A DNA stretch of 35,613 nucleotides, taken from positions 1 to 35,613 of the forward strand of contig JAFAYV010000057.1 in the NCBI GenBank assembly GCA_019240115.1. The letters are read 5' to 3'. Source of the DNA: Solirubrobacterales bacterium. GTDB lineage: Bacteria; Actinomycetota; Thermoleophilia; Solirubrobacterales; Solirubrobacteraceae. Below the pieces are notes generated by a model, which saw only the letters and a list, made by a program, of their open reading frames with translations, was not told where the DNA came from and did no database searches. Below, piece by piece: positions 1-35,613 of this stretch. A program made the position numbers and the translations under genes. The stretch's first letter is position 1, and each line of letters begins with the position of its first letter.

Positions 1-1
1 C

Positions 2-118
2 ACCCGGATCGCGCAGCGGATCCTCGCGCTCGCGGCCGGGGTCTGGCACAGCTGGCTGCTCTGGGAACACGGGATCATCGACAAGCCCGGCCGACACTTC
101 ACCAACTACGACCACTGA
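2..118 (+). CDS. IS transposase, C-terminal end only (IS982-like)
   Basis: The window opens inside a forward reading frame of 38 codons that ends at TGA (116-118). The peptide reads TRIAQRILALAAGVWH and, after a short stretch, ends in NYDH. This resembles the C-terminus of IS982-type DDE transposases as I remember them, where an arginine-rich helix with ALAAxxWH is followed by a final YDH; the family assignment is therefore inference from a short tail. The gene starts left of the window, so neither the catalytic residues nor the left IS end can be seen. The right end of the element should lie shortly after 118, but I could not define a terminal repeat. It is the only clear mobile-element protein in the window and sits beside a decayed ORF and a tRNA gene. 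Confidence 0.55.
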   Translation, partial: TRIAQRILALAAGVWHSWLLWEHGIIDKPGRHFTNYDH

Positions 119-142
119 ACCCGTGAAAACGGAATCAGACAT

Positions 143-442
143 CTAGAGCGGCAGCATGAACGTGTCGACGGCGGCGTTGATCGTGTAGACGGCGTTCCCG
201 ACCCGGAGTCCGGCCGAGACGGCGCGGATCTGGAGGACCAGCGACCGCCAGTCCTGCGCAACCACGGCGGAGGCATTGGTGACGATCAGCGTCACCATCG
301 CACCGAGGGCGGTGAGCGCCGTCAGGACCCAGGCGCTGACGGCGGCCCGCGCCCACGGCTTCAGTTCGGTGACCCGCCGGTCGGGGGTGCGTCCGGGTAG
401 TTTCCGATGCCGATGGGTCCCGGACGCGCCCCACGGCGGCAT
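143..442 (-). CDS. Hypothetical membrane-protein fragment (99 aa)
   Basis: This short ORF has one clear hydrophobic helix at about residues 38-61 (starting AWVLTALTALGAM), preceded by a basic stretch ending VTELKPWARA. A stop codon lies in frame just upstream of the ATG, so it cannot be extended. The LKPWxRxxVxxWVL pattern reminds me of the membrane part of large actinobacterial proteins annotated as peptide zinc metalloproteases. That is memory-based, and no HExxH motif is present. The ORF is much shorter than any such protein and lies between an IS tail and a tRNA gene, so a degraded fragment is more likely than a working gene. Nothing can be said about function. Confidence 0.3.
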   Translation of the reverse strand: MPPWGASGTHRHRKLPGRTPDRRVTELKPWARAAVSAWVLTALTALGAMVTLIVTNASAVVAQDWRSLVLQIRAVSAGLRVGNAVYTINAAVDTFMLPL

Positions 443-460
443 GCCGCGGCGCGGCCGAGC

Positions 461-529
461 TCATGCCAGGCCCAGCGAGCCGATGCTCACGCCGAACAGC
501 GCCAGCAGCAGGCCGGGAGCCTGGATTAC
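461..529 (-). pseudogene. Possible remnant: one transmembrane helix without a start codon
   Basis: On the minus strand a frame without a plausible start codon encodes the hydrophobic peptide APGLLLALFGVSIGSLGLA and then stops at TGA (461-463). It lies between the 3' end of tRNA-Asn and the 99-aa fragment, in a different frame from that fragment. The even hydrophobicity suggests a former C-terminal membrane helix, possibly from the same decayed locus. A chance open frame cannot be excluded. Confidence 0.2.
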
Positions 530-563
530 GGCGCGCGAGCCAGTGCGAGGTCGCCAGCCAGAG

Positions 564-636
<73 letters not shown>

Positions 637-666
637 ATGAAGTGTATTGCGTGAAAGGAGCTGCGA

Positions 667-1362
667 TCACTGTAAGGGAAGCACACGCACGCCGGCTTCA
701 ACCTCGGCGTGGCAGTTGGAGCAGAGCGGAACGCACTTGCTGATCTCCGTCCGGACCGCGGTCAGCGAAAGGCTCAACCCGACCGCGCTGATCCCCAGCG
801 ACTTCTGCGATGGGTCGACGTGATGGAAGTGAAGCGCAGCGAGACACGTGTCGTAGCCGCAGAGTCGGCAGCTGCCGCCAGCCTCGGCGACGAGCAGTCC
901 TTTGAGGCCTCGGCGGTGTCGCGCGATCTGGTCACTGCGACAACGCCGGCAGCGGTAGTAGCCCCGCCCCTCGAGGACATAGGCGGTCTCGCCATGATGC
1001 AGGCATGACGTCCAGAGCTCGTGTCGCCCCGCCTCCTTTGCGACCGTGGCTGCGTCCCCGAGGCGTGGCCCGACTCTATTGTGCGTCCGCAGCCCGTACC
1101 GCCGCAGCCAATGGCGCGCGGTCGTTCTGCTCACCCCCGTCTCGACGGCGATCTGGGCCATCGTCCGGCCGGCGTCGACGAGCGCGCGGAGCTGTGCCTC
1201 GTCGATGCCGCCCCGCGCGGCGTGCTTGTGTCGGTTAGGAGCTCCCAGGCCGTACTTGCGCATCCAGTAGGACACCGTCGATGGGTGCCGCCCGAAGCGC
1301 TGGCCAATCCGCTCGGCGCTCAGTCCCTGCGCGACAAGCAGGGCCAGTGAGTCGCGATCCAT
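667..1362 (-). CDS. Helix-turn-helix / HNH endonuclease
   Basis: The 231-residue protein begins with two repeated helix-turn-helix units (about 5-40 and 52-92), both reading like RIGQRFGRHPSTVSYWMRKYGL, so it probably binds DNA site-specifically. A first zinc cluster (C120, H122/H123, C138, C141) is followed by an HNH nuclease module with knuckles C165/C168 and C214/C217, the HFHH core at 178-181, and N216/H218. Such HTH-HNH proteins occur in many copies in Solirubrobacterales genomes (from memory); their biological role is not settled. A ribosome-binding GGAG sits about 9 bases before the ATG, and a perfect LexA-type palindrome lies 34 bp upstream. The gene looks less GC-rich than its neighbours and sits alone between tRNA-Asn and dnaG, consistent with later arrival. 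Homing-type, restriction-like or repair roles are all possible. Confidence 0.8.
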   Translation of the reverse strand: MDRDSLALLVAQGLSAERIGQRFGRHPSTVSYWMRKYGLGAPNRHKHAARGGIDEAQLRALVDAGRTMAQIAVETGVSRTTARHWLRRYGLRTHNRVGPRLGDAATVAKEAGRHELWTSCLHHGETAYVLEGRGYYRCRRCRSDQIARHRRGLKGLLVAEAGGSCRLCGYDTCLAALHFHHVDPSQKSLGISAVGLSLSLTAVRTEISKCVPLCSNCHAEVEAGVRVLPLQ

Positions 1363-1395
1363 TTGCTCTCCTCTCTCGTTCGATGCCGCGCGATA

Positions 1396-1407
1396 GAACG
1401 TACGTTC
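1396..1407. promoter_or_regulatory. LexA/DinR-type SOS box candidate upstream of the HNH gene
   Basis: GAACGTACGTTC is a perfect 12-bp palindrome matching the Gram-positive and actinobacterial LexA core GAAC-N4-GTTC. Its right flank is CG, and the inner bases G-T-A-C agree with the RNRY preference of the published consensus. It lies 34 bp upstream of the HNH start codon, on the promoter side. A possible -10 (TTCTAT on the minus strand, 1394-1399) overlaps its edge, so a bound repressor could block transcription. The rest of the 1363-1518 gap shows only this and the 3' flank of dnaG. LexA binding is inferred from the motif. Confidence 0.5.
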
Positions 1408-1518
1408 GCAGGAGGTCCGGACGGAAAGCTGCTGGAAATATCCGGATATCCAGCTGGGTCCAGCAGGTCTCAGACCGTGCCGGAGTCGCCGGAGGCGATG
1501 GTCTCAGCCTCGGAGCGC

Positions 1519-3324
1519 TCAGATCGTCGTGTCGAGCCGTGCGCCGACCGCGTGGTAGGCCTCGAGCACGCCGTTGCGCTCGCGAGCAAGCTCGCTCGAG
1601 CCCTCGCCGGTGACGCGAGCGCGCATGATCGCGCGTTCGAGCCGGTCGAGCTCGAGGCGGAGGCGGTTGTACTGAAGGCGATCCGGGCTCGGATCGGGCA
1701 CTCGGCCGGCGCGGGCGACGAGGTCGGCGATCGTGCGGGCGAGCAGCTCGTCGTCGCCCGGCAGGTCGGCGAGCGGCGAGGCGGTCCGGCCGCGGAGGTG
1801 GCGCCCGGCGGCGCGCAGCGGCTCGCTGGTCAGGACCGCTTCGAGGTCGACGTCCGCGAGCGTGGCCTCGCCGGCCGTCGGCACGGCGATGCAGAGCGCG
1901 AGGAACAGGCGCTCGCTGCGCTGCGCCGCGCCGGCCGCGGCGCCCGGCGCCGCCTCTGGCGCGTGGCCGTTGGTCGGACCGGCGGCCGACCCCGATCGCG
2001 CGCCCGCGACGGGCGCGGAGGCGTCGGCGGCGAGACGGGCGACCTGCGCGAAGCTCAGCTCCAGCCGCGAGGCGATCCGGCGCAGGAGCTCGTCGTGGAG
2101 CATGCTGCCGCCGAGCGCGCGGATCATCGGCGCGAGCTCGACGAGCGCGCGGTCGCGACCCTCGGCGCTCGAGGTGTCGGCGCGGGAGAGGATCCAGTCG
2201 ACGTTGAAGGAGACGAATGGCACCGACGCCCGGACCCGCTCGCGAAGGCGGTCGACCCCTTCCTGCGCGACCAGCTCGGCCGGGTCGGAGCCCTCGGGCA
2301 GGCCGACGACGCGCAGCTCGATGTCGCGACCCGCGGTCAAGGTGGCCGCGCGGAGCATCGCCTCCTGCCCGGCGCTGTCGGCGTCGAGGCAGAGCTCGAG
2401 GACGCCGACGAGCCGCTGGAGCTCGTTCACCTGCTCCTCGGTCAGCGAGGTGCCCATGATCCCGACGACGTTGCGCATGCCGGCCTGGTGCAGCGCGAGC
2501 ACGTCGGTGTAGCCCTCGACGAGCAGCATCCCCCCCACCCGCGCGGCCTCGCGGCGGGCGAGATCGATCCCGAACAGGACGTTGCGCTTGTGATAGAGCG
2601 TGCCGTCGGTGGTGTTGACGTACTTGGCGACGCGCTGGTCCTCGCGCATGCGCCGCGCGCCGAAGCCGCGCACCCGCCCTCGACGATCGGCGGCGGGGAA
2701 CATGATCTGGCCCCGGAAGCGGTCGTAGACGCTTCCCGGCCGCGAGCGCGAGCGCTGGGCGAGACCGACCTCGAGCAGCTCCTGCTCGCTGAACCCGGCG
2801 CGGCGGGAGGCGGTGAGGATCCGGTCCCAGGCGCTCGGCGCGTAGCCGACGCGGAACTCGCGCAGCGTCTCTTCGCTCAGGCCGCGTCCGCGCAGGTAGT
2901 CGCGCGCGTCGGCGGCCTCGCGCGCCGCCCACAGATAGCGCGAGTAGTACTCGGTGGCCCGCCGCAGCAGCGCGAACAGCCGCTCCCGCTGCTGGCGGCG
3001 CGCCGCCGCACGCGGGTCCTCGCCCTCGGTCTCAAGCGTGACCCCGAAGCGATCGGCGAGCATCTCCATCGCGCCCTTGAAGTCCAGCCCCTCGGTCTCC
3101 ATCACGAACGTGAACGGATCCCCCGAGCTCTGGCAGCCGAAGCAGTGGTAGTGCTTCTCCTCGGGCCGGACGTGGAAGGAGCCGGTGCGCTCGTCGTGGA
3201 ACGGGCAGAGTCCGAAGTAGCTGTTGACCCCCGCGCGCCGCAGGTCGGTGCGGCTGTTGACAAGCGCGATCATGTCCACCGCGTCGAACACGCGATCGCG
3301 CGATTCGGCGGTGTAGCGGCTCAC
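1519..3324 (-). CDS. dnaG: DNA primase DnaG
   Basis: DnaG makes the RNA primers used by DNA polymerase at the replication fork. The 601-residue protein has the normal length and three-part build. An N-terminal CHC2 zinc finger (C40, H43, C61, C64, with YHCFGC) is followed by the RNA polymerase core with a Toprim domain (E270 in LLVEGYTDV, D314 and D316 in LCLDADSAG), then a C-terminal helicase-interaction region from about residue 440, which is more divergent and alanine-rich. The start is GTG at 3322-3324, overlapping the TGA of dgt by four bases, so the two genes are translationally coupled. The dgt-dnaG order is common in actinobacteria. It is the last gene of its minus-strand run; no U-rich terminator follows it. 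Confidence 0.97.
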   Translation of the reverse strand: MSRYTAESRDRVFDAVDMIALVNSRTDLRRAGVNSYFGLCPFHDERTGSFHVRPEEKHYHCFGCQSSGDPFTFVMETEGLDFKGAMEMLADRFGVTLETEGEDPRAAARRQQRERLFALLRRATEYYSRYLWAAREAADARDYLRGRGLSEETLREFRVGYAPSAWDRILTASRRAGFSEQELLEVGLAQRSRSRPGSVYDRFRGQIMFPAADRRGRVRGFGARRMREDQRVAKYVNTTDGTLYHKRNVLFGIDLARREAARVGGMLLVEGYTDVLALHQAGMRNVVGIMGTSLTEEQVNELQRLVGVLELCLDADSAGQEAMLRAATLTAGRDIELRVVGLPEGSDPAELVAQEGVDRLRERVRASVPFVSFNVDWILSRADTSSAEGRDRALVELAPMIRALGGSMLHDELLRRIASRLELSFAQVARLAADASAPVAGARSGSAAGPTNGHAPEAAPGAAAGAAQRSERLFLALCIAVPTAGEATLADVDLEAVLTSEPLRAAGRHLRGRTASPLADLPGDDELLARTIADLVARAGRVPDPSPDRLQYNRLRLELDRLERAIMRARVTGEGSSELARERNGVLEAYHAVGARLDTTI

Positions 3325-4367
3325 GGCGCGAAGGCGACCGGGACCTGGAGCTGCTCGAAGACCCGGATGCAGTAGCGGTCGGTCATCCCCGCGAGGTAGT
3401 CGGTCACGGCGGTCGCCAGATCGGCGTCGGCGACCGGATCGGGAATCTCCACGGGGTGAGCGCAGTAATGCGCGAACAGCGAGCGGATCACCGTCTCGAT
3501 CTTCGCATGCTCGCGCGTGGCGACCGGCCCGAGGTAGACGCGCTCGAACATGAACGCGCGCAGCTGCGCCATCGCCGCGCCGACCGTCTCTCCCTGGACG
3601 ATGTCGCCGGCGGCGTCGGACTGCTCAACGAGGTCGTGCACGAGTGTGTCGATGCGCCGCTGGCCGGTGTCGCCGAGCACCTCGATCGGCTCGGCCGGAA
3701 GGTCGGCGGCGTCGAGCACACCGGCCCGCACGGCATCGTCGATGTCGTGGTTGATGTACGCGACCCGGTCGACGAGGCGCACGATTCGGCCCTCGAGCGT
3801 GGCCGGCGACTTCGAGCGCCCCGAGTGGCTGACGATCCCATCGCGGACGGGGTCGGTCAGGTTCAGGCCGCGACCGTCGCGCTCAAGACGGTCGACGAGT
3901 CGTAGCGAGTGCTCGTAATGGCGGAACCGGCCGCCGAAGCGCTCGCTCAGGCAGCGGTCGAGCGCCGCCTCGCCGACGTGGCCGAACGGCGTGTGCCCGA
4001 GGTCGTGCCCAAGCCCGATCGCCTCGGTCAGGTCCTCGTTGAGCGCGAGCGCCCGGGCCACGGTGCGGGACACCTGGGTGACCTCGAGCGTGTGGGTCAG
4101 CCGCGTGCGATAGTGGTCGCCCGTGGGGGCGACGAACACCTGGGTCTTGTGCATGAGGCGCCGGAACGCCTTGCAGTGCACGATCCGATCGCGATCGCGC
4201 TGAAACGGCGTCCGCAGCCCGCAGTCGGGCTCCGGTCGGGCCCGATCGACGGGATAGGAGCGGGTGGCCAGCGGCGAATGGTCAGCCTCCTCGCGAGCGC
4301 GCACGCGGGCCGCGAAGGCCTCGGCCACCGCGCCGGAGGGATGGTCGGATCGCGTCGACAGCGACAC
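3321..4367 (-). CDS. dgt: dGTPase-like deoxynucleotide triphosphohydrolase
   Basis: HD-domain enzyme of the Dgt family, which releases triphosphate from dGTP or related dNTPs and so tunes the DNA precursor pool. The 348-residue length fits the shorter actinobacterial subfamily. The metal-binding HD residues are visible: H92 in LTHTLEVTQ, the pair H121-D122 in GLGHDLGHTPFGH, and a later Asp in YINHDIDDAV. The family signature RIVHCKAFRRLMHKTQVF (61-78) is intact. The start is GTG; CAGAAT (minus strand, 4375-4380) ends seven bases before it and may be the -10 of a leaderless transcript covering dgt-dnaG. Substrate preference cannot be read from the sequence. Confidence 0.93.
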   Translation of the reverse strand: MSLSTRSDHPSGAVAEAFAARVRAREEADHSPLATRSYPVDRARPEPDCGLRTPFQRDRDRIVHCKAFRRLMHKTQVFVAPTGDHYRTRLTHTLEVTQVSRTVARALALNEDLTEAIGLGHDLGHTPFGHVGEAALDRCLSERFGGRFRHYEHSLRLVDRLERDGRGLNLTDPVRDGIVSHSGRSKSPATLEGRIVRLVDRVAYINHDIDDAVRAGVLDAADLPAEPIEVLGDTGQRRIDTLVHDLVEQSDAAGDIVQGETVGAAMAQLRAFMFERVYLGPVATREHAKIETVIRSLFAHYCAHPVEIPDPVADADLATAVTDYLAGMTDRYCIRVFEQLQVPVAFAP

Positions 4368-4374
4368 GTCATCG

Positions 4375-4380
4375 ATTCTG
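4375..4380 (-). promoter_or_regulatory. Candidate -10 box for the dgt-dnaG transcript
   Basis: CAGAAT on the minus strand matches four of six TATAAT positions and ends exactly seven bases before the GTG of dgt, the spacing expected for transcription starting at the start codon. No ribosome-binding site is visible in between, and no clear -35 was found. The same layout recurs at several genes in this window. Confidence 0.3.
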
Positions 4381-4410
4381 ACACCGGCTCCCGGCCCGCC
4401 CGTGCAATCG

Positions 4411-5172
4411 TCACGATGCCGTCACGACCGGCGCGGCGGCGGGCCGTGCCCCGGCCGCGACGAGGGGGCGCAGCCGCACCTGGGCGTGGTGCTCGGCGGT
4501 CTCGCCGATCGCCCGCTCCACCTGGCGCAGCGTCCGCGCACCGCCGTCGGGCGCCTGGGCGAGCGGGGAGCCGAGCGCGTCGACCATGAACCGGTAGGCG
4601 TCCTCGTCCAGCGCGAACGCTCCCGCCTCGCAGGCCGAGCACACGACGCCTCCCGCGGCGCCGGAGAATCCCTGCAGATGCTCGGTGTCGCCGCAGACGG
4701 CGCAGGCCGCCAGCGCGGGGACGATCCCGGCGGCGAGCAGCAGCTTGAGCCGGAATGCGAGCGAGCTTCCGGGCCGGGCGTGGCGGGGGTCGGCGGCGAG
4801 CAGCGCAAGCTGGTTGGCGAGCAGCCGGAAGACCTCGGGGTGCGGCTCGGTGGTCTCGAACAGCCGCGCCACCGCATCGCAGGCCCGGGCCGCCGCGTCG
4901 AGGGTGGCCGCTTGCTCGCGCAGCGCCGCGTGCACGGCGATCGTGTCCACGCCGGTGACCGTCAGCAGGTCACTGCGCCCCTCGTGGAGCATCGCGCGCA
5001 CGTGCGTGAACGGCTCCAGGCGCCCGCCGAAGCGGCTGCGCGCCCGGCGCGCGCCCTTGGCGATCGCGCTCAGCCGCCCGTGCTCCGGCGTGTACAGGTG
5101 CAGGATCCGATCGGCCTCGCCGTAGCGGATCGAGCGCAGGACGATCGCCTCGGTCTTCAGCGGGCCCGGCAT
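4411..5172 (-). CDS. recO: DNA repair protein RecO
   Basis: RecO works with RecR (and RecF) to load RecA on SSB-coated single strands during gap repair. The protein starts MPGPLKTEAIVLRSIRYGEA, the usual OB-fold N-terminus with the conserved Y-E-AD pattern. The middle is helical, and the actinobacterial-type zinc cluster is complete: CAVC and CSAC about 20 residues apart (C158, C161, C179, C182 counting from the GTG). Two starts are adjacent, GTG at 5175 and ATG at 5172; I use the ATG. It is divergent from the glutaredoxin gene with about 40 bp between them. A TAGCGT hexamer on the minus strand (5195-5200) could be its -10. The last 20 residues are alanine-rich and unconserved. Confidence 0.94.
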   Translation of the reverse strand: MPGPLKTEAIVLRSIRYGEADRILHLYTPEHGRLSAIAKGARRARSRFGGRLEPFTHVRAMLHEGRSDLLTVTGVDTIAVHAALREQAATLDAAARACDAVARLFETTEPHPEVFRLLANQLALLAADPRHARPGSSLAFRLKLLLAAGIVPALAACAVCGDTEHLQGFSGAAGGVVCSACEAGAFALDEDAYRFMVDALGSPLAQAPDGGARTLRQVERAIGETAEHHAQVRLRPLVAAGARPAAAPVVTAS

Positions 5173-5198
5173 CACGCGCCCAGCGCCCGAAGGGACGC

Positions 5199-5204
5199 TA
5201 TCCT
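5199..5204 (+). promoter_or_regulatory. Candidate -10 box for the glutaredoxin gene
   Basis: TATCCT fits the TANNNT pattern and ends ten bases before the ATG of the glutaredoxin gene. It overlaps, on the opposite strand, the TAGCGT hexamer that could serve recO. The two divergent promoters would then be mutually exclusive. No -35 is evident for either. Confidence 0.3.
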
Positions 5205-5214
5205 TTGTGAAGTC

Positions 5215-5469
5215 ATGAAGTCCATCACGATGTACACCACCGAGGCCTGCCCGTTCTGCCGGAGCGCCAAGGCGCTGCTCGCCAAGCGCAAGATCGACTA
5301 CCAGGAGATCAATCTGGCACGGGACCCGGACGGCCGCGCGGAGCTGACCGAGCGCACCGGCATGGTCACCTTTCCGCAGATCGTGATCGACGGAGAGACG
5401 CTCGGCGGATTTCAGGAGCTGATGGCCGCCGACCGGGCTGGTCGTCTCTCGGGGCTGCTCGCCACCTGA
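5215..5469 (+). CDS. Glutaredoxin-like protein (NrdH/Grx type)
   Basis: This 84-residue thioredoxin-fold protein begins MKSITMYTTEACPFCRSAKA with the dithiol site C-P-F-C. The second half carries the cis-proline region VTFPQIVIDGETLGGFQE typical of glutaredoxins, with the GG that contacts glutathione or a mycothiol-like partner. It would reduce disulfides in the cytoplasm. Whether it uses glutathione, mycothiol or thioredoxin reductase cannot be told, though actinobacterial homologues often belong to the mycoredoxin/NrdH group. It is one of only two clear forward-strand genes inside the core region. Its last 58 bases overlap the 3' end of fpg on the other strand. A longer forward frame exists upstream but is the shadow of recO. 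Confidence 0.9.
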   Translation: MKSITMYTTEACPFCRSAKALLAKRKIDYQEINLARDPDGRAELTERTGMVTFPQIVIDGETLGGFQELMAADRAGRLSGLLAT

Positions 5470-6305
5470 CCCCGCGGCGGTCGCGGCCGCCTCTGGCAGC
5501 GCTCACAGACGTAGGTTCCTCGGCCGCCAACGACGAGCTTGCGGATCGTGTTGCCGCAGCGCGGGCACGGCTCGCCCGCGCGCCGATGGACCATGAAGCG
5601 ATCCTGGAAGGAGCCGCGGGCGCCGTCGACGTGCCGGAAGTCGTCGATCGTCGCGCCCTTGGCCTCGATCCCCGACTCAAGCGCCCGCTCGATCGCCGCG
5701 CGCAGCGCCTCGAGCTGAGGGCGCCGCAGCGACCCCGCGGGGCGCAGGGGATGGATCCGGGCGTCGAACAGCGCCTCGTCGGCGTAGATGTTGCCCACCC
5801 CGGCGATCCGTTTCTGGTCCAGGACGAACGCCTTGATCGGCGCCCGGCGCCCGCGGGCCAGCTCGCGGAGACGATCGGAGGTGAACTCGGGGGTCAGCGG
5901 CTCGATCCCGAGCCGCTCGTACAGATAGGCATCGCGGGCGTCGGCGCCACGGACGACGTGGCCGGTGCCGAACCGCCGCGGATCGACATACACGAGCCGG
6001 TGTCCGCCGTCGAGCTCGAAGCGCACCCGCGTGTGGAGCGGCTCGACCTGCGGGTCGAACAGCAGCGCGCCGGTCATGCGCAGGTGCGAGAGCAGATATC
6101 GCTCACCGGCGAGCTCCCAGACGAGATACTTGCCGTACCGCGCGACGTGGAGCACCTGCCGGCCGCGGAGCTCGGCGGCGACCTGGGCCGGGGGGCTCGG
6201 CCGCGTCCAGCGCGGGTCGAGGATCTCGACCCGTCGCAAGGTGCGGCCCTCCAGGTGGGGGGCCAGCTGGCGGCGGATCGTCTCGACTTCGGGCAGCTCC
6301 GGCAC
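5412..6305 (-). CDS. mutM: Formamidopyrimidine-DNA glycosylase (Fpg/MutM)
   Basis: Bifunctional glycosylase/AP lyase that removes 8-oxoguanine and ring-opened purines in base-excision repair. The start MPELPEVETIRRQLAP supplies the catalytic N-terminal proline (P2) and E3. K59 in ARYGKYL is the conserved beta-hairpin lysine. The helix-two-turn-helix region contains DQKRIAGVGNIYADEALF. The zinc finger has C247, C250, C267 and C270. Most family members end right after the finger, but here about 25 extra basic residues follow, and these are encoded by the stretch that overlaps the glutaredoxin gene tail to tail. The extension probably reflects a lost stop codon. MutM, rather than the plant-fungal Nei-like group, is supported by the intact finger and K59. 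Confidence 0.96.
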   Translation of the reverse strand: MPELPEVETIRRQLAPHLEGRTLRRVEILDPRWTRPSPPAQVAAELRGRQVLHVARYGKYLVWELAGERYLLSHLRMTGALLFDPQVEPLHTRVRFELDGGHRLVYVDPRRFGTGHVVRGADARDAYLYERLGIEPLTPEFTSDRLRELARGRRAPIKAFVLDQKRIAGVGNIYADEALFDARIHPLRPAGSLRRPQLEALRAAIERALESGIEAKGATIDDFRHVDGARGSFQDRFMVHRRAGEPCPRCGNTIRKLVVGGRGTYVCERCQRRPRPPRGQVASSPERRPARSAAISS

Positions 6306-6340
6306 GGCGCTGACCCTACCCTGTCCGGTCGATGACGCCC

Positions 6341-6404
6341 GCGCCTGTGCGCCTCCCGCGCCTGTGCGCCTCCCGCGCCTGCGCCCTCCCGCGCCTTGCG
6401 CCCC
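6341..6404. repeat. 17-bp tandem repeat between xerD and fpg
   Basis: Two identical 17-bp units GCGCCTGTGCGCCTCCC (6341-6357 and 6358-6374) are followed by a 16-bp and a 14-bp variant, so nearly four units in all. The array fills most of the 98-bp gap between fpg and xerD and ends on the first base of the xerD stop codon. In the sense of the flanking genes the unit is G-rich. Confidence 0.85.
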
Positions 6405-7360
6405 TAATCGGAGTCGCGCGCGAGTTGCGCGCGCGGGTGCGCCTCGAAGTAGACATCGCGCAGCCGCTCGGTCGACAGGTGGGTGTAGATCTGGGTCGTC
6501 CCGATGTCGGCGTGCCCGAGCATCTCCTGCAGCGAGCGCAGATCGCAGCCGCCGGCGAGCAGGTGGGTGGCGAAGGTGTGACGGAGCGTGTGCGGGCTCA
6601 TCCGATCGGCCAGGCCTGCGGTCCGGGCGTGGCCCTGAACGATCTTGTACAGGCCCTGGCGCGACAGGCCCTGACCGCGCAGGTTGACGAACACGCGCGG
6701 CTCATCGCGCAGGCCGACGAGCCCGGGTCGACCCCGGCGCAGGTAGGCGCGCAGGGCGGAGACGGCGGTCGAGCCGATCGGAACCAGGCGCTCCTTGGAG
6801 CCCTTGCCCCGCGCGCGCAGCACGGCGTCATCGAGGTCGAGCTCGCTGAGGCCGAGCGCGATCGCCTCCGAGGCACGCAGCCCGCAGGCGTACATCGTCT
6901 CGAGCAACGCCCGGTCGCGCAACGCCGCCGGCGACGTCCCGCGCGGCTGCTCGAGCAGGCGGTTGACCTCGTCGCGGCTCAGCACCCTGGGCAGGCGTCC
7001 GCGCGACCGCGGGGGGCGCAGCTGGGCGGTCGGGTCGTGGTCGATCATCTGCTCGCGACGCAGGTGGCGATGAAACGAGCGCAGGCAGGCGATCTTGCGC
7101 TGCAGGGTCGTCGGGGCCATCGGCGGCCGGCCCTCCTGGCCGGCGGCCAGCTCGGAGACGAACGCGGCGAGGTCCTCCTGGCTGGCCTGGAGCGGATCGC
7201 GGTGGCGCCGCCCCAGGAAGGCCCCGTACTGCTGCAGATCCGAGCGATACGCCTCAAGCGTGTTGCGCGACAGTCCCCGCTCGAGCTCGAGCGCGTCGAG
7301 GAACTCGAGCATGAGATCCGACATCCGTCGCTGCTCGGCGGAGATCTGGGCGGTCGCCAT
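6404..7360 (-). CDS. xerD: Tyrosine recombinase XerD
   Basis: One of two Xer recombinases in the window; with XerC it resolves chromosome dimers at dif. The 318-residue protein has the SAM-like core-binding domain (about 14-105) and the catalytic domain with the complete active set: R162 (ACGLRASE), K186, H257 and R260 (PHTLRHTFATHLL), H283 (LGHADIGTTQ) and nucleophile Y292 (IYTHL). The position after the NUDIX gene matches xerD in other actinobacteria (Mycobacterium Rv1700-Rv1701), which supports XerD over XerC. The ATG at 7358-7360 gives about 15 residues before the core-binding domain. Both flanks carry 17-bp tandem repeats. Confidence 0.94.
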   Translation of the reverse strand: MATAQISAEQRRMSDLMLEFLDALELERGLSRNTLEAYRSDLQQYGAFLGRRHRDPLQASQEDLAAFVSELAAGQEGRPPMAPTTLQRKIACLRSFHRHLRREQMIDHDPTAQLRPPRSRGRLPRVLSRDEVNRLLEQPRGTSPAALRDRALLETMYACGLRASEAIALGLSELDLDDAVLRARGKGSKERLVPIGSTAVSALRAYLRRGRPGLVGLRDEPRVFVNLRGQGLSRQGLYKIVQGHARTAGLADRMSPHTLRHTFATHLLAGGCDLRSLQEMLGHADIGTTQIYTHLSTERLRDVYFEAHPRAQLARDSD

Positions 7361-7456
7361 CCCGCGTTTCGGTTCGGGGCGCCGAGCCGATCTCCTGCGC
7401 TTGCACGCCCCGCGTTACAGGGTGGCCGCCGCGCTGTCGTGCCCGACCGGCTTATT

Positions 7457-7565
7457 GGCGGCCACCCCTCGGCGGCGGCCACACCCCGGCGGCGGCCACA
7501 CCCCGGCGGCGGCCACCCCCCGGCGGCGGCCACTCCGGGCGGCCACCCCCGGCGGCGGGTCCCCC
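7457..7565. repeat. 17-bp tandem repeat between the NUDIX gene and xerD
   Basis: About six units of GGCGGCGGCCACACCCC (two exact copies, 7471-7487 and 7488-7504, the rest varied or shortened) fill the 3' half of the 224-bp gap. The gap contains no credible gene. On the strand of the flanking genes the unit is G-rich, with runs of three to six G spaced by short loops, so the transcript could form G-quadruplexes. The remaining part (7361-7456) shows nothing I can name. Confidence 0.85.
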
Positions 7566-7584
7566 GGCGCTGTCGCGACGAGGC

Positions 7585-8127
7585 CTAACTCCTACGGACG
7601 CGCTCGCGCGCGAGCCAGAGCATGGCGATGAGGCTCTTGGCGTCCTCGCACGCGGCGATCGCGGCGTCGAGCTGGCTCAGCGGCCAGCGGACGACCTCGA
7701 TCCGCTCGTCCTCCTCGACCTCGGTCTCGGGCGCCGGCGAGAGATCCTCGGCGAGGTAGCAGATGATCCGCTCGTCGCTGAAGCCGGCGCTCGTGTAGAA
7801 GGACGTGATCTCGCGCCAGCGCTCGGCGCGCATGCCGATCTCCTCGGCGAGCTCGCGCTGGGCGGCGGCGAGCGGCGCCTCGCCCTCGACGTCGAGCTTG
7901 CCCGCGGGGATCTCGAGCGAGTCCGGGACGCCGACGACCTCGCGCGGTTGGCGGGTCAGCCACACGTGGTCGTCGTCGACGGCGAGCATCGCCACCGCTC
8001 CGGGATGCCAGACCTTCTCGCGGACGACCTCCTTGCCGTCGTGATGCCGAAAGCGCTCGCGGCCGAGGGAGAAGATCTTGCCGCGCCAGATCGTCTCGGA
8101 GTGCACGCGGTCAAAGCGGCTGCTCAT
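7585..8127 (-). CDS. NUDIX hydrolase, ADP-ribose pyrophosphatase type
   Basis: The 180-residue protein contains a Nudix box from GKLDVEGEAPLAAAQRELAEE to IG. All catalytic residues (REL-x-EE-x-G) are present, but the first part has one residue more than the GX5E rule, as also seen in the Mycobacterium homologue Rv1700. A conserved Pro about 15 residues after the box and the WHPGAVAMLAVDD strand fit the ADP-ribose pyrophosphatase subfamily, which hydrolyses ADP-ribose to AMP and ribose-5-phosphate. The start ATG overlaps the M20 peptidase stop (ATGA). Its place between pyrG and xerD is a conserved actinobacterial arrangement. A longer frame runs upstream but belongs to the antisense of the peptidase. 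Confidence 0.88.
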   Translation of the reverse strand: MSSRFDRVHSETIWRGKIFSLGRERFRHHDGKEVVREKVWHPGAVAMLAVDDDHVWLTRQPREVVGVPDSLEIPAGKLDVEGEAPLAAAQRELAEEIGMRAERWREITSFYTSAGFSDERIICYLAEDLSPAPETEVEEDERIEVVRWPLSQLDAAIAACEDAKSLIAMLWLARERVRRS

Positions 8128-9281
8128 GAGTCGTTCACTCCGGCCGTGACCAGCTCGACCGCGGCCTCGTCGACGAGCGCGAGACCGAGCTCGAGCAGGT
8201 CCTCGAGCGCCGCGACGCTGATCCGCTCGCCGGGCTCGTGGTTGCGCTCGGTCCCGTCGGCCAGGCACGTGCAGGGAAAACCGGCGGCCTGCAGCGAGTT
8301 GGCGTCCGAGGCTCCGCCGGAGTGAATCGGCCGCGGCTCGTAGCCGCAGGCGCGCAGCGCGCGCTCGGCGACGGCGAGCTGCGGCGCGCGCGGCTTGGTC
8401 CGATAGCCGAGGAACATGCGCTCCACGGTCAGATCGAGGTCGCACTCGGCGGCGTCGGCGGCATCCTGAAGGTGGTCGATCATCTCGGTCGTCACCGTCG
8501 AGGCGCGCGCCGGATCGAGGCCGCGGGCCTCGGCGACGATGCGGCAGCGCTCGGGGACGACGTTGATCGCCGAGCCGCCGTCGATCGTCCCGACGTTGGC
8601 GGTCGTCTCCGGATCGAGGCGCCCGAGGCGCATCGCCGCGATCGCGTTCGCCGCGGCGACGACGGCGCTGCGCCCGGCCTCCGGCCGCACCCCGGCGTGC
8701 GCCGCGCGGCCGCGCAGCTCGGCGATGATCCGATAGTGGGTCGGCGATGCGGTGACGACCTCGCCGATCGGCGTGGCGTGATCGAAGACGTAGCCGAATG
8801 CGCTGCGCAACGCGGCGATGTCGAACTCGCGCGAGCCCGCGAGCGAGACCTCCTCGCCGACCGTGAACAGGAGGTCGAGCCCGACCGGCGGAGCCGGTCC
8901 GGAGGTGAAGTGGCGGGCGAGCTCGACGATCGTCGCCACCGCCGACTTGTTGTCGGCGCCGAGGATGCCCTCGTTGGCGTTCTCCCAGAACCCGTCGACG
9001 ACCACCGGCTCCACCGCGGCGGCGAGCGGCACCGTGTCGAGATGGGCACAGAGGAGGATCGAGGCCGCGCCCGTCCCGGATACGCGGGCGAGGAGGTTGC
9101 CGCACTCCGATCCGGCCGCCGGGCCGCTCCCATCCTCGGTGACCTCGAGCCCGAGCTGCGCCAGCTCGGCGCTCACCCAGTCGGCGCACGCGCGTTCGTG
9201 ACCGGACGGGCTCGGCGTCGCGCAGAGCGCGGCGAAGGTCTCGTGCAGCCGAGCGCGCTCGGCGTCGGTGGCGCGCCTCAC
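8124..9281 (-). CDS. M20 family metallopeptidase, PepT-like
   Basis: Two-zinc aminopeptidase of the peptidase T-like branch of M20, probably cleaving di- or tripeptides in the cytoplasm. The metal and catalytic residues are in place: H80 and D82 in LCAHLDTVP, the bridging D110 in LGADNKSAVAT, the E143-E144 pair in TVGEEVSLAGS, and a late His in TERNHEPGE. The dimerisation domain lies between about residues 190 and 300. The 385-residue length is normal. The GTG start overlaps the pyrG stop (GTGA) and the stop overlaps the NUDIX start, so it is embedded in the operon. In Mycobacterium and Streptomyces the NUDIX gene follows pyrG directly, so the peptidase looks like an insertion into a conserved pair. 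Substrate is unknown. Confidence 0.9.
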   Translation of the reverse strand: MRRATDAERARLHETFAALCATPSPSGHERACADWVSAELAQLGLEVTEDGSGPAAGSECGNLLARVSGTGAASILLCAHLDTVPLAAAVEPVVVDGFWENANEGILGADNKSAVATIVELARHFTSGPAPPVGLDLLFTVGEEVSLAGSREFDIAALRSAFGYVFDHATPIGEVVTASPTHYRIIAELRGRAAHAGVRPEAGRSAVVAAANAIAAMRLGRLDPETTANVGTIDGGSAINVVPERCRIVAEARGLDPARASTVTTEMIDHLQDAADAAECDLDLTVERMFLGYRTKPRAPQLAVAERALRACGYEPRPIHSGGASDANSLQAAGFPCTCLADGTERNHEPGERISVAALEDLLELGLALVDEAAVELVTAGVNDS

Positions 9282-10948
9282 GCCGACGCGGAGGCCGCGG
9301 CGGCCGAGAGCGACGCCGGTCGCTCGGACTCGGCCCGGTCGAGCGCGGCCCCGACGAACTCGAAGAACAGCGGCGCCGGACGCTCGGGGCGCGACTTGAA
9401 CTCCGGGTGGTATTGCGAGGCGACGTAGAACGGGTGCGCATCGCGCGACAGCTCGATCGCCTCGACGAGCCGCTCGTCGGGCGAGGTGCCCGAGTAGACG
9501 AGGCCGGCGGTCTCCAGGCGCTTGCGCAGGTGGTTGTTGACCTCGTAGCGATGGCGGTGGCGCTCGTAGACCACGGGCTCGCGGTAGAGCTCGCGGATCC
9601 TGGTGTCGTCGTGGAGCTTGACCGGGTCGGCGCCGAGCCGCATCGTCCCGCCCATGTCGGCGATCTCCTTCTGCTCGGGGAGCAGGTCGATGACCGGGAA
9701 CGGCGTCTCCATGTCCATCTCGGTCGAGTTGGCGCCGTCCATGCCGCCGACGTGGCGAGCGAACTCGCTGACCGCGACGTGCATGCCGAGGCAGATGCCG
9801 AGATACGGGATGCCGCGCTCGCGCGCGGCCCGGGCGGCGCGGATCATGCCCTCCCAGCCGCGGCCGCCGAAGCCGCCCGGGATGAGGATCCCGTCGGCGG
9901 CGGCGACGCGCTCGAAGATCTCATGATCGCCGACGGCCTCGGAGTCGATCCAGTCGACCTCGACCTTGGCGTCGTGGTGGACGCCGGCGTGGCGCAGCGC
10001 CTCGACGACCGACAGATAGGCGTCCTCAAGCTGGACGTACTTGCCGACGAGCGCGATCCGCGCCCGACGGTGAGCCTCGCCGGCGCGGTCGATGATCGCC
10101 GCCCAGCAGCTGAGGTCGGGCTCGCGCACCTCGAGACCGAAGTGCTCGCGGAGGATGAAGTCGTCGACCCCCTGGTCGTGGAAGGCGAGCGGCACCCGAT
10201 AGATGTCGTCGACGTCGTAGGCCGAGACGACCGCCTCGACCGGCAGGCTCGCGAACAGCGCGATCTTGCCGCGGATGTCGGAGCCGAGCTCTGACTCCGA
10301 GCGGCACATGACCATGTCGGGCGCGATGCCGATCCGGCGCAGCTCGTTGACCGAGTGCTGGGTCGGCTTGGTCTTCAGCTCGCCGGCGTGGCCGATGTAG
10401 GGCACGAGCGTCAGGTGGATGAACATGCATCGGCGCCGGCCGACCTCGACCGGGAACTGCCGGATCGACTCCAGGAAGGGCAGCGACTCGATGTCGCCGA
10501 CGGTCCCGCCGATCTCGGTGACGACGAAGTCGACGTCGGAGGAGTCGGCCATCAGCCGGATGCGCTGCTTGATCTCGTTCGTGATGTGGGGGACCACCTG
10601 GACCGTCGCCCCGAGGTAGTCCCCGCGGCGCTCGCGCCGGATGACCGTGTTGTAGATCCCGCCCGCGGTGACGTTGGACGCGCGGTTGGTGTTGGCGTCG
10701 GTGTAGCGCTCGTAGTGGCCGAGATCGAGGTCGGTCTCGGCGCCGTCCTCGGTGACGAACACCTCGCCGTGCTGGTAGGGCGACATCGTGCCCGGGTCGA
10801 CGTTGATGTACGGGTCGAACTTCTGCAGCTGCACGCTGAGCCCGCGCGCCACGAGCAGACGTCCGATCGACGCGGCGGCGATGCCCTTGCCCAGCGAGGA
10901 GACGACCCCGCCCGTGATGAAGATGAACCGCGTCTCGCCCAATGCCAT
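9278..10948 (-). CDS. pyrG: CTP synthase
   Basis: Converts UTP to CTP using glutamine and ATP, the last step of pyrimidine nucleotide synthesis. From the ATG at 10946-10948 the protein has 556 residues, the family norm. The synthase domain opens with FIFITGGVVSSLGKG and contains KFDPYINVDPGTMSPYQHGE. The class I glutamine amidotransferase domain carries the nucleophile cysteine in YLGICLGMHVAV and the His/Glu pair in QYHPEFKSRP. A TTG three codons upstream is possible but less likely. TAGACT (minus strand, 10961-10966) sits 12 bases before the ATG as a possible -10. The alanine-rich last 20 residues are not conserved. Confidence 0.97.
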   Translation of the reverse strand: MALGETRFIFITGGVVSSLGKGIAAASIGRLLVARGLSVQLQKFDPYINVDPGTMSPYQHGEVFVTEDGAETDLDLGHYERYTDANTNRASNVTAGGIYNTVIRRERRGDYLGATVQVVPHITNEIKQRIRLMADSSDVDFVVTEIGGTVGDIESLPFLESIRQFPVEVGRRRCMFIHLTLVPYIGHAGELKTKPTQHSVNELRRIGIAPDMVMCRSESELGSDIRGKIALFASLPVEAVVSAYDVDDIYRVPLAFHDQGVDDFILREHFGLEVREPDLSCWAAIIDRAGEAHRRARIALVGKYVQLEDAYLSVVEALRHAGVHHDAKVEVDWIDSEAVGDHEIFERVAAADGILIPGGFGGRGWEGMIRAARAARERGIPYLGICLGMHVAVSEFARHVGGMDGANSTEMDMETPFPVIDLLPEQKEIADMGGTMRLGADPVKLHDDTRIRELYREPVVYERHRHRYEVNNHLRKRLETAGLVYSGTSPDERLVEAIELSRDAHPFYVASQYHPEFKSRPERPAPLFFEFVGAALDRAESERPASLSAAAASASA

Positions 10949-10996
10949 CGGTCGCAACCGAGTCTAGTCGTCGTCCCGGCGGCGGCCCGGCGGCTC

Positions 10997-12706
10997 TCAG
11001 GCGGCCCGCAGCAGCTCGCGGGCGTGCTCGCCGGCGGCCGCGTCGTCCTCGCCGGCGCCGAGCATCCGCACCAGCTCGCCGACGATCGCGTCGCCCTCCA
11101 GCGCGGTCACCGTCGTCGTCGCCGGGGTCACGCTCACGTCCTTGGCGATCGTGAAGTGACGGTCGGCGAGCGAGGCGACCTGGGGCAGGTGGGTGATGCA
11201 CAGGACCTGTCGCGCTCGCTCCCCGTCGCCGCCGGCCAGTCCCCGCAGATGCCGGCCGACCGCCCGCGCGGTGTGCCCGCCGATCCCGGCGTCGATCTCG
11301 TCGAACACGAGCAGCGCGTCCCTGGCGTCGGCCCCGCCCGTCCCGCCGTGGGCGACGCTCAGGAGCGCGAGCATCACCCGCGAGAGCTCGCCCCCAGACG
11401 CGACCTCGCGCAGGGACGCGCGAGCGCCGGCTCCGTTGGATGCGACGAGCATCTCGATCGTCTCGGCGCCGCGCGGCCCGCATCCGTCGGGCCGAGGCGC
11501 GAGCTCGATCGAGAAGTGGGCCTGGGCCATCGCCAGCTCGCCGAGGCGCTCGCGGACCGCGGCGGCGAGCCGCGGAGCGCCCCGCCGGCGGCGCGTGCCG
11601 AGCTCGCCGGCGAGCTCGTCGCGCTCGCGCTGCGCCTCCGCGAGCGTCCCCTCGGTCTCGGCGAGCGCGTCGTCGGCGCCCGCGAGCTCGTCGCGGCGTG
11701 CCGCGCAGGCCTCGGCGTGGGCGAGCACGTCGGCGATCGAGCCCCCATGCTTGCGCTCCAGGCGCGCGAGGAGCGCGAGGCGCTCCTCAACCTCCTGCAG
11801 CCGCGCCGCGCCGTCACCCGCCGGCGCGTCGGGATCGCCGAGCGACGCCAGATGCGCGCGCAGCTCCGCGACGACGTCCTGCGCCTCGTACTGCAGCGCC
11901 TGCAGCCGGTCAGCCAGCTCGCGCAGCCGCGAGTCCAGGCCGCCGACCGCCGACAGCTGGGCGCCGGCACCCGACACGAGCTCGACCGCGCCCGACCCGC
12001 CCTCGGGGGCGAGCGCCTCCGCGGCCCCGCTGGCGGCGCGCGCGAGCTCCTCCTGGTGGCGCAGCCGGTCGCGCTCGGCGGTCAGCTCGGCGACCTCGCC
12101 CTCGCGCGGATCGGCAGCCTCGATCTCGTCGAGCTCGAAGCGCAGCAGGTCGAGCTCGCGATCGCGGGCGCCCGCGAGCTCGCGCAGCGCCTCGGCGCGG
12201 CGCCCGAGCTCACGTACGTCCTCGTGGGCCTCGCGGACCCGGGCACGGAGCGCGAGCTGCGTCGGGCCCCCGGAGGCGTCGAGCAGATCGAGCTGGGCGG
12301 CGGAGAGCATCAGCTTGCGGTGTTCATGCTGGCCGTAGAACGAGATCAGCCGTTCGCCCAGCTCCCGCAAATCGGCCTGGGTGGCGGCGCGCCCGCACAC
12401 GTAGGCCCGGGTGCGGCCGTCCGGCCACACCCGCCGCGCGAGCACGATCTCCTCCGCCCCGGACGGCAGTCGCTCAGAGCCGGCGAGCGCGTCGGGGAGC
12501 GCGAACACGCCCTCGACGTAGGCCTCGTCGGCGCCCGGGCGCACGATGCCGCGGCGGGCGCGGCCGCCGAGCAGGAGGTCGAGCGCGTGGGCGAGCAGCG
12601 TCTTGCCCGCGCCCGTCTCGCCAGTGAGGACGTTGAGCCCCGGGCCGAGGCGCAGCTCCGCGCGCTGCATCAGCAGCAGGTTCTCCACGCGCAGCTCGTG
12701 CAGCAT
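10997..12706 (-). CDS. recN: DNA repair protein RecN
   Basis: SMC-like ATPase acting early in double-strand break repair. From the ATG at 12704-12706 it has 569 residues: MLHELRVENLLL, Walker A GETGAGKT (29-36), two coiled-coil stretches (about 150-370, rich in Glu, Arg and Ala), then the C-terminal half with VASGGELSRVMLALL (ABC signature), LLVFDEIDAGIGG (Walker B) and CITHLPQVAS. The reading frame stays open for another 89 codons upstream, through the tandem repeat before nadK, but that stretch is low-complexity Gly/Val/Arg and not family-like, so I start at MLHEL. No SOS box was seen upstream, unlike enterobacterial recN. The order tlyA-nadK-recN matches other actinobacteria. Confidence 0.94.
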   Translation of the reverse strand: MLHELRVENLLLMQRAELRLGPGLNVLTGETGAGKTLLAHALDLLLGGRARRGIVRPGADEAYVEGVFALPDALAGSERLPSGAEEIVLARRVWPDGRTRAYVCGRAATQADLRELGERLISFYGQHEHRKLMLSAAQLDLLDASGGPTQLALRARVREAHEDVRELGRRAEALRELAGARDRELDLLRFELDEIEAADPREGEVAELTAERDRLRHQEELARAASGAAEALAPEGGSGAVELVSGAGAQLSAVGGLDSRLRELADRLQALQYEAQDVVAELRAHLASLGDPDAPAGDGAARLQEVEERLALLARLERKHGGSIADVLAHAEACAARRDELAGADDALAETEGTLAEAQRERDELAGELGTRRRRGAPRLAAAVRERLGELAMAQAHFSIELAPRPDGCGPRGAETIEMLVASNGAGARASLREVASGGELSRVMLALLSVAHGGTGGADARDALLVFDEIDAGIGGHTARAVGRHLRGLAGGDGERARQVLCITHLPQVASLADRHFTIAKDVSVTPATTTVTALEGDAIVGELVRMLGAGEDDAAAGEHARELLRAA

Positions 12707-12724
12707 GCCTGCGGTGTAGCACCC

Positions 12725-12874
12725 GCCCCCGACGGACCGGCCCCCGACGGACCCACCCCCGACGGACCACCCCGACGGACCCACCCCCGACGGGCCACCC
12801 CGACGGACCCACCCCCGTCGGACCCACCCCTGACGGGCCACCCCGACGGACCCACCCCTGACGGGCCACCCCGG
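12725..12874. repeat. G-rich tandem repeat array between nadK and recN
   Basis: About ten degenerate units alternate between 15 bp (GACGGACCCACCCCC) and 13 bp (GACGGGCCACCCC) across the 160-bp gap. On the coding strand the array reads as repeated GGGGTGGGTCC and GGGGTGGCCC, giving many G-runs of three to five. It contains no stop codon in the recN frame. It lies inside what is probably one transcript (tlyA-nadK-recN-pyrG). There are no unique spacers of constant length, so it is not a CRISPR array. Confidence 0.9.
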
Positions 12875-12884
12875 GCGACGCTCG

Positions 12885-13748
12885 CTACAACGGCGTGGCG
12901 AGCAGGCCGAACTTCTTGCGCAGGCGCTCGTAGAAGGTCGTGCCGGGCACCTGCGCGAGCAGCGCCTGGTCAATCGCCAGCCGCGCCTGCAGCCGATGGC
13001 CGGCCTCCATCGACCCCACCGGCCGGCCGTCGATGGCGACGTCGACGGCCTCCTCCTGCGAGCGGTTGTCGACGGTCACCCGATCTCCGGGCGCCACGAC
13101 GAGCGGTCGCGAGGTGAACGAGTGCGGCGCGATGAACGAGACGACCATGCCCTGCACGCCCCAGGCCATCACCGGGCCGCCGTTGGCGAGGTTGTAGCCG
13201 GTCGACCCCGCCGGGGTGGCCACCACGAGTCCGTCGCAGCGCACCCGCCCCACCTCGTCGCTGCCGACCGAGTAGGCGAGGTCGGCGACGCGCTTGCCGT
13301 GGTGGCGCTGGATCGAGACGTCGTTGATCGCCATCCAGCTCTCGCTCCCCGAGCCCAGCTCGATCGCCGGCAGCGCGAGCACCTCGAAGTCGCCGGCGAG
13401 CGCGCGGACGGTGCCGGAGTAGGCGTCCTCGCGGTCGACGGTGGCCAGGAAGCCCATCTCCCCGAAGTTGATCGCGAACACCGGGACGCCGCGGCCGGCC
13501 TGAGCGCGCAGCGCGCTGAGGATCGTGCCGTCGCCGCCGAAGGCGAAGCATAGGTCGACGTCCTGCCCGACCGGCGCGTGGCGCTCGATCAGCGGGTCGT
13601 CGGCCAGCTCGTGCTTGGCGACCTCCTCGGCCGAGAAGCACAGCCGCACTCCCGACTCGCGGGCGAGGTCCACCAGCGTTCGCAGGGCCATCGCCGTCTC
13701 CTCGGGTCGCCGGTGGGTGACCACCGTGGCGCAGCGCACCCGTCTCAC
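12885..13748 (-). CDS. nadK: NAD kinase
   Basis: Phosphorylates NAD to NADP using ATP or polyphosphate. The start is GTG at 13746-13748, overlapping the tlyA stop as GTGA; this gives 287 residues beginning MRRVRCATVVTHRRPEE, the normal N-terminal strand. The catalytic GGDGT motif is at 71-75 (FGGDGTILSALR), and the NAD-binding region contains LVVATPAGSTGYNLANGGPV. A conserved VAIDGRPVG follows near the end. An upstream in-frame extension inside tlyA is arginine-rich and was discarded. Position after tlyA and before recN is the standard actinobacterial order (Mycobacterium Rv1694-Rv1696). Confidence 0.96.
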   Translation of the reverse strand: MRRVRCATVVTHRRPEETAMALRTLVDLARESGVRLCFSAEEVAKHELADDPLIERHAPVGQDVDLCFAFGGDGTILSALRAQAGRGVPVFAINFGEMGFLATVDREDAYSGTVRALAGDFEVLALPAIELGSGSESWMAINDVSIQRHHGKRVADLAYSVGSDEVGRVRCDGLVVATPAGSTGYNLANGGPVMAWGVQGMVVSFIAPHSFTSRPLVVAPGDRVTVDNRSQEEAVDVAIDGRPVGSMEAGHRLQARLAIDQALLAQVPGTTFYERLRKKFGLLATPL

Positions 13749-14533
13749 GGCTCGGCCACCGCGACGGCGGCCGCCAGGTCGCTCACCCCGCCCCGCCCGG
13801 GCTCGGCGAGCCACGCGAAGCTCTCGCGGTTGCCCTTGGGTCCCGGCAGGCCCGAGCTGACGAAGCCCAGGACCGCAACGCCGCGGGCCCGGGCGGCTTG
13901 GCCGACGGCGAGCAGCGCGCAGCGGCGCCGGCCGGCGTCGCGGACGACGCCCCCCTTGCCCACCCCGTCGCGGCCGACCTCGAACTGGGGCTTGACGAGC
14001 GCCAGGCAGTCAAAGCGCGGCGCGGCGCAGGCGAGCACCGCGTCGAGCACCTTGACCACCGAGATGAACGAGACGTCGATGACGATCAGGTCGGGCGCGT
14101 GGGGCAGGTCATCGGGGGCGAGGCTTCGGGCGTTGCGCCGCTCGACGACCGTCACCCGCGGGTCGGAGCGCAGGCGCCAGTGCAGCTGGCCGTAGGCGAC
14201 GTCGACGGCGACGACGTGCTCGGCCCCTCGCTGCAGCAGACAATCGGTGAACCCGCCGGTGGAGGCGCCGACATCGAGCGCGCGGCGGCCGGCGGCCTCG
14301 ATCCCCGTCTCGCCGAGCGCGTTGGCGAGCTTGATCCCGCCGCGAGAGGCGAACTGCGGGCTCTCCGTTAGGGCGAGCTGGACGTCGTCGGCGACGAGCT
14401 GCCCGGGCTTCTGCGCCCGCCGCCGCTCGGGCCCGAGCATCACCTCGCCGGCGAGCACCGAGGCCGCCGCGCGCGTCCGCGAGGAGAACACCCCCCGCTC
14501 GGAGAGCAGCTGGTCGAGCCGGACGCGCCGCAT
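13745..14533 (-). CDS. tlyA: TlyA family rRNA 2'-O-methyltransferase
   Basis: The protein begins MRRVRLDQLLSERGVFSSRT, an S4 RNA-binding domain (about 1-60), followed by an FtsJ-like SAM methyltransferase fold with motif I LDVGASTGGFTDCLLQRGA and the catalytic-region signature LVKPQFEVGRDGVGKGGVV. Characterised TlyA proteins methylate 16S C1409 and 23S C1920 and affect capreomycin sensitivity; an older name is hemolysin A. I start at the ATG 14531-14533 (262 residues); a GTG four codons upstream is the alternative. TACCGT (minus strand, 14544-14549) ends ten bases before the ATG and may be the -10 for the tlyA-nadK-recN run. The stop overlaps nadK. Confidence 0.93.
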   Translation of the reverse strand: MRRVRLDQLLSERGVFSSRTRAAASVLAGEVMLGPERRRAQKPGQLVADDVQLALTESPQFASRGGIKLANALGETGIEAAGRRALDVGASTGGFTDCLLQRGAEHVVAVDVAYGQLHWRLRSDPRVTVVERRNARSLAPDDLPHAPDLIVIDVSFISVVKVLDAVLACAAPRFDCLALVKPQFEVGRDGVGKGGVVRDAGRRRCALLAVGQAARARGVAVLGFVSSGLPGPKGNRESFAWLAEPGRGGVSDLAAAVAVAEP

Positions 14534-14543
14534 CGCAGGCGAC

Positions 14544-14549
14544 ACGGTA
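14544..14549 (-). promoter_or_regulatory. Candidate -10 box for tlyA-nadK-recN
   Basis: TACCGT fits TANNNT and lies ten bases before the tlyA ATG, with no ribosome-binding site in between. It falls in the 61-bp gap after dxs, so it could give the downstream genes a separate start. The -35 is not evident. Confidence 0.25.
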
Positions 14550-14568
14550 CGGGATCGCGCCCGCCGCG

Positions 14569-14590
14569 CTGACGCGTGTCAGCGCGTCAG
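14569..14590 (-). terminator. Hairpin after dxs (no U-tract)
   Basis: CTGACGCG (14569-14576) and CGCGTCAG (14583-14590) form a perfect 8-bp stem around a six-base loop, beginning four bases beyond the dxs stop codon. There is no following U-run, so factor-independent termination is uncertain; it may instead stabilise the dxs transcript end. A short CACTGACG repeat also overlaps the dxs stop. Confidence 0.35.
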
Positions 14591-14594
14591 TGCG

Positions 14595-16580
14595 TCAGTG
14601 CGCGACCCGGCTGCGCTCGTTGACCGCCGCGAGCACCCGCTCGGCGATCCGCTCACCGGTGAATCCAACCTCGCGGTGCAGCAGATCCGGGGCGCCGTGG
14701 GTGACGTAGCGGTCCGGCAGGCCGACCCGGAGCACGCGCGAGCTCGCGGCCGCGGCGATCCCGGCGTCCGACAGCGTCTCCCACACGGCCGAGCCGAAGC
14801 CGCCGGCGAGCACGCCCTCCTCGACGGTGACGAGCAGCTCGTGCTCGGCGGCGAGCTGGGCCGCGAGGCCGGCGTCGATCGGCTTGGCGAACCGGGCGTC
14901 GGCAACGGTCGTGGAGAGCCCGTGGGCGGCGAGCAGTTCGGCCGCCTGCAGCGCCTTGCCCACCCCGGTGCCGTAGCCGAGCAGCGCGACGCGGGGCGCC
15001 TGCGAGCTCGACGAGGCCCGGGCCTCGCGGAGGATCTCGCCGGTGCCGATCTCGATCGCCTTCGGCGTCTCGGGCAGCGCCACGCCGGTGCCGTTGCCAC
15101 GCGGATAGCGCAGGGCGATCGGCCCGTCGTCGTAGCGCAGGGCGGTACGGAGCATGTGCACGAGCATCGCCTCGTCGCGCGGGGCCATGAGCACGATGTT
15201 GGGCAGCGGGCGCAGGTAGGCGATGTCGAACATGCCGTGGTGGGTCGGGCCGTCGTCGCCGACGAGGCCCGCGCGATCCATGGCGATGACGACGTTCAGG
15301 CGCTGCAGGCAGACGTCGTGGACGATCTGGTCGAACGCTCTCTGCAGGAACGTGGAATAGATCGCCGCGACGGGCTTGCAGCCCTGCAGGGCGAGCCCGG
15401 AGGCGAACAGCATCGCCTGCTGCTCGGCGATCCCGACGTCGTAGTAGCGGTCGGGCAGCTCGCGCTGAAGGATGTTCAGGCCGGTGCCCGAGTTCATCGC
15501 CGCGGTGATCCCGATGACGCGCTCGTCGCGCCGGGCCTCCGCGACGAGCGCTTCGCCGAACACCTGGGTGTAGGCCGGAGGCGCCGGCGTGCGCGAGGCC
15601 TTGCCGGTCCGCTGGGGGGCGAGCGTCGCCGGGGCGGGGGCGCCGTTGGCGATCGACTTGGGCTTGGCGGCGTGCCACTTCTCCATCCCCTCCAGGCCGC
15701 CCTCCTCGGCCGCGGCGAATCCCTTGCCCTTGACGGTGGCGCAGTGCACGACGACCGGGCGTTCGGCGGCAAGCGCCTCGCGCAGCGCCCGGCGCAGCGC
15801 CCGGACGTCGTGACCGTCGATGACCCCCATATAGGCGAAGTCGAGCTCCTCCCACCACAGGCCGGGAGCCCAGAAGGCCTTGATCGACTCCTTGAAGTGC
15901 GGTCCGTAGCGCTCGAAGGCGTGACCGATCCCGGCGGGCAGCTTGGTCAGGCCGCCCTCGACGCCCTCGCGGGCGTGCCACAGCCGCGGCGACAGGCGCA
16001 CGCGGTTGAAGTAGCGGCTCATCGCGCCGACGTTGGGGGCGATCGACATGCCGTTGTCGTTGAGCACGACGACGATCGGAGTCCCCTCGCCGCCCGCCTG
16101 CGTGACCGCCTCGAAGGCGACTCCACCGGTCATCGCCCCGTCGCCGGCGACCGCGACGACGTGCCCGTTCTCGCCGTGCCCGCGGCGCATCGCCTCCTTG
16201 ACCCCCACGGAGTAGCCGATCGCGGTCGAGGCGTGCCCAGCGCCCATGATGTCGTGCTCGGACTCGCCGATCGAGCAGAACGGCGCCAGGCCGCCGTACT
16301 GGCGGATCGTATCCAGACGGTCGCCCCGGCCGGTCAGGATCTTGTGCGGGTAGGCCTGATGGCCGACGTCCCAGAGGATCTTGTCCCGCGGGGAGTCAAG
16401 CAGCGAGTGCAGAGCCACCGCGATCTCGCAGGACCCAAGGTTGGCGCCGAAGTGGCCGCCGATCTCGCCGACGGTGTCGATGATGTGCTCGCGAACCTCC
16501 TGGGCCAGGTCCTGGAGCTGCTCGTCGGTGAGCTCGTGCAGGTCCTGGGGCTCGTGGATCTGGGAGAGAAGGTCGGTCAT
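14595..16580 (-). CDS. dxs: 1-deoxy-D-xylulose-5-phosphate synthase
   Basis: Thiamine-diphosphate enzyme that joins pyruvate and glyceraldehyde-3-phosphate, the first step of the MEP isoprenoid pathway. The 661-residue length is normal. The ThDP site shows GDGAMTGG at 146-153 and the metal ligand N174-N176 region (VLNDNGMSI). The transketolase-like catalytic Glu sits in YYDVGIAEQQAML, and the C-terminal domain contains VEEGVLAGGFG. HFGANLGSCE and DVGHQAYPHKILTGR match conserved substrate regions. The start ATG abuts the prenyl synthase stop with no gap, so the two enzymes that begin and extend isoprenoid precursors are coupled. The Ser-rich linker near residue 560 is not conserved. Confidence 0.97.
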   Translation of the reverse strand: MTDLLSQIHEPQDLHELTDEQLQDLAQEVREHIIDTVGEIGGHFGANLGSCEIAVALHSLLDSPRDKILWDVGHQAYPHKILTGRGDRLDTIRQYGGLAPFCSIGESEHDIMGAGHASTAIGYSVGVKEAMRRGHGENGHVVAVAGDGAMTGGVAFEAVTQAGGEGTPIVVVLNDNGMSIAPNVGAMSRYFNRVRLSPRLWHAREGVEGGLTKLPAGIGHAFERYGPHFKESIKAFWAPGLWWEELDFAYMGVIDGHDVRALRRALREALAAERPVVVHCATVKGKGFAAAEEGGLEGMEKWHAAKPKSIANGAPAPATLAPQRTGKASRTPAPPAYTQVFGEALVAEARRDERVIGITAAMNSGTGLNILQRELPDRYYDVGIAEQQAMLFASGLALQGCKPVAAIYSTFLQRAFDQIVHDVCLQRLNVVIAMDRAGLVGDDGPTHHGMFDIAYLRPLPNIVLMAPRDEAMLVHMLRTALRYDDGPIALRYPRGNGTGVALPETPKAIEIGTGEILREARASSSSQAPRVALLGYGTGVGKALQAAELLAAHGLSTTVADARFAKPIDAGLAAQLAAEHELLVTVEEGVLAGGFGSAVWETLSDAGIAAAASSRVLRVGLPDRYVTHGAPDLLHREVGFTGERIAERVLAAVNERSRVAH

Positions 16581-17480
16581 CTAATAGCTCCGGGTCGCGA
16601 TGAAGTCGGTGATGGCGCCCAGCTCGCCGGCGCCGGCGGGCACGGCGCGCTGTAGAGCGTCTCGGGCGCGCTGATGGGACTCGGCGGCGAGCCGGCGCGC
16701 GCCGTCGAGGCCGAACTCCGTGACGTAGGTGCGCTTGCCCAGCCGTGCGTCGGCCCCCTGCTGCTTGCCGAGCGCCTCCTGGGTGCCGGTGACGTCGAGG
16801 ATGTCGTCGACGATCTGGAACAGCACGCCCAGCTCGGCGGCGAAGGCGCGCAGCGACGCGCCATCGACGCCGGCGACCGCCGGCAGCAGCTCGAACACGC
16901 ATTCGACGCTCGCCGCGATCAGCTGGCCGGTCTTGAGCGCGTGCAGCCGCCGGAGACCGTTCGCCCCGGGCTCGGCGCCGCCGGTGACGTCGATGTACTG
17001 GCCCCCGACCATGCCTCCCACGCCCGTCGCCGTCGCCAGGCGTGCCGCCGCCGCGAGCACCCGGGCGGGCGCGCCGCTCTGGCGCGTCAACAGCAGCCGG
17101 AACGCCTCGGCGTAGAGCGCGTCGCCGGCGAGGATGGCGACGTCCTCGCCGAACGCGCGATGACACGTCAGCCGCCCGCGGCGCAGGTCGTCATCGTCCA
17201 TCGCGGGTAGGTCGTCGTGGATGAGCGAGTAGGTGTGGATGAGCTCGAGCGCCGCTGCCAGCGGCAGGATCGGCTCCGGCTCGCCCCCGAGCGCCTCGGC
17301 CGTGGCGAGCGCGAGCACGGGCCGGATCCGCTTGCCGCCGCCGAGCAGCGAATAGCGCATCGCCTCCTCGAGGCCGGCGGTCTGGAGCGCCTCGGAGAAG
17401 CGTACGGTCTGCAGGAAGGCCTCGACCTCGGAGCGCAGGCGCTCGGGATAGGCCAGCCGCACCGTCGGGACGACGCTCAA
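16581..17480 (-). CDS. ispA: Short-chain polyprenyl diphosphate synthase (FPP/GGPP type)
   Basis: Head-to-tail prenyltransferase condensing IPP with allylic diphosphates. The 299-residue protein has the first aspartate-rich motif at 89-95 (HDDLPAMDDDDLRRG), the GGGKRIRPVL diphosphate-binding loop at 47-56, and the second motif FQIVDDILDVTG. The two residues inside the first Asp motif (DDLPAMD) are the type seen in bacterial FPP synthases. The residue before the motif region is small enough that GGPP cannot be excluded, so product length is open. Its neighbours xseB upstream and dxs downstream match the Firmicute order xseB-ispA-dxs. Confidence 0.92.
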   Translation of the reverse strand: MSVVPTVRLAYPERLRSEVEAFLQTVRFSEALQTAGLEEAMRYSLLGGGKRIRPVLALATAEALGGEPEPILPLAAALELIHTYSLIHDDLPAMDDDDLRRGRLTCHRAFGEDVAILAGDALYAEAFRLLLTRQSGAPARVLAAAARLATATGVGGMVGGQYIDVTGGAEPGANGLRRLHALKTGQLIAASVECVFELLPAVAGVDGASLRAFAAELGVLFQIVDDILDVTGTQEALGKQQGADARLGKRTYVTEFGLDGARRLAAESHQRARDALQRAVPAGAGELGAITDFIATRSY

Positions 17481-17496
17481 GGGTCGTCGCTCGCCG

Positions 17497-17709
17497 CTAG
17501 GCGGCCGGCAGCGGGAGCTGTCCGGGCAGGTCGGGCAGCGGTTCGAGCGCGGCGCGGGCCCGTTGGTCGACCTGGGCTGAGGCCTCGCCGGCCAGGCGGG
17601 CGCACTCCTCGATCGCCGCCACGGTGGCGTCGGGCTCGAGCTCGCCGGCCCGCAGCGACTGGGCGATCTCGCGCAGGCGCGCGCTCAGCTCGCTGAGTGA
17701 CTCGGTCAC
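17497..17709 (-). CDS. xseB: Exodeoxyribonuclease VII small subunit
   Basis: The 70-residue helical protein starts MTESLSELSARLREIAQSLR and has the family pattern of one helix, the loop GELEPDATVAAIEECARLA, and a second helix of about 20 residues. XseB binds several copies per XseA to form the single-strand nuclease. The start is GTG at 17707-17709; a second GTG two codons upstream is also possible. TAGTCT (minus strand, 17717-17722) ends seven bases before 17709, the layout of a leaderless promoter. No xseA gene is present in the window, although the two normally sit together. Confidence 0.85.
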   Translation of the reverse strand: MTESLSELSARLREIAQSLRAGELEPDATVAAIEECARLAGEASAQVDQRARAALEPLPDLPGQLPLPAA

Positions 17710-17716
17710 GCGCACA

Positions 17717-17722
17717 AGACTA
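17717..17722 (-). promoter_or_regulatory. Candidate -10 box for the xseB-ispA-dxs run
   Basis: TAGTCT fits TANNNT and ends seven bases before the preferred GTG of xseB. No ribosome-binding sequence lies between. It is the only promoter-like site in the 58-bp gap after the RNase HI-like gene. Confidence 0.3.
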
Positions 17723-17767
17723 TCGTCCGCTGTCGACGGCTCGCTCTCGTTCGGGCGCGAAGCGGGA

Positions 17768-18208
17768 CTAGCCGGCGTCGAGGGCGGCGTTGACGAGCGC
17801 GTCCGCGCGAGCGTTCTGCTCTCGGGGCACGCTGCGGATCTCCCAGCGTGCAAACGGCGCGAGCGCCTGCATCGTCTCGGCGTGCAGGGGTTTCATCGCG
17901 GGATGCTTGACCCGATAGACGCCGGTGAGCTGCCGCGCGATGAGCTGCGAATCGTTGACCAGCCGCAGCTCGGTGGCCCCGAGCTCGGTGGCCGACTCGA
18001 TCCCCCGCAGCACCGCCCGGTACTCGGCGACGTTGTTCGTAGCCACGCCGATCCGCTCGGCGATCTCGTGCAGGACGTCGCCGTCCGCGGTGGCGACGAC
18101 GACGCCGATCGCCGCCGGGCCGGGGTTGCCGCGCGCGCCGCCGTCGACGTGGACGACGAGCGCCCGGGCCGCTCCGGGCGCCGGCCCCGCAGGCGCCGAG
18201 GCGCTCAA
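17768..18208 (-). CDS. RNase HI-like protein
   Basis: The 146-residue protein has the RNase H fold with the four acidic catalytic residues: Asp in VVHVDGGARGNPGPAAIG, Glu in NNVAEYRAVLRGIESA, Asp in LVNDSQLIARQL, and Asp in QNARADALVNAAL. The lack of a basic protrusion and the match to the N-terminal domain of Mycobacterium Rv2228c place it in the short, archaeal-like RNase HI group. It should cut RNA in RNA-DNA hybrids. The start is TTG at 18206-18208, overlapping the stop of the small upstream gene as TTGA. An RNase HII gene is also in this window, so the two activities may overlap. Confidence 0.88.
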   Translation of the reverse strand: MSASAPAGPAPGAARALVVHVDGGARGNPGPAAIGVVVATADGDVLHEIAERIGVATNNVAEYRAVLRGIESATELGATELRLVNDSQLIARQLTGVYRVKHPAMKPLHAETMQALAPFARWEIRSVPREQNARADALVNAALDAG

Positions 18209-18414
18209 TCGGTCGCGAGCTCGGGGAGCTCGCCGGGCACGCGCGGTCGCCGGCGATCGCGCACCTGGCGCATGCCGCCGCCCGCGGCGGCGGCGCGTCG
18301 CGAGGCGCGGCGGCGGTCGACGATCACCGTGACGTTGGGGTCGTCGTCGTAGTAGTCGATCAGCCGATCGAGGAGCTCGCGGGCGAGAGCTTCGGGCACT
18401 ACGCAGTAGATCAC
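18205..18414 (-). CDS. Small conserved protein with a C-terminal arginine-rich tail
   Basis: About 69 residues beginning VIYCVVPEALARELLDRLID, then YYDDDPNVTVIVDRRRASRR and a basic, low-complexity end. The beta-alpha-beta pattern with DDPNVTVIVDRR recalls small actinobacterial proteins of unknown function. The GTG at 18412-18414 is chosen because TAGCAT (minus strand, 18422-18427) ends seven bases upstream; a TTG six codons earlier (18432) is the alternative. It overlaps the RNase HI-like gene by four bases and is probably its operon partner. No motif predicts an activity; the basic tail could contact nucleic acid, which is inference. Confidence 0.6.
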   Translation of the reverse strand: MIYCVVPEALARELLDRLIDYYDDDPNVTVIVDRRRASRRAAAAGGGMRQVRDRRRPRVPGELPELATD

Positions 18415-18421
18415 CTGCGCA

Positions 18422-18427
18422 ATGCTA
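18422..18427 (-). promoter_or_regulatory. Candidate -10 box for the small protein and RNase HI-like gene
   Basis: TAGCAT fits TANNNT and ends seven bases before the GTG at 18412-18414, so transcription could start at the start codon itself. The same geometry occurs before xseB, yraN and the L,D-transpeptidase gene. Confidence 0.35.
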
Positions 18428-18485
18428 ATCAAACGAACCGCCCGGCACGACTCGAACGTCCGTCCAGCGCGGAGCGCGCGGCGCT

Positions 18486-19271
18486 CTAGACGAGCGTCAG
18501 CCGGCCGCGATCATCGGCGGAGGCGTTGATCTCGCGCTCGAGGGGGCTGAGCTCGTGCAGCTCGTAGCCCTGGCCGACGGACCGCACGCTCGGGACCTCC
18601 TCGGAGAGATCGACCTCGTAGCGGTACCAACACAGCTCCCAGCCGACGATGACGTTGATGATGCTCGCCGCCGGGTCCCAGGCATGGACCGAGACCTCGG
18701 GCACGCCGAGCGAGCGGGCGATGCCGGCCATCGTCCGGGGGTGCTCGGACTGGTTGTAGAGCTCGACCGCCGAGGAGATCCGATGCTCGAGGCTGCTCGG
18801 CACCGCGTGCACGTGGCGGGGCTCGCGGAAACCGACCCGGGGCCGCCCGGGCGCGACGCGCCGGCGGCCGTCCGCCGAGCTGGCCCGCCGCCGCGGGGCC
18901 GCGGCGCGCCCGTTCTGTCGCGGCGCATCGGGCCAGGCGGGCGCGGGTGGGCGCTCGGCCGACAGTTCGTCGGCGGCGGCGGGCGCCTCGGCGGCGGGCG
19001 CCTCGGCGGCGAGCGCCTCGTCGCGCCGGGTGCGCAGGCGGCTGAACAGCGACCGCCGCCGCTCGACCCGGGCCGAGGACTCGTCGGACTCGGGAACCGT
19101 GCCCTCGAGCACCCACCCACCGTGCAGCGCGCGGGACTTGCACAGCTCGCACACCGACCGCCGGGCGCCGCCGTTGACATAGATCTCGGCGCGCTCGCCA
19201 CGCAGGAGCGTCCGACCGCAGACGTCACAGGCCGACTGGGCGATCGAGGTGCGAATTTCCCTGGTGCTCAC
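18486..19271 (-). CDS. Zinc-ribbon protein of unknown function
   Basis: A 261-residue protein in three parts. The N-terminal zinc ribbon has C15, C18, C41 and C44 (ACDVCGRTLLRGERAEIYVN). The middle (about 70-150) is a disordered stretch rich in Ala, Pro and Arg. The C-terminal domain (about 155-261) is well ordered: ELYNQSEHPRTMAGIARSLG looks like a helix-turn-helix, followed by PEVSVHAWDPAASIINVIVG and WELCWYRYEVDLSEE. I do not know a characterised family member, though the style is typical of proteins conserved across Thermoleophilia. The GTG start lies 18 bp after the EF-G-like stop. TACGCT (minus strand, 19284-19289) could be a -10. A role in transcription or translation control is only a guess from the ribbon and helix-turn-helix. 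Confidence 0.7.
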   Translation of the reverse strand: MSTREIRTSIAQSACDVCGRTLLRGERAEIYVNGGARRSVCELCKSRALHGGWVLEGTVPESDESSARVERRRSLFSRLRTRRDEALAAEAPAAEAPAAADELSAERPPAPAWPDAPRQNGRAAAPRRRASSADGRRRVAPGRPRVGFREPRHVHAVPSSLEHRISSAVELYNQSEHPRTMAGIARSLGVPEVSVHAWDPAASIINVIVGWELCWYRYEVDLSEEVPSVRSVGQGYELHELSPLEREINASADDRGRLTLV

Positions 19272-19289
19272 GGCGAATTCGCGAGCGTA

Positions 19290-21374
19290 CTACGCCTTGA
19301 CCTCCTCGCGCTGTGCGCGTGCCTCGTCGACGACCTTGCCGGCGAGGTGGCCGGGCATCTCCTCGTAGCGCTCGAACACCATCGTGAACTCGCCCTGACC
19401 GCCGGTGATCGAGCGCAGGTCAGGCGCGTAGGAGAGCATCTCGGCCATCGGCACCTCGGCCTTGATCTCGGTCATCCCGGCGCCGACCGGCTCCATGCCC
19501 AGCGGTCGGCCGCGGCGCGAGTTCAGGTCGCCGATGACATCGCCCACCGTGTCCTCGGGCGCGTTGATCGTCACGACCATGATCGGCTCGAGCAGCACCG
19601 GGGCGGCGTCGGCGAGGGCTTGGCGCATGGCCAGCGAGCCCGCGACCTTGAACGCCATCTCCGACGAGTCGACGCTGTGATACGAGCCGTCGTAGACCCG
19701 GACGCGGACGTCCTTGACCGGATAGCCGGCGACCACCCCCTCCTCCATCGCCTCCACGACGCCCTTCTCGACCGCGGGGATGAACGCCGTCGGGATGACG
19801 CCGCCCTTGATCTCGTTGACGAACTCGAACCCGCCGCCGGCCGCAAGCGGCTCGATCGCGAGGTGGCAGTCGCCGAACTGGCCCCGACCGCCGCTCTGCT
19901 TCTTGTGTCGGCCGTGCGCCTTGGAGGAGCCGCGGATCGTCTCCTGGTAGGGGACGCGCGGCGGCCGCAGCGTGACCTCGGCGGAGAATCGGGAGCGCAG
20001 GCGCTCGACGATCACCTCGACGTGGACCTGCGAGAGCCCGGCGACGATCTGCTCGCCGGTCTGGGCGTCGCGGTGCAGGTCGATCGTCGCGTCCTCCTCC
20101 TGCAGGCGGCGCAGCGCGGTGAAGACCTTGTCCTCGTCGCCCTTGGTCTGGGGCTCGATCGCGAAGGCCATGACCGGAGCCGGAAGCTTGATGCTCGGCA
20201 TCGAGATCGGCTCGTCGCGGGCGGCGAGCCAGTCGCCGGCGCGGGTCTCCTTCAGCTTGGCCACCGCGCCGATGTCCCCGGGCCCGAACTCATCGGCGTG
20301 GCCGGTCTGCGGGCCCTCGAAGGTGACGAGCTGGCCGATCCGCTCCTTGCCGTGGGTGCGGGTGTTCAGCACCTGGGAGTCGTGGCTCATCACGCCCTGA
20401 TAGACGCGGAACAGGTTGATCCGGCCGGCGAAGGCGTCGGCCCGGGTCTTGAAGACGTAGGCGAACAGCTCCTTGTCCTCGGTCGGCTCGAGCGTCACCT
20501 CGCCGACCTCGAGCCCGCCGTGCTTGACCGGGGACGGGAGGTCCTCGACGATCGCGTCGAGCAGCCGGTTGGTCCCGAGGTTGCGCGTCGCCACACCGCA
20601 CGTGACCGGGAACAGCTGGCCGTGGTTGGTCCCCTCCTTCAGCGCGGTGACGATCTCGTCGTGGGAGATCTCCTCGCCCTCGAGGTAGCGCTCCATGAGC
20701 GCGTCGGAGGTCTCGGAGACCTCGTCCATCAGCTTCTCGCGATACTCCTGCGCCCGCTCCTGCTCGGAGGCGGGGATCGGGATCTCGCGACAGTTCTCGG
20801 GGCTGGGTGGGGTCGGATCGCCATACTCGTAGGCCTTCATGTCGACGAGGTCGATCAGGCCCGAGACCTCGTGCTCGGAGCCGATCGGGATCTCGGTTGC
20901 GACGACGTGCGCGCCGAACGCGGACTTCAGCGAGTCCAGCGTGCGGAAGAAGTCGGCGCGCTCGCGGTCGAGCATGTTGACGAACAGCAGGCGGGCGAGG
21001 TCGAGCTCGGCGGCGCGGGCCCACAGGCGGCTCGCATGGACCTCGAGCCCCATGACGGCGTTGACCACGAACACCGCGGACTCGCAGACGCGCAGCGCCC
21101 CGAGGGCATCGGCGACGAAGCTCGAGTCGCCGGGGGTGTCGAGCAGGTTGACCTTGCGGTCCTGCCACTGAAACGAGCTGAGCGCGAGCGAGATCGACAT
21201 CTGCCGAGCCTTCTCGTCGGGGTCGGAGTCCGACATCGTCGTGCCGTCGGCGACGCTGCCGAGCCGGTTGACGACGCCGGCCTGGAACAGCAGGGCCTCG
21301 TGCAAAGACGTCTTGCCGCTGCCGCGGTGGCCGACGAGGGCCACGTTGCGGATGCGGTCCGCAGCCTTGTGCAT
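19290..21374 (-). CDS. EF-G-like GTPase with degenerate nucleotide motifs (EF-G2/FusA2 type)
   Basis: At 694 residues it has the full EF-G domain order: G domain (1-280), beta barrel II (about 290-390), domain III (VMAFAIEPQTKGDEDKVFTA), domain IV (QSGGRGQFGDCHLAIEP) and domain V ending LRSITGGQGEFTMVFERYEE. The GTPase motifs are unusual: the P-loop is GHRGSGKTS (15-23), switch II is DTPGD (79-83) where translational GTPases have DTPGH, and NKMD is replaced by NMLD (133-136). The catalytic histidine is thus an aspartate. Mycobacterial FusA2 is a comparable paralogue; such proteins do not replace the main EF-G. A strong AGGAG ribosome site precedes the ATG, unlike most genes here. Role in ribosome rescue, stress or antibiotic protection is open. 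Confidence 0.88.
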   Translation of the reverse strand: MHKAADRIRNVALVGHRGSGKTSLHEALLFQAGVVNRLGSVADGTTMSDSDPDEKARQMSISLALSSFQWQDRKVNLLDTPGDSSFVADALGALRVCESAVFVVNAVMGLEVHASRLWARAAELDLARLLFVNMLDRERADFFRTLDSLKSAFGAHVVATEIPIGSEHEVSGLIDLVDMKAYEYGDPTPPSPENCREIPIPASEQERAQEYREKLMDEVSETSDALMERYLEGEEISHDEIVTALKEGTNHGQLFPVTCGVATRNLGTNRLLDAIVEDLPSPVKHGGLEVGEVTLEPTEDKELFAYVFKTRADAFAGRINLFRVYQGVMSHDSQVLNTRTHGKERIGQLVTFEGPQTGHADEFGPGDIGAVAKLKETRAGDWLAARDEPISMPSIKLPAPVMAFAIEPQTKGDEDKVFTALRRLQEEDATIDLHRDAQTGEQIVAGLSQVHVEVIVERLRSRFSAEVTLRPPRVPYQETIRGSSKAHGRHKKQSGGRGQFGDCHLAIEPLAAGGGFEFVNEIKGGVIPTAFIPAVEKGVVEAMEEGVVAGYPVKDVRVRVYDGSYHSVDSSEMAFKVAGSLAMRQALADAAPVLLEPIMVVTINAPEDTVGDVIGDLNSRRGRPLGMEPVGAGMTEIKAEVPMAEMLSYAPDLRSITGGQGEFTMVFERYEEMPGHLAGKVVDEARAQREEVKA

Positions 21375-21404
21375 GGCAGATCTCCTCTCACTGGAAAAGA
21401 GGTG

Positions 21405-21410
21405 ACCTTA
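21405..21410 (-). promoter_or_regulatory. Promoter -10 and leader of the EF-G-like gene
   Basis: TAAGGT (TANNNT) on the minus strand lies 30 bases before the ATG, followed by a leader with a good AGGAG ribosome site (21382-21386) eight bases before the start. CCTCT in the leader can pair with AGAGG of the ribosome site (21398-21402 with 21384-21388, nine-base loop), so initiation may be tuned by a small hairpin. Confidence 0.4.
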
Positions 21411-21449
21411 CACCCGGCATCACGGCCGGTCCAGAGCCCGCGCGGGGGG

Positions 21450-22229
21450 CTAGTCGAGCTCTTCGGAGAGCTTGGAACGCAGCCGCAGCACCGCCTTGGT
21501 GTGCAGCTGCGAGACGCGCGACTCGGTCACCCCGAGGACCTCGCCGATCTCGCGCAGGGTCAGGTTCTCGTAGTAGTAGAGGGCGACGACGAGCTTCTCG
21601 CGCTCGGGCAGCGCGGCGATCGCGTCGGCGATTCGGTCGCGCAGCTCGGACTCGTCGACGAGCATCTGCGGGTCGGGCGCGCCGCGGTCGGGCAGGGTGT
21701 CGAGCAGCGAGACCGAGTCGCCGCTGGAGTCCGAGACGTTCCACAGCTCGTCGAGCGCGACGATCGTGGAGTTGGAGATCTGCAGCAGCGCCTCCTGGAA
21801 CTCCTCGACCGAGAGCTCCAGCTCGGTGGCCATCTCCTCGTCGGAGGGGGCTCGCTGCAGCCGCGCCTCGAGCTTGGAGTTGACCCGCTCGAACTCGCGC
21901 GCCCGCGCCCGCACCGAGCGCGGGACCCAGTCGAGCGTGCGCAGCTCGTCGATCACGGCGCCCCGGATCCGGGTGATCGCGTAGGTCTCGAACTTGATGT
22001 CCCGACTGAGGTCGAAGCGCTCGATCGCCGAGATGAGGCCGCCGAGGCCGTAGGAGATGAGATCGGACTCCTCGACGTGCGCGGGCAGCCCCGAGCTCAT
22101 GCGGCCGGCGACGTACTTGACCAGCGGCGAATAGGCGACGACCAAGCGCTCCCGGGCTCGTTGGTCCCCGGAGGACTTGTACTTGCGCCACAGGTCCTGC
22201 AGCTCGATCGCCTTGACGTTCGTTTCCAC
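21450..22229 (-). CDS. whiG: FliA/WhiG-type alternative sigma factor
   Basis: A 259-residue sigma-70 protein with region 2 (VVAYSPLVKYVAGRMSSGLP to IKFETYAITRIRGAVIDELR), region 3 (VPRSVRARAREFERV) and region 4 (LTLREIGEVLGVTESRVSQL). The linker regions and the RGAVIDELRTLDWVPRSVR signature are those of the flagellar/sporulation group (FliA, WhiG). In Streptomyces, whiG lies downstream of the rplS-lepB-rnhB-comM-dprA block, and here the gene follows the same block after xerC, so WhiG orthology is supported by position. The start is GTG at 22227-22229, 19 bp after xerC, suggesting co-transcription. No anti-sigma gene is adjacent. Whether it serves motility or another programme cannot be told from the window. 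Confidence 0.88.
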   Translation of the reverse strand: METNVKAIELQDLWRKYKSSGDQRARERLVVAYSPLVKYVAGRMSSGLPAHVEESDLISYGLGGLISAIERFDLSRDIKFETYAITRIRGAVIDELRTLDWVPRSVRARAREFERVNSKLEARLQRAPSDEEMATELELSVEEFQEALLQISNSTIVALDELWNVSDSSGDSVSLLDTLPDRGAPDPQMLVDESELRDRIADAIAALPEREKLVVALYYYENLTLREIGEVLGVTESRVSQLHTKAVLRLRSKLSEELD

Positions 22230-22248
22230 CCGCTACCCCAGTTCGGTC

Positions 22249-23193
22249 TCACGCGCGCGGGTGCGCATTGGCGTACGCGCTCCGCAACCGCCTCGACTCT
22301 ACTCGAGTGTATGCCTGCGTCGTGCCGATAGACGCGTGTCCGAGCAGCTCCTGGATCGCGCGCAGGTCCGCGCCCCCCTCGAGCAGGTGGGTCGCGAAGG
22401 AGTGGCGCAGCGCGTGCGGGTGGGCCTGCGCGAGCGCCGGCGCGTCGCACATCGCCAGCCGCGACCAGCCCCGCAGGCGCCGGCGGACGTCGGAGGTGCT
22501 CAGCCGGCGTCCGGACTTGGACACGAACAGGGCCGGCTCGACGGGCGCAAGCGCCGGCCGGCCCCGGGCCAGATAGGGCTCGAGCGCCGCGGCGGCGAGC
22601 TCGCCGACGGGCACGAGTCGCGTGCGGTCGCCCTTGCCGTGGACGCGCACGGACTCGGCGTCGAAGTCGATCGCGCCGAGATCGAGCGAGATGAGCTCCT
22701 CGGCGCGCAGGCCGCAGCCGTAGGCGAGCTCGAACAGCGCGCGGTCGCGCAGCTGCAGGGGCGTGGTGGCCGGGATCCGATCGAGCAGCGCAGCAAGCTC
22801 TGACGCCTTCAGCACGCGGGGGAGGCGCGCCGGGCGCTTGGGCGCGCGCAGCAGTTCGGCGGGATTGTCGGCGCGCGCGCCGGTCAGGACCTGCACGGCG
22901 AGCAGGCCACGCAGCGAGGCGAGCTTGCGCGCGATCGTGGCCGGCGCCTGCGCGTCGGCGGACAGGCCGGCGACATAGCGTCGGAGCGCTCGGATGTCGA
23001 CGGTCCGCGGCGAGAGGCTGCGCGCCGAGGCCCAGCGGGCGAACTGCAGGCTGTCGATCCGATAGGCGCGCGCCGTCTGCGCGGCGACCGCGCGGCGCCG
23101 CTGGTCCTCGGCGTACGCCGCCAGCGCGGCCTGCCACGCCGCCGAGAGGCGCGTATCCGCGTCGTCGGCGGCTGCACGCGGTGATCGGGCCAT
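22249..23193 (-). CDS. xerC: Tyrosine recombinase XerC
   Basis: The second Xer recombinase of the window. From the ATG at 23191-23193 it has 314 residues: core-binding domain (about 18-110) and catalytic domain with R163 (YGCGLRAEELI), K187 (VHGKGDRTRLVPVG), H260 and R263 (HPHALRHSFATHLL), H286 (LGHASIGTTQ) and Y295 (AYTRV). The longer open frame upstream is arginine-rich, overlaps noncoding sequence and was discarded. In Mycobacterium xerC follows dprA; here it lies downstream of dprA with a few genes inserted, which supports XerC. It probably acts with the XerD at 6404-7360. Confidence 0.92.
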   Translation of the reverse strand: MARSPRAAADDADTRLSAAWQAALAAYAEDQRRRAVAAQTARAYRIDSLQFARWASARSLSPRTVDIRALRRYVAGLSADAQAPATIARKLASLRGLLAVQVLTGARADNPAELLRAPKRPARLPRVLKASELAALLDRIPATTPLQLRDRALFELAYGCGLRAEELISLDLGAIDFDAESVRVHGKGDRTRLVPVGELAAAALEPYLARGRPALAPVEPALFVSKSGRRLSTSDVRRRLRGWSRLAMCDAPALAQAHPHALRHSFATHLLEGGADLRAIQELLGHASIGTTQAYTRVESRRLRSAYANAHPRA

Positions 23194-23260
23194 CGTGCTC
23201 GAGGTTCGGCGTGGCGCTCGCCGCACCTGCGCGGTCACCGCCGCGCCCTCGGGGCGGCCA

Positions 23261-24919
23261 CTAGGCCACGTGGACGAGCGTTCCGACCGGCGTGTACGGG
23301 AACACCCTGCCGGCGGTCGCGATCGGCATCTCCACGCAGCCCAGGCTCTGGGGGGACCCGTACTCCGCCCGCGTGAACCCGTGCAGCGCATCGCCGCCGT
23401 TGAAGTAGCTCACGTACGGGATGTCGGGATCGGAGTAGTGGCTCCCGTCGGGGTTGGTGCCGCTCATCGTCGTGGTGACGAGGTGCTCCTTGACGGTGAA
23501 GATGCCCTGGCTGGTCGGCGTGCCGGCGGCCCCGGTGTTGACCGGCGTGGTGATCACGACCTTGCCGTCGTGCCACAGGTTCAGGGTCTGGCTGTTCTCG
23601 TCGACGTCAGCCAGCGTGTAGCCGGAGGTCGAATGCTTGCCGGCGACCAGCGCCGCGATCAAGGCGTTCCACACGACGGGACTCGTGACGCCGTCGGTGG
23701 TCAGCCCATGGTCTCGCTCGAAGGCCATCAGCGCGCCCTGCATCATCACCCCGGACGCGCCCACCCGCCACATCCCCTTCAGCCACGCCGGCGTGTTCGG
23801 GTATCGCCAGGTGAAACGTCCGGCGGGCGCCTTGACCGCGGCGTCCTCCTGCGCGGCCGCGCTTCGTCCCGGCGCATGGCGAGCGTAGTGGAACTTCAGC
23901 GGCAGGTAGCCCATGATCGCCAGGATCTGCTGCAGCCGGACGATCGAGCCATCGGGCACCGTCCACTCCGGGCCAGGGCCGGGCGGAGCGCCGACGAGGC
24001 GCACGCCGGCCGGCACACCGATGCTGACCTTGGCGCCCAGGCCGTAGCCGTAGCCGGTGGGCACGAACTGGATCGCGTGGCCGGTCAGGGTTCGCCAGTG
24101 GCCGGGCGTGGCCGGCGTCAGGACCGGCCGGTGCGAGCCGAGGACCGTGCCGACCGGCTTGGAGAAGCTGACGGTGATCTTCGTCGTCGGCTTGATATGA
24201 GCGCCGGGCGCCGGGCTCGTGACCGCGCTCGCCGATCCGCCGGCGGGGAACCAGCTGACCATCCGCGGCGCGGCGCTCTCCCAGCGCCGCGGGGCGGCGG
24301 CCAGGAACACCGAGCCGGCCTCCGACCCACGCGGGAGCGTGATCACGTCGGTCGGCCGGGCCAGCACATGGCGAGTCAGGCCGTTGGCGTGGGCGCCGGA
24401 GGCGTAGACCTCGATCGGCGCCTTGAAGTGCAGTCGCAGCGGGTCGTGACGGGGCAACGTGATGTAGTGCGAACGCAGGCTGGCCGTGGGCGTCGTCAGG
24501 TCCAGGCTCAGCCGCCGGCGACCGCCGCCCAGCCAGGCGATCCAGCCGGGCCGCTTGACCACGACCTGCAGCGAGACCCTCTCGCCGGCGAGGATCGTCC
24601 CCTGCGGATACACGCGGTCGTGGCGCACGACGACCGCGATCGGCGTGCTGTGCGGTCCGGTCACGAGGCTGACCTGCTCCGTCGTTCCGCCGCCGAGCGG
24701 CATCCCGATCCTGGCCAGGGCCTGGGGATCAGAGCTCAGGCTCGCCCTGGCCGAGGCGAAGATGACCGCGACCACGGCAAGCGCCGCGAGCACGAGCAGC
24801 GCGACGCCGCCGCCGATGTATCGCCCACGGCGAAACCGGCTCTTCGCCGGCGCGGAGCCGGCAGGGTCGAGAGGAGCGCTCGCTCCCGTCGACCCGCGCA
24901 GAGATGAAACGTTCGCCAC
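23261..24919 (-). CDS. Membrane-anchored L,D-transpeptidase (YkuD domain)
   Basis: The 552-residue protein has a basic N-terminus, one transmembrane helix (about 34-56, YIGGGVALLVLAALAVVAV) and a long outer part. After a poorly known region (60-220) comes an Ig-like stretch (about 225-320, with TTKITVSFSKPVG), then a peptidoglycan-binding-like segment (RLQQILAIMGYLPLKF; GALMAFERDHGLTTDGVTSP) and a C-terminal YkuD domain whose active site reads HGFTRAEYGSPQSLGCVEM, with H513 and nucleophile C528. It should form 3-3 cross-links or attach proteins in the cell wall. The GTG start is preceded by TACCAT (24928-24933) at eight bases, suggesting a leaderless message. The actinobacterial Ldt with tandem Ig-like domains is the closest known design; this one differs by its long 60-220 region. 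Confidence 0.9.
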   Translation of the reverse strand: MANVSSLRGSTGASAPLDPAGSAPAKSRFRRGRYIGGGVALLVLAALAVVAVIFASARASLSSDPQALARIGMPLGGGTTEQVSLVTGPHSTPIAVVVRHDRVYPQGTILAGERVSLQVVVKRPGWIAWLGGGRRRLSLDLTTPTASLRSHYITLPRHDPLRLHFKAPIEVYASGAHANGLTRHVLARPTDVITLPRGSEAGSVFLAAAPRRWESAAPRMVSWFPAGGSASAVTSPAPGAHIKPTTKITVSFSKPVGTVLGSHRPVLTPATPGHWRTLTGHAIQFVPTGYGYGLGAKVSIGVPAGVRLVGAPPGPGPEWTVPDGSIVRLQQILAIMGYLPLKFHYARHAPGRSAAAQEDAAVKAPAGRFTWRYPNTPAWLKGMWRVGASGVMMQGALMAFERDHGLTTDGVTSPVVWNALIAALVAGKHSTSGYTLADVDENSQTLNLWHDGKVVITTPVNTGAAGTPTSQGIFTVKEHLVTTTMSGTNPDGSHYSDPDIPYVSYFNGGDALHGFTRAEYGSPQSLGCVEMPIATAGRVFPYTPVGTLVHVA

Positions 24920-24927
24920 CGCTGGAA

Positions 24928-24933
24928 ATGGTA
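24928..24933 (-). promoter_or_regulatory. Candidate -10 box for the L,D-transpeptidase gene
   Basis: TACCAT fits TANNNT and ends eight bases before the GTG start; no ribosome site lies between. No -35 was recognised. Confidence 0.35.
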
Positions 24934-25204
24934 ACGACCGCTGGGATGTTCGCGACCCGGGGATCGGCGCGCTGCAATCAGGGTTGCGTCGTCTCGGCGA
25001 TTTCGCCGGGTGCGCACGGGCTTGACCCGCCGAACCTGCAGCGAGCGCTCCGTGGGGACGGCGCCGATGCCGACTCCCGGCCGTTGGCGAGCGCGCGGCT
25101 GCGAGGCGAGATCGCGCGTGATGGTCGCCATCCGCGGCGCGAGGCCACGGCGCGGGGCCGCGGCGGCGGGGTCTCAGCCCGAGGCGCCGGGCCGCGGCGC
25201 GGTC
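24934..25204. other. Noncoding gap with a partial duplication of the upstream gene's end
   Basis: No gene with sensible residue use is seen on either strand. The right end holds two related stretches of about 24-27 bp (25155-25181 and 25189-25212), both containing GTCTCAGCCCG. The second one includes the stop codon of the 215-residue protein, so the end of that gene has been partly duplicated. The rest shows nothing I can identify. Confidence 0.5.
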
Positions 25205-25852
25205 TCAGCCCGCGGTGTCGAGCGGCTCGCCGGGCTCGCTGGACCCGGGGGCGCTGCCGGCGCGCCGGGCGGCGGCGCGCAGGCGGGCGCGCTCCCACTG
25301 GGACAGCCGCCATAGGTCGCGCTTGACCTTCGCCGGGTCGAGCTGGCGGCCCGGCAGGTGCATGTTGGCGGTGCAGATGAGCCGCTTCTCGTCGCCGGTC
25401 AGCGCCATCCACTTCGCGAGCACGTCGTCGGAGTCGGGCAGGCGGGCCGAGCCGTACGGGCGGGTGTCGTCCGGAAAGGCGACGCAGTACTCGTTCAGGA
25501 GCCGATGCGTCTGGGCCATGTAGGCGACGATCGCCCGGTGGGGATGGATGAGGTAGGCATACGGTGCGCCGCCGGTGCCGCCGGCCTCGGCGGGCCCATC
25601 GGCCTGCGCGCCCCACACGCGGATGAAGCCGAGATCGCGGTACATCGCCCACTCCTCCTCGTTGACGCACGAGCGCAGCAGCGTGCGGGCGCGCTGCTCG
25701 GCACGTCGCTCGCGACCCGGGTCGTAGGGCATCGGGGGCGCGACCCGGCGGCGCGCGCGGTGACGGGACCAGAGCTCCTCGAGGCGCGGCAGCAGTTCCT
25801 CGGAGAGCAGCGCGACGGCGACCAGCGCCGTCGCGACGAGTGCCAGCAGCAC
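25205..25852 (-). CDS. Unknown protein with an N-terminal membrane anchor (215 aa)
   Basis: The N-terminus MLLALVATALVAVALLSEEL is one hydrophobic helix, followed by an acidic-to-basic linker and a soluble domain. Well-formed stretches include RTLLRSCVNEEEWAMYRDLG, RVWG, YAYLIHPHRAIVAYMAQTHR and LICTANMHLPGRQLDPAKVK. The C-terminus is basic and then Gly/Ser/Pro-rich. I do not recognise the family; the two cysteines and histidines are not arranged as a metal site I know. The GTG start lies 12 bp after the 82-residue gene, so the two are probably co-transcribed downstream of thiD. The final bases are part of a small duplication. Confidence 0.65.
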   Translation of the reverse strand: MLLALVATALVAVALLSEELLPRLEELWSRHRARRRVAPPMPYDPGRERRAEQRARTLLRSCVNEEEWAMYRDLGFIRVWGAQADGPAEAGGTGGAPYAYLIHPHRAIVAYMAQTHRLLNEYCVAFPDDTRPYGSARLPDSDDVLAKWMALTGDEKRLICTANMHLPGRQLDPAKVKRDLWRLSQWERARLRAAARRAGSAPGSSEPGEPLDTAG

Positions 25853-25864
25853 CGCGCGAGAGGC

Positions 25865-26113
25865 CTACCGCCCCCCGGCCGCGCGCGGGAAGAAGATCAC
25901 GCGCTCGGCGTCCCGGGGGACGTCGGCGAAGGACTTGACCATCTGCGCCTGACGGCGTCCGGTGACGTCGGAGAGGGGAACGGCCGCCCACTGGCCGTCC
26001 TGGAGCTGGCGGCGGAACTCCTCCACGAGCCGCCGCTCGTCGTCGGCGAGCTCGACGTCGCCCTCGGCGATCAGCACCTCTCCATGCCCGGGCTTCATCC
26101 TCAGGAAGCGCAC
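25865..26113 (-). CDS. Small unknown protein (82 aa)
   Basis: The sequence begins MRFLRMKPGHGEVLIAEGDV and continues with ELADDERRLVEEFRRQLQDG, QWAAVPLSDVTGRRQAQMVK, and the acidic end region DVPRDAERVIFFPRAAGGR. The pattern of strands around one helix suggests a compact alpha/beta fold. No family is recognised. It lies seven bases after thiD and 12 bp before the 215-residue gene, in a three-gene run. The GTG start is the only good one near the thiD stop; an ATG five codons inside is the alternative. Confidence 0.6.
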   Translation of the reverse strand: MRFLRMKPGHGEVLIAEGDVELADDERRLVEEFRRQLQDGQWAAVPLSDVTGRRQAQMVKSFADVPRDAERVIFFPRAAGGR

Positions 26114-26120
26114 GCGGCGA

Positions 26121-26921
26121 TTATGTCACGGTCAGCACGTCGACCGGGCCCGGCCCGGCGCCGATGTCGGTCAGCCCATCGGCGACCGCCTGTGCGGCCC
26201 GTCGCTTCGCTGTCCGCGCCGCCTGCAGCGGCGGGTCACCCCACGCCAGCCGCGCGGCGAGGACCGAGGAGTGCGTGCAGCCCGAGCCGTGCGCGGCCCC
26301 ATCGGGGTGGCGCTCGCCCCCGATCCACACGAGCGCCGCGCCGTCGTAGAAGATGTCGGTCGCCTCGGCGCGGTGGCCCCCGGTGACCACGACGCAGCGC
26401 GGTCCGAGCGCATGCACCGCGCGGGCGAGCGCCTCGGGGTCGGCGTCGGCCGGCGCTCCGGCGAGCGCGGCGGCCTCGGGCACGTTGGGCGTGACGACCG
26501 TCGCGCGCGGCAGCAGCACCTCGACGAGCGCGTCGCGCGCCGCCTCGTCGAGCAGCCGAGCGCCGGACTCGGAGACCATCACGGGGTCCAGGACGACCGG
26601 CACCTCGCGCGCGGGGGCGTGGAGCTCGTCGAGCGCCGCGGCGACCGCCTCGATCGCCGCGCCGCCTCCGACCATCCCGATCTTCACCGCGTCGACGCCG
26701 ATGTCGGTGGCGACCGCGCGGACCTGGGCGAGGATCATGGCCGGCGCCACCGGGGCGACGTCGGTCACCGCAACCGTGTTCTGCGCGGTGATCGCGGTGA
26801 TCGCGGTCATCCCGTGGACGCCGCAGGCGGCGAACGCCTTCAGGTCGGCCTGGATCCCGGCTCCGCCGCCCGAGTCCGAGCCCGCGATCGAGAGCACGCG
26901 GGGGATGCGCCGGAGGGGCAT
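26121..26921 (-). CDS. thiD: Hydroxymethylpyrimidine/phosphomethylpyrimidine kinase
   Basis: Phosphorylates HMP and then HMP-P in the pyrimidine branch of thiamine synthesis. The 266-residue ribokinase-fold protein opens PRVLSIAGSDSGGGAGIQAD with the substrate-binding GSDS-GGGAG loop. It contains PVVLDPVMVSESGARLL and ends with the anion-hole and catalytic region HGSGCTHSSVLAARLAWG, where the catalytic Cys in GxGC is present. No other thiamine gene is in the window. The ATG (26919-26921) is only two bases from a 60-bp inverted repeat, and no TPP riboswitch motif was found. ThiD fits better than pyridoxal kinase because of the GSDSGGGAGIQAD loop. Confidence 0.94.
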   Translation of the reverse strand: MPLRRIPRVLSIAGSDSGGGAGIQADLKAFAACGVHGMTAITAITAQNTVAVTDVAPVAPAMILAQVRAVATDIGVDAVKIGMVGGGAAIEAVAAALDELHAPAREVPVVLDPVMVSESGARLLDEAARDALVEVLLPRATVVTPNVPEAAALAGAPADADPEALARAVHALGPRCVVVTGGHRAEATDIFYDGAALVWIGGERHPDGAAHGSGCTHSSVLAARLAWGDPPLQAARTAKRRAAQAVADGLTDIGAGPGPVDVLTVT

Positions 26922-26923
26922 CA

Positions 26924-26983
26924 GTGGTCGGCCCCGTAAGTACGGTCGTGCTCGAATGCGAGCGTACTTGCGAGGACGGCCAC
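26924..26983. repeat. 60-bp inverted repeat abutting the thiD start
   Basis: Two 20-bp arms (26924-26943 and 26964-26983) match at 16 of 20 positions when one is reversed and complemented; their inner ends are GTAAGTAC/GTACTTGC. A nested perfect stem GCTCG/CGAGC (26950-26954, 26959-26963) closes a four-base loop AATG. In RNA, extra G-U pairs make the fold stronger on the plus strand than on the thiD strand. The element ends two bases before the thiD ATG and covers the place where a ribosome-binding site would be. It could be a translational control element, a protein-binding palindrome or a repeat. Confidence 0.6.
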
Positions 26984-27001
26984 GAGCGCGAGGTTAGTGT
27001 C

Positions 27002-27019
27002 CGCGTCCCGTCGGACGCG
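27002..27019. terminator. Hairpin after dprA
   Basis: CGCGTCC (27002-27008), loop CGTC and GGACGCG (27013-27019) form a perfect 7-bp stem eight bases beyond the dprA stop. The stem overlaps the sequence AGTGTCCGCGTCC (26996-27008), whose complement also occurs at 30268-30280 and, with one change, at 34198-34210. No U-run follows. Confidence 0.4.
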
Positions 27020-27026
27020 CGCCGGC

Positions 27027-28175
27027 TCAGGGCAGCGAGATGTACCGCCCGCCCGGCCCGCGTCGCAGCCGGCCCTCGAGCTCGAGCGCCGCCAGCGCCG
27101 CCAGGCCGGCGTTCAGCTCGAGCCCCGCCCGGCGGATCGCCGCCGGCACCTCGTGGCCGTCGGCGATCGCCTGCAGGAGGGCCGCCGCCCGCGGCTCGCG
27201 GGGGGCGGGGGGACCGGGCCGCGCCGAGCCGGGGCGGGGGTCGAGCGCCGCGTCGCCGAGCACCTCGTCGAGCACCGGCTCACAGCCGTCGACGAGCGTC
27301 GCGCCGCCGCGCAGCAGCCGGTGGGGCCCGACCGACAGCGAGGAGCCGATGTCGCCGGGCACCGCCCCCACCGGCCGGCCGAGCTCGGCGGCGACGCCCG
27401 CGGTCAGCAGCGCTCCCGAGCCGGCCCGACCCTGGACGACGACCGTCATCGCGGCGAGGCCCGCGATGATCCGGTTGCGCGCGGGGAACATCCAGCGCCG
27501 CGCCGACGCCCCCGGCGCGAGCTCGGAGACGACCAGGCCGGCGTGCAGGACCCGGGCGTGGAGCCCGCGCGAGGCGGCGGGCGGCCGGTCGGGCCCGGCC
27601 GCGAGCACCGCGACCGTCCGGCCGCCGGCCTCGAGCGCTCCCGCGTGCGCCGCCGAGTCGATTCCCGAGGCCAGGCCGCTGACGACGGTGACCCCGGCCG
27701 CGCTCAGGTCGCGGGCGAGCGCCTCTGCGACCGCGACGCCCGATGGCGAGGGGCGGCGCGATCCGACGACCGCGACCGCGGGTCCGGACAGCAGCTCGTG
27801 GCGCCGCGCGACGTTCCCGAGGGCGTGCAGCACCGCGGGCGGCGCCGGAAGCTTGCGGAGCGGCTGCGGATACGCGGCCGAGCAGCGGCAGACGAGCTCG
27901 ACGCCGAGCGCCGCGCAGCGCGCCCGCTCGCCGGCGGGCTGGGCCTCCGTGCGCTCATCCCCGATCGCCGCGGCGTGCGGCCCGCCGATCGCAGCGATCA
28001 GCGCCGCGTCGTCGAGCGCGAGCAGGTCGCCGGCCCGGGCCCGGGCCCGCTCGAGATGGCCGGCGAGGCGCCCGAGCAGCCAGGTGCGACGCACGCAGGC
28101 GTCGCACGCGCTCGCCGCCGGGCCGGGGGTGCCCGCGCCGGGGGCGCCCGCGCCGGGGATGCCCGCGCCGCTCAC
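27027..28175 (-). CDS. dprA: DNA processing protein DprA
   Basis: DprA protects incoming single-stranded DNA and loads RecA during transformation. From the GTG at 28173-28175 (overlapping the comM stop as GTGA) it has 382 residues. A SAM-like N-terminal part is preceded by a 17-residue Gly/Ala/Pro repeat. The Rossmann core contains VAVVGSRRPSPSGVAVAEAL, SGLASGIDSAAHAGAL, FPARNRIIAGLA and GSGALLTAG, the ssDNA-binding signatures. The C-terminal winged helix (about 320-382) ends LEGRLRRGPGGRYISLP. CDACVRRTWLL near residue 24 is a lineage feature. It follows comM, the normal actinobacterial order. Other competence genes are not in the window, so natural transformation is not proven. Confidence 0.92.
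   Translation of the reverse strand: MSGAGIPGAGAPGAGTPGPAASACDACVRRTWLLGRLAGHLERARARAGDLLALDDAALIAAIGGPHAAAIGDERTEAQPAGERARCAALGVELVCRCSAAYPQPLRKLPAPPAVLHALGNVARRHELLSGPAVAVVGSRRPSPSGVAVAEALARDLSAAGVTVVSGLASGIDSAAHAGALEAGGRTVAVLAAGPDRPPAASRGLHARVLHAGLVVSELAPGASARRWMFPARNRIIAGLAAMTVVVQGRAGSGALLTAGVAAELGRPVGAVPGDIGSSLSVGPHRLLRGGATLVDGCEPVLDEVLGDAALDPRPGSARPGPPAPREPRAAALLQAIADGHEVPAAIRRAGLELNAGLAALAALELEGRLRRGPGGRYISLP
28122..28166. repeat. 15-bp coding tandem repeat at the DprA N-terminus
   Basis: Three 15-bp units GCCGGGGGTGCCCGC (with single changes) encode GAGxP repeats at residues 3-17 of DprA. Because the unit is a multiple of three, copy changes would keep the frame. Confidence 0.8.
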
Positions 28176-29716
28176 TGGGCCGGTGACGCCGGAGCGGCGA
28201 GCTCGTGGCCGACGCGCTGACGGAACGCCAGCGCGACGAGAACGTCGGCGCAGGTGACCGTCGCATGCGCCTCGAGATCGGCGATCGTGCGCGCGACGCG
28301 CACGACGCGATGGCGCCCCCGCGCGCTCAGCCGCCCGGCCGCATAGGCGCGGCTCAGCTCGGCCTCGGCGTCGGCGGCCATCCGCACGCGCTCGCTCGCC
28401 ATCCGCACGCTCATCTGCCCGTTGCAGGCGACGCCGGCGCCGGCCAGGCGCTCGCGCTGGCGCGCCCGCGCCGCCTCGACGCGCTCGCGGGCCTCCGCCG
28501 AGCTCCAGCGGGCCGCGGTCGCCAGCTCCTCGGCGGCGGGACGACGGACGTCGACGAGCAGGTCCATGCGGTCCAGCAGCGGACCGCTCAGGCGCCGGCG
28601 GTGGCGACGCAGCTCGAGGTCGCCGCAGCGGCAGCGATCGTCGACCCCGGCGAAGCCACAGGGGCACGGGTTCGTCGCCGCGACGAGCGCAAAGCGCGTC
28701 GGAAACGACACCGAGCGCTGCGCCCGGACGATCGTCACCGCGCCGTCCTCGAGCGGCTGGCGCAGCGCGTCGAGCGCCGGACGGCGGAACTCCGACAGCT
28801 CGTCGAGGAAGAGGACGCCGTGGTGGGCCAGGGTCGCTTCGCCCGGGCGGGGCGGGGTGCCACCGCCCGCGAGCCCCGACGCGGAGACCGTATGGTGCGG
28901 GGCGCGGAACGGGCGGCGATCGATCAGACCGCCGGGCGGGCGCCCGGCGACGCTGTGGATCCGGGTGACCTCGATCGCCTCGGCGCGGGTCAGCGGCGGC
29001 AGGATCGACGGCAGCCGGCGGGCGAGCATCGTCTTGCCGGTCCCCGGCGCCCCCTCCATCAGCAGGTTGTGTCCGCCGGCGGCGGCGATCTGCAGCGCCA
29101 GCAGGGGCGCCTCGTGGCCGCGCACGTCGGCGAGATCGACGCTCTCCGCCGCCGGGCCGCTCCCGGCCGCGCGCGGAGCCGGGGGCGGCGGCAGCTGCGG
29201 CGGCGGCTGACCGCGCAGCACCGCCGCCGCCTGCGCAAGATGGCCGACCGCCACGAGCTCGGGGCCTCCGACGAGCGCCGCCTCCCGGGCGCGCTGCGCG
29301 GGCACGATCAAGCGGGCGCACCCGGCCCGGCACGCCCCCTCGGCCACGGCGAGGGCGCCGGGCGAGTCGCGCAGCTCGCCGCCCAGCGAGAGCTCGCCGA
29401 ACACCGCGCACCGGTGCAGGCGGTGGCGGGGGACCTGCTCGCTGGCCGCGAGCACGGCGAGCGCGATCGCTGCGTCGAAGCCGGGACCGGCCTTGCGCAG
29501 GAAGGCCGGCGCCAGGTTGGCGGTGATCCGGCCTGCCGGGAACGCGAAGCCGGAGTTCAGGATCGCGGCGCGGATGCGGTCGCGGGATTCACGCACCGCG
29601 GTGTCGCCGAGGCCGACGATCGTGAACGACGGCAGGCCACTGCGGATGTCGACCTCGACCCACACCTGGCGCGGCTCCACGCCGTCGATGGCAAACGTGG
29701 TGACGCATGCGAGCAC
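28172..29716 (-). CDS. comM: ComM/YifB family AAA+ ATPase (Mg-chelatase-like)
   Basis: The 514-residue protein has the family layout: an N-terminal Lon-protease-like domain (1-165, starting MLACVTTFAIDGVEPRQVWV, with SLGGELRDSPGAL), a Pro-rich linker (170-190), and the AAA+ core with Walker A EGAPGTGKTMLARRLPSILP (221-240), Walker B VLFLDELSEF, a CPCGFAG zinc-like loop and the C-terminal helical lid. ComM is a hexameric helicase that promotes branch migration during transformation. The GTG start is preceded at nine bases by TAGCGT. It is divergent from yraN with 141 bp between them, and its stop overlaps dprA. Confidence 0.94.
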   Translation of the reverse strand: MLACVTTFAIDGVEPRQVWVEVDIRSGLPSFTIVGLGDTAVRESRDRIRAAILNSGFAFPAGRITANLAPAFLRKAGPGFDAAIALAVLAASEQVPRHRLHRCAVFGELSLGGELRDSPGALAVAEGACRAGCARLIVPAQRAREAALVGGPELVAVGHLAQAAAVLRGQPPPQLPPPPAPRAAGSGPAAESVDLADVRGHEAPLLALQIAAAGGHNLLMEGAPGTGKTMLARRLPSILPPLTRAEAIEVTRIHSVAGRPPGGLIDRRPFRAPHHTVSASGLAGGGTPPRPGEATLAHHGVLFLDELSEFRRPALDALRQPLEDGAVTIVRAQRSVSFPTRFALVAATNPCPCGFAGVDDRCRCGDLELRRHRRRLSGPLLDRMDLLVDVRRPAAEELATAARWSSAEARERVEAARARQRERLAGAGVACNGQMSVRMASERVRMAADAEAELSRAYAAGRLSARGRHRVVRVARTIADLEAHATVTCADVLVALAFRQRVGHELAAPASPAQ

Positions 29717-29725
29717 GGCCTCGAC

Positions 29726-29731
29726 ACGCTA
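29726..29731 (-). promoter_or_regulatory. Candidate -10 box for comM-dprA
   Basis: TAGCGT (TANNNT) ends nine bases before the GTG of comM. The same hexamer occurs before recO. It would drive comM and dprA away from yraN. Confidence 0.3.
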
Positions 29732-29776
29732 CGCGTCACGACGTCGCGTGGGGGTCGCGCGGCGTCAGGAGAGTGC

Positions 29777-29795
29777 GTCTTTTCCAGGTCTTTTC
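29777..29795. promoter_or_regulatory. Direct repeat of period 11 in the comM-yraN gap
   Basis: GTCTTTTC occurs twice (29777-29784 and 29788-29795) with a three-base spacer, so the copies are one helical turn apart on the same DNA face. The T-runs are unusual in such GC-rich DNA. It lies between the divergent promoters of comM and yraN and could bind a regulator of either or both. Confidence 0.4.
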
Positions 29796-29843
29796 GACAC
29801 ACAGTCGGCACGGCTGGACGCCCATCCGGCACGCGATCTCGCC

Positions 29844-29849
29844 TACCGT
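29844..29849 (+). promoter_or_regulatory. Candidate -10 box for yraN
   Basis: TACCGT (TANNNT) ends eight bases before the yraN ATG, the spacing of a leaderless transcript. No ribosome site is visible. Confidence 0.35.
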
Positions 29850-29857
29850 CCGATGCG

Positions 29858-30232
29858 ATGGGAGACGACCCCCGCCGCCGGCTGGGAGCCGCCGGCGAGC
29901 GGGCCGCGGCCGCGCACCTCGAGCGCTGCGGCTACGCGGTCGTCGACCGCAACTACCGCACCCGGTGGGGCGAGCTCGACCTCGTCGCCTACGACGGTCG
30001 AGTGATCGCCTTCTGCGAGGTCAAGACGCGCCGCCTCGACGGACGCGCCGGTCCTCCGCTGCACGCCGTCGGCCCCGCTAAGCAGGCCCAGGTCCGCCGG
30101 ATGGCGTCCCGCTGGCTCGCGGAGCGCCGCGACCGGCCGCACGCCGCGATCCTGCGCTTCGACGCGATCGGCGTCACCGTCGACGCCGCCGGGCGGCTCG
30201 TCTGCATCGAGCACCTCGAGGACGCCTTCTGA
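29858..30232 (+). CDS. yraN: YraN/UPF0102 family nuclease-fold protein
   Basis: The 124-residue protein begins MGDDPRRRLGAAGERAAAAH and has the family core GYAVVDRNYRTRWGELDLVA and AFCEVKTRRL. The E-D-EVK residues form a PD-(D/E)XK nuclease-like site. The biochemical role is not firmly established. In most bacteria the gene reads the same way as rnhB, comM and dprA; here it sits in the same place but is reversed, convergent with rnhB and divergent from comM. The long frame that precedes the ATG is antisense to comM and was cut off at MGDD. Confidence 0.92.
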   Translation: MGDDPRRRLGAAGERAAAAHLERCGYAVVDRNYRTRWGELDLVAYDGRVIAFCEVKTRRLDGRAGPPLHAVGPAKQAQVRRMASRWLAERRDRPHAAILRFDAIGVTVDAAGRLVCIEHLEDAF

Positions 30233-30245
30233 CCTACTGCCTGTG

Positions 30246-30287
30246 GTGCCCCCTCCGCAAGTCCTGCGGACGCGGACACTCGTCCGC
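30246..30287. terminator. Double hairpin between convergent yraN and rnhB
   Basis: Two hairpins share this 57-bp gap: TCCGC-AAGTCCT-GCGGA (30254-30270) and GCGGAC-ACTC-GTCCGC (30272-30287). Neither has a U-run. Placed between two genes that converge, they may stop transcription from both sides. The first 24 bases repeat, with one substitution and one gap, the left arm of the fold-back element at 34048-34072, and GGACGCGGACACT (30268-30280) repeats its right end. Confidence 0.5.
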
Positions 30288-30289
30288 CC

Positions 30290-30997
30290 CTACCCGAGCG
30301 CGAGCTGCTGATAGGCCGTCGACTGGAACGACATCCGGTGCAGCGGCGAGACGCCGAGCCGCTCGATCGCATCGCGGTGCTCGGGGGTCGAGTAGCCGAC
30401 GTGCTGGGCGAACTCCCAGCCAGGATGGGCCGCGTCGGCGCGGCGCATGTAGCGATCCCGGGTCTCCTTGGCGAGCACCGAGGCGGCGGCGATCGCCGCG
30501 CTCTTGGCGTCGCCGCCGATGACCGCCCGCTGCTCGTGGCGCAGGCCGGCGACGGGGAAGCCGTCGCTCAGGCAGACGCAGCCCTCGCAGGCGACCCGGG
30601 CGAGCGCGTCGCGCAGCGCCGCCAGGTTGGTCCTGTGCAGGCCGCGGGCGTCGATCCCCGGGGCGCAGCGCGAGACGATCGCCACCTTGGCGGCGATCCG
30701 GAGGATGACCGGATACAGCGCGGCGCGGCCCTCGGGAGTCTGCTGCTTGGAGTCGTTGAGCATCCCGAGGGCTCGGGCCTGGACGGGACCGAGGCGCTCG
30801 AGGTCGAGCAGCACCGCGGCGGCGACGAGCGGTCCGGCGAGGCATCCGCGGCCGGCCTCGTCGGCGCCGGCGACGTAACGGGCCCCGAGGCCGCGGTCGA
30901 AGCTCAGCAGCCGCCGGCCGGGCCGCCGCGGTGTCGCGGCGGGCCGTCGCTTAGAGGGTGCCGAAGCGCCCCGGGGGCCAGTAGGTGAAGAAGGCAA
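30290..30997 (-). CDS. rnhB: Ribonuclease HII
   Basis: Removes ribonucleotides and RNA from RNA-DNA hybrids. The 235-residue protein has the D-E pair D46/E47 (VAGADEAGRGCLAGPL), the third acidic residue in CLSDGFPVAG and the fourth in VIGGDAKSAAIAAASVLAKE. The ATG at 30995-30997 is the only standard in-frame start before the core, so the gene overlaps the upstream lepB by 47 bp and has about 40 non-conserved basic residues first. It follows lepB as in other actinobacteria and converges with yraN. Confidence 0.94.
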   Translation of the reverse strand: MPSSPTGPRGASAPSKRRPAATPRRPGRRLLSFDRGLGARYVAGADEAGRGCLAGPLVAAAVLLDLERLGPVQARALGMLNDSKQQTPEGRAALYPVILRIAAKVAIVSRCAPGIDARGLHRTNLAALRDALARVACEGCVCLSDGFPVAGLRHEQRAVIGGDAKSAAIAAASVLAKETRDRYMRRADAAHPGWEFAQHVGYSTPEHRDAIERLGVSPLHRMSFQSTAYQQLALG

Positions 30998-31568
30998 CTC
31001 CGATGATCCACTTGCCGGGGACGGGTCCCCAGAACCGACTGTCGTCGGACACCTCGCGGTTGTCGCCCATCATGAAGTACTCGCCGGGCGGAATCGTGAT
31101 CGTCCTCGGGAAATTGCAGGAACTGTCGTTGCCGCAGGGGCGGATGTAGGCGTCGTTCTCGCGGCGGCCGTTACGGATCACGTGCCCGTCGACGATCCGG
31201 ATCCGGTCTCCGGGCAGCCCCACCAGCCGCTTGATGTAGGTGTCCTCGGACTCCGCCCGCGTGTGGGAGTCGCAGGCCTGCAGGTGGCCGCTGCCCTGCG
31301 CCGCGTCTCCGCACACGGGCTCGATCGGGTCCGCGCCCTGGGGCGGGTGGAAGACGACGATGTCGCCGAGGCTCGGCGTCGAGGTCAGGCGGTTGACGAG
31401 CACGCGCTGGTCGATGTCGAGCGTCGGCTCCATCGAGGAGCTCGGGATCCGATAGGGCTTGACGACGAACGCCTGGATGAGGATGGCGACCCCCACGGCG
31501 ATCGCGATCGTCACCACGAGCTCGATGAACGAGCTCAGCGCGGACTTGCGCTTCGCCGGCCTGGCCAT
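30951..31568 (-). CDS. lepB: Signal peptidase I (second of two)
   Basis: The 205-residue protein has one N-terminal transmembrane helix (about 12-34, IELVVTIAIAVGVAILIQAF) and the Ser-Lys dyad: S45 in IPSSSMEPTL and K113 in [12 protein letters not shown]. The C-terminal boxes PPGEYFMMGDNREVSDDSRF and GVAFFTYWPPGRFG are intact. It cleaves signal peptides of exported proteins on the outer face of the membrane. The insert between the dyad residues (about 75-110) is cysteine-containing and differs from the upstream copy. It follows that copy after a two-base gap. The long frame upstream of the ATG is antisense-like and was not used. Confidence 0.94.
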   Translation of the reverse strand: MARPAKRKSALSSFIELVVTIAIAVGVAILIQAFVVKPYRIPSSSMEPTLDIDQRVLVNRLTSTPSLGDIVVFHPPQGADPIEPVCGDAAQGSGHLQACDSHTRAESEDTYIKRLVGLPGDRIRIVDGHVIRNGRRENDAYIRPCGNDSSCNFPRTITIPPGEYFMMGDNREVSDDSRFWGPVPGKWIIGVAFFTYWPPGRFGTL

Positions 31569-31570
31569 CT

Positions 31571-32200
31571 CTACAGCGAGCCGATCCGGTCCGGCGGCCA
31601 GTAGGTCGCGAACGCCTCGCCGATCAGCCAGGCGCGCGGAATCGGACCCCAGTAGCGGCTGTCGAGCGAGTCGGGCCGGTTGTCGCCCATCATGTAGTAG
31701 TCGCCCGGGGGTACGGTGAACGTCCGCGGGAAGTTGCACTCGCCGGCGGCGCCGGCGCCGGAGCACGTCGTGATGTACGCGTCGGGCTCGCTATGGCCGT
31801 CGCGGATGACGTGCCCGTCGACGATCGACAGCCGGTCGCCGGGCAGCCCGACGAGTCGCTTGACGTAGGTCTGGCCAGACTCCTGCGTCTGGGGGGTGTC
31901 GCACGCCTCGGGGCTGAACTGCCCGACCCCGTTCTGTCCCTGGCGGACGCTCGCACAGGTCTCGGAGGCCGGCGGATGAAAGACGTAGATGTCGCCGAGC
32001 CGCGGCGAGGAGAAGTGCATCCCGACGCGGTCGACGAGGATGCGCTGGTTGATGTCCAGCGTGGGCAGCATCGAGCTCGAGGGGATCTCGTAGGGCTTGA
32101 CGAGGAACGCCTGGATTGCGACCGCGAGCCCCAGGGCGACGATGACGATGACGACCAGCTCCGCCAGCGACCGGGCCAGCGGCTTTGGCCGGTTCGTCAC
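31571..32200 (-). CDS. lepB: Signal peptidase I (first of two)
   Basis: A 209-residue signal peptidase with one N-terminal membrane helix (about 12-33), catalytic S43 in [10 protein letters not shown] and K114 in [13 protein letters not shown], and the C-terminal box [20 protein letters not shown]. The start is GTG at 32198-32200, overlapping the rplS stop as GTGA. It resembles the next gene over most of its length, so the pair arose by duplication. Streptomyces has four such genes in a row at the same place after rplS. Whether the two have different substrates cannot be seen here. Confidence 0.94.
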
Positions 32201-32742
32201 ACCGCGTCGTCGCCGGCGGCCGGGTCGGCCGGAGTGGCCCCCTCGTCGCCGGCCGGATCGTCCGCGGCCTCGGAGCTGGCCTCCGCCGCCTGCTGCTCGA
32301 CGACCTCGGCAACGGTCTCCTCGGCCGTGGTCCCGGTGGCGTCGACCGCCTCCTCATCGGCGAACAGCAGCTCGCGCTGCACCGCGACCTCGGGTCCGGT
32401 GGACCGCCGCTCGCGGACGCGGGCGCGCTTGCCGACCCGCCCGCGCAGGTAGTAGAGCTTGGCCCGGCGCACGTCGCCGCGGGCGGCGACCTCGATGCGC
32501 TCGATCTTCGGCGAGTGCAGCGGGAAGGTGCGCTCGACGCCGACGCCGAAGGACTGCTTGCGCACGGTGAACGTCTCGCGGGCGCCGTGCCCCTGGCGCT
32601 TCATCACCACGCCCTCGAAGACCTGGGTGCGGCGGCGGGTGCCCTCGATGACCTGAAAGTGGACGCGGACGCGATCGCCGGCGTCGAACGCCGGCAGTCG
32701 GCGGAGCTGCGAGCGCTCCAGGCTGTCGATGACTGTGCTCAT
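32197..32742 (-). CDS. rplS: 50S ribosomal protein L19 with a long acidic tail
   Basis: Residues 1-115 are a normal L19: [58 protein letters not shown] and [16 protein letters not shown]. It sits at the 30S-50S interface. The remaining 65 residues form an acidic, Ala/Glu/Asp-rich tail ([20 protein letters not shown] and more) that ordinary L19 lacks. Acidic tails on ribosomal proteins are known in some actinobacteria. The ATG is followed by the strict family start [20 protein letters not shown]. The gene lies 90 bp after trmD with a hairpin between them. Confidence 0.95.
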
Positions 32743-32768
32743 GTGTCGGTCGTACGCGGCGCTTGCCT

Positions 32769-32805
32769 CGGCGCGCCTCGCCCGACGGGCCGGGCGGCCG
32801 CGCCG
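32769..32805 (-). other. Hairpin between trmD and rplS
   Basis: CGGCGCG (32769-32775) pairs with CGCGCCG (32799-32805), and inside it CGCCCG (32779-32784) pairs with CGGGCG (32791-32796): 13 pairs with a small internal loop and a six-base terminal loop. It could be a partial terminator or a processing site that sets the ratio of TrmD to L19; the two proteins are needed in very different amounts. No U-run follows. Confidence 0.4.
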
Positions 32806-32832
32806 GATGCGCGATCCACCCCGTGCGGCGGC

Positions 32833-33543
32833 TTATGGTAGCGGACCGTTTCCGGGCCGATGTTCGTGGCGCGATAAGCGCATCGCGCTCTGCTCGCGCC
32901 GCCAGCCGGCGATCCGCCCGTGGTGACCGGAGAGCAGGATCTCGGGCACGCGCCAGCCGCGATACTCGGCCGGCCGGGTGTAGTGCGGGTACTCGGGGCC
33001 TCCCTGCAGCGCCGCCGAGAAGGACTCCTCGACCGCCGAGTCCGCGTGGCCGAGCGAGCCGGGAAGCTTGCGCAGCACGGCATCGCAGACGACCATCGCG
33101 GCCAGCTCGCCGCCGGCGAGGACGTAGCGGCCGATCGACACGCGATCGGTGGCGAAATGCTCGAGGATGCGCTCGTCGAAGCCCTCGTAGCGACCGCACA
33201 GGAGCGTCAGCGCCGGCGCCTGGCGCAGCTCGTCGACGAGCGCGTCGTCGAGCAGCCGACCGCCGGCGTCGAGCGCGATCACCCGGCGCACGGCGCCGAG
33301 CGACACGGGATCGCGGCCGTAGCGCGCTCGCAGGGCGGCCTCCACGACGTCGACGCGCAGGACCATGCCCGCGCCGCCGCCGAACGGCGTGTCGTCGACC
33401 TGGCGGCCGCTCAGTGGCGTGTGGTCGCGGTAGTTGACGAGCCCCAGGGCGTGGCCGCGCGCCAGCGCGTTGGTGACGTGGCGCTGCGTGGCGAACCAGC
33501 CGAACGCGTCCGGGAACAGCGTGAAGACGTCGATCTCCATCAT
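32833..33543 (-). CDS. trmD: tRNA (guanine-N1)-methyltransferase TrmD
   Basis: Methylates G37 of tRNAs with G36, preventing frameshifts. The 236-residue SPOUT-fold protein starts MMEIDVFTLFPDAFGWFATQ and contains the knot region LTLLCGRYEGFDERILEHFA and IGRYVLAGGELAAM, with the SAM loop GG, and the C-terminal LLSGHHGRIAGWRREQSAMR. A conserved Asp follows FGGGAGMVLR. The start overlaps the rimM stop as ATGA; a second ATG follows at once. A longer upstream frame is the antisense of rimM. The rpsP-khpA-rimM-trmD-rplS order is standard. Confidence 0.96.
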   Translation of the reverse strand: MMEIDVFTLFPDAFGWFATQRHVTNALARGHALGLVNYRDHTPLSGRQVDDTPFGGGAGMVLRVDVVEAALRARYGRDPVSLGAVRRVIALDAGGRLLDDALVDELRQAPALTLLCGRYEGFDERILEHFATDRVSIGRYVLAGGELAAMVVCDAVLRKLPGSLGHADSAVEESFSAALQGGPEYPHYTRPAEYRGWRVPEILLSGHHGRIAGWRREQSAMRLSRHEHRPGNGPLP

Positions 33544-34040
33544 CGCTCGCCGAGGAAGCGCAGGTCGATGTCGATCACCCCCCGCGCGAGGTCGACGTCG
33601 CGGACGGCGTCGGAGATGAGCGGCACCAGCAGCGCCCGCCCGCCCGCGGCGCGTTGCACCTCGAGCACCTCGCACGAGGGCAGCTCGAGCAGCTTGCAGA
33701 CCACCCCCACCTCCTCGTCGCCGTCGCGCACCGCGCACCCCTCGAGGTCCTCGGCCCACCACTCGTCCTCCTCGAGCTCGGGCGCGGATTCACGCTGCAC
33801 GAAGATCTCCTGACCGCGCAGCGCCTCGGCGTCGGCGCGCTCGGCGCAGCGTTGCAGCCGCATGATCGGGCCGCGGGCGTGGCCGGCGAGGCGCTCGACC
33901 CGGAGCGTGCGCTCGCCGACGCGCACCGCCATGCCGGCTTCGAGCAGCGCCGGCACCGGCAGCGCGACGTGAAAGCTGCCGTCGAGGCCGTGCGGTCGCC
34001 CGACGATTCCCGCGCGCAGCCAGCGATCGGGCTCGGCCAA
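33540..34040 (-). CDS. rimM: Ribosome maturation factor RimM
   Basis: Helps assemble the 30S head with S19. From TTG at 34038-34040 the protein has 166 residues, the usual length: RAGIVGRPHGLDGSFHVALP marks the N-terminal barrel, and the PRC-barrel half contains EDEWWAEDLEGCAVRDGDEE and VPLISDAVRDVDLARGVIDI. TTG is the only plausible start between the fold-back element and the first conserved strand; earlier in-frame codons run into the repeat. No good ribosome-binding site is seen, and the start sits seven bases from the left end of the fold-back element, so its translation may depend on that structure. Confidence 0.9.
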   Translation of the reverse strand: MAEPDRWLRAGIVGRPHGLDGSFHVALPVPALLEAGMAVRVGERTLRVERLAGHARGPIMRLQRCAERADAEALRGQEIFVQRESAPELEEDEWWAEDLEGCAVRDGDEEVGVVCKLLELPSCEVLEVQRAAGGRALLVPLISDAVRDVDLARGVIDIDLRFLGER

Positions 34041-34046
34041 GCGACT

Positions 34047-34210
34047 AGTGCCCCCGTCCGCGAGTCCTGCGGTATTCGAGCACTCCCTGGCGGCGCCGGG
34101 CTTTGTCCTCGAAGTCTCGTGTAGCGCTGCTACACGTCGACTTCTGCGTCCTCGCCCGGCATCCACCAGCGAGCACTCTCGGTGCCGCACGACTCGCGGA
34201 CGTGGACACT
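34047..34210. repeat. 164-bp fold-back element between khpA and rimM
   Basis: Nearly the whole gap is one imperfect inverted repeat. The outer arms (34047-34072 and 34185-34210) pair at 23 of 26 positions. Inside them CTGG/CCAG (34087-34090, 34166-34169) and GCCGGGC/GCCCGGC (34095-34101, 34154-34160) pair, and the centre is a perfect stem GAAGTC/GACTTC plus CGTGTAGC/GCTACACG (34118-34125, 34129-34136) with loop GCT. CGAGCACTC appears as a direct repeat on both sides (34077-34085, 34170-34178). The right end overlaps the khpA stop codon, and the left end is seven bases from the rimM start. No gene is encoded in it. Confidence 0.75.
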
Positions 34211-34445
34211 ACGCGTCGACGATGTCGACGAACACCCGACGGCGCCCGCGGCTCGCCGCCGCCTTGATGACCGTGCGCAGCGCCTGGGCGGTGCGGCCGC
34301 CCCGGCCGATGATGCTTCCGTAGTCGTCATCGGAGACCGAGAGCTCGAGCACGAGCGAGCCGTCGTCCTCCTCCACCTCGGTCACCCGCACCGCGTCGGG
34401 ATGCTCGACGAGCCCGCGGGCGAGATCCTCGAGCAGTTCCCTCAT
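34209..34445 (-). CDS. khpA: KH-domain RNA-binding protein KhpA
   Basis: The 78-residue protein is one KH domain with the GxxG loop in SIIGRGGRTAQALRTVIKAA and the ending RRRVFVDIVDA. KhpA (also YlqC) binds RNA, in some species together with KhpB, and influences cell division. It lies 16 bp after rpsP, the standard place. The stop codon is inside the right arm of the fold-back element. The ATG at 34443-34445 has AGG a few bases upstream. Confidence 0.94.
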   Translation of the reverse strand: MRELLEDLARGLVEHPDAVRVTEVEEDDGSLVLELSVSDDDYGSIIGRGGRTAQALRTVIKAAASRGRRRVFVDIVDA

Positions 34446-34461
34446 CCTGCGGGTGCGACCG

Positions 34462-34704
34462 CTAGAAGATGCCCTGCGTGCGCAGCAGCTTGCGCACCGT
34501 CTCCGACGGCTGCGCGCCCCGGCCCAGCCAGTCGCGGATGCGCTCCTCGTCGAGCACGATCGTCGACGGATGGGTCTGCGCGTTGTACTGGCCGACGGTC
34601 TCGATCACGCGGCCGTCGCGCTTGGATCGCTGGTCGGCGACGACGACCCGCCAGACCGGGTTCTTGCGTCCGCCGACGCGCGTGAGGCGAAGTCTGACTG
34701 CCAT
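34462..34704 (-). CDS. rpsP: 30S ribosomal protein S16
   Basis: The 80-residue protein opens MAVRLRLTRVGGRKNPVWRV and includes RVIETVGQYNAQTHPSTIVL and a C-terminal helix, matching S16 over its full length. It binds the 5' domain of 16S rRNA. It follows ffh after 35 bp and precedes khpA, as in most bacteria. Confidence 0.97.
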   Translation of the reverse strand: MAVRLRLTRVGGRKNPVWRVVVADQRSKRDGRVIETVGQYNAQTHPSTIVLDEERIRDWLGRGAQPSETVRKLLRTQGIF

Positions 34705-34739
34705 GGCCTGAGGGTAGCGTGCCGCCGGTGGAGGCGCGC

Positions 34740-35613
34740 TCAGCGGGCGTTGCGCATCAGCGCGCCGAGGTCGGGGGCGCGGCCCTGGGAGACCTGGCGC
34801 ATGACCTTGCGCATCTGCTCAAACTGCTTGATCAGCTGCTTGACCGCCTGCACGTTCGTGCCCGAGCCGCGGGCGATGCGCAGCCGCTGCGAGCCCTTGA
34901 TCAGCTCGGGATGTCGGCGCTCCTGGGGCGTCATCGAGAGGATGATCGCCTGCAGACGATCGAACTCGCGCTCGTCGAGCTTGACGCCGCGCAGTTCCTT
35001 GCCGAGCCCGGGGATCATCCCGAGCAGCGACTGCAAGGGTCCGAGGCGACGGATCTGGCGCATCTGCTCGAGGAAGTCGTCGAGACCGAACTCCGACTTG
35101 CGCAGCTTGCGCTCGAGCTCGACCGCCTGCCGTTCGTCGTAGGTCGCCTCGGCCTTCTCGATGAGGGTCATGACGTCGCCCATGCCGAGGATCCGCTGCG
35201 CCATCCGGTCGGGGTGGAAGCGCTCGAACTGGTCGAGCTTCTCGCCGGTGGAGGCGAACAGGATCGGCTTGCCGGTGATCGCCTTGACCGACAGGGCGGC
35301 GCCGCCGCGGGCGTCGCCGTCGAGCTTGGTCATCACCACGCCGTCGAACTGGACCACCTCGGCGAACTGCTCGGCGACGTGCACGGCGTCCTGGCCGGTC
35401 ATCGCGTCGACGACGAGCAGCACGTCGTGGGGTTTGACCGCCTTCTTGATGTTGGCCAGCTCGGCCATCAGCTCCTGGTCGACGTGCAGGCGGCCGCTGG
35501 TGTCGACGATCAGCACGTCCTTGCCCTCGGAGATCGCGCGGTCGCGGGCCCAGGCCGCGATCTTGACCGGATCCTGATCGGTCCCCTGCTCATAAACGGT
35601 CGCGCCGGCCTGG
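34740..35613 (-). CDS. ffh: Signal recognition particle protein Ffh (5' end outside window)
   Basis: The frame is open to the window edge, where it reads QAGATVYEQGTDQDPVKIAA, part of the NG domain, so the N-terminus and Walker A lie to the right of the window. Visible motifs are DTSGR (G3, usually DTAGR), TKLDGDARGG (G4 region) and ASTGEKLDQFERFHPDR, followed by the M domain with GMGDVMTLIEKAEA, GPLQSLLGMIPGLGKEL and SMTPQERRHPELIKGSQRLR, which bind SRP RNA and signal peptides. The end, RQVSQGRAPDLGALMRNAR, is shorter than the Met-rich tails of some species. Ffh delivers ribosomes translating membrane proteins to FtsY. Confidence 0.95.
   Translation of the reverse strand, partial: QAGATVYEQGTDQDPVKIAAWARDRAISEGKDVLIVDTSGRLHVDQELMAELANIKKAVKPHDVLLVVDAMTGQDAVHVAEQFAEVVQFDGVVMTKLDGDARGGAALSVKAITGKPILFASTGEKLDQFERFHPDRMAQRILGMGDVMTLIEKAEATYDERQAVELERKLRKSEFGLDDFLEQMRQIRRLGPLQSLLGMIPGLGKELRGVKLDEREFDRLQAIILSMTPQERRHPELIKGSQRLRIARGSGTNVQAVKQLIKQFEQMRKVMRQVSQGRAPDLGALMRNAR

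What the first reader, a model, noticed from the sequence alone, without database searches (positions are those of the whole stretch)
34047..34210. Large fold-back element filling the khpA-rimM gap
A 164-bp nearly continuous inverted repeat occupies the space between two ribosome-related genes that are usually nearly adjacent. It overlaps the khpA stop and reaches to seven bases from the TTG start of rimM. It could be a structured operon RNA, a transcript-processing site or an inserted fold-back repeat. The three-level nested pairing is more elaborate than a simple terminator.
Basis: seen in the sequence. Interest (0 to 1): 0.6.

Follow-up and report, generated by a model that had tools for sequence, protein, structure and literature searches.

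The report
Mobile hairpin repeat with RNA-like core
The fold-back between khpA and rimM is one copy of a small jumping DNA repeat that landed in the stop codon of khpA; copies across related soil bacteria keep one strand's fold intact through paired mutations while swapping the repeat's ends, so something selects for that single-stranded fold.

Summary
The fold-back is real. The element is 162 bp (34048-34209), flanked by TA on both sides. It folds far better than shuffles on both strands, and best on the khpA-rimM mRNA strand.

It is not an operon feature: the khpA-rimM gap is empty in all 23 relatives with a readable gap. It is one of about 20-30 dispersed copies in this genome, with many more in other Solirubrobacterales. 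Ends (CTA|GTG...CAC|TAG) resemble IS630 elements of the same genus, so it is a MITE-like non-autonomous insertion. It sits in the khpA UAG stop codon and rebuilds it. A relative carries another copy in the rpsP UAG of the same operon.

Less expected: outer arms differ almost freely between copies but stay complementary and of fixed length (159-163 or 218-224 nt) around a conserved apical core. Variation is strand-polar: between sister copies, G.U differences outnumber A.C 79 to 8. Of 85 copies, 85 fold better on the same strand. A covariance model of the core finds it in other families and classes of the phylum, inside hairpins with different ends. That points to selection on a single-stranded (RNA or ssDNA) fold, probably during propagation. 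Its function is not shown.

The parts
34048..34209 (-). 162-bp fold-back (MITE-like) element; the minus strand is the strongly folding strand and is also the mRNA strand here
34046..34047 (.). TA flank, one copy of the presumed TA target duplication
   Evidence: sequence; same flanks in other copies
34210..34211 (.). TA flank, other copy; also the first two bases of the khpA TAG stop codon
   Evidence: sequence
34184..34209 (-). terminal inverted repeat at the 5' end of the folding strand (GTGTCCACGTCCGCGAGTCGTGCGGC)
34048..34073 (-). terminal inverted repeat at the 3' end of the folding strand (read from outside: GTGCCCCCGTCCGCGAGTCCTGCGGT)
34098..34160 (-). conserved apical core (CM R1 match, 85.3 bits): CGAGGACGCAG ... 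CGAGGAC internal loop and capping hairpin
34209..34445 (-). khpA (KH-domain RNA-binding protein); its UAG stop is TA of the target plus G of the element
33540..34040 (-). rimM, TTG start 7 bases from the element; an in-frame GTG inside the element (34188-34190) gives a longer open frame

Best explanation
The feature is one copy of a family of non-autonomous, MITE-like elements of fixed size (about 162 bp, or 222 bp with an extra hairpin). Copies end in (TA)GTG...CAC(TA) and were most likely inserted by IS630/Tc1-mariner-type transposases at TA, preferring CTAG. Here the element went into the TA of the khpA UAG stop. Because it begins with G, it rebuilt the stop, so khpA is intact and rimM now lies behind a very stable hairpin in the operon transcript. 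Shown: the repeat family, the gap empty in relatives, the TA flanks, IS630-like ends in the genus, covariation, and strand polarity. Inferred: insertion by an IS630 enzyme in trans, and that the single-stranded fold of one strand (RNA or ssDNA) is selected during propagation of the element rather than as a regulator of the operons it lands in. The outer arms and terminal repeats are replaceable; the apical core and total length are not.
For: Dispersed copies: 31 BLAST matches in the own genome (some are fragments or two pieces of one copy, and some are self-complement matches) and 19 core hits by CM; matches in 14 of 41 relatives. Empty gap in 23 relatives; an independent copy in the rpsP UAG of G022. 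TA on both sides in 25 of 63 well-bounded copies, and 41 of 90 gene ends facing an element have a UAG made of TA plus the element's G. IS630 transposase genes in the genus, with CTA|GTG ends; several ends match element ends beyond any of 300 shuffles, e.g. L108 17/21 and L104 17/21 beyond GTG. Covariation: 95% of cells paired versus 77.5% shuffled and 30-43% slid; 390 versus 103 double-change cells. Polarity: sister copies WC/GU 79 versus WC/AC 8 (52 versus 8 at WC-majority pairs), and 63 double WC-WC changes; 1x1 mismatches G.U 222 versus A.C 17 and purine-purine 175 versus pyrimidine-pyrimidine 20; 85 of 85 copies fold better on that strand. Core found in other families and classes, in hairpins with other ends.
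Against: No IS630 element carrying exactly the window's terminal sequence was found, and several genomes rich in copies have no PF13358 gene in their draft assemblies. No expression data. Some strand polarity is inherited between copies; the sister-copy test reduces but does not remove this. In copies between co-directional genes the folding strand is antisense more often than sense (36 versus 14), so a transcript source for an RNA is not evident.
Confidence: 0.75

Rival explanations
1. An ordinary IS630 MITE with no selection on its fold. Arms stay complementary because quasi-palindromes are corrected by template switching during replication, and the strand bias is inherited from one ancestral copy.
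For: Palindromic DNA with TA flanks and IS630-like ends; MITE transcripts generally fold into stem-loops (PMC2229807, PMC10969869).
Against: Template correction is strand-symmetric and should leave as many A.C as G.U sites, but sister copies show 52 versus 8 at WC-majority pairs. The conserved internal loop GAGGAC/GAGGAC is a direct, not inverted, repeat and is not corrected away. The core outlives its terminal repeats across families. TIRs are less conserved (0.53) than the apical core (0.80), the reverse of what a plain MITE predicts.
Confidence: 0.17
2. A structure-dependent ssDNA mobile element: the conserved strand folds as single-stranded DNA and is recognised by a nuclease or recombinase, comparable to attC sites or IS200/IS605 ends.
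For: Strand-specific fold with fixed geometry, independent of orientation to host genes. The minus strand also folds better with DNA parameters, -63.7 versus -51.1.
Against: Ends and TA flanks fit IS630 cut-and-paste insertion; no associated integrase or Y1 transposase was sought or seen; a strong G.U excess is more natural in RNA.
Confidence: 0.15
3. A cis-acting RNA of the khpA-rimM operon (attenuator, processing site or terminator).
For: Lies between the two genes; the more stable fold is on the mRNA strand.
Against: Absent from the gap in 23 relatives; the same sequence is dispersed at many unrelated loci; no Rfam match.
Confidence: 0.04

Closest known systems
IS630/Tc1-mariner-derived MITEs (general class)
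   Same: Short, no coding capacity, terminal inverted repeats, TA flanks, dispersed copies at gene edges; IS630-family insertion duplicates TA (PMC2170065), and its reference list cites the CTAG preference of IS630.
   Different: Terminal repeats are the least conserved part; the conserved part is a strand-specific apical core with covarying arms and fixed length, also found with unrelated ends in other families.
Correia/NEMIS elements of Neisseria
   Same: About 100-160 bp hairpin repeats with TA at the ends; their RNA stem-loop is cut by RNase III in mRNAs (PMC2229807, PMC10969869).
   Different: Different host phylum; no sequence comparison was made here; strand-polar covariation is not mentioned in the passages read.
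ERIC/IRU, RUP, YPAL and CIR repeats
   Same: TA at termini (most), long RNA stem-loops, intergenic (PMC2229807).
   Different: Other phyla; no shared core tested. CIR has two arms with a linker rather than one rod.
REP/REPIN sequences
   Same: Palindromic dispersed repeats at gene ends.
   Different: REPs are 20-40 bp (abstract of PMC3733652); this element is 162-222 bp with TA-flanked TIRs.

Membership tests
IS630-type MITE | Short element without a transposase gene, in dispersed copies | tested here: met
   162 or 222 bp; many copies in the own genome
IS630-type MITE | Terminal inverted repeats | tested here: met
   Window copy: 22 of 26 end positions identical; 17-25 of 26 in the copies kept as well bounded
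IS630-type MITE | TA target duplication | tested here: met
   TA both sides in the window and in 25/63 copies; gap empty in relatives, the inferred pre-insertion site keeps the khpA UAG. TA-duplication and TA-in-element cannot be told apart from a palindrome alone
IS630-type MITE | TIRs match an autonomous IS630 element of the host or its relatives | tested here: inconclusive
   Other subtypes match IS630 ends of the genus strongly (L108, L104, L068, L113); no exact partner for the window's own TIR was found
IS630-type MITE | Moves in trans with an IS630 transposase | not testable with these tools
   needs an experiment
Known Rfam RNA family | Matches a curated covariance model | tested here: not met
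   No match at E<=1 for the window locus and none in the elements of six distant loci
REP/REPIN | 20-40 nt palindrome mobilised by a RAYT | tested here: not met
   162-222 bp, TA-flanked TIRs; RAYT genes were not searched
Correia/NEMIS | Correia terminal repeat sequence | not tested
   no Neisseria sequence was fetched

The most novel reading that the evidence does not exclude
A structured RNA (or ssDNA) module, shared across Actinomycetota, that survives as a mobile element by repeatedly exchanging its outer arms and terminal repeats so that unrelated DDE transposases move it (IS630-type ends with TA; IS5/IS1031-like ends with TTA in G511 and G274), while the apical core, rod length and one-strand fold are kept.
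Probability: 0.35. Interest if true: 0.8.

Novelty: new variant of a known kind. Interest (0 to 1): 0.62.

Why it matters
MITEs are usually seen as passive leftovers defined by their ends. Here the ends are the replaceable part and a folded core on one strand is what persists. If true, it gives a clear case in which a non-coding, structured molecule, not a transposase, defines a mobile lineage, and it can be tested in the lab. It also shows a way to sit in operons with little coding damage: insertion into UAG stop codons that are rebuilt by the element's first base.

Tried and rejected
Rfam search of the locus and of distant copies: no relevant match. Operon-specific RNA: rejected by the empty gap in relatives. 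Selection through host mRNA: not supported, since the folding strand is antisense to co-directional neighbours in 36 of 50 cases. A full-length element with G511-type ends and a transposase was not found in the loci examined; PF01609 hits in G488 gave one possible related end (L375, 3 mismatches in 15). A K-turn reading of the internal loop was considered and dropped because the geometry does not fit. Literature searches with MITE plus Solirubrobacter, IS630, compensatory or covariation terms found no description of this family; only open-licence full texts are held.

Full report
**Observation.** The element is 34048-34209 (162 bp), between TA 34046-34047 and TA 34210-34211. On the minus strand, khpA ends GCG-TAG, where TA is flank and G is the first base of the element. 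The TTG of rimM is 7 bases beyond the other end. Neighbours were confirmed by profile: S16, KhpA (PF13083), RimM (TIGR02273), TrmD, and Ffh upstream of S16. Both strands fold far better than shuffles, the minus strand best (z -12.7 and -8.9).

**A dispersed repeat.** The sequence has 31 BLAST matches in the own 4.03-Mb genome. Some are two pieces of one copy and some are self-complement matches. Three full-length copies without the extra hairpin are 92-100% identical. In a sample of 41 genomes, 14 have matches, nearly all in the same genus.

**Empty site and insertion point.** In 23 relatives with a readable khpA-rimM junction, the gap is -10 to +59 nt and holds no element. The inferred pre-insertion site GCG-TAG-TCGC-TTG keeps the khpA stop. 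In G022 another copy sits between rpsP and khpA, again at a UAG stop (TAG|TGGTCG...), where the other genomes with rpsP have gaps of -4 to +37 nt. Over all copies with flanking sequence, 41 of 90 gene ends facing an element have UAG formed by TA plus the element's G (gene calls are from a simple codon model of mine).

**Ends.** Well-bounded copies read CTA|GTG...CAC|TAG. TA is on both sides in 25 of 63, and CTA or TAG is common. An IS630-family IS in the own genome (L068) has ends CCTA|GTGGGTCCAACC... and GCTA|GTGGGGCCAACC.... L108 in a sister species, an IS630 transposase by NF033545, has a left end GTGGTCGTCCCCGTAAGTAC, identical over these 20 nt to element ends of the same subtype. Ends of different element subtypes resemble ends of different IS630 elements: 16-17 of 21 positions beyond GTG for eight of 19 ends, where shuffles reached at most 15 for those ends. 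IS630-family insertion into TA with duplication is documented (PMC2170065).

**Fixed size, free arms.** Lengths fall at 159-163 and 218-224 nt, the latter carrying an extra ~60-nt hairpin on the 3' side of the folding strand; a few are ~280. The core motif starts 51-56 nt from the 5' end in nearly all, although the outer arms differ almost entirely between subtypes. Mean identity is 0.53 in the terminal arms, 0.76 in the middle and 0.80 in the apical part.

**Covariation and polarity.** On 43 full-length copies (A1), 58 pairs: 95.0% of cells paired (shuffled 77.5, slid 30-43), 43 pairs with double changes (27.7), 390 double-change cells (103), and a score of 0.502 (0.176); no shuffle reached these. 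The alignment is a sequence alignment, not fitted to the structure. In 22 matched sister pairs, single changes are WC/GU 79 and WC/AC 8, with 63 WC-WC double changes. Limiting to pairs that are WC in at least 70% of copies gives 52 versus 8; at 90% it is 19 versus 6. Counting 1x1 mismatches in folds that forbid G.U gives G.U 222, A.C 17, purine-purine 175, pyrimidine-pyrimidine 20. All 85 copies in that set fold better on the same strand, by 24 kcal/mol on average. Copying one arm onto the other during replication would keep arms complementary but is not polar. The polarity is therefore the main reason to infer selection on a single-stranded fold.

**Core.** Columns invariant or nearly so in A1, which was collected by similarity to the window copy and not by the pattern, include most of CRAGGACGCAG on the 5' side and GAGGAC on the 3' side of the apical stem. 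These face each other and allow a tandem G.A arrangement. The CM R1 was built on A2, whose members were chosen partly by a pattern holding these letters, so the invariance in A2 is not independent.

**Wider distribution.** R1 finds 19 hits in the own genome and hits at E<=1e-4 in 16 of 396 genomes across the phylum, including other families and classes: G511 with 13, G389 with 6, G029 and G488 with 5 each. Many of these lie in hairpins of 156-163, 177-179 or ~206 nt with other ends: GAATCTATCTCAAAAGGC-type ends flanked by TTA on both sides in six elements of G511/G274; GGCCGTGTCTCC in G488; GTGG in G044 and L341. For several singletons no clear ends were found. Calling the first two IS5/IS1031-like rests on my recollection of such ends and on the TTA flanks; no matching transposase was found. 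The folding strand is again the more stable one in G488 4/4, G044 3/3 and four single elements 4/4; in G511/G274 it is 5/6, with little A.C/G.U difference.

**Orientation.** Between co-directional genes the folding strand is antisense in 36 and sense in 14 (p 0.003). In the window and in G022 it is sense. Selection through host transcripts is thus unlikely to be what keeps the fold. Selection during propagation fits better, but this step is inference.

**Effect here.** The operon transcript should carry a hairpin of about -119 kcal/mol between khpA and rimM. Reduced coupling or RNase III cutting, as reported for Correia elements (PMC10969869), is possible but untested.

Noticed in passing
G511 and G274 (loci L343-L372): About 100 copies of TTAGAATCTATCTCAAAAGGC (up to 1 mismatch) in G511, many as inverted pairs ~165 bp apart and some as very short pairs of ~60 bp; 13 core hits there. 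No matching transposase found.
   Followed up: partly
L339 (G029:C4:267300-269500), positions 1036-1197: Two tandem copies of the core ~100 nt apart, close to the tmRNA gene.
   Followed up: no
L338 (G044:C26:1-4500): Three elements in the same orientation within 2.3 kb, with the strongest strand asymmetry seen (about -41 kcal/mol).
   Followed up: no
L037, L040, L044, L170: Copies of about 270-315 nt with additional hairpins inserted in one arm, suggesting stepwise growth by ~60-nt hairpin modules.
   Followed up: no
33540-34190 (minus strand): The rimM frame stays open into the element, with a GTG at 34188-34190, so annotation software may call a false N-terminal extension.
   Followed up: no
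L068 (G000:C75), 884-2070: Complete IS630-family element in the own genome with CTAG at both ends, next to two tRNA-like sequences.
   Followed up: partly
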